Assembly (NCBI RefSeq): GCF_028009165.1
Contig: NC_079244.1
Span: 3,906,001-3,970,000 of the forward strand
Length of the DNA stretch: 64,000 nucleotides
DNA from: Akanthomyces muscarius
Lineage: Eukaryota; Ascomycota; Sordariomycetes; Hypocreales; Cordycipitaceae
Direction of reading: 5' to 3'
Part shown: piece after piece, positions 1 to 64,000 of the stretch
Numbering within the stretch: position 1 is the first letter of the stretch
How the letters are laid out: each line of letters starts with the position of its first letter
Position numbers and translations under genes: made by a program
Notes under the pieces: generated by a model
What the model was told of the DNA's origin: nothing
The model's input: only the letters and a program-made list of their open reading frames with translations
Databases searched by the model: none

Positions 1-788
1 CGTCTGTGTTTTACAACCGAATCCGTCCATTTCTCGCAGGCAGTAAGAACATGGGGGAGGCAGGCCTGCCTCATGGCGTTATTTACGAAGACGACTCCGG
101 TGTCGAGAAGTACCGGCAATACAGTGGAGGCAGCAATGCCCAGAGCAGTCTAATTCAATTTTTTGATATTGTGCTTGGCATCAAGCACCTACCTACTGGG
201 CAGTCAGCATCAGCAAACGAAGCCACGGCGAAACGAAACAATTTCATTCAAGATATGCGACGCTACATGCCGGCACGCCATGCGCAGTTTCTCGATGACT
301 GCGAGAATGTGGCCAATATTCGCTCATACGTTCAAAGCAATGCCGACGATGAGAAGCTATGTCTTGCATATGATGCATGCCTCGCCATGCTCAGTGCATT
401 CCGTGACAAGCACATTGCTATTGTTACTAGGTATATCATTAACCCATCACGAGAGGTTCGAGCTCGAAGCCGCAGTCCTGAAGTTCCACGTGGTCGTAAC
501 AATATAGCCGTTGCGTCACGGAAAGGAGACGGCAAATCGCAAAAAGGCACTGGCGGAACTGCTTTAATCCCTTTCCTCAAGCAGGCTAGAGACGAGACGG
601 GTGCCCCAGCAATAGCAGAATGGACGAGGCGATTTATGAAACACCAAGTGAGAACTTCTGGCCAAAGCGATATGTTTGCAAGCAAAGCAGATGAAGCTAC
701 GTCGTCAAATACCGATGAGATTCCTGTGCGAGGACTTGCGCAAACATGGACCATGGAAGATGAAATGGGAGGAATTTGTCAATTTTGA
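1..788 (+). CDS. Indoleamine 2,3-dioxygenase, C-terminal part (5' end outside window)
   Basis: Heme dioxygenase that opens the indole ring of tryptophan, the first step of the kynurenine/NAD route. The open frame runs from the window edge (first whole codon at base 3) to TGA at 786-788, about 261 residues. Family signatures seen: RPFLAG near the start, YSGGSNAQSSLIQ with FFDIVLGI, DKHIAIVTRYI, whose His is the expected proximal heme ligand, and the late GTGGTALIPFLKQ block. Residues after that block, rich in charged and small amino acids, form a fungal C-terminal extension. No intron is needed in the visible part. Fungi often carry several IDO paralogues, so the exact one cannot be named from a fragment. 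Confidence 0.92.
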   Translation, partial: SVFYNRIRPFLAGSKNMGEAGLPHGVIYEDDSGVEKYRQYSGGSNAQSSLIQFFDIVLGIKHLPTGQSASANEATAKRNNFIQDMRRYMPARHAQFLDDCENVANIRSYVQSNADDEKLCLAYDACLAMLSAFRDKHIAIVTRYIINPSREVRARSRSPEVPRGRNNIAVASRKGDGKSQKGTGGTALIPFLKQARDETGAPAIAEWTRRFMKHQVRTSGQSDMFASKADEATSSNTDEIPVRGLAQTWTMEDEMGGICQF

Positions 789-1442
789 GGTGCCAAACGA
801 TATAAGTATAAATTAAAACAGAGTTTTCACGTGGAAATTGTAAAAAAAACATAGTATGATGTGAGCCAGGCCGGCAGCGATATATTTGTCTCGATTCAAT
901 AAAGAGTACACATTGCACAGTGCATTGGCCCGGGACACCAGTGCCACCATGGGTAACTAAACGCACTAAATTTAGGTAGCTTGCCTGCCTGGGAGCTCCG
1001 AGCATGCTGTGTTAGTGCGAATAGGATTAGTCAGGGGAGTTAGAAAAGGCCTTTTTCGGACTAGCGCCGACATGGCTGCACGTCGCGCGCTGGAGGCAAA
1101 AGCCCAGCTAGATCCTCGCCGTTCTTTTCACCCATTTACCCCAGAGCAACAACCGAACCTACACCAATCTCCAGCCTTCTACTGCGCAACTCGTGCGAAG
1201 CCAGGCTGGTATAGTCGCGTGTATAGCGCCATTCCACTGCTGTGCTCAGATGCACGCTTAGGGCATCAGGCGCTTGGTCCAAACCGACCCTTCTGCCTCC
1301 CTCGCCAACTACCTTGGCACAGCTCCAACCCCTTGCACCCAACCATCAGGCGCTACTCGCGCATGTCCGCGTATTGCGTGGTGAATAGTCTTCTCACACA
1401 GAAGAAGCAACGCAGCTGCTGTGGCAGCAAATCCCGCCCACC
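789..1442. other. Intergenic region between the IDO tail and RPB2
   Basis: Holds the 3' flank of the dioxygenase gene and the RPB2 promoter/leader. The only notable object is an ATG-initiated frame at 1072-1446 (124 codons plus stop) whose TGA overlaps the RPB2 ATG as ATGA. Its predicted protein is low in recognisable structure, so it is treated as leader sequence or a possible upstream ORF, not a gene. Confidence 0.6.
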
Positions 1443-4400
1443 ATGACGGAATACGAGGATGAATACGACTACGAAAACTACGAGGAGGAAGATTCGGGCA
1501 TCACTCCCGAAGATTGCTGGACCGTCATATCCTCTTTCTTCGAATCTAAGGGCCTAGTCTCTCAGCAAACCGCCTCGTTTGATGAATTCACGCAGTCGAC
1601 CATACAAGATCTTGTCAGCGAGTACTCGAAAATTTCTCTCGATCAGCCCAACCCGCCGTCCACCGATGACCGGAAAATCAGCGTTCGCCGATATGAGATC
1701 GAGTTTGGCAGCATTATGGTCTCGAGACCTTCGATCAGTGAGACGGATGGAACAGTGACTTCGCTTCTCCCGTACGAGTGCCGCGACCGCAACTTGACCT
1801 ACGCTGCGCCGGTCTATATCAAGATAACAAAAAAAGTCCAAGCTGCCGTGGAGACAGAAATTCCTTTGCATGAACTCGACGACGCCCAACAGACGGAGTA
1901 TGCTAAGACTGGCGAACTGCCCACGCGACTGGCATGGGAATCGGAGGATGCGCCTGAGCCTGAAAACGCCAACAAGCCTGATGCCTGGAAGGACATGGTT
2001 TTCGTTGGGAAAATGCCGGTCATGGTCAAATCGAAAGTTTGCCACCTAAGCCGTGAGCACGATGAGAACCTGTTCCTCGTCAACGAGTGCCCATACGATC
2101 AGGGCGGTTACTTTGTCATCAATGGAAGCGAAAAGGTGCTAATCGCCCAAGAGCGTTCTGCCGCCAATATCGTCCAAGTGTTCAAAAAGGCTCAGCCCAG
2201 CCCATACACCTACACTGCTGAAATCAGGAGCGCTCTGGAGAAGGGTTCGCGCCTCATTTCCAGCATGATGCTCAAGCTCTACGGGAAAGGCGAGTCGGCC
2301 CGGGGCGGGTTCGGTCAAACGATTCATACAACACTTCCGTTCGTCAAATCAGACCTTCCTGTCGCCATTGTCTTCAGAGCTCTCGGCGTTGTTTCGGACG
2401 AGGACATTCTCAACCACATTTGCTACGACCGTAAGGACTCCCAAATGTTAGAAATGCTTCGGCCTTGTATTGAGGAAGCTTTTTGCGTCCAAGACCGTGA
2501 AGTCGCTCTCGACTTCATTGGCAAGCGCGGTAACCGGGACCAGGCTGGTCTTGGGCGCGACAAACGAATTCGTGTAGCACGCGATATTCTCCAAAAAGAA
2601 ACTTTGCCTCACATCTCTCAGGAAGCTGGTAGTGAGACACGCAAGGCTTTCTTTGTTGGCTACATGGTTCACAAGCTGCTTCAGTGCGCTCTGGGACGTC
2701 GCGAGCCCGACGACAGAGATCACTTTGGTAAAAAGCGTCTTGATCTAGCAGGTCCTCTACTCGCTAAGCTTTTCCGCGGTATTATGCGTCGAATGCACTC
2801 AGAGCTTGCCAACTACCTCAGACGCTGTGTTGAGGGCAACCGTCACTTCAACCTGGCTGTTGGTATCAAGCCCGGTACACTTTCAAATGGTCTCAAGTAC
2901 TCGCTTGCCACTGGTAACTGGGGCGACCAGAAGAAGGCCATGAGCTCAACTGCCGGTGTGTCTCAGGTGCTGAATCGCTATACGTTTGCCTCGACGCTGT
3001 CCCATCTTCGACGTACCAATACGCCCATCGGCAGAGATGGCAAACTGGCGAAACCTCGTCAGCTTCACAATACTCATTGGGGTCTCGTCTGTCCTGCTGA
3101 GACACCTGAAGGTCAGGCTTGTGGCCTAGTCAAAAACCTGTCTCTCATGTGTTACGTCAGCGTCGGTTCGCCCGCCGAGCCGCTCATTGACTTCATGATC
3201 AACAGGGGTATGGAAGTTATCGAAGAGTACGAACCACTCAGATATCCGCACGCTACCAAGATCTTTGTCAACGGGACCTGGGTTGGAGTTCACCAGGACC
3301 CGAAGCACCTTGTGGATCAGGTATTTGAAACCCGTCGCAAGTCATACCTACAGTACGAGGTGTCTCTCATCCGGGAAATCCGTGATCAAGAATTCAAGAT
3401 ATTCTCTGATGCGGGCCGAGTCATGCGGCCCGTTTTCACAGTACAGGAGAAAGACGACCCTGAGACTGGCCTTGAAAAGGGCCAGCTTGGTCTGACAAAG
3501 GATTTGGTCAACAAACTGGCGCAAGAGCAGGCTGACCCACCTGATGATCCAGAAATGAAGATGGGCTGGGAGGGTCTGATCAAAGCTGGCGCGATTGAGT
3601 ATTTGGATGCTGAAGAAGAGGAGACGTCAATGATTTGCATGACTCCGGAGGATCTGGAGCTCTATAGACTTCAAAAAGCAGGTATACCTGTCGAGGACGA
3701 CTCAGGCGAGGATCCAAACAAGCGCCTGAAGACGAAAACCAACCCAACCACACACATGTACACTCACTGCGAGATTCATCCAAGTATGATTTTGGGTATT
3801 TGTGCAAGTATCATTCCATTCCCGGACCACAATCAGGTAAGCTGCTCATCCTACACAGATCGGCGATTTCAGGAACTAACCAGTGCTCTAGTCTCCTCGT
3901 AATACCTACCAATCCGCAATGGGTAAACAAGCCATGGGATTCTTCCTGACGAATTACTCTCGCCGCATGGATACCATGGCGAACATTCTATACTATCCAC
4001 AAAAGCCTTTGGCTACGACTCGATCTATGGAGTTTCTGAAGTTCCGAGAACTACCTGCAGGTCAGAACGCCATCGTTGCCATCGCGTGTTACTCCGGTTA
4101 CAATCAGGAAGACTCCGTCATCATGAACCAAAGCAGTATCGATCGTGGTCTCTTCAGAAGCTTGTTTTTCCGTTCTTACTCTGATCAGGAGAAGAAGGTC
4201 GGGTTGAATTACACGGAAATTTTCGAAAAGCCTTTCCACCAAAGCACTCTGCGCATGAAACACGGCACTTACGACAAGCTCGACGAAGACGGTATCGTCG
4301 CGCCTGGTGTTCGCGTCTCTGGTGAAGACATCATTATTGGCAAAACTGCACCCATCGACCCGGAGACGCAAGATCTGGGCACGCGTACAACGGCGCACCA

Positions 4401-5338
4401 ACGCCGTGATATCTCTACACCTCTGCGTAGTACAGAAAACGGCATTGTCGATCAAGTCATTGTGACTGTCAACGCCGACAACGTCAAATACGTCAAGGTC
4501 CGAGTTCGTACGACGAAGATACCCCAGATCGGTGATAAATTTGCTTCAAGGCATGGTCAAAAGGGCACTATTGGTGTCACGTACCGACAGGAAGACATGC
4601 CGTTTACGAGAGAAGGTGTCACACCTGATATAATCATCAACCCGCACGCTATTCCCTCTCGAATGACAATTGCTCACTTGATTGAATGCCTTCTCAGTAA
4701 GGTTTCAACTTTGGAAGGTATGGAAGGCGATGCTACTCCGTTTACCGATGTCACCGTCGACTCTGTCTCCGACCTGCTCCGCAAGCATGGATATCAGTCG
4801 CGCGGTTTCGAGATCATGTACAATGGTCACACTGGCAAGAAACTCCGGGCTCAGGTCTTCTTCGGACCTACCTACTATCAGCGTCTACGTCACATGGTGG
4901 ACGACAAGATTCACGCACGCGCGCGTGGCCCCGTACAGATCATGACGCGGCAGCCCGTGGAAGGTCGTGCTAGAGACGGTGGTCTGCGTTTCGGTGAAAT
5001 GGAACGCGATTGTATGATTGCGCATGGCGCGGCGGCTTTCTTGAAGGAGCGTCTGTTCGAAGTCTCCGATGCATTCAGAGTGCACATTTGTGAGATTTGC
5101 GGCCTGATGACGCCCATCGCGTAAGTTGACCACTATATTACTACCTGGCAAAGTATTGACTAACCCTGTAACCAGAAACCTTTCGAAGCAATCTTTCGAA
5201 TGCAGGCCTTGCAAGAACAAGACCAAGATTGCCCAAATCCACATTCCATACGCAGCCAAGCTCTTGTTCCAGGAACTTCAATCCATGAACATTGCAGCAC
5301 GTATGTTTACGGACAGATCTGGTGCCTCTATCAGGTAA
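1443..5338 (+). CDS. RPB2: DNA-directed RNA polymerase II second-largest subunit
   Basis: Catalytic-core subunit of nuclear RNA polymerase II. Exons 1443-3836, 3892-5120 and 5176-5338 join in frame to 1261 residues, the normal Rpb2 length; both introns are 55 nt with GTAA donors. The start matches the acidic fungal Rpb2 N-terminus followed by [19 protein letters not shown]. Seen in order: lobe and fork regions, [19 protein letters not shown], the [18 protein letters not shown] segment near the active site, [13 protein letters not shown] of the hybrid-binding region, and a C-terminal zinc site, C1198-C1201 with C1217-C1220, that the second intron splits. It ends with the conserved GASIR. This gene is widely used as a phylogenetic marker, so it could place the organism precisely. 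Confidence 0.98.
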
Positions 5339-5710
5339 AGGGCACCCGAATATGGAGCGGAAAAAGTGCGTTTGTCTTATTTCTGTTTCCTTGCTTTATT
5401 CGGGGGTGGGGGGGGCTCTTTAGAAACCAAAACCTATGATACAAGTTATTCCAAAGCATGATCTGCGTCAAGCCAGACGCGAGTTTTGGTGGGAGATGGC
5501 CGGCGCAAAGATGTAAAGTAAATAAATGGTAGTGAGTTTGGCACAGATACATGTGGCTGTTAAACAGCTCCAGCCATGCATTTCACCAACACACGCATAA
5601 CAAATACAATAGAAAGATTGTATTCGAGGCCGATTTTCGCGACGTATCATTATTTTGCAAGTCGTAGATATTATACAGAAATCGATCGTGGTGTTTACCA
5701 TAGCACAAGG
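5339..5710. other. Convergent 3' region between RPB2 and PET117
   Basis: Shared 3' flanking DNA of two convergent genes. It contains a G-run around 5402-5415 and AT-richer stretches suited to polyadenylation. No coding signal is seen. Confidence 0.6.
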
Positions 5711-6060
5711 CTATGATTTGTTCATCCGACCGCCATCGCTTTGTAGCGGGGTCTCTAATGAGCTGCGAACGTTTTGCTCACGCTTGTATTCCTCTTCCAA
5801 TGCCTTTTGCATATCGAAATCAAGTTGGCGTTCGCGCTTAATTCGCTGTTGCTCCATATCGCGGACGACACCTTCGTGCATAGCCTGTAACGGAGAGTAT
5901 TCAGCAAGCGCGATCACGGCGTATTGATTCTTTTTCCATTGGTAGTTGCCCCAGGGTTGCGTACCTGCTTCTCGAACCTTTGCTGGAAGTGAACGAAGAG
6001 AATAGTGCTACCAGCGAAGAGCGAGGTACCCAAAAGGGTCAGCTTCGAGGCTCGAGACAT
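5711..6060 (-). CDS. PET117: Cytochrome c oxidase assembly protein PET117
   Basis: Small mitochondrial protein needed to assemble complex IV. On the minus strand, exon 1 is 6060-5965 (32 codons, beginning MSRASKLTLLGTSLFAGSTI) and exon 2 is 5884-5711, joined across an 80-nt intron with GTACGC donor and TTACAG acceptor, giving 89 residues. The N-terminus has the single hydrophobic membrane-anchor segment of the family. The second exon starts AMHEGVVRDMEQQRIKRE, the charged helix typical of PET117, and ends in a variable tail. The start codon lies about 250 bp from the transposon insertion; before the insertion this gene was divergent from VMA10. Confidence 0.9.
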
Positions 6061-6308
6061 AGCAGCTGCGACTCGTGTTTTTTTGGGGGGGGGGTGGAAT
6101 CTTTCTTCCTCTGTATCTTCACTTCTCGATGGAAATGGTCTCGGAGCCGGAACTGTATTTCCGATTGAAATTCGGTGCGTGGAAAAAGTCCTGAGTTCGG
6201 GATCATGCGCCAGCAATCGCGCGCTGAGTCCTGGAAACAGTAGCCCCACCAAAGCTCAGGCGCATCCACTCGCCGCCCACTTGGCAGCACGAGCGTCACC
6301 AAGGTAGG

Positions 6309-6317
6309 GTACCTACT
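6309..6317 (+). repeat. Target-site duplication, left copy (GTACCTACT)
   Basis: Nine bases identical to 12169-12177, lying directly outside the left element end. A 9-bp duplication is typical of Mutator-like elements. The same 9-mer also occurs unduplicated at 36221 and 41674, so the word itself is common in intergenic DNA here. Confidence 0.75.
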
Positions 6318-6405
6318 GTGGATGGACATAACCTGACCATCGCTGAGCTGATAACCGAGGCGTGTTTAGCCGGGGTTCGGCCGGCGCGCCCTTGTACCGT
6401 TACAC
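6318..6405 (+). repeat. Left terminal inverted repeat
   Basis: From 6328 it matches the reverse complement of 12158-12071 at about 70 of 78 aligned bases, with 6-nt and 4-nt gaps. The longest shared words include GACCATCGCTGAGCTGATA and GTGTTTAGCCGGGGT. Most differences are C/T transitions. The outer 10 nt (6318-6327) share only GTG and one further base with the other end. Confidence 0.85.
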
Positions 6406-6492
6406 ATAGTTTTTCAGCAGCCAATGAGAAGCCGCGTTGCTTTGTTGTGATCCACTCTTTATGCACGAAAAAAAATTCACGCGTACCTATTT

Positions 6493-6515
6493 GGAACCGG
6501 TTCCAGACCAGTTCC
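6493..6515 (+). promoter_or_regulatory. Palindromic upstream block of the left finger gene
   Basis: GGAACCGGTTCC is a perfect palindrome followed by AGACCAGTTCC, 120-145 nt before the ATG at 6638. The same block, GGAACCGGTTC and GGTTCCAGACCGGTT, recurs 85-130 nt before the transposase ATG. The sharing suggests a common control element; whether a protein binds it is unknown. Confidence 0.5.
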
Positions 6516-6637
6516 CATCCCTTTCTTTTCTTTCTCCTTCAAGCTCTCCTCTCTTGACGATTGCGCTGCCCTCCGACCTCTCGTTCTTTGCGAATTAATT
6601 CACAATTGTCTCCGAACCGATTCCGAAACAATTCCAA

Positions 6638-7618
6638 ATGGCGCCATCATACAAGAACTCCGAGGCCTACCAGCGCTACCGCACCGCCGGCCGTCCCTCC
6701 GCAAACAAGCTGCCTGTTTTGCAGCAGAATAATGTACGTGTCTATTATTCTTTGAATAGAATCAATACTGAATCAATTCTAATAGGATGGCCGCTTTATG
6801 ATCATGTCTGGAGAGCTGTACTGCCGCTGGCGAGAGAATGGCAGGCTCTGTGTCTATGTTAGTTCTCGAATTCCTTCAGAAATGATTCCAAACTAATTCC
6901 GATTAGGAAGACATCTTTTCAAGCGAGAGTGCGCTGCACCGGCACTACGATATGGCCCACGAGGCACTGGTTAAGGACCGTACCTCTGGCCGCAACAAAA
7001 CCAAGCAGGAGATGAAGTTGCGCCGTGAGTACTGCTTTGGAATTGATTCCGTGTTGATACTGAAATATTTCCAGGCTGGTACGAGGACATTATGGAGGGC
7101 AGGAGGCCAACCTGGCTCCCGCGCAAGCCTCTGGACGGCTCTGCAGCCCCCCCGGGCGTGGCAACCTCGCCGCCTCGCCGCCGTGGTCAACACCACGATA
7201 CTTCGCAGGTATTGTTTGGAATTGGTTCTGAAATAATTCCGATGCTGATGAGAAATAGTTCGCGCCGCCCTCTGATTCTGATTCGGAGGAAGAGAACGAG
7301 CCAGTCGAGTCCTCTGAGGAGGAGGAGGAGGAGGAGGAGCGGGAGATCCCCGAAGAGGTGAGTATCGCTGGAACTATAACGGAATTAATTCTGACCTGAT
7401 TCCAAAAGGATCTGCACCGGCTGCCAAAGAATGACGATGGCAGCCTCGATCTGGATGCCATGCATGAGAATGCAGGCTATGTTTTCCGCACCATTCGTTG
7501 CCCACACTGCACGGCCAATGATGATGGTAAGTTTGACTGGAATTATTCCGGAATCAATTCTGACATGATTTCCAAAGAGTGCCCTGGCCCCCTGCCCGAC
7601 CCTGATTGCTCAGTTTAG
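6638..7618 (+). CDS. Transposon zinc-finger protein A (GC-rich paralogue)
   Basis: Seven exons (6638-6733, 6786-6857, 6907-7024, 7075-7208, 7259-7357, 7409-7526, 7578-7618) join in frame to 225 residues; all six introns are 49-52 nt. Residues 33-74 hold a finger-like C45-x8-C54-x14-H69-x4-H74 after the sequence GELYCRWR, then LRRWYEDI, a proline/arginine-rich linker, an acidic run of eight Glu near residue 160, and C204-x2-C207-x6-C214-x8-C223 at the end. Every cysteine spacing matches the minus-strand gene at 11268-11898. Probably a DNA-binding accessory of the transposon; no family name is recognised. An in-frame TAG at 7616-7618 is followed by an open acidic frame to TGA at 7718-7720, so the stop may be a recent nonsense change. 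Codon use is GC-rich, unlike the rest of the element. Confidence 0.8.
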
Positions 7619-8018
7619 AAAACGCACCAGGGTCGAGGCCTGGAATGGCCCGATTCGAGCGAGAGTGAGAGTGAGAGCGAGAGCGAGAGCGAGAGCTCTG
7701 ACGAGGATATGGAGGATTGATTCCGAATTGATTCCGAATTATCGCAGAGATAATTCGAAGAACGGCGTTTTGTTTTTTTATATACCAGGGAAAGATTCCC
7801 AATGAATGAATATGTTGGCTTTTTGTAAAAGAAACTTTATTTGTAAAAACTGTGAGAAGATTGATAAGATTTCACTGTGGAACTGATTCGGAACCGGTTC
7901 TACACTCGTTCCGGACTGGTTCCAGACCGGTTAGTAAGCAACTTTTTTGAATACTTTTTTTTTTTCAACTTCCTCAACACTCTTCCTCTTTTCCTCCTTC
8001 TATAACACAACCAAAGTT
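7619..8018. other. Gap between finger gene A and the transposase inside the element
   Basis: Begins with an acidic in-frame continuation of gene A (7619-7720) that includes a GAGAGC tandem repeat at about 7662-7696. Next come two consecutive GATTCCGAATT units and a T-rich pyrimidine leader at 7948-8018 just before the transposase ATG. Composition shifts from GC-rich to AT-rich at about 7930. Confidence 0.6.
7880..7932 (+). promoter_or_regulatory. Inverted-repeat upstream block of the transposase gene
   Basis: Contains GAACTGATTC, GGAACCGGTTC and GGTTCCAGACCGGTT in tandem; the last matches the block before gene A at 14 of 15 bases. It ends 86 nt before the chosen ATG at 8019. Confidence 0.5.
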
Positions 8019-11000
8019 ATGGAAACTAATTCGGAACCACATTTATATATTCTAACAGGGTCTACTACCCTAGAGGATAATAATTCGTCACATTTACGTG
8101 TTGAAACAATCTTTTATTCACCTTTAATTCCTGATTATCCTTCTACAAGCTTATCTGGAATTGCTTATATTATTCCAACAAATTCACTTCAACAAGAGGA
8201 TATAATCCAACCTTGGAATACAGTATGTTTCTATATCATTTATTAACTTATTTAGAATTAATTCTAATTTACTTTCTATTAGATTCAATACTGTTCAGCC
8301 CGCAAGATACCTGGAAAGAAGTCTTCAGTTACTATCTTCCATGGTAGACCTTGTTTTCGTTATCAACGCACTTGTCAAGGTGGACAAATTTGTGAATTTT
8401 TCCGAAATATCACTTCTTGGAACCATTCAGAAGTTAATTCGGAATTATTTCAAAAACTATCAAGACTTCAAAAAGAAGCTGAATTAAATTCAGTTAAAAA
8501 TAAGGCTATTACGTTAGTTTTTCTTTTATTTATTCTCTTATTCCTCTTTTATTAATAGATATAATAGGTGGGCACATGCCCAGTTAAAGGCCTTTTCCCA
8601 TCCAAATCAACGAGGTTGTAATCCTCGAAGAGATACTTGTCGGTTAATATTATATATAACTGATTTAAGTGTGAGTTTTATTTCTAAATTAATTCTTAAC
8701 TAGTTCTAATTTATTTTTATAGCGAATATCACACACAGCAGAAAAGCATGTATGCTGTTCTCATTTTCAGACAGTACCAACAGCCTCTTTTGAGCTACAT
8801 TATTTTACTATATGCCCTTTAGAGTATCAAGAATATTCTAATCTTATAGAGGCTATTTTTAATAATGAGGCTCTTAATGAGGAAGATTCTTGTTATGCTA
8901 TACACTCAACAAGACGGAAAAAGAAAACTTGTGGTAAGTTTATTTAGAATTATTTCGAAATTAGTACTAATATATTTCTCACTTAGATATGAATCACTTA
9001 CAACGCCAAGGAAGACTACAACCAGTACATTGCTCTGTTATTTTTAATTTCCTGCTGCCTATTGGTAGTGATTCTTCTTTCCCAGGAATTATTATTACTT
9101 CTCATGGAATTCACTCTCATCCTCCAATTGCTCCATCAATTATACCAGCTTCAATTACAGCACAGCTATATACTCTTTTACTCCGGATTAAGGGTAAAAC
9201 TACCTCAATTAGTAAGTTTCTAACTCTTTCTAAATTAATTCTAAACTATTTCCTAACTATTTCTAGTCCCTTTTCTAGCGAACCCACATGTTCGTGAATT
9301 CCTTACAAGCTATGGGGCTTTATCTTTTACAGAAATCCATCTAGCATTTGCAAATATGGATAGAATAAAAGCACTTATGACTAAAGTGCTATTAATTCAT
9401 AATCCAGCTGGTGCTGATCGGGTTGCTACACAGTTAGCCTATTATAATCAACCAGAGTCATCAAGAGTAAGTTGATACTTTATATTTATTTCGAAATTAA
9501 TTCCATACTAATTCTAATATGTTTTAGTATATCCAATATTTTGAGGATAATGGTGAAGATTATTTAGCTATTTGTTTCTTTCAAGAACAAGCTAAATTAT
9601 TTCAAGATCAAAAGGTTATAACCTTTCAAATGGATGCAAATTATAAGCATCGATTTGGACAACAACATGTGGAATTAATCTGGGCTTATTACTCAGATAA
9701 TGCAAATAAAAGTAAGTTCTATCTTGAATTAATACAGAATTAATTCTAATATATCTTAAAGGTATTACACTTTTACGCGCCTATTATAATAACGAGGGTG
9801 CAAATACTATTGAATTTATATTCAAAAAAGTACATGAAATCTTCTACCAACGATATAACTTCACTTTAAAGTGGAATTATTTACATGGTGAAGGTTTAAT
9901 TGGAGTTACAATGGACCAGGCATGGGATGGTATTAAAGGTAAGTTACATATTAATTATTAAGAGTTCCGAATTGATTCTAATCTATTTAGGATTTGGTGT
10001 ATATCTACAATCTCTTGATACACAACAACGAGGTTGGGAATGGCATTGTTTAAATGTTATTAGATTTTGCCTAGTTCATTTTGAACGTGGTATAAGTCGT
10101 ATTTGTGGAGAACATGCCTCTCGTGCTCCTAATTCTTTATATGGGCAGATGGCTTCTATTTTAGCTGTTTCTTCAGCTGAAAGTTATAGCCGTATCTTAC
10201 GAGGGCTAATGTGTAAGTTATTTCTTATTTATTTCAGAATTAATTCTAATTTGCTTTATTATTAGTTCATCAACGTCAAGATGTACGAAATTGGGCTATA
10301 CATAAAAGCTCAGCTATTCTACAATCTGGTTTAAACCCGCATTGTAGTCTAATTCGAAGAGAGTTTTGGAATTTAATGTCTAGGCATACAAATATTGTTG
10401 AAGCGCTTCACCAACAATCATATGTGTGGACTGGACGTTTTTTACCACTACTTAACTGTATTGAGAGGTATACCATTGAACTATTACTAAATTAGTTTAT
10501 AACTAACTCTAAATCAGTTCGAAAATACTTGATCGAGTTATTATGCAAGCTTTAGCTGCAGCATCAGGGTATAATTTAACCCTTCAGGGTATAATTTAAC
10601 CCTATCATATACCGATAATAGCTTTCATTCAAGGGTTCAAAGACAGGTTAAAAGAACAAGTAAGTATTTTCTTTTAACTAAAAATACTTTAATATTAATT
10701 CTAAAATAGATATAAGCCGGGATACTCGGTTTAGACAGCGTTCTAATACTCCTCTACGAGATAATTCTCGAGTTCGATCTAGAGTAAATTCTCAGATTAA
10801 CTCAGTTACTAATTCAAGAGAAAACTCTAGAAATAGTTCTGAAGTAAATCCTGGAATTAATTCCGATTTAACTCAAAGAGAAATACAACCAACAGCTTTA
10901 TCAACTATTGCTTCTTTAGCACTTTTACAACGTGCAACCTCCTCAGGAACACTTCCAAATCAACAACAAAGGTATTATATTTTTATTTTTATAATAATAT

Positions 11001-11140
11001 CTTATTAATTTTATCTTAGAAGACCTCAGCTTACTAGTCTTTCCTCTGATGTAGATTTAAGGCAGCTAGTTCAACAACAAGCTGAACAGATTGTATTATT
11101 ACAACAACAACTTGAGAATCAGTCTAGAACTAGTTCCTAA
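8019..11140 (+). CDS. MULE-like DDE transposase, intron-rich
   Basis: Likely exons: 8019-8222, 8283-8512, 8559-8670, 8723-8933, 8987-9211, 9267-9466, 9528-9711, 9762-9938, 9991-10212, 10266-10467, 10518-10568, 10622-10659, 10710-10971, 11020-11140. They join to 812 residues, all strongly AT-rich. An N-terminal Cys/His region (C165, C172, H191, C193) resembles the zinc domain of MULE transposases. The core has FQMD (D430), VTMD (D507), then CLVH at 541-544, the C-x2-H expected after the second Asp, and IVEALH (E634) as candidate third acid. The C-terminus is Ser/Asn/Gln-rich with a Gln-rich coiled-coil segment. A 20-bp tandem duplication at 10564-10603 breaks the frame unless 10569-10621 is spliced out. 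The second-intron acceptor could also be 9 nt further on. Confidence 0.8.
10564..10603 (+). repeat. Perfect 20-bp tandem duplication in the transposase gene
   Basis: The unit at 10564-10583 is repeated exactly at 10584-10603. With one copy the reading frame is open; with two it is shifted and stops, unless a 53-nt GT..AG segment (10569-10621) is removed as an intron. Confidence 0.9.
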
Positions 11141-11267
11141 CTAAATTTTATTATAGTAAAATCTATATTCTTTATTACTTCTTTACTAATAGTAATAAAT
11201 AAAGTAATATATTAAGAGTTATAGTATTAATATATAAAAGTATAATCTAATTATATTAAATTAATTC

Positions 11268-11898
11268 CTAATTATTACTTAAAGGTTCCTCAAACCTCTC
11301 CCAGATAATACAGTCCTTATCATAAAAGTTAGGAGGACATTTTCTTCCTTTTTCCTTACATAATACACAATTATTTGGGTTTCTCCCACTTTCAAGAATT
11401 AATTTTGAAATATTAACCTTTTTATTCCGAAATATCGGTGCAGGGAGCTTTATAGCCTTTTGGTTATTATAATGAATTAAAGGCTGTTGCTCTTCATCCA
11501 TTCCTTGTGATAGTGGGGAAGGTTGATTTGGAGTTGGAATTAATTCCTGAGTAATTTAAAAGTTAATAAGAATTAATAAAGAAATAAATATAATATACCT
11601 TTTTAAATTGATTATACCACTTTAGTATTATAACCTCACGGCTTGCATTTATTCTTCCAACTGATGGTGTGTAAATATCTACACCATGTCTTTTGATATG
11701 CTTGCGTAGGTTTGGTGTAGAGGTATAGGGTAGTGCATGTATACACGGTTCAGAATCAATTCGGTATCGACAATACACCTCTCCAGGGTAGATAATAGCC
11801 TTGCCATCACAGTATTCATACTCTGGTAGATTATCTGGGCGTATTCCGTTATTTTGATAGGCAATATAGCCTGCAGTTGTCTGATAAAGAGGTGGCAT
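11268..11898 (-). CDS. Transposon zinc-finger protein C (AT-rich paralogue)
   Basis: Exons 11898-11599 (100 codons) and 11546-11268, joined over a 52-nt intron, encode 192 residues. The finger C43-x8-C52-x14-H67-x3-H71 follows GEVYCRYR, then LKWYNQF, and near the end C160-x2-C163-x6-C170-x8-C179. The order, spacing and flanking words (DGK..GEVYCRYR against DGR..GELYCRWR; LKWY against LRRWY) show it is a paralogue of the gene at 6638-7618. It lies next to the right TIR and reads inward, mirroring that gene. Codon use is AT-rich like the transposase. Probably a DNA-binding or transposase-accessory protein; function inferred only. Confidence 0.8.
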
Positions 11899-12070
11899 TA
11901 GAATTGATTTCGTGTTGTTATTGAATTCTTTCCGAAAGAGTTCTGAAAGCGCTCTGTATTGATTACGTTAAGTACACGTTAGTATCATATTAGCTGCGTA
12001 AGTGCATAAATATGCAATATCTACATGTGATATGCTAGTAATGAGGTGGCCCGTGGTGATAAGTGGAGAC

Positions 12071-12168
12071 GTGTAAGGCACAGTACAAGGACTCGCCGGC
12101 CGGACCCCGGCTAAACACACCTCTGGTCAGGCTATCAGCTCAGCGATGGTCGGGTTATCTATGAGCAC
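12071..12168 (-). repeat. Right terminal inverted repeat
   Basis: Reverse complement pairs with 6318-6405. It has two small insertions relative to the left copy (6 nt reading TGACCA, and 4 nt reading TGCC on the element-inward strand). Confidence 0.85.
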
Positions 12169-12177
12169 GTACCTACT
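12169..12177 (+). repeat. Target-site duplication, right copy (GTACCTACT)
   Basis: Identical to 6309-6317 and separated from the strongly conserved TIR core by exactly the same 10 nt as on the left side. Confidence 0.75.
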
Positions 12178-12302
12178 AGCCATCGTCACTCTACAACCTC
12201 ATTGCGGCGTATCCATCAATCTTGACCGGCCCTGCTTCGAGTACCAACTCGCTCCTGACTCACATCTCGAATAAGCAGAGAATACAACAATCTTTATCCA
12301 AA

Positions 12303-13001
12303 ATGGTTAGCAGAGAGAACAATCCTTCTCCTCCATCGGGCGACACGTCTCAGTATCTGTTTTCACTCCAGTCACTAACCGGACGCAGTCGGCCCAGAAC
12401 TCCGCAGGCATTCAGACCCTTCTCGATGTACGTAACTTACTACACGATGGCTCGTCTGAAATATAAAAAGAGCAATGTTATTAACATTACCATAGTCTGA
12501 GCGCGAGGCTTCTAAGATTGTGCAAAAGTGTAAGCTGTTTCGTTCCCTGCCGCCCTGGTTGATCGGTCTGCTAACGATGGTGTTTCCCGTTTATTCAGCC
12601 AGAGAATGTGCGTACAAGATTTTTCTCGTCTCAGCGCTAGCCGCTATGAGTGTGGTGATTCTAACACGCAATGCAGTCCGCACGAAACGTGTCAAAGAAG
12701 CCCGCGATGAAGCAAAGAAGGAAATCGCTGAATACAAGGCAAACAAGGAGGATGAATACAAGAAGTTCGAAGCCGAGGTGCGTCGTCAGCCATTCATCAT
12801 GCATGAAGTAGCAGTTGCTAACCTGAAATTACTACACAGCATAGCAAAGGCAATAAGCAAGCCGAGGACGAAGCGAACAAAGAAGCCGACAAGCAAATCA
12901 AGCAGATCACCGAGGCTGGAAAATCGAAGCAGGATGCTGTTGTCAAGAAGCTGCTGGCCGCCGTCTTTGACGTGAACCCGGTAGCGCCTAGTGCTGCCTA
13001 G
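12303..13001 (+). CDS. VMA10: V-type proton ATPase subunit G
   Basis: Peripheral-stalk subunit of the vacuolar H+-ATPase. Exons 12303-12305, 12389-12427, 12496-12529, 12599-12607, 12677-12777 and 12840-13001 give 115 residues, the family length. The product begins MSAQNSAGIQTLLD, then EREASKIVQK, SREFRTKRVKEARDEAKKEI and a Glu/Lys-rich helix. The first coding exon is only the ATG (ATG|GT, with a CACTAAC branch site before the acceptor) and the fourth is a 9-nt microexon. The start is 125 bp from the right transposon flank, so the insertion has replaced most of its former upstream DNA. Confidence 0.93.
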
Positions 13002-13185
13002 GGTCGACGACAATTGATGCTCCGTATAACAGAATGTCTATTCGGAGACTTGCGTCTGCGGGTACAGGCACGGGCACGATCGTGTCTGGATTCTTCTTGA
13101 GCCTTGTTCTGTATTGGCTTATTCTATCACTTCCTTGTTGCTACCAAAAGAAGCATTGTATAAAAGGTTTCCTGGAATCCGAAAG

Positions 13186-15030
13186 CTATTCAAGAAGCTC
13201 TATTAGCGCACCCAACATATCACTCAAGTCTTTGTTATCCTCCTCGCTAGTGTCAAGTCCTTCTTGCTGCTCCTGCATTAGCGATCGCAAGGAGCCTAAA
13301 TCTTCATCACGTCCTGCTAATAGCTTCTTGATATGCTGCTTTGCGCCCTTATCCTCCGCTACAAGCCATGCCAGGACGACAGCAATTAACTGCAACGTGA
13401 ACAATCCGTTATCGAGTCTGGCGGCGAGTATCTCGTACTTTTGCTCTTCATCACTGCTGTCCTGCGGCAAGTTGATCTTGGCCTGCAGCATGCCAGCAGA
13501 AACTCTGGCTTCGTAGTCTTGGAAGAGCTTGACCAGCTTGGCAGTCTTTTCGTAGCTCTTTTCCACAAACTTGGCGAGAGTTCGAATGCGCTCTCCAGAC
13601 TCGGTCGGGAAACGCCGCAGCATGTTTGCGAATATACTAACAAAATGATCGATGAGGCGGTGCTCTTGCGTCTTCATAAAGGCAGTGAAGAGCGACTTCA
13701 GCCCTCCGGCGTCGACAATCTTGTTGCAGACATCAATGCCACCGATACCAGAAGCAGCGTGGTCGAGCAGGCGTATCGCTGGCGGCTTGGCCTTTTTGCC
13801 TTCTTTCAGCATGATGAGACAGAGTTCAACCCCTTCGGCTTCTAGAAACTTGCTTTTGCCAGCATCTGAATCGACGATGCATGTCAAGGCCTCAAATAAG
13901 TTCTCCATATATTCTTCTTCCTCGCCACTTTTGTCGGGATCTCGTCTGCGATACTGGGCGACAAGCTGAAGGACACTTTCTACTGCATCGGCCTCAGCGA
14001 GGGCTTTTCTGCTGTTTTCTGAGGCTTGCGCCACAATCGCAAGGATCTCGGTGGCATATTGCTTGTTTTGTGTCACATTGGTTTCTTTGTGTTGGATGCG
14101 CTGGATGAGCCATTGTATGAGACGTTTTTCGTTGCCTATCCGAACGGCTACTTGGCTCCTGGAGCAAAAGTTCTCCAGTATCCCAAGCGCGTAGTAAACG
14201 CCGTTTCGGTCGGATTCGTCAGCTTCGTCGAGTCGTGAGAAGTTAGATACGAGAAGGTCGAGCAGGTCAGCGTCCATAAGGGCATCTACCAAAGCACCCC
14301 ATTGCTCGTCTCCTGCGGCTACGTCTTCGTCGGTGAGCTCGCCGATGATCTCGATAGCATCAATGGCAATATCTGTGTTCTCGTGCGCCAGCAGGCCAAC
14401 AAGACTGCCAGTGCAGCCAAGTTTCACGAATTCAGTGTATAGTTCGGGATGTTCGGCCAGAATTGAGAGGCTCTTGATATCTGAGTCTAGGTCTGCTTCG
14501 CTTCCAATGAATTTCTGAGGCTCGCTGTCGAATTTGGCTCGCAGCTCGGCGTTTTTGGTGATGTGCTTTTCGAAGTTGAGGGCCGTCTTGCGCAGCCACC
14601 CGGCGTCAATCTGCTCTGGCACAGCGCCAGCATCTGCGTCATCGACATAGTCAAGGATCTGCGATTCTTGTTTGCTAATGCCGCCTCCGAAAAAGCGTCC
14701 CTCTTCGTCTTCACCGCCGTCGTCGTCGGGTGGTAACTCAGGCCCGAAATCCTGGTCGCCGCCGTCTTCAACCTGGTCGTCTTCGACTCGTGCGCGCCGC
14801 CTCGAATCACCATCAGTTGACAACCGACTTGATTTGTATATTTCGTCTGTTATCATGTCAGTCTGTCTCGTTACAATGTTCCAGATGTACATACTTGGGT
14901 CGCGCACGGCATCGAGCTTGCGTTTGTTCTGAAGCCCCGCGTTCTATCGAGCAGATCAGTGGCTGTGTCTGTATGGCAGTTTGAGCCGCTTCTTGCCTAT
15001 TACCTTGAATATGTCATCGACGCTGGTCAT
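13186..15030 (-). CDS. CTNNBL1: Beta-catenin-like protein 1 (CTNNBL1 family)
   Basis: Nuclear armadillo-type helical protein associated with the spliceosome Prp19/CDC5L complex in animals; the fungal orthologue is presumed to act likewise. Exons 15030-15004, 14943-14895 and 14846-13186 join to 578 residues. The start MTSVDDIFK and the spliced DPNEIYKSSRL motif are family marks; an ATG-initiated reading from 14907 would run through an intron and is wrong. After an acidic stretch (PDDDGGEDEEGRFFGGG) come helical repeats including ELIGELTDEDV-like and GILENFCSRS segments, and the protein ends in IELLE. It is convergent with VMA10, 184 bp apart. Confidence 0.92.
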
Positions 15031-16156
15031 TGTACCCGTGGTTATGTGGCTATGCCCTCGTGTGCATTGCACGGCAGGTGTATGATGTCGCGGCCACCCT
15101 TGCGCGGGCGCGGCAAGCTTTGTGTTTCCTTGGCGGGTGGAGTGTCGCGGAAGGCCTGAGCCGGGTCTGCTAACTTTTATTAGTGTGTAGTTCCAGTGCA
15201 GCAGCCAATAATTACCTGGAACTCCAGGCGTCATTGTACTTGCGGCAAACAGCGTCCAAGCAGCAACATTTGACGTGCAAATCAGTTTTCTGTTACTGAG
15301 TAAAGCATCACTTGTTGCAGGCCTGCGTGCACTGGCGTGTCGGTTTTCACACAGTTACATGTTGTTGCAGCTGCTGGTGGAACTCGCTTTGCTGCTGTGC
15401 GTGATATGAGCTGGCGCATACCTATCCACTAACTACCTACCTTGAGCATACTCTTAGCTTGCCGAGTCCGTCCCGGAAATGTGCAAGCGGCAATGGAGTC
15501 GGGAGCAGTCGCTCGGAAGGGGATGACCTCGGTGCCAAGCTAAACGGCGAGCACTATGCTACCAGAAGATGTTGCAGCAAAATGAAACCAGTTTCGCTCC
15601 CGGGCTGAGGTGGTCCCGACGCATAGTATTCACCCCCCAGTGTAAGTGCACCTGCGGAACAAGTCGAGGCATACTACGGAGTACCTGAGGTACCTACCTA
15701 GGTATCTAGGTAGTATCACTACACACGCCCGCCCAGGTTCCTAGGTAGCCAGCAAGCAGCCCTTTGCAAGATGCAGCCCCGCCACCAAATGCCTCCCGCT
15801 AGCCCCTTCGCCCCTTAGCCTCGCGGGCGGCACAGTATGTCAGCCATTGGGGCTAGTCCTCTGGGCAAGGGAAACGATTCATCGAACAATCTGGCAGGAC
15901 CATGTGCAGGACATATTCACTGCCTTTCCTTCCTTCAGCCGCAGCTGCAACATTGTATTATCATTATTAAGTCGACAAGCGAATAATTGAGAACGGTAAT
16001 GGCCGGCCCCCCCTGCAGTAGGTAGCCAGTCATTGTTTGTCGCAAAGCTAGGGGAGGACAACCTCGACGACCAGTACCTAGGTACTTAGTGCACCGTCCG
16101 TCATTGTGTAGTCTGCGCAGGTGCGCCAAAGCGACCAGCACTATCCGACCCAAAGG
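15031..16156. other. Divergent promoter region, CTNNBL1-like / MIT-domain gene
   Basis: 1.1 kb with no coding signal. It is rich in overlapping TACCTA/TAGGTA words, e.g. 15681-15713 and 16071-16090, which recur in other intergenic regions of this window. Confidence 0.6.
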
Positions 16157-19100
16157 ATGCCACAACACCAACCACCCCACGACCATACCGGGCCGCCCAA
16201 TTCGCCGCCGACAGCCCTCGTCGAGTTCGAAGAGGGCAACGAAGACACAGACACTGCCTCCGCCGCGGTTGCAGCCCTGAGAGCCTTCAGCGCCACTCAC
16301 CTCACACTCACAAGATCGAAGGCGTCTGTATCTCCGCCCTCCTCCCACCTCAAAACGAATTCGCTCCTGTCCGCTCCTCGTCCGCCTAGAACCTCATCGC
16401 TTTTACCGCCGCCGCGAGTCTTGCAAAAGCTGCCACTCGAAGGTGACGAGTCCACAGGGAGTGCCGAGACCGCATCCGCCGGAGACCGTTATTGGCACCA
16501 GCAAACCGCTGACGCCGCGACAAACAAGGACCCGCACGAGCTTAACACGTCCCCAGATCAAGACGGCCCTTGGAACACGCACCATCCGAAGCATAGCCAA
16601 CTTCATCAGCGGCCGGCCCAAACTCCACACGACCGATCCGAAAGCGCCGTTACGCAGGGTCTATCGCAGCCTCTAGACGAGAGCTTCCGGTCAAGAGAGA
16701 CTGAGGTTGGCCTCCACAACCACCGCGTGCACCAACAGTCGCAGCCTGGCGGCGCTCCCTCCGTTGTGCCAGTCAAATCATTGACCTCGGCCGTGGACAG
16801 GCCGCGTACCGGGCCTCTGCCACCTGAGCAGTGCAGCCACCAGATGCCTCAGGACCTGCCACGCGACGGCCAACCAGCGCGGGGCCATGGCCGCCGTCGC
16901 AGCTCAAAGGGTAGCACCGATGCTGACAAGGCAAAAGCAGCTAAGCCGCCGTCCCAGAAGGCAATGCTCTCGCGCGCACTACAAAAGGCCAATACGGCCG
17001 TCCAGCTCGATAACGCACAGAACCTCGAGGGCGCTCGCATCGCATACTCGGAAGCCTGTGATCTCCTGCAGCAGGTGTTGCGACGAACATCCGGCGATGA
17101 AGATAAACGGAAGCTCGAGGCAATCGTGAGTAGATCTCAAACTTACGAACAAGATAACTCGAACTGATGACGCAATAGCGTCAAACGTATGCCAGCCGAA
17201 TAGAAGAACTAGACCAAATAGGCCCGATGCAGAATCATAGTACGGCATTGAAGGCACTGCCTGCTAGGCCCGGCAGCGACGAATACAGTCCGGAGCTGGT
17301 CCAGAAGCAATATAATGCCGCCAGCATCGCGTCCAACATGATCTCCTCTAGCGGGGGCAAATTGGCAGAAGGCTCAAGCACGACTCGAATCTACCCCCGG
17401 CGGCCGACCTCGCCTGCGTCAAATACTCAACAACACGATGACGACCAGCCACCGCCCAACATCAGAGCTACAGAATGGCAACGAACGGCCCCGAATGACC
17501 AGCAAGGCATGCTGCAATCATCGTTTTCCAAACCCAGCTCTCGCTCCAACCACACACCCACAGGCTCACAGGAGCGAGCTCTCGACATGCCACCTCCTCT
17601 GAACTCAGTCAGCGCAGCCTCGCCGCTCAAAAGCCCGCCAGGGAAAAACTCAAAGTATCAGCAAAGCCATGATTTTGTTAGACAATCTGACTCCATGGAC
17701 GAACTTGGCCATGCTCGTGATGGCAGCCAAAATTCTTGGCTTGATGGGATTGGCGAATCTGGAGGCTCAACAGCATCATCAATCCATTCGAGGACCTCGT
17801 TGGAGGGGTTGCGGAGAAAGCATCTACGAAGTGCAAGTGGCCAAACTGAAGCCGAGTTTGATACTGCCCTTGACGCTGCGATTGAAGCTGCGTACGATGA
17901 CGGGTACGAGCCCACGGGAACAGATAATATAGGGGAAAAAGATGCAGGCGAAGAAGCTGTAGCCAGGGTTTTGCGAAAAGTCGAGAGGGCACGCGAGCGG
18001 GTTCGTCGGACGGAGCAGGAAACACTTTCCCTTTCCAATGGCGCGGACATGGCTGGACTACTTTCGCCCAGACATTACAGGTCCACTCATTCTCGGAATG
18101 GCTTCTATGATGACAACTCGTCGGATGATGAAGAGCGCATGCTGGAAGAAATGGCCCGTGACTACGACATTGGTGACTTCACCATGAGTGAAGCAGTTCC
18201 CATCATAGTGACTCGTGACGAGGAATGCCGGTCGTCCACTCGACACGTGGAGGCACCGCCCGAATCAAGATCTCAGGTTGAGCCTGTGCGGTCCCTGATG
18301 GAGAAGAAGTCAACCTCGAACATCATAAAAGGCCTCGGGCCAAGCTTGCCACCGCCCAACACCTCACTGCCTGAGCTTCCTCCGCCGCGCGGCACATCGC
18401 CCATGCAGAGTGTACGGAATCGCCGCCTGTCTGGACAGAACCCTAAGCAGCTGAAAATCGATACCACAAAGCCGAACCCGAGCCCATTGGTCATTCACTC
18501 ACACTCGGATCAATTGCGAGCTGCCCGCGAACAAGAGAATGGCCGACCGTCTACAGCAACGGGACGCATCCGAACTGTCTCCCATGCACGTTCGACTCCT
18601 TCCATAGACGTTACACCTTCTGACCCGTCGATTCTTCTGTCAATGGCAAGTCATCGAATACCCACGGACCTGGATGAATCTCCACCGGGCAAACCAGCTT
18701 CGCCAACAGCTACTGGCCACAAGTTGCGGAAGAACTTTTCCTCTTCTAGCCTACGAAGTATGAAGAGCAGGAACATGTCACTGTCGAACCTCGAAGATCC
18801 ATCAGATATGTCACCCGGCACACCGTCGAGCAACCAGTTTGGCGGCTCAAGAACTCCGGCGGTGCCTACCATTCCAACGCCTATGAGCTCAGAGTTCCGC
18901 GACAACCTCGACTCCTCGTCGACAGGAGCTCGCCTCTTTGATGACCATTTTCATCAGCCTACGAGCCCTGGATCGGCGGACAATGCACACCCGGACGCCC
19001 CAGTGCCCCTGGAGGCATGTCCTCACGACTTCCTGCTCCGACCTTTCTGGCTCATGAGATGCATCTTCCAGACACTGGTACATCCCCGTGGTGGCTATGT

Positions 19101-19917
19101 CAGTACAAAGCTATTCGTCCCTCGTGACGTTTGGAAAGTCAAGGGCGTGAAGCTGAAGAATATTGACGACAAAATTGCGAACTGTGACCTCCTCACAGCT
19201 GCCCTGCTCAAACTAGCACAAGTGGACACGTGCGACGCGGATGCTGTTCTGGAGGAGATGCAGTCGCTTGAAGGGATTCTCGAGCAGGTACAGGCATCCC
19301 TCACTCGCAAACTCGGAAATGACGTCGGAGTCCAGGGCTCAGGGTCACTTTTCAAAGAGGCAGGCGGCGATGGGGATGGTACTTCGGGCGTCCCACGGTC
19401 AGGCAGCGTATCCAACAAACCATCCTTTTCGTGGCGACGCTTAAGGTCGAAGAGTTCGGGAGTCGCACTTAGTGGCGCATACAACAGCAGCAGGACTGCT
19501 GTGGGAGATGCAGGCAAAGGGGACCTAGGCATGGCCAGTCTGCCCATGACGGCGCAGCCTACAAGCCGCCCGCCGAGACGTGACCTTGCCCAAGCGCAAT
19601 TCATTGGACCCAATGCGAACTATATGAGCTCACTCGCGCGCTTGTTTGATGCAGCCCAGGCCGTTGGTAAGTAACGATTGCCTGCGTATTGGAATATGGC
19701 CTACTTTTAGCTTAGCTAACAATCCCCAGATCAGATTGCTCGCCAGGTGGACGACCCTGGTCTGCGTCACGCAGACAAGACGCAAGTTGGCCTAGAGCTT
19801 TGCACGCGCCATGCCGCTGAATTTTTTGGCTTTTACATCTGCCGATTTGCATTGGCTGACCTCGGTTTGCTGCTAGAGAAATTTATCAAGAGAGGAAGCG
19901 AATGGGTTTTAGCATAA
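16157..19917 (+). CDS. MIT-domain protein, large fungal type
   Basis: Exons 16157-17125, 17179-19666 and 19730-19917 give 1214 residues. The first in-frame ATG is at 16157 (MPQHQPPHDHTG). Residues 263-345 form a three-helix MIT (microtubule interacting and trafficking) domain: SQKAMLSRALQKANTAVQLD, LEGARIAYSEACDLLQQVL, then IRQTYASRIEELDQI across the first intron. MIT domains bind ESCRT-III tails, so a role in endosomal sorting is likely but inferred. The rest is long and Ser/Pro-rich with charged segments. A conserved C-terminal part (PHDFLLRPFWLMRCIFQTLVHPRGGYVS onward, here described only in part) continues to the stop and looks like a second folded domain. Confidence 0.85.
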
Positions 19918-20302
19918 AGAGTATATATGAGTTAGCCATCACATGCATGCGGACTGTGATTGTGATGAATGATTTAGGCGCACGACGTCTGGCTTGCGCA
20001 GTCCAGATAGGACTTATTGATATATGTAAATGACCCAAGAGGAAAAAACCGTCGGCAAATTAAACATGCACGGCGACCTTAGAAATTATAAATGGAGTAC
20101 AAGCCTCTTCTCGCCGCCAATTTATGCATGGTCATGGCGCCAGTATCTACCAAAGTGGTTGGAGCACCCATCCCAGTAAATCGGCGGCGATAAAAAAGTT
20201 GGACCCAGCAAGCACCTCGACGACCAGCTGCGCAAAGAGCTTTGGAACAGCCCGGCAGACCTTATAGCGACGACAGCCAATGACAGAGACGACAACTTCT
20301 AC
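19918..20302. other. Intergenic region between the MIT gene and GUF1
   Basis: 3' flank of the MIT-domain gene and promoter of GUF1. Nothing specific recognised. Confidence 0.5.
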
Positions 20303-22532
20303 ATGAACCTGGTCGGAAGGGCAGCGCGAGCTTGGACTCGACAATGCCTGACTTCGCGCCCCAATGCAACCCGCAGACCAGACCTCGACCGAGACTGCGC
20401 GGCATGGGTACGGCGCTTTGCCTCGCAGACGAAACCTTCGCCAGCGCAGCTTGAGGCGCGCATGGCTGCCATTCCCATCGAGCGATATAGAAACTTCTGC
20501 ATAGTAGCGCATATCGACCACGGAAAAAGCACACTAAGCGACCGGCTGCTCGAGCACACCGGCACCATTTCGGCGAGCGATGCGAACAAGCAGATTCTAG
20601 TATGTTCATGTCGGTAGCTCACAGCAAAGGGGTGCTGTGTCCGGGCGAAGAGCTCACAACTGGCAGGATAAGCTCGATGTCGAACGAGAGCGCGGAATCA
20701 CAGTAAAGGCGCAAACATGTACGATGCTTTACAACTACAAGGGCGAGGATTACTTACTGCATCTGGTCGACACACCTGGCCACGTTGACTTCCGAGCCGA
20801 AGTTACGCGGTCCTATGGCAGCTGCGGCGGCGCAATATTGCTGGTAGACGCCAGCCAAGGTATCCAGGCACAGACGGTCTCGAACTTTCATTTGGCCTTT
20901 GCGCAGGGCCTGGCGTTGCTACCTGTAGTCAACAAGATCGATATGCCGTCCGCCGATGTTCCCTCCGTCTTGAAACAGATTGAAGACAGCTTCGAGCTGA
21001 ATCCCGAAGAAGCCGTCCTTGTCAGCGCAAAAACGGGCAAGGGCATAGAAAGAGTACTTCCAGCTGTCATCGAGAAGATGCCGCATCCGCTCGGCGATCG
21101 CAGTAAACCATTGAAGATGCTTCTGGTAGACTCTTGGTACGATAATTTTCGTGGCGTCGTTCTACTTGTGAGGATCTTTGATGGCACGATCCGGGCTGGG
21201 GACAACGTGGTGTCCCTCGGTACAGGCATGAAGTACACTGTCGGGCAAGTCGGCGTACAGTATCCTGACGCGATACCACAAAAGGTATTAAGCGCAGGAC
21301 AGGTTGGCTATGTTCACTTTAACCCTGGCATGAAACAAATCAAGGATGCCAAGCTTGGAGATACCTTCACGGTGGTTGGCAGCGAGGGTTCCGTTGATCC
21401 ATGCCCTGGCTTCGATGAGCCCAAGCCGATGGTTTTCGTTGCCGCCTTCCCTACCGATCAGGGAGACTACAGCAGGCTCGCAGACAGTATCAACCAATTA
21501 GTGCTCAACGACCGCAGTGTGACGTTCCAGAAGGATCACTCAGAAGCATTGGGAGCGGGCTGGCGTCTTGGGTTCCTAGGCAGCTTGCACTGCTCCGTCT
21601 TTCAGGATCGCCTGAAGCAGGAGCATGGTCGAAGTATCATCATCACAGAGCCTACCGTGCCAACCAAAATCATATGGAGCAATGGCAAGGAGGAGATTGT
21701 GCAGAACCCTGCCCTCTTCCCCGATACTTCTCATCCACATGTGAAGAACTCCCAGCTGCTGGAACCGTAAGTGTGCCACTACAGCCGGTCGCACATGCAG
21801 TACTGACCTTTGGCGTTGAACAGATTCGTCAAGGCGACAATAACGGTCCCTGAGGAGCATCTTGGACGAGTGATTGAGCTTTGCGAGGCAAACCGGGGAC
21901 AGCAGAAGAGTATTGAATTTTTCAACAAGGATCAAGTTATTCTCGTGTATGACATACCTACCGCTCAGCTGGTGGAAGATCTATTTGGAAAGCTGAAAGG
22001 GTCAAGGTACGTGCGTGCTTGCCTGCTTGCAACGATGGAGAATCTACTCACACCAATGAACAACAAACAGTAAAGGATATGCCACACTCGATTACGAGGA
22101 GACTGGTTGGCGAGAGAGCAAACTATCCAAAGTACAGCTACTTGTGAACAAGCAGCCCGTTGATGCTATCTGCAAGATTGTACACGCTTCCCAAGTCGAG
22201 CGTGTGGGTAGGCAGTGGGTCACGAAGTTCAAAGAACATGTTGACAGGCAAATGTTTGGTGAGTGAGCTCGTGAGAGAGTAGTTTCCCTATGCCGGCGAC
22301 TGACTTCAACCCCGGCGCAGAGGTCGTCATCCAGGCAATAGCGGGTAATAAAATTATTGCTCGTGAGACTATCAAACCGTTTCGCAAAGATGTGCTTGCA
22401 AAACTGCATGCCAGCGATATCAGCAGACGGCGAAAGCTACTGGAGAAACAGAAAGATGGTAGAAAGAGGCTGCGAGCCGTTGGCAATGTTATTATTGACC
22501 AGGCAGCTTTCCAGAACTTTCTGGCCAGGTAA
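20303..22532 (+). CDS. GUF1: Mitochondrial elongation factor 4 (LepA family GTPase)
   Basis: Ribosome-dependent GTPase acting on mitochondrial ribosomes. Exons 20303-20599, 20667-21766, 21824-22006, 22071-22258 and 22321-22532 join to 659 residues. An arginine-rich N-terminus without acids in its first 25 residues fits a mitochondrial presequence. G1 is AHIDHGKS at residues 69-76, G3 is DTPGHVDF, and G4 is NKIDMPSAD. LepA-specific features follow: domains II to IV and the C-terminal domain ending with [19 protein letters not shown] and the conserved lysine-rich block. All splice junctions preserve frame. Confidence 0.95.
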
Positions 22533-23374
22533 ACAAATATATCTAATATTTATGTGCAAACGTTGTATTATATCAGAGTGTAATTAGACATGTGCGGCGA
22601 AACACAATAAACGTATCTCGAGCCTTTTGGTGTCTATGTCTTTGGCTGTGATGTAATTGTGCGTGCCAAATTTATTTCTTTTTTGTCTTCGTATCCGTTT
22701 TCTTTTTTTCAATTGCTTATGTTATGCTCTTAAACGCTGCTGCCTTTCGCTGGAGCTAGTGACGATTGCCTTTTTTTTTTTTTTTTTCACGGTTGAACAT
22801 TGTCATGCGCACAAAAGCAAACTTCGCGCAACCAACTTCTTACAATCTTTCAAACCTGATCAGACTGCGTTTATTAATTCTTCACCTGGTGCTTCTGAGG
22901 TATATGTGATATAAGCGTTCTAGAACAAGTGTATCCGGGCGTGGCTTTTTTTTTTCTTATTATCTACGGCATGTCCCCTGTAACCATGAATCAGGTATAT
23001 AAGCACATATTCCCTGTCACCGAAATATTTCACGAATAGGCTCATTAGCGTGCAGCAAAACTCTCTTAGCGTTACTTCTTTAATACATCACAATCCGTTT
23101 ATTTTTGCCCCAAGTTTTTGTCTTGGCTGGGCCAAACTTATCACGATATTGGCATGCTGGCGTTACGTGCGTGAGCGCAGATAATCCTGTTCCCATGCCC
23201 GACTAGTCCTCCAATGTGGGGCGGGAAGCGATAGGAGCCCCCCGTTGGTTCTCCGTCGGTCAGATCGATCTGTCTCGATGCGCCTGTAGCGTTTGATTCC
23301 AGGCTTTCGCCGTACGCTTCACTACATGTGCTCTGGTCATCTTTCATTTCGGCTCCCGTGGTCGGCGCCGATGG
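22533..23374. other. Intergenic region downstream of GUF1
   Basis: Low-complexity T tracts (about 22770-22788 and 22949-22958) and no convincing gene. Confidence 0.5.
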
Positions 23375-23593
23375 TTAGTGGCCATCGTTATGCAAGTACT
23401 GCTCGAAGTGCCGCAATACTGGGTTTTCAGAAAGGTACATGACGCGACTGTATGGATACTTACCAGTCTGCAGGCATGTGAAGTATGTGGGGCGGAAATC
23501 GTAGCGGGGCCTTATTTTGTTCTTGGCGAGTGAGCGACAATACGCGGCACGACTGCAACTCGCACGAAACAGTTGGCTCCCGCCGTATCTCAT
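23375..23593 (-). CDS. Possible small spliced ORF, 57 residues, unknown
   Basis: Exon 23593-23464 begins MRYGGSQLFRASCSRAAYC. A 45-nt segment with GTAAGT donor and CCCAG acceptor follows, and 23418-23375 ends in LHNDGH and TAA. The product is basic with four cysteines and matches nothing I recognise. It would start only 73 bp from the divergent ceramidase gene. The good splice signals are the main support; it may equally be promoter DNA. Confidence 0.25.
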   Translation of the reverse strand: MRYGGSQLFRASCSRAAYCRSLAKNKIRPRYDFRPTYFTCLQTGKYPYSRVMYLSENPVLRHFEQYLHNDGH

Positions 23594-23666
23594 GTTTTGT
23601 TACGTGCTGCTTTCATGATTTTGATCCGGAAACTGCCTTCAGCTGCTGCCCGACTTTCTGTAAACG

Positions 23667-24958
23667 ATGGTGTCATCAGGCCCGTTCCAGGCGATCCGCT
23701 TCCCTTATCCTGAGCCATTGCAGGGCCGGGGCTTCTGGGGACAGCAGACGTCAACACTGAACTGGTGCGAAGAGGTGAACAAACTCGAAGAATGGTGCAA
23801 GTATGCACTTCTAACACTTTCCAGGACTATATCCTGACACACTACTGTGCGGAACTTTGTAATGTGAGTCCCTGTACGGCTGGCTATTGGAACTGCGACA
23901 CCGCTGATGCGCCAGACTTTGACGAACTTGGCTTTCTTATACCTAGGATTCAGAGGTATTCGAAGCTGCTTGCGCCAATCTCATGATAAAATCTTCTTAA
24001 TTGCGTACGGAGGCTATGTTCTCGTTGGCTTGGGATCCATTGCCTTTCATGCTTCCCTGAAATGTGAGGGCCAGCAGTACGGTGTCATCTTGCTCAGTCA
24101 CTCATTGGTAGCTTAACAGATCCGATGCAGCTGTGGGATGAGCTTTCCATGATATATACGACCTGTCTCATGATGTTTGCCAGCTTTTCCTATTCCCGCT
24201 CGGCCCTATTTTCCACTGTATTTGGTCTTGGCCTCCTTGGTCTCTCCGCATTCATCTCTGTAGGTGTTTTGCCTCCGCCTTGTGGCACGCTTTCTGATAG
24301 TTGTCGCAGATATACTATCATACAACCAAAGACCCGGAATTTCACCAGACGGCGTATGGTATACTCACTGCTATCGTTGTACTACATGGCATGTGGGTGA
24401 TGGAAGCTCGTTTGCGCCCAGCGCTCAGGTCCCGTCATTGCGATGACTGCAGTAGGACCATTCGAACCATGTGGGCAATGATTGCTGTTGGTCAGTCGCT
24501 GCAACGTCAAGGATCCTCCTGCGTTGCACTTGCTTACGCGATTTATAGGTCTTTCTGTGTTCTTGTGTGGATTCCTCGTCTGGAACTTGGACAACATATA
24601 TTGCAGCCAGATCCGCCGGTGGCGCCGCGAGATCGGTTTGCCGTGGGCTGTATTTCTGGAGGGTCATGGCTGGTGGCATCTATTGACTGGTCTTGGTATG
24701 GCGATTCTCGATCTCGCTCCCCTCCACAGTTCCATGCACTAACTTGCGCTACAGGGGGTATATATAACCCTGATCTCGTTCGTCATCGCACAGCTAACAT
24801 CAGTAGCATATTACTACATAGTTTGGGGTATATGGCTCCGTCGCTGTCTTGCTATGCGGGATATGGAGTATGAGCTTTACTGGCCGTCGGTATTCGCCTC
24901 CATACCGGAGGTCCGGCGTGCCAATGGCGGTACATGTGTGGACAAGAAGTTGCAATAA
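23667..24958 (+). CDS. YPC1: Alkaline (phyto)ceramidase
   Basis: Integral membrane hydrolase of the ER/Golgi that splits (phyto)ceramide into sphingoid base and fatty acid. Seven exons (23667-23774, 23825-23863, 23916-24063, 24120-24259, 24310-24490, 24549-24695, 24804-24958) give 305 residues. Seen: GFWGQQTSTLNWCEEDYILT near the N-terminus, SIAFHASLKYPMQLWDELSM with the catalytic-site His and Asp, several hydrophobic helices, and HGWWHLLTG with the paired metal-binding His. For the last intron I chose the acceptor CTAACATCAG at 24803, because it restores VAYYYIVWGIWLRR in frame; a nearer acceptor at 24760 gives the wrong frame. Yeast has two paralogues, YPC1 and YDC1, so the symbol is by family. 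Confidence 0.9.
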
Positions 24959-25283
24959 ATGCCCCTAGCGCGATAACAACATGTTCGACCAACACCGCTG
25001 TATTGCCCTCGCTGGCGGATGTTGGATGAGAAACGACGCCACCACAAAATCATGCGGACTAAAACGCATAAATTACCATAGACACAAGCACAGAAAAAGC
25101 GACAGCGCCTTGAAAGCATGCATTGCGTGGATCACCTGGAAAGACGTGATGTATTGATAGACTGTAGGGTAGCTAAGAGACGAATAGCTGCCCATGCCAA
25201 CCCCACATCTGTTCAAACAACGAGAGCTTCGTCACAACAAGTCTGTTTCTCCATCAGCTGCATCTGTTTTCCAACAAACGAAG
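24959..25283. other. Intergenic region before prefoldin subunit 1
   Basis: 3' flank of the ceramidase and promoter/leader of PFD1; no specific element recognised. Confidence 0.5.
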
Positions 25284-25746
25284 ATGTCGATATCAAACGA
25301 GGCTCTGCAGAAGGTATGGAAACCAATGCACAAACACAAACAGCACTGATGTGGGAAATAGCTCGCCCGCGAGATCGAGGTACAGGCTGCTTCCGCGCAG
25401 CAACAAATCGGCATCGCACGCACTCAAATAGCTGGCAAACAGAGAGAAGAGCGGCTGGTAAAGCTCACACTAAGCGAGCTTAGCGGCCTGCCGAACGAGA
25501 CTGTGGTATACGAAGGCGTAGGCAAGATGTCAGTACACCGCAATGATGTTGCGCCAGATTTCGCAACTTGCTGACTGGGCACACAGGTTTGCAGCCATAC
25601 CTGTCACGGATATGGCACAAAAACTAGAGGGCCAGACGAGAGACCTGGACAATGAAGTAGAAAAACTCAGGAAAAGACTAGTCTACCTGGAAACGACGCA
25701 CAAAAACAGCCGCGAACACATCGAGCAGATGCTACGAAAAGCCTGA
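25284..25746 (+). CDS. PFD1: Prefoldin subunit 1 (beta-type)
   Basis: Subunit of the hexameric cytosolic chaperone that hands nascent actin and tubulin to CCT. Exons 25284-25313, 25362-25528 and 25587-25746 join to 118 residues. The product reads MSISNEALQK, LAREIEVQAASAQQQIGIA, then KQREERLVKLTLSEL, the beta-hairpin region ETVVYEGVGKMFAAIP, and a second long coiled coil RLVYLETTHKNSREHIEQML. The Met of KMF is split by the second intron (AT|G). Two helices around a short hairpin core are the beta-class prefoldin layout. Confidence 0.93.
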
Positions 25747-26575
25747 CCGACGGCTTGACTCATTGCGACCGGTCGGAGAAACCAAGCGTCCTCACACAAC
25801 CTGTCGGTTCATATTGGCCGACATCGCAAGCGGCAATTACCGAGGAACGAGCAGATACGTACATAATTAGACGACAGACACGAAATAGAAGAGTATAAAG
25901 GCAGCTTCGTCGCCCATCGCCACTAGCTCATCCATTGCCATGCTCAGCACAGGACATAGTCCGCTACTGGGATTGGTTTTGCCAGCTTCCGCGGACTGCA
26001 ACTATTCCGAGAAGGTGTATGGCCCCTGCACATGGCAGAATGCCTGCACACGCTCTTCGCCTATGACAGCATCAAGCGCCACGATAGAGTTGACGATTTG
26101 GTCTGAAGTGTGCACTGCCAAGATCCCAAGTAAAACGGAACCCCTCCAACCGCTGACTGGCCTTTATTAAGTGGGATGGATGCATGGTGTGGCATTGGTG
26201 GCCGCAGCGGCAGCGGCCGCGTCCCACCGCGGCGTAGAAACTCTGCTACCAATCTCATATATTTGGAGCAAATTGCTACCTAAGCGCCGAGAAGAACCCC
26301 CTTCATTTTGTAATTCGCTTCAGGCTCGACGATGATCCCGACTCGGGAGACGACTAAATCAGCTGGTGCGGATTACGGTGGCGTGGATTACCAGCCCCCG
26401 CTTCAGCCGCTGAATGGTCAGCCCTATGCGACTCAAGTACTAAGGTATTTCTTCTAAAAACCCCCCCTCGCCCATTTCCTCAGCCTGGCTGGCCTGAACA
26501 TTGCAATAAGGTTCCCCAACCGCCGCACTCGCCGCACCGTTGTCTGTACATCCCTTCGCAGCAAACATATCCGAC
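25747..26575. other. Intergenic region between PFD1 and the coiled-coil gene
   Basis: 0.8 kb without a supported gene; contains a C-run at about 26461-26468 and the 5' leader of the next gene. Confidence 0.5.
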
Positions 26576-27734
26576 ATGAGCCACTACTCATACGACGAGG
26601 ATGACCTGGATGTCCACATCCGCCGCCGCCACTCGCCGGAGCCTGTGCGATATGTCAGCACGGCGCCGCGACAATACTACCCTCCGTCGTACCTTGTACC
26701 CGATCAGGGCATGCGCGTTGTTGCGCGCAGCCGCTCTCGTGAGCGAAACAGTCCACCGCAACCCGCTGGCCCAGTCATTATCCAGAACAAAATCTACAAT
26801 GACATGTCTTCTGACGATGAGTATGAGCCATCTCGGCGACGCCGACCTCGCCGTCGCAGCTCATACTCCCGCTCCCGCTCCCGCTCGCGAAGCCGATACA
26901 TGACCAAAGAGGACTGGCAGCTTGAACTGGACCGCCGTGAGATAGAGAGGCTTCGCATCGAACAAGCGAAGGAGAAAGAACATCGACGCGCCAGTAAGGA
27001 ACGTCAGGACGACGAGGAGCTACGCCGAGCCAAGGAGGAGCTGGACGTCATCAAGCGTCGAGAGGCGCAGGCTGAAGAAGAAAAACGTATCAAGCGCGAG
27101 ATAGAACTCAAGCGCCTGCGCGACGAGGAGCGCGCTGCCGCAGAGAAGGGCATTCGGGACAAGGAGGCCAAGGCTGCTGTTGAAAAGTATAAAAAGGAAG
27201 AGGCAGAGCGAAGGGAAAGGGAAGAGAGGGAAAAAAAGGCCGCCGACAAGGAATATCAGAGGCGTCTGCAGGAACAGCTTCTCTCTTCCGGACTGGATGA
27301 AGAGGCCATCAATGCCATCCTCAAGAAGCAAAAAGTTCCAGAAGCCAGGAATGAGCGTGCAACATACACTCGCATGCCGCGTAAGCATTTGTCCATTGAG
27401 ACGCTGAGAACATTCAAGGTCGAGTACGACCTTGATTCTGCTGTGAGTGCCCTGCCCTTTACAACTGCGAAGCGAAGACGCCGTAGGTAGAGACTGACAC
27501 AACATGCAGGACCCGGCTGGGTTTGTCATCATCAAGCGAACGGTTCCCGAGTGGGAGCAGGATCATTTCTGGAAGCACACGAAGTATATTCGCGAGAAGC
27601 GTCTAATTATCGAAGATAAGCGACACCACCATCGCCACAAGAGCGACATCGAGCTCGTTGTTCGCAAAAAGGAGCGCAAGAGGAGTAAGTCGCCTTCGCC
27701 GCTCATGATGTGGGTTGCAGGAGGTCGCCCATGA
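26576..27734 (+). CDS. Charged coiled-coil fungal protein, SR-rich, function unknown
   Basis: Exons 26576-27442 and 27510-27734 give 363 residues, starting MSHYSYDEDDLDVHIRRRHS. Seen: an RS/SR dipeptide run near residue 100 (SRSRSRSRSR), then a long Glu/Lys/Arg coiled coil (about 120-260), and a compact C-terminal block around the intron, ARNERATYTRMPRKHLSIETL to VPEWEQDHFWKHTKYIREKR, that I remember as conserved across filamentous fungi without a known function. The C-terminus is uncertain: a GTAAGT near 27685 could start another intron to TTGCAG or CTTACAG, changing the last residues. Confidence 0.75.
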
Positions 27735-27862
27735 TTCACGAGCTTACAGACTGTCATGGGAACCGTATCTGATGCTGCATTACGGCCGAACGATTATGAA
27801 TTGAAATTCCAAAGGCGAAAGTTCTAGTCTATTTGTTTTACCAAGTATAGCTGTTTTATATG

Positions 27863-28867
27863 TTACAATGATCCGTATCGCCGAATCAGTTCCTCGTACA
27901 GGGTCCAGGCCAAAGCGGAGCTGAGGGCCTTGCGTCCCATGCGTAATCCTAAGCCGCTCCATAGAGACCTGAAGCCATCCTCCGTAATCATCTTATACCA
28001 GGCCTGCCACATATTTCGATATCTTTGTGGCTGCAGCTGTATGCGCGTCTTTACTGCGTCAAATGGGTTTGACACCGCAGAGCATGCTGCTCCGGCCAGA
28101 ATCGCCGAGCCGAAGTTTATGGAGCTTGCCAAGGGAGTGCCCATAGCAGTCTTGGTATCCGAGTCTGAGCCACTTTTTGCAAGGGCTCCGAGTTGCGATT
28201 TCAACATCTCATAGAAGAGCACATAGAGACCGGCGTAAGGCGCATCGCGGATTGCTGTAGCGCCAAATCCGGAAAAGAAGCCGCGAAAGCCCTCCCGTCG
28301 TCGGATGTCCCTAACAGCACTGAAGAGAGATGGGTATGAGTACAGGTTGGATTCGAACCGTACTTTAATAACAGTCAGAGGCATGAGTACAAAGCCGGCA
28401 AAGGTTCGTGCCGCGGCCCCTGAGAACAGATTCGTCGTGTTCGAAAGCTTGGGCAATGCTGTAGAGCCAGTCATACCACCCTCGCCAGTCCTTGGCGCGT
28501 TTGCCCGAGATGCATACTGACGAATGGCATTGAGTGACGAAAAATATAGCGCAGAGCCAAATCCTGTGCGAAGGGCAGACGGAAGGGTGCCCCTCCATAA
28601 AGAGCGAAGCTGGTTAGGAGATCGACGTAGCTCTAGCCACGAGCTGTACAAAGACGCTTCACCGGACTGCTGCACTCTCGTTTTCAAAAGATCGAGAGGC
28701 TGTAGTATGATAGCAGTAGACATGCCCGAACCTAAGCCGAAAAGGAAATGGCGGCCTTGAATGTTATGTCAGGATGCATTCAAGCAGTGCAGGCGGGATA
28801 AAAGCTCGGGAGCCTTACTGGACTTGGAGGGCTTTGTCGCACCCACAACAATTGGTGTTTGGCTCAT
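27863..28867 (-). CDS. HEM25: Mitochondrial carrier, SLC25A38/Hem25 type
   Basis: Inner-membrane carrier; the family imports glycine for heme synthesis (the yeast protein is Hem25). Exon 28867-28819 ([16 protein letters not shown]) joins exon 28755-27863 across a 63-nt intron, giving 313 residues, usual for the family. Three carrier repeats are visible, with signature motifs [22 protein letters not shown] and [11 protein letters not shown], and glycine-rich even-numbered helices ([20 protein letters not shown]). The start at the upstream exon is chosen because it completes the first helix ([18 protein letters not shown]). Confidence 0.9.
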
Positions 28868-29047
28868 GATTAATTGTACTCAATATTCATCCTAAGCGCA
28901 ATTGGGTGCCCGAGAGTGACTGGACGATATTACGCGCAGTGTGGCGCGTTCATCGCGGCATGTAAATTGGGACACAAAGGGCAGTTATTATGGCAAACTG
29001 ACTTTGAATTTCAGCACTACATGCTGCAGACCCACAATTCCCTGGGC

Positions 29048-30295
29048 CTAGGCCGGCACACCCTTAGAAGGTACCTTGTAGTCTGCAATGACGGACTCCA
29101 GGCGACCAGCTAGTAATCGGTGCCGTTTGACAAGGTCAGGCCATTCAGTTACGCCAATGGAAGGGAGAAGCATGCCAAAATCGGCACCAAGCCTTCCCAA
29201 GCTGCCTGCACAATAGAGGACCTGCGTTAGAATGCTTTCCCGCGATGCTTGGTCTTTGACAACAGGCAGGTATATCCGTAATGTCTCTAGCAGCATGCCG
29301 ACAAGATGTACAGGGAAGGCCGATAGAATGGGAGGAATAGATCCCAAATTGTCTGCACTTGACCCAGTCATTGAAGTCGAACCTCCGCCCGCATTTTTCG
29401 AAATTGATATAAGGTTGAAGCTGTGTTCTCGGAATACCTCAATGAATCTCTTCAAGAAGCGCTCCGTTTGCTGGCCACCGGACCAAGACTGGCCCGCGCG
29501 ATGCTGGCGCATGCGTTCTTCATCCGCGAGGTCCCGCAGAGGTTTCAACGCCTCTAGAGTTCTGATGAGATTCGAGAATCGGCAGATCAGGAAGATGGCC
29601 GGCAAAGAATCCTCTGCAGGCATATCTGGGACTAGCTCAGGAACAATTCGCTTCAGCCATCCCGTAGTGCGTAGCGCTGCCGCGAGTTTTAGGTTGGGAG
29701 CTGTCAATGAGTTAATCAAGTCAATGGCGAGCTGGCGAATTGCACCATCGGCCTGTGACATGACAGACCTCACAAGTTCTGAATCTGTATAAAGGGACGA
29801 AAGCCGTCGGATATGACCGTACAGATCCAGACTTGTAGAGTATCCAAGAGGACTGGCGTTAACAGCCGAAAGTATAAGGGCGGGCAGTTCGAGAAGATCG
29901 ACAATACGCTCCGAATTTTCAAGAAGATGCAGTGCCTCTTTTCGTTGAGCCAAGATCTGACTACCGCCAGATTTGCTGAGTGATGTAGAAAAGCGTTCGG
30001 CTTCGGCGTCGAGTCGTGGCACAGCCACGGAGAGCTCACGTAACTTCAAGTTGAGGTCGAGTATTGTTTCTGGCAGAGAGGCATGTCCGATTGCTGACTC
30101 AACCATGGATTTGTGAGATCGTTTTGACAGCGCCTGTATAGAACGCAGCATTGACTGTGAGCTCTGAGTGAGGTTTTGAGGCTCGGACGAGAGCACCGAC
30201 TCAAGAGAGAGATCCGCAAGATACTCTAGGTACTCCATGTCTCCGGCCTCGGACGCCACATCAAGGCCGAGTAAGTCTCTGAGTGCCTCAGTCAT
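29048..30295 (-). CDS. COG8: Conserved oligomeric Golgi complex subunit 8
   Basis: Vesicle-tethering subunit of the COG complex, lobe B, retrograde Golgi traffic. Single exon of 415 residues from the ATG at 30295; a longer frame uses non-ATG codons. Seen: EYLEYLADLSLESVL near the start, a long helical region with LRELSVAVPRLDAEAERF, LLELPALILSAVNASPLGYS, and RFLKRFIEVFREHSFNLISI, all typical of Cog8/Dor1. No intron needed. Divergent from a small ORF whose ATG is 66 bp away. Confidence 0.88.
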   Translation of the reverse strand: MTEALRDLLGLDVASEAGDMEYLEYLADLSLESVLSSEPQNLTQSSQSMLRSIQALSKRSHKSMVESAIGHASLPETILDLNLKLRELSVAVPRLDAEAERFSTSLSKSGGSQILAQRKEALHLLENSERIVDLLELPALILSAVNASPLGYSTSLDLYGHIRRLSSLYTDSELVRSVMSQADGAIRQLAIDLINSLTAPNLKLAAALRTTGWLKRIVPELVPDMPAEDSLPAIFLICRFSNLIRTLEALKPLRDLADEERMRQHRAGQSWSGGQQTERFLKRFIEVFREHSFNLISISKNAGGGSTSMTGSSADNLGSIPPILSAFPVHLVGMLLETLRIYLPVVKDQASRESILTQVLYCAGSLGRLGADFGMLLPSIGVTEWPDLVKRHRLLAGRLESVIADYKVPSKGVPA

Positions 30296-30360
30296 GGCAC
30301 AGGCTGTGTAATGCGGTGAGTCGTACCGTTTGAGTGTGAGAGCTTGAAGTTCCAACAGGG

Positions 30361-30567
30361 ATGCAGCCAGACGCTGAGGCAGCTAGCTGGCGCGACGACA
30401 GCGACTACGTGACCCCACCAAGCTCAGGAGGAAAGCAGCAGCATGAAGCCCCACCACCGGCGCGCCGCCTGATGAATTGGCGCTCCTTTGTACGAATAAG
30501 CTTACAATTCACCATGCTGATGTACAGTTTCGGATTCGTTTTCATAGTGCAGAGATTACAATTGTGA
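30361..30567 (+). CDS. Small ORF, possible membrane microprotein, unknown
   Basis: 68 residues if unspliced: a polar N-terminus (about 40 residues, with APPPARRL) followed by MNWRSFVRISL and a hydrophobic stretch LMYSFGFVFIV near the C-terminus. A GTACGA at 30490 with candidate acceptors downstream would give other C-termini, and the frame after them stays open for up to 50 codons. Its divergent position 66 bp from COG8 supports a promoter here. No family recognised. Confidence 0.35.
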   Translation: MQPDAEAASWRDDSDYVTPPSSGGKQQHEAPPPARRLMNWRSFVRISLQFTMLMYSFGFVFIVQRLQL

Positions 30568-31081
30568 CTAATCATGATATTGTACGGGGGAGCTATGTCC
30601 CCAATGCCGAAGCACGTATGTTTCACCTTACCATATTTCTACATGGGCCAAGCCGAACGATTCATCCCTCATCGTGATAACTGATTAGTGTAAATAGGAC
30701 ACAGCATCCACCTGATCATGGCAGTAATTAGAGAAGGGGCTCTGAAAATCTCCTGATGAGGTCTTGTGCACACAGTGAAAGAAGTATTCATGCTCGAAGC
30801 GTGGCAGCTGATGATATTTAGATGCCTGCCCTCCCCACGTGAGGACCCCCCCCAACATTTCTTGGAAGCCCACCACCTCGGCCCATCAATTTTCGGCTGC
30901 CTGCCACACTCGCTGCCCAGGTAGGTAGCGCTTGCTCACCACTACAAGTCGCAGTCTGTCCGCAGCTGCACGCCGTTATTATATCTAGCTTGTTTCCGCC
31001 TAGCCAGGAAGTGCATCCTCTTCATCGAATACATAACTTTAGACGCGGAGTCACGAAGAAGGGCGAGCATCTGCGGACAAG
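30568..31081. other. Intergenic region before the TLC-domain gene
   Basis: Contains the possible downstream exon of the small ORF at 30361 and the promoter of the next gene. One GGTAGGTAG word lies at about 30921. Nothing else recognised. Confidence 0.5.
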
Positions 31082-32122
31082 ATGAAGGACCCCTTTTTCC
31101 TGCAGCCCATTCCATGGCTCTCGGATTTGGTTCGTCCCCTGTCTCGTCGTCTTGGCTTGGTAACACTACCGCTTCACATCCATGAGGTGGTATTTGCCGC
31201 CCTGCTCTACTCTGTCATTTTCTATCCTTTGTCGCCAATCCTTTCACGGCTCATCGCTCCGAAGCACTACTCCAAGCTTTCCCGCAATAAAAGGCTCAAC
31301 TGGCATGCTCATGTTGTCTCCATGGTCCAGAGCGTCTTCATCAATGGACTCGCTTTGTGGATCAAGTGGGTAGATAAGGAACGCAGCACCATGGACAGAG
31401 AAGGTCGTATCTGGGGATATTCTGGAGCGCCAGCTTTGCTTCAGTCTATGGCTGTCGGTTATTTCGTTTGGGATTTTTTCGTCACTGCCATGAACCTGGA
31501 TGTCTTCGGCATTGGCACCTTGGCTCATGCCATTTCCGCATTGACCGTCTTCAGCCTGGGATTCGTACGCTTCTACTCCAATAGTACTTTTCACCCCATA
31601 AATCACTGACTATTCTGACAGAAACCATTTGTCAATTATTATGGATGCAACTTTATACTCTACGAGCTCTCCACGCCTTTCCTGAACATCCATTGGTTCC
31701 TGGATAAGGTCAACATGACAGGATCCAGCCTTCAACTCTACAACGGCTTTGCGCTCCTGTTTACGTTCTTCTCATGCCGCCTTGTCTATGGACCTTACCA
31801 AACCTACAGGGTTTTCAGCGACATCTATGCTCTCAGTGGCAAGAATCCGTCTTCGCCAGGCAAAGGTGTACTTGCTTACGTCACGTCACAAACCTATATT
31901 CCAAAGTGGCTTGCATTTGCATACGTCGCCAGTAATGCAACACTTACTTTTTTGAACTTCTACTGGTTCTACATGATGGTCCATGCTGTTCGAAAGAGGT
32001 TTGTTGAGTCTCCTAGAGAGGAAGACGGGAAGAAAGAGCTTGTTGCCGAAGTCGAAACCGACCTGCCTGCTACTGCATCTGGAGTATTGGCACAGGCCAA
32101 AGTCCGTTCTCGTCGTGCCTAG
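31082..32122 (+). CDS. TLC-domain membrane protein (TRAM/LAG1/CLN8 family)
   Basis: Exons 31082-31564 and 31622-32122 (57-nt intron) give 327 residues. Several hydrophobic segments and the TLC pattern are visible: RLNWHAHVVSMVQSVFINGL with a His in the first core helix, GYFVWDFFVTA, GFKPFVNYYGCNFILYELSTP across the splice, and LNFYWFYMMVHAVRKRF near the end. This resembles the TMEM56-like (TLCD) branch, not ceramide synthase, since the longer Lag1 motif is not seen. Likely ER or plasma membrane lipid-related; the substrate is unknown. Confidence 0.85.
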
Positions 32123-32543
32123 GAAAAGAGCTGTTTCCCAACGGATTCTGGCGTGCCCTTTGAAATTTCTAGCGTTCCTAGACTAGGATGATTTGCATAT
32201 CAAGAATTGACCGCCATGCATACCGATTGAGCTACTTTGATTAGTACAGCAACTTGTACGATTAACGGACTCGATTCCCGCATTGAAATAAAAAATAAAA
32301 AATAAAAAAATATCTATTAGTCACAGTGTGCAATGCGTTCATGCATCGATGGCTACTGTACTTCCCAGCCAGAAGATCCACATTCCTGAACACAGATGAG
32401 ATAGATTACAATAAAAGTTGCTTCGTAAGGCTATTATTCTCCTTAACCTCATACTGACTGTCGCTGATTCCTTTGGGCTTCTGAAAACAGAGCCATGAGA
32501 TGTAGGGAAGAGATTTTGACAAGCGCGCTATTAGGTCGCAAGT
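32123..32543. other. Convergent 3' region, TLC gene / SLA1
   Basis: Includes an A-rich (AAAAAAT)n-like tract at about 32287-32310. No gene. Confidence 0.5.
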
Positions 32544-35500
32544 TTAGAAGCCAAATGGGTTTTGGGGCGCTGCAGTGATTGACCAGTGAGCATAGCGAAC
32601 AATAGAAGGATAGGCACTGCGGTAGACTTACTAGCTTGCGACAAGTTTGCTCGACGCCCTGTCGGCTGGGCGGTCAGTTTCTTGGCATCAGTAACACCAA
32701 AACGTACTGGTGGTGGTGGCCCTGTCTTTTGAGGTTGGAGAGCTTGCGAAGGTTTAGGATCAAAAGAGTTGAAACCAGTAGCCTGCGGCTGCGGCATGAG
32801 AGCCATTCCAGTTCGTTGAGGTTCAAGGGCGAGGGGTAGGTAGTTGTTCACATTGCCCTGGCTGGCCTGGCCGAATGGGGACTGGAAGTGAGGAGGGTAG
32901 GCCGTATGCTGTGCTTGAAGCGGCGAAAACTGGTTAGGAGCGCCCGGATCTTGAAACGGGCTCGGTGTTGGAGCCCCTGTGTACATCGGCTGCATATATT
33001 GCGCGCCTGGTTGTTGATACGGTAGCACAGAAGGCTGATTTTGCACACTGCCATATCCCGTCATGGTCGGTTGCAGGGCCTGAAGCTGCTGCATCTGAGA
33101 TGTATACTGCTGTTGAAGTCGCGCTTGAGTCATGTCGTTAAGACTTTGGCCTGGCGGAGCAGGTTGTCCCTGAACGAGACCGGTCATCTGCATTGACAAT
33201 GCTGGCGTTGCAAAAGCACTGTGCTGTTGAGGTGCGGATATGGGACGCTGCGCCGGGGGAGGTGGGAGAGACCCCTGTCCAGCGGGTATGGTTGGTGTCG
33301 GCCGTTGTCGCGCAAGGGATTTCGGTGATGAAGGACCGCCTGTTTGCGAACCTGGTACGGCAGAAAAGAATGAAGGACTGGCTCCTGGCAGCGGCGGAGC
33401 TTGTGATACCGTTGACGCGGGGACTGATGGGTTCACAGTAGACTCCGACTGTTTTACAGGCTCAGCTTTGGCCGGCTCTAGAGGTGTGCTGAGCATGGAC
33501 AAGTCTTTCATGGAATCCGTTAGTGTCGGCATGACCGGTGCCGGGGTGGGTGCAGGCTCAGCAGGCTTCGCAATCTTCTCAGGATGAGGCTGCTTGCTAG
33601 GCTTTACCTCCCAGGCATCGTCGTCGAAGCCACCCGACGAGGGCTTAGATTGCCCACGAATGGGACTGCTCTCAGACTTAACCTCCGAGTCCTTTGAGAG
33701 AGCTGCCGCGTCTACAACATCACTCGTCTGGACAGCGGGCGCCGGGCGGCCCTTGCGAGTGTTGTTGCGAAGCGTGCCTCCGGGCCCTGAAAATAGTCCT
33801 CCGCTGCTGCTGTCACCCTCAGCGTTCCGTTCTCGTCCAAATTTCGTATCCAGAGCTCGCATAATCTTGATGATGTCGCCTTCTCGAACACCAAGTGTCC
33901 GTAGAACAACGGCGTTGATGTCAGGAAGGACGCTTTCATCCATAGAGTCTCGGAGAAATGCCTGAGCATAGCGTTCGCACAATCCAACGGGAACGTCACA
34001 AGAGAGGAAGAACTGAAACCAGTCGTATTCAGGCTTCTTGTGCCTTTCGACTTTGGCGCCAGGTGGTTCACTTGGCCGGTTCGTCGATTTCGAGCGCCGC
34101 ACATCGGCGAGGGGTTTTTCGTCCTCCAGCGAAATGCCTGTAAGGTTTTCGACGTATTCCAAATCTTCCCGCGACATTTTCGTTATTGGAACAGCAATCT
34201 TGACTCCATTCATTTTATGCAAATGAATTTTGCCGTCTCGAAGTCCGAGAAACTGCGCCTCCACACTGAACGACTTGGAACGATCTGTCCAAGTGCGAAC
34301 TTTGCTCGCATCGGGTTCTGTGCAAATGCAACTGTTAGTATAACAAAGCCGGCTTTGTTTACGGTTGAAATCATACTTGATTTGCTCTTAGAAGAGTTGC
34401 CGTTTTCGCCACGGCCATTCTCGCGACGGCTACGCTATTGTTGACAGTTAGCCTGGATTTAACAAATATGGAATATTGGTCGATGGGACTGTACCTGCTG
34501 AGGCTCTTTACTGGCCTTCAGAGCCTCTTTGGTGAGCCTCATCTCTTCCATACGATTCTGCTCGACGGAGGACATGCCACTGCGACCGCCAGCCTCAATA
34601 AGGGGGGGGGTGACGGCGCCGATGATTTCAATGTAGCTGCTGGGAACGACCCCCTCCTTGCCGTTTTTAAGTCGACGCAACTGCCACCACTCTTCGCTTC
34701 TGGAGTCGTCCAAAATAATGACTTCATCACCAGCTGCGACAGTAACCTCATCCTGGCCTTGGGCCATAAAATCATACAGGACCTTCCCTTTTCGTTGATA
34801 GCGCTGCGTTCCAGCCAATATGACTTCCTTCAGACCCTCGGCTCGTACAGCACCCGCCATTTCACCCAGCGCCAGTACGATTTCTTCTGCTGTATCCTTG
34901 GCACCAGCGTGGAAGTCGATACTCTTGCTGGGACGGACTAATTCCATGAAGACATGCTTTCCTTCGCGAGAGTAGTGCGTCATTTTATCGGCACTCCACT
35001 CCTGTGGAGGGGCATCCTGTGCTCGCTCTGGGGCAATAAGGAGCATGCCGGTCCCAAGATTGATGCCCAATGTGGTTGGCATCTTCTTCCTTTTGCCCAT
35101 CACAGATACCATCTCACTGATATTATACATGTGAAACCCACCAGGTGTTCTGTGAGGTTCGGAGGGATCAGATCGTTCGTTGGAATCGGGCATGCCGTAG
35201 TCGTCTGAGTTGCTTCGAGCGTGCATGGACTGCGTGGGCCTTGGCCGGGAAGGCAAGGCTGGTGACTTGATGGATTCTTCGTCGGACGGCGCTGAACGCT
35301 CAGACATAGGCTGGGCAGGCGGGGTAGCAGGCTTCACCGCAGCCGCTCGTCCCTGCAGGACTCCGGCCAACGCAGAAGCCGGACCTGCAGGACTGGGGGT
35401 CGATACGGCACTATCCTCTACAACATCCGGCTCCGTTGCGAAGGAGCGAGGCCTTGCCGGTAGTGCCGGGGCCGACGTTTGGGAGTTCTCATGATCGGCC

Positions 35501-35961
35501 GCGACTCCCGAATCCATGTCTATGTAGTTCGCTGGAACGAACCCAAATTCATCGTCCAATCCGACAAGAATCCAGTCTGGGTCAGATGTGTCGAATACGT
35601 CGAGAACAGCATTTTCGTGGAAAGACAGCTCTTCATCAGTTTGTCGAGTGTACTCGTAAATGGCGTGGGCTTGGCTCAGCGCGGGGGCCTAGTGACCAAC
35701 ATTATTAGCACATTTTGTCTGTATCGGGCTTCGTTACTTCCAAATTGCCTGGGTCGTTCATACAGTCTCGACATAGTTGTGAGGTACGAGTCCTGTGGGC
35801 TCATCCTCATCGTCGGCGCCAGCTTTCCTTTTGGCTTTCCACCAGCCATCGTCGTCGTTCTTTTCAACAATGTAAAGCAAATCTCCCTCAGTAATGGTAA
35901 GCTCACCCTCAGATTGTGGCTGGTAGTCGTAGAGCGCCCGATACACCCCGAGAAACCCCAT
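32544..35961 (-). CDS. SLA1: Actin cytoskeleton-regulatory endocytic adaptor SLA1
   Basis: Endocytic coat adaptor linking cargo, clathrin and the Las17/actin machinery. Exons 35961-35764, 35688-34495, 34434-34377, 34317-32632 and 32569-32544 join to 1053 residues. Domains in order: SH3-1 (1-66, ALYDYQPQSEGELTITEGD), SH3-2 (about 67-135), SH3-3 (about 359-415, KVLYDFMAQGQDEVTVAAGDE), SHD1 (about 484-545, RTWTDRSKSFSVEAQFLG), SAM-like SHD2 (about 575-645), then a Pro/Gln-rich tail with repeated TG-containing segments (MTGLVQG, PTMTGYG, KTGPPPP), as expected for Pan1/End3-linked regions. The last intron restores the ending ATPQNPFGF. Each domain sits in the usual order. Confidence 0.95.
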
Positions 35962-36728
35962 GGCGATGTCGGGTGCCCTAGAACGCAAGCAGTTCTTGAC
36001 TGTGTGGTTCTTTCAGGGCCCTGTGAGACAAGCAAGCCGGTTCGTAAGGTGTTGAAAGGTTCGATAATGATAGTGGACGTCGTCAGCGGGACATGGGGAG
36101 CACAATTCCTGGGGCGCAAGAGGGCAACTTGATGGGACCGGCCGGATTCACAGCCACGCCAGTTGCAGAGGGCCCCTTGGTCGTAGGCTAGTCAGTAAAT
36201 GCGGGTGAGGTAAGCAGTTTGTACCTACTGGTATGTGCCTCGACAGCTAGGTACCGGGCTTGCATGTCATTCGGCCCCCTGTGTTCTGGCTGCTCCATTT
36301 TTAACGTGACGCGTCCCAAATAGCGCTGAAGCGTGTGCCTCTTCCACGGGATGATGTCACAAATTTGTATGCCGTATCTACCATCAGAAGCACATTTTGA
36401 ACACTGCTTCTCACGAGGCACCATAAAGCTCCCATGTGTATTGCAGATAAATTATGCAGTTATGCAGGAAATACATCTAGGATACAAAAAGAAAAAAAAA
36501 TAAGAAAAAAAGACATCCTTCAGCGAGCTTTTGAGCAAATGGACTACTTAAACTAGTAACAAGGTTGATCCAGTTGAGGGATCCTAAATATTATAACAAA
36601 AGCTGGATGACATCGTTGAGACTAGGGTCGAAGACAAGCTGGTTGGGCGTCGCGGCATCGGTGCGCCCATCTTCGAAACCGGGTCTATCGCCAGAGGCGC
36701 CACATTTAAGTGGCAGTTTTGCCAGTTG
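35962..36728. other. SLA1 promoter and AMD1 3' flank
   Basis: 0.77 kb, no coding signal. It contains GTACCTACT at 36221-36229, the same 9-mer that is duplicated around the transposon, and purine-rich A tracts near 36485-36510. Confidence 0.6.
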
Positions 36729-39675
36729 TTAATTTCCATTGGGGTTCTTTTCATGACTGAGGCTCTTCAAGCTGCCACTACGATGCTCTCTGGCAAGTAT
36801 ACCAGGGAATAGGCGCGGGTCGCTCCCAGAAAGGTGCAAGTCTGCGACGCTATCGGAATGAAGGGTCCTCGAACTTGATGTCCCTGCGTGCTCCGTATTT
36901 GGCTTGCTGCGAGTGCCATTTTTAATTGATAGGGATGACGGAGCTTGTGGATTGCCGTATGCTGGTATCTGATGGTTGCTTGTTTTGGTTATGCCAGATT
37001 CGCTCGCAGCATCGTACGCGGAAAATCGCTGAAGCCTGGGAAATCGTTAAAACGTATCTCAAATAGCGGTTCTGTGTGTCCCACTTACACATCTCTTTCT
37101 TGCATCAGCGTGAGATAACGGAACTCCTCGCGGCGATCTGGTACGTTGGTTTTCACCATCTTGTTTCCTTCCTTGCCAGGCTTCTCGAAATCAGGGCCGA
37201 GCCACTGCTGCTTGATTGCTCGCTCATAGCCACTCTGCTTGACCGAGTTCTTTGCTAATTCGCACATGTCCACGGAGCTCAGCTTACAAATCTGCGCCGC
37301 AACGGCATACTCTTCAATGAGTGGCTCTTTTGTGAAGGCAAACTGGAGAGGATCATCCGTAGAGAGTGACACGTTGAGACCACGTTTAAAGTACTGATGG
37401 AAGGGATTTCTCTCGTATGCGAGGAACAGAGCGTTGTTGCTGAGTGGTGACATGGCCATGCCAATTTGCTCCAGATAAAATATATACTGGAGCAGAGGCA
37501 CCTTCCGGAGCAAAAGGCCGTGGCTAATGCTGTGACAGCACAGGGCAGCAACAGCTAAGTGCTCACTGTCGCCAGCCTCGCCACAGTGTGGGCGAAGCGT
37601 AAAAGTGTTGAACCCACGTCTCTTCCTCCAGAAGTTCAAAGAAGCCATGTTCGCAAAAGTATAGTATATCCAATAGCTGTATGGCGGGTTTTGCGCGCCG
37701 TCCCATTCCTTTGGTACTGGAAACTTGCGGAAGAGTCGGCGTTCCACTTTGCTTTCGTCGTCGACGCTGTCGAACCCAATAACGCGCTGAAGGAAGATGT
37801 GTAGCTTTGGATGACTCGCTGGGTCTTTTGTAACTTCGAATAGAGGCTGGAATAAGTTCTTGATGACTTGTTCAAACGACTCCATGAGACCACTACCCTT
37901 GTAGACGTCGTATAGCCGAGGAATTTGGATGAGCCAGCGAACGTTGTGGGAGAAAAGCTTGTTATCCACCACCCATGCAGCCAACTTGTCCCATTCATCG
38001 ATAGTTTTGCCGTAGATCGAAATACGCCACTCAACCATTTGATACTTGCTAGATTCAAGGTCTTCGATGACTTCCTGGGTGATCTCTGCCAGATATCGCC
38101 CGTGAATGAAGTTGTCAGTCTTCAGAAATATAGTTCTCAGACGAGACTCCCCGATAGGGTTGTATTTGAGATTGAACTTGTCGAATCTGTGGAAAGAATC
38201 CGTGTGGGCCTACAATGTTGGAGTCAGTCCAGGTTCATTCAGCTTCGATGGTTCTTTTGTTGACTCACGTGCATGTCAAGAGTATCAATGCTCAGATCAT
38301 AAGCAGTGAGATTGATACTAGCAAAGACTTCGGCCAGGGTGAGGTGCTTTCCATCCCTATACAGAACCACCTCGTTGGGATATTTCTTCATCTTGCTCTT
38401 AATAAATCGTAGCAGATGCTTTTGGTTCATACAAGCAGAATGATGAACGTGGGTATCAACCTTTCGGACATTGTAGAAGTCTCTATGGGGTACCTTTTTG
38501 CTGTCCGCTGTTTCTTGGTATTCGTTCAGAAGGGCGTAAAGATTAAATTTGCCCTCCAGGTACTGCAACCTTCGAAAGGCGAAACTTTTGCTCGGACCAT
38601 CAGATGAGACTTTTAAGATGGATTCCAGGTCCATGTAGAATTCTCTGATGGTTGGAATCTTGATTGCGGGCTCCGTGGCAGATTCATCATCCAGGACCTG
38701 GTAAACGCCGTTTGAATCAAGCTGAAAACTACAGCCATCGTTTCCTGGCAGAGGCATCAGGCCATCCATGTCAAATTCTTGGCTGGAATCATTCGCAGAG
38801 GTTGCTTTGTGTGGCGCGAAGCGGGAGTTAGCATGGCTAGCCTCTCTCCATGCTGGCTCTGGGGGTGGCGGGTAGATCTCCCAATCTTCGCCGTCTCTAG
38901 GATTGTCATCCGGGCCTTGCGAAGACAACGCGATATAGCGGCGGCGCAAATCAACAATTTTTTGGATGTCTCTTGTGATGGCGGCCAATTCAGTCGTGAC
39001 GTGCGGTTCCGTATCAAGAAAGCTATTGCTAGCTAGTCCTGAATTTGACACACCAGGCATGCGCTGCTCTTGAAGCATAGCACTGGCCTGTGCAGCAGAC
39101 ATTGGTATCTGACTTGGATGCACACGGCTCAACGGCGATGTTTCATGAGATGACACGTCTTCTATCGTAGTAAGCAATAGCCGATGAATGTTGTTACTGG
39201 AATTTGTCACGTACCGCCATCTTGCTCCAGGATGAGGGAGTCTGCACCATACTCAGTCGCTGGGCGAGAGCCAGCTTGGATTAGAGGACTTTGCTGGGGC
39301 GTTTTCTGCACCCACTCGCTGCTATCACCTCTCAAATCAATCTGACTACGTTGGTAGAACAGCTTCGCATCGGTCTGGGTCATCTGGCGTTCGGCAACAG
39401 GGTCGTAAAAAGTGGTCCGCTTTGGGACATCGCGGAGGAGCATCCCTTCTTGTAGCTCTTCTGCCTGAGCGGGGTCTATTGCCTCAGATGCTTCGCCAGC
39501 CAGTTCAGAGTCTGCGATGCTGTGACCCGCTGACTCGTCATCCTCCCAGTCAGATTCACGTGTATGAACCTGAAAAGTCAACTCATGGCTCTTAAATTGA
39601 GATTGTTCACCTATGATGGCACCGATTCGTCAGAAACATGAATTGGTACACCGATTCTCAGCACCTACCAGCCAT
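36729..39675 (-). CDS. AMD1: AMP deaminase
   Basis: Zinc enzyme converting AMP to IMP in the purine nucleotide cycle. Exons 39675-39669, 39610-39215, 39161-38269, 38209-37089 and 37035-36729 give 907 residues. The first coding exon is only 7 nt (ATGGCTG). Catalytic marks: [16 protein letters not shown] (metal His pair, about residue 372), [14 protein letters not shown], and [21 protein letters not shown] (about 706-726, the conserved Asp pair). The last intron was placed with donor GT|GTAAGT at 37088 and acceptor TTTCCCAG, which keeps a Ser/Asn-rich tail of about 100 residues open to TAA. The regulatory N-terminus is variable, as usual. Confidence 0.94.
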
Positions 39676-40279
39676 CTTGCGGTCTCTTGCGCGCCGTGGC
39701 CTAAGAGTTGCAGGAGTTTCTCGAATCTGTCTGTTGCGAACAGCTTATTGTGTCCCGACACCAGTCAAAAAGACAGTACAGGTGTGCGCCCTTACCGGAG
39801 CTCTCAATATGGTACTTATGCGGCTTGTCTTTTTTTGCTTTTGCTGTTTTGCTCCTCTCTTCCACAGGTTTTGATTTTGGACTGGCTTGGCTCCCTGGGC
39901 CTTTTGGAAACGACTCTCGAGATCAGCAGTCAGAAAAGTAGATGAGAGGCTTATGTATAGATAACAATGAGAATGGACTCGAGGGACAGGGTCAAGATAC
40001 AAGTAAGTACTGGTGAAGAAATAAATGTTTGGGGAAGCCTACTGTCATAGTGGGTAAAACTGCTGGATCTCGAGTCAGAGGGTGGGGTTGGTGGATAACA
40101 GCGTCCGAAGTCAGGAGTCGGTAGGCGGAGGTTGCCTATATCCGATACTATGTATCAATGGAAGCAGTGCCACGGTATCACGCACATAAGAAATATCTGA
40201 GTTCACGGGAGCCGTTTGTTCCCACTATGTGTACCTGTCAATCACGTAAAATCCTTCTATTTTCTGCTGGGTCTAAAGT
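39676..40279. other. Intergenic region between AMD1 5' end and the YEA4-type gene 3' end
   Basis: Promoter of AMD1 and 3' flank of the transporter gene; nothing recognised beyond T-rich runs at about 39830-39870. Confidence 0.5.
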
Positions 40280-41598
40280 TTATATGTTCTTCTTTGTTTC
40301 CGGGTTTCTCGTCACCGACTTTGCAGCGTTGCTTTTAGAGTCCAACGTGTACAATGCACCCCCTCCAAACACTAGCAACGCGCCAATAACAGTTCCCACC
40401 GCCAAGGAGTTTCCAAACAGCCAGATGCTAAGAAGCAGGCTCACAAGTTTCCGAATATTGAGGACGATAGTGACAGTCAAGGCAGAGGATGCTGCCGCCA
40501 GCAAATTGACCCCTCGGATGCAGGCGTACTGCGTCAAGATGTTCGCTGCGACGTTGGCAAGCTGGCTCGGTGCTTGAATTCCAAAGGTGTGAGATAATAC
40601 CACTGGATGGGAATTGGACAGAGAGCGGAATGTCCGCAGCATAGCTGGTGCGAAGGGCAAGAATAAAGGCAAAGAAAGAATATGAGAATAGAACAGATTC
40701 TCTCGCCACTGTGGTCCGTAGGCTCTGTATGTCGCTTCTGTATACAAACCCATGATGGCAGACAGGATTTGCGCAACGAAAAGAATGATGAGCCCGGTGC
40801 TGAAGGCGGTTTTGGACGAAGTATTGGATGTTGACTAGAAAGAGCGTAAGTGCTATGCTAAAATCGGTGGAGGATCGCCCTACCTTATTTGCTGCGTCTG
40901 ACCAAGCTGCCTGGATGACGCCTATGCTGAGTAGTACTACAGACATGATCTGCATTTTGGAGTACCTTTTGCCGTAAAGGTAACCCGCAATCATGGTTGT
41001 TATACTACCTCCAGATCGAAGAATAATATGAACTGGCACCGAGATATCGTAGCTGAAGGCATGGTTGTTCAAGACATTGATGGCGAAGAACAAAACAATG
41101 TTGACAGCCCATCGGCTGAGGGGGACTTTAGTCGGCGCCAGGAAAAGAGGTGGCCGCTTATAATCAAACTGAGATACATAGCCGGTTACGGCGACAAAAG
41201 AAAATTGAACGAATGTAAGTAGAGTGCCTGCAAGCAATTAGCGGCCAGTTGTTAAGAGCAGATATAAAGAACACAGCTCACCACTGCCCGATTCAAAACT
41301 ATATAGATAGCGATTAGCCATGTGCAAATCACCACCGCGAGCGCTCCTTACTTGATGATCGACTCCAGTGCATAAACCTATGATTGAATTATTAGATGTT
41401 GTTCGGATATCTCTCAGCCAGGATCATCGCCGCACTTACGTTTGAACAGCAGCCGCCAAACACAAGTCCGAGCATTGCAAACGCAGCGAAGGCAGAGGGG
41501 CCAACCTCGGCGGCAATGGAGGTTTTTGTTTCGTCATTTTTTATGGCGCGTTTTTCATTGTGATTCTTGGCAGCATTGGCGTGTCGAGCTTCTCGCAT
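40280..41598 (-). CDS. YEA4: Nucleotide-sugar transporter, YEA4/SLC35B4 family
   Basis: ER/Golgi UAA-family transporter; the yeast homologue moves UDP-GlcNAc used in chitin synthesis. Exons 41598-41440, 41377-41352, 41298-41282, 41227-40884 and 40834-40280 join to 366 residues, including a 17-nt and a 26-nt exon that together encode VYALESIINFESGSG. About ten hydrophobic helices are visible. Family motifs include GLVFGGCCSNV, VPLSRWAVNIVLFFAINVLNN, FSYDISVPVHIILRSGG, GYLYGKRYS and NILTQYACIRGVNLL, with a lysine-rich C-terminus (ETKKNI) that could act as an ER retrieval signal. Confidence 0.9.
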
Positions 41599-42308
41599 TG
41601 TTGCTGTGGTAGTCTGAAGAAGGTGCGGGAGCCAAAATTGAAACGTGGACGTGAAGCTGCACCCAGCTAGTACGTACCTACTATTTACGCCTGACCTTTG
41701 GGTGGACCCCACAATGTGTGAAGAGTGCCTACCTAAGTATTAGTCGCCTAGTACGTACTCACCCTGACCACACAATCTGGCTGTAGACCACGCAAACTCG
41801 GTTTTGTTTATGCTTTATTTTCACGTTCATTTTTACGTTGCTAGACTGCTAGATGATTTCAAGTGTTATTTCTTTTGTCGCGGCCCCCCGAGCCAATTTT
41901 TTTGGTTCCCTTTTGTTTGTTTCTTTCTTTCTTTCCTAACGTCTATCTCTGATCTGACTGCACAGATTGCTCTTTCCGCTAAGCGGTTTTTCCATATCGG
42001 ATGTAGCACACAGTCACCAGAGTCGCCACTAGCTACAAGCAGAATGCCGGCATAATGAGCAAGTCTCTTCTTCAAGCACCGACCAGTAGGCCACGGGTCT
42101 GTCCGAGAAGACTGGCGATAGAGCCCCTCTCGGCATCGCTACTAGAATCATGGATTGAGCATCAGTTCGTTAACAACGAAATCTTCAGATGACGTTGTCT
42201 AATGCGACGATCATTGACACCTGGCGAAGGTGCGCAAATCCGGAGTACATTCCCAGCAGTTGATAGTTCAACGTCCTTTCCAATGCTTTCGGCACGCCCT
42301 GTAGGTAA
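41599..42308. other. Intergenic region, transporter promoter and CDC55 3' flank
   Basis: Contains GTACCTACT at 41674-41682, related TACCTAAGTA words near 41731, and a T/C-rich tract at 41908-41938. No coding signal. Confidence 0.55.
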
Positions 42309-44044
42309 CTACAGAGCGGAGAAAACAAAGAGCTGTCAAGTTGCCAACGTTAGCTGCCGATTCGTACAAAGCTTGTTTTTTCAGGTTAACATACATTATT
42401 GGTTGCTGCAATAGCAATGCTGTCTTCAAATGGATGCCAGCTCATATGTAGAATCTTCTTGTTAAAGTCGATTTGGTCTGCATCTGTCTCTTTGCGCATG
42501 CGTTGTGCCCCAGGGCTCCCGGCTCGTGAGCCATTCTTCTTGCCATTCGAGGTCGGGCTTGTGGAAGTGTTGATAGGAGTGGGCACGCCAACCTTCTTCG
42601 CCTTGAAAGCAGATTTGTCTGCTTGAAGAACGACTTCAACTTCTTTATCCGGATCAGACGGGTAGATCATAAAGTTGTTGTTGTAGCTGCCCGTCATCAC
42701 GTTCTTGGCATCGCCCGAGAAAACGACTTCGAATTTGTCGAAAATACTATCGTTCTCGTAGGTGTCACACAAGCGAGGTCGTAAGTGCTCATGAATAGGT
42801 ATCGTCTTCACCGGCTGCCGCTCCATGTTGATATCCCAAATCTTTACTGTGAGATAGTCGCGCGACAAAATGTATCGCCCATCGTAAGAAAAGCGCACGT
42901 CGGAAATGGATGAGATGATCTCGGAGAAGAAAGACCTTGACGATGGATCCTCGTCCTGTTCAAACACTATTTGGGAGGTTAGCAGGCGGAAAAGCTGGTT
43001 AGAGTGCTGGACATACTTTTTGCGTGTTGGTCGCAAAGCGCACTCTCTCTCATATCAGCAAGCTTAATCGTCCCCTTGGAGCTCGCGTACATGAACCAGT
43101 TGCAGCTAAGCGGATGGAACTCGGCAGCAGTGATGACCTCAGTCAGTTCTTCCATGTTCGCTGGCTTGATATCCACGATGTTGAAACTCTGGTCTTGAAT
43201 GTTCAGATTCCAGAGGTTGATTCGCAAGTCATCACTGCTGATGTAGGTCTCGCCGTCGCTATTCACGGAGATACTGTTGATGTGGTAGGCGTGCGCATTC
43301 GCATAAGTACGGCGAGGTACCGCTGCCACAACAGTGTCGTGGTGAGTGAGGCGTGGAAGCTTCAAGTCTGTCGCATTTCGGAAGTGCTGCGAAGTAGCCA
43401 GCGGTCGAGCGGCACCGCCACCTCCTACAGCACTTCCCGGAGTCAAATCATGCGACAAGTTATTCTCGGCAACAACTTTGAGCGATTTCTCAAACACCTT
43501 CCACAGCTTAATTGTTTTATCGTTTGTCGATAGGAGGTAGTGGGAGGCGTTTTGGCGTCGGCACCATTTGATTTTGTTGATCTTTTCTTCGATCTCGAGC
43601 GACTTGAGGTAGTCAAATTCGGGTTCGTGGGACTGAAACTCTGTGTGGAATTTGTATTCACATGATTTCTTCTGCAGGGGAAACAGTTAGCAGGTTCTCA
43701 TGAACGTGCAGTAGCCTCGAAGCAAATGTACGCACTGTCTCGTTGCGCTCGAACAAGACGACGCGGCCACCTTTGTCACCAGTGGCTAGGTAGTTGCCTG
43801 TATGATCGAACTCGACTGTCGAAATGATATCGGCTGGGGTCGATCGAGACGAGTTAGCATGCCGGCACCAGAGACTGCTGAGCTCACGGCGGGGAAGAAG
43901 TCAACGCACCCTCTGTGATGTCCTCCACGTCACCTTTATCACCGAAACACCTATCATTTGGTCAGCTGGATATGACAATAGCCCCCCATTATTCACGTAC
44001 TGCGTGAACTTCCACGTTGGCGAATTCGCCTCGCTATCAACCAT
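42309..44044 (-). CDS. CDC55: PP2A regulatory subunit B (B55)
   Basis: WD40 regulatory subunit directing protein phosphatase 2A in mitosis and morphogenesis. Exons 44044-44001, 43950-43910, 43833-43736, 43671-43017, 42966-42395 and 42332-42309 join to 477 residues. Family blocks: [100 protein letters not shown], and the last seven residues LFVFSAL encoded by a 24-nt terminal exon. A Ser/Thr/Asn-rich insert (about residues 400-440) before the last repeat is common in fungal B55. Confidence 0.96.
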
Positions 44045-45278
44045 CTTGGCTGACCGCGACTCTGGAAAACTAAGCGACGCGGGCGATGACCACCGAGAAT
44101 GAAATGAATGATAAAAAAGCCTCCAAGGGAAACGCCGTAGGAGTGTTTTTCAAAACCGGGGGTTTTCGGGTAGTAAAGGGCGGGATACAGATAGCTTTGC
44201 GCAGCTTGAGGTGCTGGTACAAGCCTTGATCGTGGTGATGGGTTGGACGGAGAGCGATGTGGATGATGTCGTCTGGCTTGGTGGGTCCAAAAGGGCAGCT
44301 CCCACAACAGCTGAGACGGCTGCTTGGATCGGTCACGCACACAGCAGGAAGCAACAGTTTGGTTGACAAGAAGAAGCTCTTCGAGTACGAGAAATTTGAG
44401 GCATTTACAATGTTACGTGTGTCTTTTGCGATGCGTTTTACACAGTGCAATTGGGCTTTCTACTATGTAGCTGCATGGCGTCTTGCACACAACCAACTTC
44501 CATTGGTTCAGCGCCGCTGGTGGTCGCGGTGCGCTGGGGGCTGCCACCCGGTAGTGTGTCTACGCGGGAGGGGGGGTGTTTTTGGACAGGGCACCTAAGA
44601 GGTCCTCGGTTTGCAACATTTTCCTCCTATCGTGTCGGATATCAGCGCACCTAGTCGTATCAGAAATTTTATATTTTTTTATCTATAACGTGTTAAGTAT
44701 TCTAATACCCTAACAGAATAAGATGAATATATATTAATCCTAACACTATATATAACGCCTTCCTAAAAACAGTCCCCTTATGTGTAGGTACTCAAGTTGG
44801 TAAGGTGCCTAACCTACTGAGTACCTAGTACGTTGTTAAGGTAGCCGGGTAGTAGGTGCGTTTGCAGCAAATGCCGTTCCACAATCTACCGATTACTAGG
44901 TACGAAAAGCGCTGAGGCAGGAGAAATTTGACATGGTCCTTGGGTCTGAAGTCGTTCGATTTTGTTGTTTTTGTAAACACCATCGCACGCGGAAAATGCG
45001 GCTTTGTGTGCGTCTTATCTAACTACCAAGTTTGTCTTCCTTGGCCAGAGAAGCATGCTAACTAAATCGCTGGAGCTCATGACTTACTGGTGTTACCCAC
45101 ACTTACTACATCTGCCGAGGTTTGCGCCATAATAATGTCAAAGCTCTAGTCATCAAAGTGAAGAAAGTCAACCTGATTTCACCGAGACACACTCCAGCCT
45201 TGGCGCCTATCTGTCTGTCGCTCCATGTCGAGTATTTGAACACTTGCTATCTCCAGTACCTGGAACAGGAACGCCCAA
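44045..45278. other. Long intergenic region between CDC55 and the next gene
   Basis: 1.2 kb without genes. It holds an AT-rich islet of about 110 bp (44655-44765) in otherwise GC-balanced DNA, then a cluster of TACCTA/TAGGTA words (44785-44905). Confidence 0.6.
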
Positions 45279-46169
45279 ATGACGGACCAGAGCGATGAGG
45301 CTGATCCAACCCTTCCAGCGCCCCGCGACATATCAACGGCGGGAGCTGATGGCAAAAAGGGTGGCAAGGGCAAAGAGAAAGCTGTCACATTTGGTGATCG
45401 CCTACAAGCATCTAGTCGCATGGTATTAAACGCGACCGCCGCAGCGCAACCCTCTCTGAATGGCTCTGGCAGTGGCAAGGCTTCCGCCGGTCCTGCTTCC
45501 ACATACCGGAACGAGAGTTTATTATCCGAGTCTACTATATCGGAGGCTTCTCGCAGCCGCAGCACTCCTGGTCTCGGCAACTCCTTGAAAGAAAACCCCG
45601 ATGTCCCTGGTCAAGCGTCCGCCGGGTACGAGCAGTTTCTCAACCAGGCGCCGCAGATACGAGATACGTTCCAGCATGTTGATCACAGCGGCCACTGTCT
45701 GCAAAGTCAGTCATTTCGGAAACAAACAGCATCCGATGGCTCAGATGTCATCCAATTACTTTCAATGCCAGACGAAGAGCCAAACTACTCGGAATCAAAT
45801 GAATTACTGTCAGAGCAAGAAGCCGCGCGCCTCCGGAAAGCCTTCTTTGCTAACGGTACCTCGCATCCGACATGGGATCGCCTTCTCAGCTTCAGCCCAG
45901 AGTTTATTTTGGATCCCGGCAGCTCTCACACGGCGAGGTCACACATGGGCACCGAAGATACGATAGTTGCTCGTGATATTTGGCTACAGCAGTGGCAAGA
46001 TGTTCTCAACTCATACACAGATGAGGTGTGGGGAGATTTGGGGTCTTTGGTAGAGGAAGCTAAGCGCGAGATTGAGACAAGTCGATCATATACAGATACA
46101 CGGAGTCCTGAGTCAAAGGCTTTAGATCGTCTCCGACAACTGCTAGCTCACGTACGAGGGCAAGCCTGA
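45279..46169 (+). CDS. Uncharacterised protein, 296 residues
   Basis: Single-exon frame starting MTDQSDEADPTLPAPRD. The N-terminal 190 residues are Ser/Gly/Lys-rich and likely disordered. The C-terminal 100 form a more ordered, Trp-containing region (HPTWDRLLSFSPEFILDPG, DIWLQQWQDVLNSYTDEVWG) with helical propensity and conserved-looking spacing. GC-rich codon use agrees with the neighbours, so it is likely a real fungal gene. No domain recognised. Confidence 0.75.
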   Translation: MTDQSDEADPTLPAPRDISTAGADGKKGGKGKEKAVTFGDRLQASSRMVLNATAAAQPSLNGSGSGKASAGPASTYRNESLLSESTISEASRSRSTPGLGNSLKENPDVPGQASAGYEQFLNQAPQIRDTFQHVDHSGHCLQSQSFRKQTASDGSDVIQLLSMPDEEPNYSESNELLSEQEAARLRKAFFANGTSHPTWDRLLSFSPEFILDPGSSHTARSHMGTEDTIVARDIWLQQWQDVLNSYTDEVWGDLGSLVEEAKREIETSRSYTDTRSPESKALDRLRQLLAHVRGQA

Positions 46170-46562
46170 GCGGTGGCAGAATCGCCGTTGCCATGTCAAC
46201 CACGTGTTAAAGAGCGTCGTGGCTTGTCTAAGCAATTTATTGTCGCCGGAAGGGAACGCACACGACTTTGATCTGACGTATCAATCATTCAGATCCATAA
46301 TCGTATAATACAAGGTTTTACTAGCACCTGCACCCCTCTTGTTCTGAGAATACTTCAGTGAAGGGCCAGCTGCATCATGGTGCTGTGGCCCCACTCAGCA
46401 AATGCTCTCTTAGGTAGCAGTTATTAAATAACGTGGCCGTGCAGAAGCGCATGGGGCGAGGCTTCACCGCGCTGGATAAGTTGCTGCATCGCCGACTACC
46501 TGAAAGGATACGGCTCTCTGCACGCTTCAACGACGATTTGTTTCGTTCGGCTCTGTGCTACA
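46170..46562. other. Intergenic region before the Cys-rich gene
   Basis: About 390 bp. It may hide the 5' exon (signal peptide) of the next gene, which is not resolved. No other feature seen. Confidence 0.4.
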
Positions 46563-47253
46563 ATGGCTTGGCCGGCGCCAACCACTTCCCTCCACGGCTC
46601 ACCGTTACTGCTCCCCCGTGTCGGGTGCCCCGCAAACACATACCACTGCCCTGCGTCTCTCGGCCCAGCATTCAATGACATATGCTGCGAAAATGGTCAA
46701 ATGTGCACTACGGATTCCAAGAACAATCCTGCCTGCTGCCCTCAGGGGTAAGAACCCCGAACCTCCTGCCTGGAATTGTTTACCTTCATACCCCAGGTCC
46801 GCTAACTTCAGCTCGCCACCTAGTGCTGTATGCACTGGAACGGCTCCTGCCTCTGCACCAACTGCTCCAGCCGGATCATCTTCATATGTCCCTAACTCAT
46901 ACTTTCCATTTCCATACGCCCTCACTACATTCGGCAATAGTGCTTCATGTTCTGCTGCCGTGCAGTCATGCTCTAAAAATTATGATGCTTGCTTGACAAG
47001 GCTTCAAAGCGGCAGTGGGTACCACGTCACCGTGGCTGTTCCAGGCAATACTGGTACGACGGTCACAGGGGGCGGTGCCAACTTGCCTGGCAGTCAAGCA
47101 ACTTCAATTTGCTCTAGCCTGAGCTCTGAAGCTTGCGAGACTCTCGGTTCGGCGACATGCGCATCCTTTGGCCACAATTCAGATACTTTCAAAGTCGCTC
47201 CAATGTCGTCGTCATGGCTACTGCTACTGTTGGCCGTACATCTACTGTGGTAG
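46563..47253 (+). CDS. Cys-rich, probably GPI-anchored surface protein
   Basis: Exons 46563-46747 and 46824-47253 (76-nt intron) join to 204 residues. Seen: CPANTYHCPASLGPAFNDICC, CENGQMCTTDSKNNPACCPQG, a Ser/Ala/Pro linker, a second Cys group (CSAAVQSCSKNYDACLTRL, SICSSLSSEACETLGSATC), and a hydrophobic C-terminal tail SSWLLLLLAVHLLW after a small-residue site, typical of GPI signals. The N-terminus read from this ATG is not a good signal peptide, so a first exon upstream is likely missing from this model. Function unknown; secreted or cell-wall location inferred. Confidence 0.7.
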
Positions 47254-47514
47254 AATACTTACCGTCTTTACGAATATCGTGAGATCTTTATGGTGTATAG
47301 CGTTCCTTGGGTCATTAGTTCTGATAGACTTTCATTGTTCGAGTAAGCCACCTCTTGTGGCTAATTACAACTTCAAGCCTAGCCCAGTGTGCTTGCTCCA
47401 TGACGCAGAGACTAGATATAGAGATGATTATATTCTGAGTATTCTGCAAGATTGATTATTTGCTAGCTCAGCCAGCGTACCCCACCAGCAGCAGTCGCTC
47501 GAAAATAGCAAGCC

Positions 47515-50392
47515 CTACGATAGAAAATTGTTAAGCATTTCAATAGCCTCTGACACCGGCTCAGGGGATTCCCAAAGTCCCAATTCGTAAGAAATATACC
47601 TTCTTGCAACTTCCTCTGCGATTTCTAGCCGAGCTTGTTCGGCAAGCGACAGTGCTGCACAGGTCGTGGCAAGGTCTCCATAGCGGTCGAGAATCGAAGA
47701 AATCGCCCTTGCACGATTGACGACTGCATCTGGTACGCCGTTCATTGTTGCACATTGCTCTCCAAAGCTGGAAGAGCTTATACCACGTCGTAGCGTAAAA
47801 AGGTAGGTCAATGGGTCATTTCCAGTCTCAACCATGTCGTGGTTGATTTCCACTCTCATGTGGGCGAAGTTTGGGGATTTGTTGCTGCTGAAGTTTTCAA
47901 ATTCGAATATTTCATGGAAGTGAGTCGCCATAATAACTTGTGGACAATTTTCGCTGCGGAGAGAAAGAAAATGTTTCAACAGGCCGGCTGCCAATCCTGC
48001 GCCGTTGATAGGGCAAGTACCCTTTCCAAATTCATCGACGAGTACTAGGCTTTTCTCCGTTGCCTGTTTTACCAAATGTGATACTTCTCTTAAATCAGTA
48101 GCAAATGCGCTTTCATTCGTCGATGAGCTCTCTTTGGCCGGCATACACACCAAAATCTTATCCATGACAGCGATCTCAGCTTTGTCCGCAGGAACAAAGC
48201 TACCAATGTGAGCCAGATAAACAATGAGCGCCACTTGCTTCAGATAAACAGACTTCCCTGAATGATTGGGTCCCGTGATAACTAACGTACGGCTCAGCTT
48301 CTGCCTTGGTTCATCCGTCTCTGTAGGCCCGCCAAAGTCGTTGGGTATGAAGTGCTGCATGGATGCTGCATGGAGTGGGTGTCGCCCTCCGGCGATAAAC
48401 GTACTCCCGTTTCTATTAATTTCCGGTTGGCTCCATCCATACTTTTGCGCTCCTAGGGCAAGTGCTAGGATTGCATCCAGTTCGCCGCACAACTGCGACG
48501 CGAGCATCAGCTCAGAACTGTACTCTAAAACACTCGAGGCCAATTTGTGCAAAATCTCAACTTCTCTGTCTATCAATGAATTAGAATGTTCTGCAACAGG
48601 GAGAAATATCCTCTTACCTCCTATTTGGCAATAAATATCACCATAGGCTTCGTCAAGCTCTCTCATTTGTTTCGTTTTGTAACAGACTGAATCATCCGCA
48701 GTGAATATCTTTTCCCACAAATCATGCGATTGCCCTTCACCACAGTACTTTCCGTCTCCAGTCGACTCATCGAGGTCGACTACCAGCAAAAACCCAAGCT
48801 GGGGTAGGAATATGCAGGATTTGATATACTGTCGAGCCCATGAGGCAGAGTTTGCTATGATGTTGTTGACAACTTCGGTCAAGAAACTTTCCATGCCGTC
48901 ATATCGCCTTTTCAGACGATCAAGGTCAGCGTCAAATCCAGTCTGTATAGAGTAGCGCTCCCGTAACCTGGACTGTTCAAAGTCAACAGTTCTATTAACC
49001 AATGACCCTATACAGGTGATGGCTCCAACTTCGACCGTATCGCGAAACTTGAGCTCGGTATCCTTGATTAGCTGGCAGTAACCTTCCAATGCATACTGCT
49101 TACCTTTCTAAGAATTGGTGCAGAGTCACAGCCTGCAAATGACTCTACCAACCTTTGCACCTCCACAACATTCGTGCTGAATTTCTCCAGTGAAGCCCAC
49201 AATCCACCCCGTGAAGAGTGGCCCATTGAGGCACAATCAATGCCCTTGCTCAATTTCGAAATGACTCCTGTCATGTTAGGCAGTTTGCGAAGAGCAGAAA
49301 CCGTCTGAGTCAGGACTTCAGAGTTCTTAGGCTGTAGAAGTGTTGAGATGGTTTGGTGCCTGATTGTTATCGTGGAAACGTTTGTGCTTGGCCGCATGAA
49401 TAACTTTCGTAGATGTACACGCCCCTGTGAAGTTGAAACAAGGTGATGAAACATCCCATACACAGATAATCCTTCTTGTTTTTTTGCAACGCCAGAATTT
49501 GTGTGCCACCTTTGTGAGTTTGGATGCATCTCACAATGCATAATCTGCAGACTGGTCATCGCGGCAGGGTTTATGTATAAATGATCGAACAAGTGAAAAT
49601 GTTCCATACTTTTTACCTCGTACATTGACTGAGGTAACCCGATGTCGTCTTGAGATTGCGAAGCTCTGCGTTTATTGACTGCAGCGACTATCACGCCAGC
49701 GCACGCAATCTGACAATTAGCTTCCGAATCAATGTTTTATGCACAACTCTTACAGATGCAGAGTCTTTTGAGCCCAAGGTGGCACTTAGCCTCATGTATT
49801 GCATGTCCGTGGATTCGCCATCAGATGGAATGCCTCCTGAATTTTTATCCTTGCTTTGATAATCCGATTGCAGGTGGAATATCGCACGTGTCTCGTTATT
49901 TAGATTTGAGAAGACTCCCAAAATTCTATCTCTAGATACTGGGATAGAGAATTCGGAGTCTTGCAGCGTAATCATGTGAGAACTCGGCGTGAGTTTCTCT
50001 GTCCTTATGTTAACGATAGCCAGAACGGTCGGATTTTCGCGGGACTTGCCTTGGTAGGAGCGATCAATATATGAATCAATGATTTCCGCCATAGTATTCG
50101 GGAAATTTTCTGGTATTATTATAGACGATGGCTGTATATGTTCCAGAAACTGCTGCATTGTTGGCGCGTCTGCGAATGGAACATCCTGGGCGATGAAAAG
50201 ACGGCGATTTCGGGTAGAGAAGAACGCACATCCCATCGTTCCATTATCAGATATTGTAGTAGCCATAATTGTCTCGTTGGTATCCCCTATGGCACTGTCC
50301 TCGTCCACGTGGTAATGCAATACATTTTCAGCATCGTATGTGGTTGATGTTTGTCGGCTGATAGCAGCCGGATTTTGCTTGTACCATGACAT
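47515..50392 (-). CDS. MSH5: Meiotic MutS homologue 5
   Basis: Partner of MSH4 in stabilising meiotic crossover intermediates. Exons 50392-49754, 49709-49104 and 49071-47515 join to 933 residues. MSH5 marks: IMATTISDNGTMGCAFF near the N-terminus, Walker A GPNHSGKS (about 686-693) followed by VYLKQVALIVYLAHIGSFVPA, DEFGKGT of Walker B (about 760), and GRHPL before them; MSH4 would read differently around Walker A. No mismatch-recognition domain I, as expected for MSH5. The second intron as modelled is only 32 nt (49072-49103), so that junction is uncertain, and extra 5' exons upstream of 50392 are possible. Confidence 0.88.
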
Positions 50393-50881
50393 GGTGACCG
50401 ATTCTATCTGCAGGGTTAACAACAGGCACCTCTACAAATGTCCAGATCCCTGTGCTTCTTTTCGATATTCGTGGTGGGTACTGTATGATTGCACGTCTGC
50501 TTTTAGCTGGCGCCTTTCAGTACGTGCGATTTAGGTGGCAGAATTAGCATCCGTTTGCGTGTGGCTATCCTGCCTACCGAAATCGTATGCGCACCATGTT
50601 GATATACCTCCTTAGCCGCGGGTCTAGATAGGGCACACGTTTCAGCACGCATGTATGGACTCCATGTGAGCTTTTCTTTTAGCTTTCCTACCAATTATTT
50701 ATTACTTTGTCCTTACGTGAGTGCTGTTTGCCAGGGGCTATAGTCAATGTGTCTTCAGTCTATCTACATCCACAATGGTGTTTCGTAGAGCGCTCTATTT
50801 GCAGCGTGATTGTCTTGGAGATATAATCGACTTTTCATCCGTGGAGCTAACTACCCCTGTTGCTGTTGCATGTTCCCTTTG
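50393..50881. other. Region between MSH5 5' end and EMC5 3' end
   Basis: Promoter of MSH5 and 3' flank of EMC5. A minus-strand frame at 50694-50503 ending near a GTAGGC donor-like site could be an upstream MSH5 exon, but it has no recognisable conservation. Confidence 0.4.
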
Positions 50882-51343
50882 CTACTTTGCATCGGCCTTG
50901 ACCCAATCCGTAAATTCACGGCGTTGCCTGCGAATATCCACGAATCCTGGCCGACTCTGGAGAAATGCGAATGGACTCCCGCGAAAATCTTTATCAACCT
51001 CACCAGAACCATCCAGAAACCCAGTATCACCCTCTCGTTCAATCTTCCCCGCCCAGATATTCCATTGTATCGGGCGCAGTGTCTGCGATCCCGAAACAAG
51101 CCCGAAGCATACGACCAATGTCGCGACGATGGCCTCCATGGATATGTCGATCGGTAGGGAGTTACTCGTTTGCTGGTGCGATAAAGTATGTTTCGCAAGG
51201 GCTGCGGACAAGGCCGCATGTTCCTGCGCGGAGTAGCATCTGCAACTTGTCAGCGCAATGCGGGGTATTTTTTGTGTAGGTTCTTACGCGTGCGCTAGGA
51301 GAAGCAGTCCTGTTACCGTTACTGATCGCGATAGCCACGTCAT
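50882..51343 (-). CDS. EMC5: ER membrane protein complex subunit 5
   Basis: Subunit of the EMC insertase in the ER; same family as the membrane magnesium transporter MMGT1. Exon 51343-51288 and exon 51239-50882 join over a 48-nt intron to 137 residues. Helix 1 is in exon 1 (VTVTGLLLLAHACYSAQEH, completed across the splice). Helix 2 is MEAIVATLVVCFGLVSGSQ. Conserved cytosolic tail: LRPIQWNIWAGKIEREG, SGEVDKDF and RPGFVDIRRQRREFTDWV. The start is the ATG directly before the first hydrophobic helix. Confidence 0.9.
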
Positions 51344-51967
51344 TGTTGGCGGCGGGAGTATCTGGGGAACGACTTGGGACGACAAGACAATGTCGCCGTT
51401 GAACAAGGGCCTGGCGCGCGCGAGCTGTTGAAGGGTTTCGTGCATGACTAATCATGCTGCAGTCCCACTACCCTATACCTTACCTACTTGTCCATCAGTT
51501 CTTGCGGCAGTGAGCTGCTATCCCCGTCGCAGCAATGCTTGTGTTGTGTGTGCCCTCGCTCTTTGCCTCTTGGGAGGGGGGTGAGGGTTGGGCCTTGCAT
51601 TGTGGGTGGCTGTATGTAATAGCTGCCTCTATGCCATGCGGGAAGCAAGTTTGACTGAACCGTCAAACTCCTACCAACAACTAGCCGACTGAGAAACCAC
51701 TCTTTTGATCCGCGCATGCCCAAGTGTTATACGCCAAATCGAAACTAGATTAAGACAGTAGGTTAAAACCCAAGACTGGGACCCGTCGATCAGAAAAGAC
51801 CAACCGAGGAATTAAATGCATACATTAATAGTAACAATAGAAGCAAACCAAAACGCCCCAGACAAACAATGCTACGCCCCAACCATACCCTGGCCACCTG
51901 GCCACAACGCCCCACACAATCCCCAGCCCCGGGCTCAAGCTCGCTGTACATATGGAGCATGGGCTAC
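51344..51967. other. Intergenic region, EMC5 promoter and HMG gene 3' flank
   Basis: No gene recognised. Confidence 0.5.
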
Positions 51968-53377
51968 CTACTGTTGCTCACCAGTTCCTGCCTGGGTCAT
52001 CCAGTCACTGAAATGGCTCCCATCCTCGAGTTGCTCGACCTGCCAGTCATCATCGGTCCCTTGCAGGTAGGCAGTGTGCGCACCCGCGATGTCCAAGTCG
52101 GGCACAAGCGACGTGGATGCATCTTGACCACCCCCGACGTACATCCAGTCCGGTAGCATGTCGTGATTGCCACTCAAGAACTGGTCATGATGGGGTTTTG
52201 GCGCCCCCGCCTGAAGAGAAGGATCAAGATGCGGATCAATGAAAGTCGAATAAGGCTGAAAGGGTAGATCGGACGAGGTACGGCTGTACGAGACGCCAGC
52301 ACATTGGTCGTTAGCTCGCTGCCCAGTCCCACGTGGCGTGTATTGCGTGGCCTCAGCTGGAAGGCTGCCATGCGTGTACCACTCCTGGAAGGGAAGAGCC
52401 TGGTACTGTGACCATGGACCACCCGGGAGCTGCGACTGTAGCCCCTGTAGACCACGATATTGGTCAGGCACCTCCAAGACGAAGGACTGCCTTACCCGAG
52501 ATGTCCCCCGAGCAGTTCGCTGCCTGCCGCTTCGTCTTGTGCGACCGTTCGACTCGCCATCACTCGCGTCGCATGCTCTGGAATCCTGGTCGATGGCGTC
52601 CTTCGGCTTCTTAGCCTGCACCGGGTCGTACTTATAGGTCGGGAAAGCATCCTCGTGCATTTGCTTCTCGGTTTTGGCCAGCTTCCTAAAACGTTCGAGG
52701 ACACTGGGAGGCTCAGCGTTCCAAGAGGCTCCACATATAGACGAGACCTGCTGATGGCTGTTTTTGCGATTGCACTGAGTTTTGGCAACCTCTTGGTAGG
52801 CTTTCCGATAAAGTATAAACGCATTAAGCGGTCGCTTCACCTTTCCAGCCGCCATGGACTCCGACTGTCGGACCTCAACAGATCGGTTCGCAAAGGTTGC
52901 GACATCTGTGACGGCAACATCGGACATACGCTGCGCAATTATCGAAAGTGGCTCCGGTGGCTCCTCAGAAGATGGAGGCTTCGCATTCCGCTTTTCGACT
53001 CTGCGCTCTTTGCTCTGGCCCCCAAGCCCTCCTGCATCTCTGATGGGACGACGTGGAGTTCTCGGCATGGCATTGCCCGTATCAATTGATAGAAACGGAG
53101 AGGTATCACCAACCAATGCCTGAACAAAACAAGTTAACAAGGCTGAGAGTCGCTCAATTTGAAAAGTGCACTTACCTGCCGGGAGACTTCTGCTGGGTGG
53201 ACAACGGAATTGCTATGCTGAGAGCATGGAGTTAGCACCGGCACTTGTTTGGTGATTGTAGACGTAACTTACACCTGTAGGCTGAGAAGCACGAAGAATG
53301 TGGTTAGAAGCGTAAGAGGGTATCTCCCTTGTCTTCATGGGCAAAGCAGACTGTCTTGAGCTGGGACCGGGGCCCAT
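51968..53377 (-). CDS. HMG-box (MATA_HMG-type) transcription factor
   Basis: Exons 53377-53273, 53217-53176 and 53119-51968 join in phase 0 to 432 residues. The HMG box lies at about 143-212: VKRPLNAFILYRKAYQEVAK, then a Gln/Ser loop, WNAEPPSVLERFRKLAKTEK and HEDAFPTYKYDPVQAKKPK, with the RPxNAFI motif of the sequence-specific mating/SOX-type class. The Gly/Pro/Gln-rich C-terminus may be an activation region, ending DDDWQVEQLEDGSHFSDWM. Fungal members of this class act in sexual development (mating-type and Ste11-like factors); this is not itself placed in a mating-type locus by its neighbours. Confidence 0.87.
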
Positions 53378-54766
53378 GTCGCGAAGTCTGTCAGAAGTTC
53401 TGCTCTAGACGGCAGCTCTCAATGGGGAGCGAGTCTTAAAGAAACCGCTATCAGCAAAAAAAGACGGTGTTGGATGAATGATCTATGTAAGAAATGTATT
53501 TTGTTAAGAATTTTGTTGTATCGCCTTGAGTTAGAAGGAGTGATATGTAGTGTTGGGGGTATGAGCGGTCACGAAACTGAGGAACGCTGTCATGTGTGGT
53601 CGTTACTGTTGATGTTATGAAATGGAAGATCGAATCAGAAGGAAAACAGTTCTTTTTGAAGTGGTTGAAGGATATTTGGTGCAGTGGCTCAAACGGTCGC
53701 TGCTCCCACTTGCTACAAAGATGCAAACCGTTGGACGGGCACGCACGAGCCGTCGCTCTTTTCGTCGCCACCAAAAAGACCTCAGGTCGAGCCATGAAAT
53801 CTAAGCATGATTCAATAGTGGACCGCTCAATGCCTCAGAAGTAGTGCATCTGCCACTGTGCGGCTATGCTTCTTTGGTTACAGTGTTGGGGGTGCCACGG
53901 ACCAGTGGACTGCGCCCGCAACGGGTTCGAACAACGAACCGTGGGAAACATGACAACCACAGTGACGGAAAAGACAACAATGCTGATTGGGCAAATGCAC
54001 GAGGTTGAGCCACTCAAATTCTAATTTCATTGTTCCTTGTCCCTGTCCTCCACGTGGTTGTTACCAACGATCATCAACTAAAAATAACAGTTCAAAGCAG
54101 AGCGGTTCAAGCGTGGCTTGGTCAGTTCTAATATGACAAATTCGCCGGGCAGAATAGCAGGCGAAACTTTACCATGATTCCGCTTTGCCCCGGCTAATTG
54201 CTCGGCGTGTCATCCAGTTTGCTTTCGGTGTTCGTGCACTCTTGTCGCAGCTCCGTCACAGCGCAATATTCCATCTGAACTCGTCGGATGTTGACAATGC
54301 CTAGATAGCGGTACAAAGCCCTGCGAATCAAATGATTTCCGAAGCCTTGTATGTCTTTCACCTTGTCTACTGGGAAATGGTATGTTTGACATTACGCAAA
54401 GTGTAAGTGTCACTCGACTGGTCACGGGGGTTATTCATGTACAGCGGATCCATTAAAATCGTTAACAGCAATGCCTGTGCATGGAAAATCTCAATTTATG
54501 TGTTAAACGTGGAACAGCCCTTTCCAGAAAAATGCTGGCTTGCTACTTTACAAAGATAGTGACTAATTCGGAAGCAAGGCCGCCAGGCTTGTCCACTCCC
54601 GTATCTGGTGGTTTGGTTGTGGCCCAGCGAGCCTATTCTCGCTCACATGATGTGACGGTAGAAGCGTGAAAGTGTTAACAACGTTGAGTCGTTCGTCCTC
54701 CCGTGACTGGGGTACGACTGCGGGGTTTAAATGGGCGGGTGTCCTTGGCACATGCTGTAACCAGCT
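53378..54766. other. Long intergenic region upstream of the HMG gene
   Basis: 1.4 kb with no supported gene. The length fits a complex promoter for the HMG-box regulator. Short frames on both strands lack family similarity. Confidence 0.5.
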
Positions 54767-57085
54767 TTAGTTCTCTGTCGGCGCGTCATTCGTCGACACA
54801 TTGGGAGCTTGATCCGAAGAAGGCCTGGTCGAGTGCATTTTCTGTAACCCATTTATGTCAACTTGTTTGAGTGCCATCGAATGAGCCGTATGTGATGATA
54901 AAGTGGTAGATCCGGCAGAACTGACCCGGCTCAGTGAGCTGAAAACTCTGCTGATTGTCGGAGCTGCCTGCGGTGTGGACTTCGTGGCATGTTGCGAAGC
55001 AGGTGCAGCGGCCACAAGAGCAGCATTGTTCACGCCTCGTTCTGAACTCAATGTTGGTTGGGTGTCTACGACCGGTTCCTTTGGTCCTTCGCTCTTTGCA
55101 ATGGCCGATGCAGGCTTTGTTTCAGGAATTATTCTTCCTGTACTGTCGCTGTTGGAAATCGACCTGGTATCAGTCCTAGGGCTGGATTTCAAGTCTGTGT
55201 GAGGCTGTAATATCCCCAACTGACTGTCAGCCGGATCGTTGAAGAATTCGGACGTGATCGTCGAAGTGTCCAGATCTGCGGATTCCATCATCGGCTGCGA
55301 ATTGGCCTGCGACGTTTCGTTATCAGATCGATGATGACCCATCAATTCGGTAGAGCTCTTGACTTTCAACTTGATAATGGTCTTACGAGGAGTGCTCGTG
55401 TTCTCGCCGTGGTGCCTGCAGCTTCCGCAAATGAAGTGAAAATCTGGACGGTCGGCTTCAGATTCCTCAATTCCAACGCAACTGCTGTGCTGCCAGACAC
55501 TACATCTTTCGCAAGCAACGCTGTGGGCACCATCATCGACTTGACCGTACAAGCCGCACACGCAATCGAAAGTCCAATCTTCCTCCTCTTCCTCCAATGC
55601 CTTAAGCGCCAATTTATTGCGATCGATTTCAGATTGCAGCTGCCGGTCTGAAACCCGAACCCGCCCATCGGGAGCAGAGTTGTGGCCCTCCGAAAGCTGA
55701 GCCAGTTCCTCTTCGTGCAAGCGGCGTCTTGCAGCTCTTTCTTCCAGTCTTTTCTCTCTCGAAAACATCCTGAAGTCCCGCTCTCGCTCTAATTTCAACA
55801 GATTTTGTTTTTCACGTTGTTTACTCTCGAGTTGCTTTTGGGCCTTCTCCCGCTGGTCCCTCGCCTTCTCTTCTTCCTTATGTTGTTCAATTTTTCCAGC
55901 GATGCGGCTAGAGCGTTTCGCATTAGCCATTTTGGCAAGGCTCAAGAGCTCACGCTGGTGTTGTGCCTCTTTTCTCTTTCTGGACTCTTCTTGCTTTTCC
56001 AATATTGGCAGCAAGTGTACATCAAGCTGATTTAGTAATATTGTCTCGTTCGCATCTCGGGGTTTTCGAAAACTGTCGACTAAGCAGCGTACATCGTCCA
56101 GTGTGATAGCCACACATTCCCAGCTCATGCCGCCGAGATTACTGCTGGCTTGCGAGCCTTCAAGATCCAAGGATTCAGCTGGGGCGCAATCTTCTGTTAT
56201 AGATTTGTTTGAAGTGTGTCGACGTCTTCCAGATCGCCGACTGGTGCCGTAAGTCTTTTGTTTTTTCGGCTTTCGGACAAATGGTTCTGGAGCGTCGGTT
56301 AGGCGATAGACTCGGTTATCGTCCAGCACGAAGTACGTGCGATCATCGGCGTCCCATCCATACGGCTCTATTCTCTGCAAGATAATGTAAGCTATGCTGA
56401 TCATACCAAAGTAAGAAAAGCCACATACCCAGCTGGTTTGATCAATGCCATCGGCTTCCTCCATTTTCTCTCGCAATCGCTCAGGCTGGCTCATGACCCA
56501 TTGCGTTAGCTGTTGAAGAACGGTTACCTAAGTGCAATATTGTTAGCGCCGCTATCGTACAGCTCGGTTGGTCGTAGTAGTACTTTGGTCGGCGTGTCAA
56601 GATCGCAGAAGCTGCGCGAGACCGTTGCACCATCGCCCAAAGGATTTTCGTTGGGCAACTTGGAGATGTATTCTTTGCGGAGCTGGTCGTCGAGTATTTC
56701 GTGACTGGAAGAGTCACATTAGAAAACTTGTACCGTGATATAACGGGCGTTAGTGCGCTACTCACTTAAGACCACGATGTGAAGACACAAGTTTGAGAAG
56801 CGCTAACGCGATATCAGAGAGAACAGTTGAAGAAGGTTTGAGGCATTCGGTTTCGATGTCCTGGATTGCAATACACTTAGTAGATGCCAAAATTACGGCT
56901 GCAAAGTACGCTCCCCTTACCTCGATTTCCAGCGTGTCGTCGATTTTCGCAGCCTTGCCGAAGATGTATATCCACTGACATAGATTGGCAAACTCCCACA
57001 TATTTCTGATGCGTTGTAGCAGTGGCGAAATTGCATTGGACGATTCGCCGTACATGTCTGCGATAGCCTGCGTTTCCGACGGCAT
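54767..57085 (-). CDS. PHD-finger chromatin protein with DDT/WHIM-like N-terminus
   Basis: Exons 57085-56921, 56860-56766, 56704-56584, 56527-56429 and 56374-54767 join to 695 residues. The N-terminal region IRNMWEFANLCQWIYIFGKA, IEDIETECLKP, LLKLVSSHRGLNHEILDDQL and QPERLREKMEEADGIDQTSWRIEPYGWD resembles RSF1/CECR2-type DDT-WHIM modules. A long Glu/Arg/Lys coiled coil follows (about 255-400), then a PHD finger (about 430-480: CVCG..., CERCSVWQHSSCVG, FICGSC) and a Ser/Thr-rich tail. Probably a histone-reading chromatin regulator; the specific complex is not known. An additional 5' exon upstream of 57085 cannot be excluded. Confidence 0.82.
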
Positions 57086-57581
57086 AAAAGTGACAAGTGC
57101 GTAGTTTGCTGTGGCATCGAGTTATCCCGTCGCGGTTACGATGGCGAGGCGCAAAGCTCGTGGCATTGGAGCTCTCCAGAGCCTTGTCTCAGAAATAAAG
57201 TGGAACTTTGAGCTACAGGGATAGTCCTGTCGCAGGACGACGTACCAGTAGAGCGAACATGGGCGACTCCATATTGGCACTGTAGTAGTACCAGCTAGCG
57301 TCTACTTGTGCCCATGCTGTAGCTCGTACCGTCACAGTGTGTATCCCTGCATTTACGGATACCGGGGCCGCCCTGTGGACTCCTGTGTTTGAAATGTGTT
57401 CCCATAGCGTAATGCTGTTATTGCAACAAGAGCTCCTGCATGCTGCCATTTACTCGACAAATTCCTTATGTCTACATCTCAAAATGCTTGGCCTTTTCAC
57501 CACAACTCCTGACGGTACCCTTTTGCTATGATATTGCGGAGCGCAAAACATCGCAGATAGCCGCTCGAAGGCAGGAAGATC
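57086..57581. other. Divergent promoter region, PHD gene / CCH1
   Basis: About 500 bp between two divergently transcribed genes; no specific site recognised. Confidence 0.5.
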
Positions 57582-60500
57582 ATGGACACGCACGGCAGCA
57601 ACTCTGGCCAGCGGCGACTGCGCCACTCTATACTGCTTCAAGATATACAGCCAAACGAAGAGAGCTCAGAAAATCGTTCTCAGCACCTGGGAGTCGTTCA
57701 ACAAGCGACACCAGTCACTACCGCTGCCCGACAGCCGAGCCCTGATGCCACCGATGCTACAAGGAGTTGGGACCCTCTTGGGCCTTCGATGATGGAGTCT
57801 CACGCGAGACCTGAGTCCCCCATCGACTATTCAGCATTGCAAATGGCGCTGCCTCTTGAATTACACAATTCCTCCGACCGCGGTTACTTTTCGCCCAACA
57901 ATCCTTTCTATACAGGGCCCGCCTACCTGGACGAGACGCAACAGCAAGAATATGCAGAGTCTGATAATGTTCCGTTGACATCCCAGGCGCAACCAATTTC
58001 TGGAGCCTCTGCGCATGAACGAGTCGAGCCGATGCCATATAACAGTCTACGTCGTTCATCCGACTTGATAAACGACAACTCAACAAGAGGGAGGCAGACA
58101 TTACGAGCGTCCGATCAAAACGCGCCGAGTTTTGCCAGCAGCCGCAACCGCGCTTATGGTATGAATCTTGTTCCTGGTGAAGCTCGCACATCTCGCTCGC
58201 CATCCCCATCGGGGGCATTCCTCCGCGCTGGCTCGATTGTAAGAGCTATGTCACAGAGAGTGGTAAATATTAGCGGAGAGAGCGAAGTTGCAGTCAATCA
58301 ACGAGCGTCATTACAGGCGGCGAGGAGCTCGCAAGTATCCGATGGGGCTATATATGATCATACTGCTGGCGGTGTGAATTCGATGCACGTGGATACTTCG
58401 TATCAGCCCCAGACCGGCATCCCAGCAGGCGAGAAAGGGATTAGCCACGGACTTGCTGCCGCATTGCCGCATAGGCCACCAGGGAGCTCTGTCAACCCAT
58501 TGAAAGGATACTCGCTTGGAGTCCTCTCTCCTCAGAGCAAAATACGACTTCGAGTCTGTGATGTTCTTGTCAGTCCATATACAGAGCCTGCCATCTTATT
58601 ATTGATTGTTCTTCAAGCTATTTTGCTGGCTGTTGAATCTGGACCAAGTGTATTCACACCGGGCCATGGGCGCCCGGAGCGATTTGGTGGACGGGTAATG
58701 GACTGGGCAATGTTAGCTCTTTTCATAATATTCACTCTGGAGATAGGAGCGCGTATAGTCGTGTCTGGTCTGGTCATGAACGCCGCGGAATACAGCACCA
58801 TTGATCGAAAGAAAGGGGTTCGTGCTATCATTTCAGAACAATATCGAACCTTCTTTCAACCCCAGCGCCAGAGATCAGTGAAAGCTAATCACCAGGCCCC
58901 TCCTGGTCAGCCAACCATCGCTCGATCATTTACGACCTTTATGCATGGGCCTCCCGGCGCACCAGAAACTGTCGAAGCTCAGATGCGTTACCAGCTTGCG
59001 CGGCGGGCATTCTTGCGACATTCCTTCAACAGACTAGATCTGATTGCTGTGCTTTCATTCTGGGTTACCTTCATTTTGGGCATCACTGGCTTAGAAAGTC
59101 GGCACCACCTGTACATTTTCAAGATGCTCAGCTGTCTCCGCATTCTGCGATTGCTCTCGCTCACACATGGGACGGCAATCATACTCCGCAGTCTAAAAAA
59201 AGCTGCACCGCTGCTTGTACGCGTTGCGTTTCTTTTGTGCTTCTTTTGGCTCTTGTTTGCCATCATCGGCGTTCAAAGCTTCAAGGCTAGTCTTAGCCGC
59301 CAATGCATTTGGCTGGATCCATTTCAGCCAACGAATTTCTCGGCTGCCTTTACGAACGACGATCAACTTTGCGGCGGCTATCTGAACAACGAGACTGGTG
59401 CTGTCATGCCTTGGCTTAAATTTGGAACCCAAGACTCTCTGGAAGGGCTTGTTCCTGGCGCAGGAAAAGGCAAGGGATTCATCTGCCCCCGCGGGTCGCT
59501 TTGTCTCCAGCAAGACAACCCGTCCAATGGTACGGTGAATTTCGACAATATCTTGCAATCTTTGGAGCTAGTGTTTGTCATCATGAGTGCAAATACCTTT
59601 TCGGACCTCATGTATCAGACGATGGCGTCTGATTACCAGCAAGCTGCACTTTTCTTCGGCGCTGGCATCATGATCATGACACTCTGGCTTACCAATCTTC
59701 TTATTGCAGTAATCACCTCGTCTTTTCAGGTTATTAGAGAAGAGAGCAAAGGAAGCGCGTTCACCTCGGATCACCAGTCGTCCACCCAACCACATTTTGA
59801 CGGACGTACCCGAAAGTCGACACTGCAACGCCTTGTTGAGAGGACCAAACTGTTCTTCACTCTAATTATCGTCTTCGGGTTGATATGTCAGGCTTGCCGA
59901 AGCGCACGAATGTCGGCGTCTCGCGAAAAGTTTATTGATGGCGCTGAAATTGCTGTCACGGTACTTTTGGATATCGAGATAGCAGCGCGACTCGCATCTA
60001 ATTGGCGAAATTTTCACCGAAGCTGGGCCAATCTGTTTGATCTTGGGCTATCAATTATAACTACTGTCATACTTATTCCGCCGATCCGCCACACAATGGC
60101 ATACTGGTGGCTTACAGTCTTCCAAATCGTCCGAGCCTACCGAATTGTGTTGGCGGTACCGATGACACGCACACTGATCTTACTTGTGCTCGGAAATGCT
60201 GCTGGTATTGCGAACCTGATGCTCTTCGTCTTTTTGATGACATTCCTCGTTTCCATTTTTGCATCACAACTCTTTCGAGGTGAGATCCCGGTGTTCAATG
60301 AAAGTGGCGAACTCAATCGCATATCGTTCTCTACCATTTACAACTCGTTCCTGGGAATGTACCAGATATTGTCCAGTGAAAATTGGACTGACATTCTTTA
60401 CTCGGTTACATCTTACGCTCATGGCTATAAGACTGGCTGGATCGGCGCTACATTTCTCATTGGCTGGTTCACGCTATCATATTTCATTCTTGTAAACATG

Positions 60501-63500
60501 TTCATTGCTGTTATTCAAGAGAACTTTGATGTATCAGAGGATGAAAAGCGCCTTGAACAGGTCAAGGCTTTCCTACAACGCAAGGAATTAGGCCAAAATG
60601 CGAGCAACCTTGCACTGTCATCAATCTTCAATCTGGGCAAGTCTCGTCGCCGGCGCGATCCTTTGGATTACGGCCCCGGCATGATGGAGATGCTTCTAAA
60701 GGATGCAGTGGTTCGTGACTTTCTCGATGATGAGAATGCTGAGCCTCTACAAGATTCTGCCGGAAATGATGGGACCGGCAGGTCCACGTCAGCCTTTCCA
60801 GCGCATTCGAATCGTGGCTTGACCGGTCTCTGGAAGCGTTTCAAAGATAAGTTCACGAACCAAGAACCAAATCCATTCTACACGAGCATCAAATTTGAAG
60901 GACCGAACGATACTCTGGACCCGCGACAAATGGCCCGTCAAGTCGTGTCTGCAGCAGCCGCAAGGCGCAAGGCTCAAAGGGAATACCTTGCGAGACATCC
61001 GAATTATAACACGACATTGTATTTGTTTCCACCAGGCAACAAATTTCGACGGTTTTGTCAGAGACTTGTCGGCCCTGCCAGGGGCTTTGAACGAGTTGAT
61101 GGAATTGACCCAAACAAAATCGCTTGGTATGCGCTCTCGGCCTTTGTCTATGCCTGCGTGGTGGCAATGGTAGTTATTGCATGTGTTACAACACCGCTGT
61201 ATCAGCGAGAATACAGAGAAGGACACGAAGCAGACAGCATCAATTGGTTTGTTTGGACAGACTTGGCATTCGTACTTGTGTTCACGCTGGAGGCGGCTAT
61301 CAAAATAGTTGCAGACGGCGCGCTTTGGACCCCAAACGCATATTTACGGAGCTTGTGGGGAATCATGGATACACTGGTGTTAGTGACACTTTGGATCAAT
61401 GTCGTTACACTTTTCATCAATGACGGAGCAGTTTCTCGAGCAGTAGGAGCATTCAAAGCACTGAGAGCCTTGCGACTTCTGAACGTCAGCAACAGTGCCC
61501 GGGATACGTTTCATGCGGTAATAATTCTGGGTTGGTGGAAAATCTTCGGCGTGAGTGACTGGCTTATTTGAAACTAAAATCATCTGTACTAATGACAAAC
61601 AGGCTGCTTTTGTCTCAATTTCATTGCTCATCCCATTCGCTATATACGGATTGAACATTTTCAACGGCAAAATGATATCATGCAATGACGGTGACGACAT
61701 AACGCAATTGACCCAATGCTTCGGCGAGTACGGGAGTATCCCTTTCAAAGATAACTGGGTGATGCTAGCGCCTCGCGTGGCAGACAATTCTTATTTCAAA
61801 TTCGACGATTTTGGTTCGTCGCTTTTTACCCTTTATCAAATTGTCAGCCAAGAAGGATGGACAGATGTGTCATTTGCTGCACAAGCCATCACAGGACGAG
61901 GATCACAGCCCCAAGACCTTGCTGCGCAGGGGAATGCCATGTTCTTCGTTGTTTTCAACTTGATGGCCACTGTCTTTGTCCTTACACTGTTCATTTCCGT
62001 TTTCATGCGCAACTACACGGAACAAACAGGCGTTGCCTTTCTTACTGCAGAGCAGCGATCCTGGCTGGAATTAAGAAAGCTCCTCCGGCAAATATCTCCG
62101 TCCAAGAGCTCCTATAATGACAAGGGCAAAGAGTGGAAGCGATGGTGCCACAAGAGAGCCATTGAGAAACGTGGCAAGTGGTACCAAATGGTCACATTGG
62201 TACTTGTTCTTCATCTTGTCCTCCTCGTTGCGGAGTTCAACAATGAGCCGCGATGGTGGGCTCGAACACGAGAATATGTATCTTTGTTATTCATCCTGAT
62301 ATACGGGGGCAACATCGCAATTCGCATATCTGGACTTGGCTGGAGCAGATTCAGGAAAAGTTCATGGGACCTCTATGCTTTGGTAGTGGTCTCAGGAGCG
62401 TTTATCGCCACGCTTTCACTTCTGATTGCCAACACCCGTGGTGAGGCTTACGAACAGCTGTATAAAATATTCTTGGTGGCGATTATTCTCCTGCTCATTC
62501 CAAGAAACGACGCATTGGACCAACTTTTCAAAACCGCGGCGGCTAGTCTGACGGTCATCAGCAATTTGCTAGCCACCTGGCTTGTTCTATTCTTGGTATT
62601 CGCTATCGCAATGACGCAGGCCTTCAGCTTAACACGATTTGGTGGGCAAGAAACGAGCGATCTGAACTTCCGTACAGTACCCAACGCGCTCATTTTATTA
62701 TTTCGAATGAGTTTGGGAGAAGGCTGGAATCAAATCATGGAAGACTACGCCGGCATTGAGCCACCTCTTTGCGTGAAGGATTCGACGTTCTTCGACAGTG
62801 ACTGCGGAAGCAAGCCTTGGGCGAGAATACTGTTTGTCGGGTGGAACATCATCAGCATGTACATCTTCGTCAATCTTTTCGTTTCTCTTATCTATGAGAG
62901 CTTCAGCTATGTCTATCAGCGATCCAGTGGCATGGCAGTTGTTGACAGAGAAGAGATACGCCGCTTCAAAGAAGCATGGAGAAGCGTTGATCCTGCTGGC
63001 ACTGGGTATATTACAAAGGACCAATTTCCCCGTTTGCTTGGTGAGCTCTCTGGCATTTTCCAAATGAGGATCTACGACCCAGAAGACTCCGTCTCCCAAA
63101 TCCTTGACGACGTGCGTGACGATGTGAGGATGTCGCGTCATTCCTCCATGGTGGCCTCGAATACCAAAAGCGATATCGATCTTGGCAGACTTAATCGAAG
63201 GTTGTCAAATCTTGATATTGAGAAAATTCGAACCAGACGCCGGGTATTCAACGTTTTTTACGAGGAAGTTCTTGTTGCGGCAGATCCTGATAGAGGTATC
63301 GCGTTCTCAGACGTTCTACTTATCCTTGCTCACTACAAGATCATAAATGATAGCAAGAGTCTCAGGTCAGCAGCATCCATCGTACCGCTTATGACCAGGC
63401 GCATCATTACTAACTATTGATAGATTGGATGAGTTTCTCCGACGAAGAGCTAGACTTCAACGCGTGGATGAAGAAATCCGACGAAGAACTGTTTTGGGTT

Positions 63501-64000
63501 TTTTTGACACACTGTAGGTGCGATCGGTGGGAAACATTTGCGCGATCATGGTTGAAACTGATTGACATCACAGATACTGGTCGAGGAAATTTAAACAACA
63601 CATGAATATGAAGCGTGCGGCGCGCATGACCATGGTCCCTCAACTAAGTGTACCTGAAATTTTGGTCGATGACGAGGAGCCAGACGTGGACACAGCTGTT
63701 GGTGCCTCCGGTAAAACGAACAGGCCGCTCCTTCCAAGCCTCAACACCAATGTGGAGACGCCGAAGAGGCCATCAGTTTGGGCAGGCGAAATCTCGCCAC
63801 GAGACTCCGGTACTCAGCACCCGCTGAGCTTCCCCAGGACGTCGGGAGGAGGGATTTCCCCGCCGGCCAGCCCAATGCGGACAAGTTTCCAACTCAGCCC
63901 CTCGGATGCTTCTAATGCGGAAGCCGATCGCAGAGGTAGATCCTTGAGCCCCGCGCAGGCCCGTGGCATGTTGGATGATTCTGTCTGGGTGGAAAGCATT
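57582..64000 (+). CDS. CCH1: High-affinity voltage-gated calcium channel CCH1 (3' end outside window)
   Basis: Plasma-membrane Ca2+ channel that works with Mid1 in stress and mating responses. Exons 57582-61550, 61603-63365, 63424-63513 and 63574 to the window end stay in frame: 1323 residues in exon 1, about 2080 in all so far. Four six-helix repeats are visible, beginning at about residues 325, 756, 1183 and 1519. S4-type segments include LRILRLLSLTHGTAIILRSL and FKALRALRLLNVSNSARDTF. Pore loops: VIMSANTFSD (I), LSSENWTD (II), SQEGWTD (III), LGEGWNQ (IV). An EF-hand-like loop follows repeat IV (DPAGTGYITKDQF). The third and fourth exons restore LRRRARLQRV and FFDTLYWSRKF, conserved in fungal Cch1. 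Confidence 0.95.

Follow-up and report, generated by a model that had tools for sequence, protein, structure and literature searches.

A transposable element of Akanthomyces muscarius with two paralogous finger genes and a family-specific dispersed palindrome

A palindrome that is private to its family and dispersed along a three-gene transposable element is the main new point of this analysis of the window (the whole 64,000-nucleotide stretch of DNA), and it was absent from the initial annotation. The element belongs to a family called E1 here, with the word GAAYYRRTTC. A distant family in the same genome, E2, has the same gene set and a word of its own, GCATATGC. By analogy, a gene set with a private word in each family suggests possible self-tagging akin to the anti-silencing of the VANDAL elements.

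The element and its genes

The stretch 6318-12168 is a complete transposable element of family E1, with long terminal inverted repeats of about 83-89 bp and a 9-bp target duplication (Table 1). The initial annotation had placed the limits of the element here, and these are right, as the duplication lies directly outside them and the ends are inverted repeats. The claim that the transposon is complete is supported. A second copy (L006) on contig C6 is 99.5% identical to the window copy across 5858 bp. The C6 copy is bordered by a different 9-bp duplication, AACTGCTTT, and therefore the three genes have transposed as one unit; all three move together. An E1-like tip on contig C4 (L007) was rejected as a candidate for a third family: no second repeat pairs with it, and no exact copy of the E1 word lies within 9.5 kb.

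Table 1. Features of the E1 element in the window.
Feature	Positions	Strand	Remarks
Target site duplication, left copy	6309..6317		GTACCTACT; exact 9-mer on both sides of the element
Left terminal inverted repeat	6318..6400	+	Inverted-repeat arms and alignment
Palindrome sites upstream of gene 1	6494..6634		6494, 6592 and 6614 exact; 6625 one mismatch
Gene 1	6638..7618	+	GC-rich finger gene, 7 exons, 225 aa
Gene 1 exons	6638-6733, 6786-6857, 6907-7024, 7075-7208, 7259-7357, 7409-7526, 7578-7618	+	
11-bp phased palindrome array	7880..7934		Between gene 1 and the transposase gene
Transposase gene	8019..11140	+	13 exons
Transposase introns	8223..11019	+	12 short introns, most with the E1 palindrome
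Gene 3	11268..11898	-	AT-rich finger gene, 2 exons (11898-11599, 11546-11268), 192 aa
Palindrome site upstream of gene 3	11901..11910		One mismatch; just upstream, the sole site upstream of gene 3
Right terminal inverted repeat	12080..12168	-	Inverted-repeat arms and alignment
Target site duplication, right copy	12169..12177		GTACCTACT

The models of the six genes of E1 and E2 are predictions, spliced by eye from GT-AG borders and the open frame. In the spliced models of E1, genes 1 and 3 read inward with the transposase gene between them, as had been described. The frame of gene 1 ends in a TAG at 7616-7618, beyond which an acidic tail stays in frame up to 7720; the window and C6 copies do not differ in this region. 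In the transposase gene of the window copy, a short tandem duplication in exon 11 shifts the frame; the C6 copy is open and gives 823 aa.

The two small genes had been called paralogues, and this is borne out. Their proteins were aligned by BLASTP at 28% identity over 109 aa (E 7e-12), and the score of the first 118 aa of gene 1 and 110 aa of gene 3 was reached by 0 of 2000 shuffles. Counted by eye, both proteins also contain the C-x8-C-x14-H-x3/4-H pattern and the C-terminal C-x2-C-x6-C-x8-C pattern given in the initial annotation. When the four finger proteins of E1 and E2 are aligned, the C, C, H, H ligands are all invariant, and the two cysteines are spaced C-x8 to x10-C. The canonical C2H2 zinc finger has C-x2/4-C, a spacing not found in these proteins. 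Pfam scans of the six proteins (for the E2 transposase, the first 758 aa) found no family above the cut-off; the best match, to zf-C2H2 and confined to E2 gene B, reached 17.1 bits where 25.2 is required. Profile searches of the PDB found nothing at or below E 0.001, and 4 of the 5 hits listed were to zinc fingers (E 0.76-6.5). The AlphaFold model of gene 3 exon 1 alone has a pLDDT of 36 and was set aside.

The genome was searched for finger genes with gene 3 and with the first 140, 175 and 181 aa of gene 1, E2 B and E2 C, respectively. At E 0.1 the finger genes of this genome were found only inside elements, and not as the isolated host genes that the initial annotation had weighed against its own reading. 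Gene 3 and the transposase matched nothing in a protein database at E 0.01, in a search that requires shared exact words; an RPB2 control confirmed that this database does contain fungal proteins. Transposon genes are often unannotated in protein databases. Two short peptide patterns had no match among the viral contigs scanned.

A second family and the plausible affinity to Mutator-like elements

E2 is 7.5 kb long with six insertions, and its terminal inverted repeats are about 98 bp at 78%. It encodes a transposase 25% identical to that of E1, and two mutually paralogous C2H2-like finger genes, B and C, both in the right half of the element. The three-gene arrangement noted for E1 therefore recurs as a gene set, but its symmetric flanking layout does not. 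Finger homology between the two families is weak: the scores of the four cross-family pairs were reached by 5, 69, 77 and 68 of 2000 shuffles, and hhalign gave a probability of 22 (E 0.001 over 30 columns). The comparison covers these two families in one genome. Other candidates for a third family were rejected: the copy on contig C1 is an E2 copy mutated by RIP, and near the relatives of the E2 tips on contigs C10 and C11 none of the six genes has a relative within about 17-18 kb, nor is any 8-mer dominant.

It is plausible that E1 belongs to the Mutator-like elements (MULEs), as judged from its 9-bp duplications and the D..D..CxxH..E layout of its transposase, with a profile match absent. 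This layout is a hallmark of MULE transposases. Target duplications of 8-11 bp and long terminal inverted repeats, both used as criteria for MULEs, are found in E1 and E2, and all 8 full-length insertions examined (2 of E1 and 6 of E2, the latter read by eye from the flanks) have 9-bp duplications. In the two predicted transposases, the sole sequences aligned, D430, D507, C541-H544 and E634 are identical, so that a CxxH lies between the second D and the E. The label MULE in the initial annotation thus fits the duplications and the layout, but not the profile comparisons. The E1 and E2 proteins have no Pfam MULE match at E 1, and a PF10551 search of the genome found four other places, E1 and E2 not among them. 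A two-sequence E1/E2 profile compared by hhalign with the C-terminal part of one canonical MULE gave a probability of 0.2, which is not significant, although a profile of this size may miss a distant relation.

Three of these four places (L051-L053) served as canonical MULE controls. Like E1, these and Hop-type MULEs have terminal inverted repeats, 75-83 bp long in the controls, and a transposase of the D..D..CxxH..E type. Unlike E1, the three controls have a clear Pfam MULE match, no match to the finger proteins and no repeated internal word; their ends are 1.2-2.9 kb apart and their frames partly broken. Between their terminal repeats the 8-mer maxima were 2-3, compared with shuffle maxima of 3-6. 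Two GC-rich 8-mers occur 11 times each in the 8 kb surrounding L053, above the shuffle maximum of 7, and both were set aside as lying outside the element; the most frequent 8-mer of the element itself (6) is found in its terminal repeats alone.

Distribution of the family-specific palindromes

The E1 word has 19 exact sites in E1, with 11-bp phasing, when compared to shuffle means of 0.04 and 0.09 for two parts of the element; it occurs exactly once in 77 kb of nearby DNA and is absent from E2. The E2 word has 45 exact sites in E2 (shuffle mean 0.36) and none in the nearby 77 kb or in E1. With one mismatch allowed, the E1 and E2 words occur 26 and 28 times in the nearby 77 kb. Genome-wide, the strict tandem E1 pattern was found solely in the window copy and the C6 copy. 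Among the titles of the literature matches listed, none points to a dispersed private motif in a fungal element.

The density of exact sites decreases from introns to intergenic DNA to exons, and the intergenic and terminal DNA together contain 5.9 (E1) and 9.5 (E2) exact sites per kb. Within one mismatch, 14 of 19 E1 introns (shuffle mean 0.64) and 27 of 27 E2 introns (shuffle mean 1.74) contain the word of their own family, while with the words swapped the counts are 0 of 19 and 1 of 27. Five transposase introns agree between E1 and E2 in alignment column (with a shift of one in a single pair) and in phase, and both members of each pair carry their own family's word within one mismatch; in the aligned part of the transposases, 6 of 11 E1 introns and 4 of 9 E2 introns have no shared place and phase. 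A gain of introns together with the motif after the families split is therefore unsupported for the five introns, whose place and phase the two transposases share.

The initial annotation had proposed that the finger proteins recognise the terminal repeats, one protein for each end. Neither part is supported: both E2 finger genes lie in the right half of the element, and the best candidate target, the palindrome, is spread throughout, with the outermost sites 176 and 258 bp from the tips in E1 (one mismatch allowed) and, for exact sites in E2, 81 and 101 bp.

RIP has been active in this genome: one E2 copy has 1372 substitutions, of which 1356 are C to T or G to A. In this copy 92 of 98 CpA sites inside the motif were mutated, compared with 818 of 974 outside, and in the GCAT context the counts are 87 of 92 inside versus 72 of 81 outside (p 0.26). 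Because the CpA sites of the motif were mutated at least as often as others, the motif gave this one mutated copy no local shelter from RIP.

Possible roles of the palindrome

We assign a probability of about one half to the reading that E1 is a divergent Mutator-like element whose finger pair binds the family palindrome, coats its own element and counteracts silencing. E1 would be an autonomous cut-and-paste DNA transposon, and its two sister C2H2-like proteins would bind a short palindrome private to the family. Since copies of this palindrome occur all along the element, in its introns, promoters and gaps as well as in subterminal DNA, the proteins would coat their own element and no other. 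The coating would most likely keep the three genes accessible and expressed against host silencing, as in VANDAL/VANC, and it may add transcriptional feedback; the finger pair and the motif would change together when a family splits. The proposal of self-reading is supported because two families with the same gene set each have their own enriched palindrome, and because canonical MULEs without fingers are also without a repeated word. It is weakened by the one RIP-mutated copy, in which the motif was not sheltered, by the weak finger homology across the families and by the one-mismatch occurrences of both words in nearby DNA.

The VANDALs of Arabidopsis are a known case of a transposon with sequence-specific anti-silencing. 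According to excerpts of the published descriptions, VANDAL21 (Hiun) and VANDAL6 carry vanA, vanB and vanC genes (with VANC21 and VANC6, respectively) and a family-private short motif in introns, intergenic DNA and terminal non-coding DNA, related families using different motifs (PMC5735166, PMC10398659), and the number of VANC targets is reported to change by tandem repeats (PMC5735166). E1 and E2 likewise combine a transposase and accessory genes, three genes in one element, with a family-specific short motif dispersed in non-coding parts and a different word in the related family. In E2 the motif number also varies via tandem repeats, a 56-bp unit having added a motif to, or removed one from, individual copies. 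On the other hand, E1 and E2 are from a fungus, not a plant, they have two sister C2H2-like proteins, and their motif is a palindrome, whereas VANC21 has a directional motif, YAGTATTAY, in arrays of a single orientation (same excerpts; PMC5735166, PMC10398659); the likeness is one of anatomy.

Excerpts of another paper report additional genes in MULEs, and C2H2 domains in some of these (PMC6446971). There, Mutyl of Yarrowia lipolytica is a MULE with 9-10 bp duplications, a second gene, mutB, and a C2H2 finger. Compared by this description, it is like E1 an ascomycete element with a gene besides the transposase and a C2H2-type finger; unlike E1, it has one extra gene and 22-bp terminal repeats, and a private dispersed motif goes unmentioned in the excerpts. 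Spectre of aphids and beetles, a MULE in the same source, shares with E1 a finger ORF beside a transposase ORF, the former being separate and of the C2H2 type, and differs in its animal hosts, single finger ORF and 8-bp duplication. Fungal DNA transposons with TET/JBP dioxygenases (hAT, IS3EU, Harbinger, EnSpm, Plavaka and Zisupton are named in excerpts of PMC12730594) also carry an accessory gene, which acts on DNA methylation, but it is an enzyme and not a DNA reader; the words 'mutator' and 'mule' are absent from the text of that paper.

A role in splicing is possible because the motif often abuts a branch-point-like sequence, CTRAY following it directly in 11 of 27 E2 introns and 9 of 19 E1 introns. 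The palindrome would be an intronic signal by the branch point, read in RNA by the host or the fingers, so that only the element's own transcripts splice well, and the site density is indeed highest in introns. We consider this unlikely, as sites are also intergenic, terminal, upstream of all six genes and in exons of the E2 transposase, where CATATG falls in each of the three frames (6, 3, 3). Moreover, the word is palindromic and serves genes on both strands, and homologous introns of E1 and E2 use different words.

All six genes have at least one site, with one mismatch allowed, in the 200 bp upstream of the ATG, compared with 0.07-0.08 per 200 bp in the DNA of the window that flanks the element. 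This also agrees with the element exploiting a host-factor site for transcription while the fingers act in transposition (tip binding or target joining), in line with the proposal of the initial annotation and somewhat like mudrB, and the published extra MULE genes point the same way. Such an explanation is likewise improbable: the nearby 77 kb of host DNA contain hardly any exact words, and a single host has two families with different words, finger pair and word co-occurring in both.

The probability is slightly lower still that a chance word was spread without function by slippage, tandem duplication or gene conversion. The motif-bearing 56-bp unit varies in number among E2 copies, and the 11-bp phasing of E1 resembles a decayed tandem repeat; nevertheless, the palindrome cores occur one by one in introns of otherwise different sequence, and also in exons, and different words arose in the two finger-bearing families and were unseen in the three finger-less MULEs. 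The homology search of RIP has a period of 11-12 bp. That the phased repeats act directly as DNA on host repeat recognition (RIP or pairing), with no protein reader, fits the past activity of RIP here and the 11-bp phasing in E1, but is very improbable, as sites in the right half of E2 are mostly spaced by about 100 bp and not so phased, and the motif sites of the mutated E2 copy were struck at least as often as others.

Returning to self-recognition by the finger pair, we put forward more tentatively the wider claim that fungal DNA transposons evolved, independently of plants, finger-pair and palindrome self-recognition with anti-silencing, the family's word being placed in most introns and all promoters of the element and reader and word co-evolving as families split. 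Two families with different words and finger pairs in one genome constitute a natural swap experiment. If the reading is true, the readers would be small proteins of new specificity, such anti-silencing would operate in a host with RIP, and the same anatomy with other reader proteins in fungi would make anti-silencing a more general strategy.

Element E1 and its genes

The terminal-repeat element E1, as claimed in the initial annotation, was borne out: it is bounded by inverted repeats, and a 9-bp duplication of the target flanks it. A search of the genome (36.2 Mb in 12 contigs) found another copy of E1 on contig C6 with 99.5% identity to the window copy across 5858 bp. Between them there are four substitutions; in addition, their left repeats show a 6-bp difference, and the window copy has a tandem duplication of 20 bp. 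The 9-bp duplication flanking the C6 copy differs from that of the window copy, and therefore the whole unit, including all three genes, has moved; judged from the low divergence of the two copies, this transposition appears to be recent. The GC content of E1 is a mosaic, 49% at window 6318-8000 versus 32% at 8001-12168, and the frames are mostly open in both parts.

The E1 gene models in the table were spliced by eye, using GT-AG sites and an open frame. The proposed paralogy of genes 1 and 3, the two small C2H2-like finger genes, was confirmed by protein comparison. At a threshold of E 0.1, residues 1-140 of gene 1 matched only the two E1 copies in the genome, gene 3 being included at E 3.9e-6, and gene 3 likewise matched only these copies. 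Gene 3 and the E1 transposase had no relative in the protein database searches, where fungal proteins were among those covered. The tail region of gene 1 is identical in the window and C6 copies, and the TAG before it may represent either readthrough or a late stop.

Locations of the features discussed (window positions unless a contig is named)
Feature	Location	Strand	Exons	Remarks
RPB2 coding stretch	3919-5124			RNA polymerase II second subunit; next to E1; unnamed database proteins with up to 98% identity
E1	6318-12168			
Gene 1			7	225 aa
Gene 1 tail	7616-7720			in-frame TAG, then acidic Ser/Glu-rich tail in frame until TGA
E1 transposase			13	823 aa in C6 copy; frame shifted in window copy
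Asn-Ser repeat	10740-10880			transposase coding end; recurring four-residue pattern; by eye, DNA resembles E1 palindrome at 12-bp step, as if fitted into the coding frame
Gene 3			2	192 aa
E2 transposase			11	
E2 gene B	right half of E2	minus	5	
E2 gene C	right half of E2	minus	14	
L048	C1:6921791-6929367 (genome G000)			full-length RIP-mutated E2 copy
L046	C3:1.08 Mb			E2 copy
L047	C4:0.65 Mb			E2 copy
Lone end	L007 (on C4), about 5630-5753			akin to E1 or E2
Lone end	C10:1226028			akin to E1 or E2
Lone end	C11:330751			akin to E1 or E2

A second family with its own finger pair

When the genome was searched with the E1 transposase, three distant places were matched at 32% identity (residues 515-713), and these are members of a 7.5-kb family with inverted repeats, E2. 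Six E2 insertions were found, all flanked by a 9-bp duplication; in five of them mutual identity is about 98.9% or higher, and the sixth is heavily RIP-mutated. The E2 and E1 transposases share 25% identity (758 and 705 aa aligned). Pfam gives no MULE call for either transposase, and hhalign with part of one canonical MULE gave no significant match. Near the lone ends listed in the table, neither a partner end nor related genes were found.

The E2 finger genes B (C-x10-C-x12-H-x4-H) and C (C-x9-C-x15-H-x4-H) are also paralogous (BLASTP E 1e-13 for the first 162 and 171 aa), and genome searches with their first 175 and 181 aa, respectively, matched E2 copies alone. All four C/C/H/H ligands are invariant in an alignment of the four finger proteins, whose Pfam matches were all under the cut-off. 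Similarity of the finger proteins across families is weak: the score was reached in 5 (gene 1 and B), 69 (gene 1 and C), 77 (gene 3 and B) and 68 (gene 3 and C) of 2000 shuffles, compared with none for either within-family pair, and hhalign between the two pairs gave a probability of 22 with E 0.001. Each finger is thus closer to its own-family partner than to the fingers of the other family; either independent duplication or common constraint imposed by a shared target could account for this. Each family has one GC-rich (0.60, 0.67) and one AT-rich (0.36, 0.43) finger gene.

The mutated copy L048 is near RIP saturation (910 of 1072 CpA sites); of its 1372 substitutions, 1356 are C to T or G to A, and CpA accounts for 915 of these. 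Its 9-bp target duplication is still perfect, making it a clean object for dating and for the RIP spectrum. Compared with the E2 copy L040, both L046 and L047 carry 21 G to A changes, all at CpA on one strand, together with 7 or 6 further changes, a light strand-biased RIP-like pattern that is seemingly common to both.

Private palindromes of the two families

Each family has a short palindromic word of its own. GAAYYRRTTC has 19 exact sites in E1, 11 in the left 1.7 kb and 8 in the rest (shuffle means 0.04 and 0.09); nearby DNA (77,046 bp) has a single exact site and E2 has none. GCATATGC has 45 exact sites in E2 (shuffle mean 0.36) and none in nearby DNA or E1. With up to one mismatch, nearby DNA contains 26 and 28 sites, respectively. 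TTC recurs in E1 at an 11-bp lag 27 times (shuffles 2.7); among the lags above all 100 shuffles this one is the strongest, and the strict tandem form of the E1 word occurs only in the two E1 copies in 36.2 Mb. Over both strands of the genome there are 114 matches to the longer E2 form AGCATATGCTSA, versus 5 for the pattern read backwards; among the 100 matches listed, 87 are inside E2 copies and 13 outside. A 56-bp tandem unit containing the word is present in three E2 copies and absent from L040.

Three of the four PF10551 matches in the same genome, L051-L053, served as controls. They are short canonical MULEs with terminal repeats of 75-83 bp, and no finger protein match was found in them. 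The commonest 8-mer between their repeats occurs 2-3 times, not above the shuffle maxima of 3-6, compared with 24 in E1 (maximum 10) and 54 in E2 (maximum 6). Finger pair and private palindrome occur together in two families and are both absent from the three controls.

Exact sites are densest in introns (9.1 per kb in E1, 15.7 in E2), followed by intergenic and terminal DNA (5.9 and 9.5) and exons (1.0 and 2.1). The own-family word is found exactly in 9 of 19 E1 and 21 of 27 E2 introns, and with up to one mismatch in 14 and 27 (shuffle means 0.64 and 1.74); at this tolerance the other family's word appears in 0/19 and 1/27. Within the aligned part of the two transposases (11 E1 and 9 E2 introns), five introns are common, in equal phase and at equal alignment columns (one pair off by one), and all ten members carry the word of their own family, with up to one mismatch. 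Since the places are shared and the words differ, these introns predate the words that they contain. All six element genes have at least one site (up to one mismatch) within 200 bp upstream of ATG, compared with 0.07-0.08 given by the window flank; gene 3 has a single site there, carrying a mismatch.

Possible roles of fingers and words

The simplest reading of these sequences is that each finger pair would read the word of its own family, the palindrome hinting at a dimer on duplex DNA. As the sites are spread throughout the element and not at its tips, this suggests that they serve the element as a whole, for instance by keeping chromatin open or driving its own genes, rather than tip synapsis. 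A role in splicing is a less probable alternative, as the word adjoins a branch-like site in 11/27 E2 and 9/19 E1 introns. Counting against the main reading, shelter from RIP is absent in L048, where CpA is mutated at least as often inside the word (92/98) as elsewhere (818/974), and similarly in GCAT context (87/92 versus 72/81, p 0.26).

Extra finger ORFs in MULEs are already described in Mutyl and Spectre (PMC6446971), so a finger ORF by itself would be ordinary. Among the open-licence matches listed, none was found to describe paired sister fingers that go with a private word in two families of a single fungus. The likeness of E1 and E2 to the VANDAL/VANC system is one of anatomy. VANC21 is described as having a private motif distributed just like the words here, VANC6 as having another motif, and motifs as changing via tandem repeats (PMC5735166); VANDAL non-coding parts are reported as the seat of both silencing and anti-silencing (PMC10398659). 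Given these parallels, we hold with moderate confidence that anti-silencing would be the most likely role of the fingers and their words.
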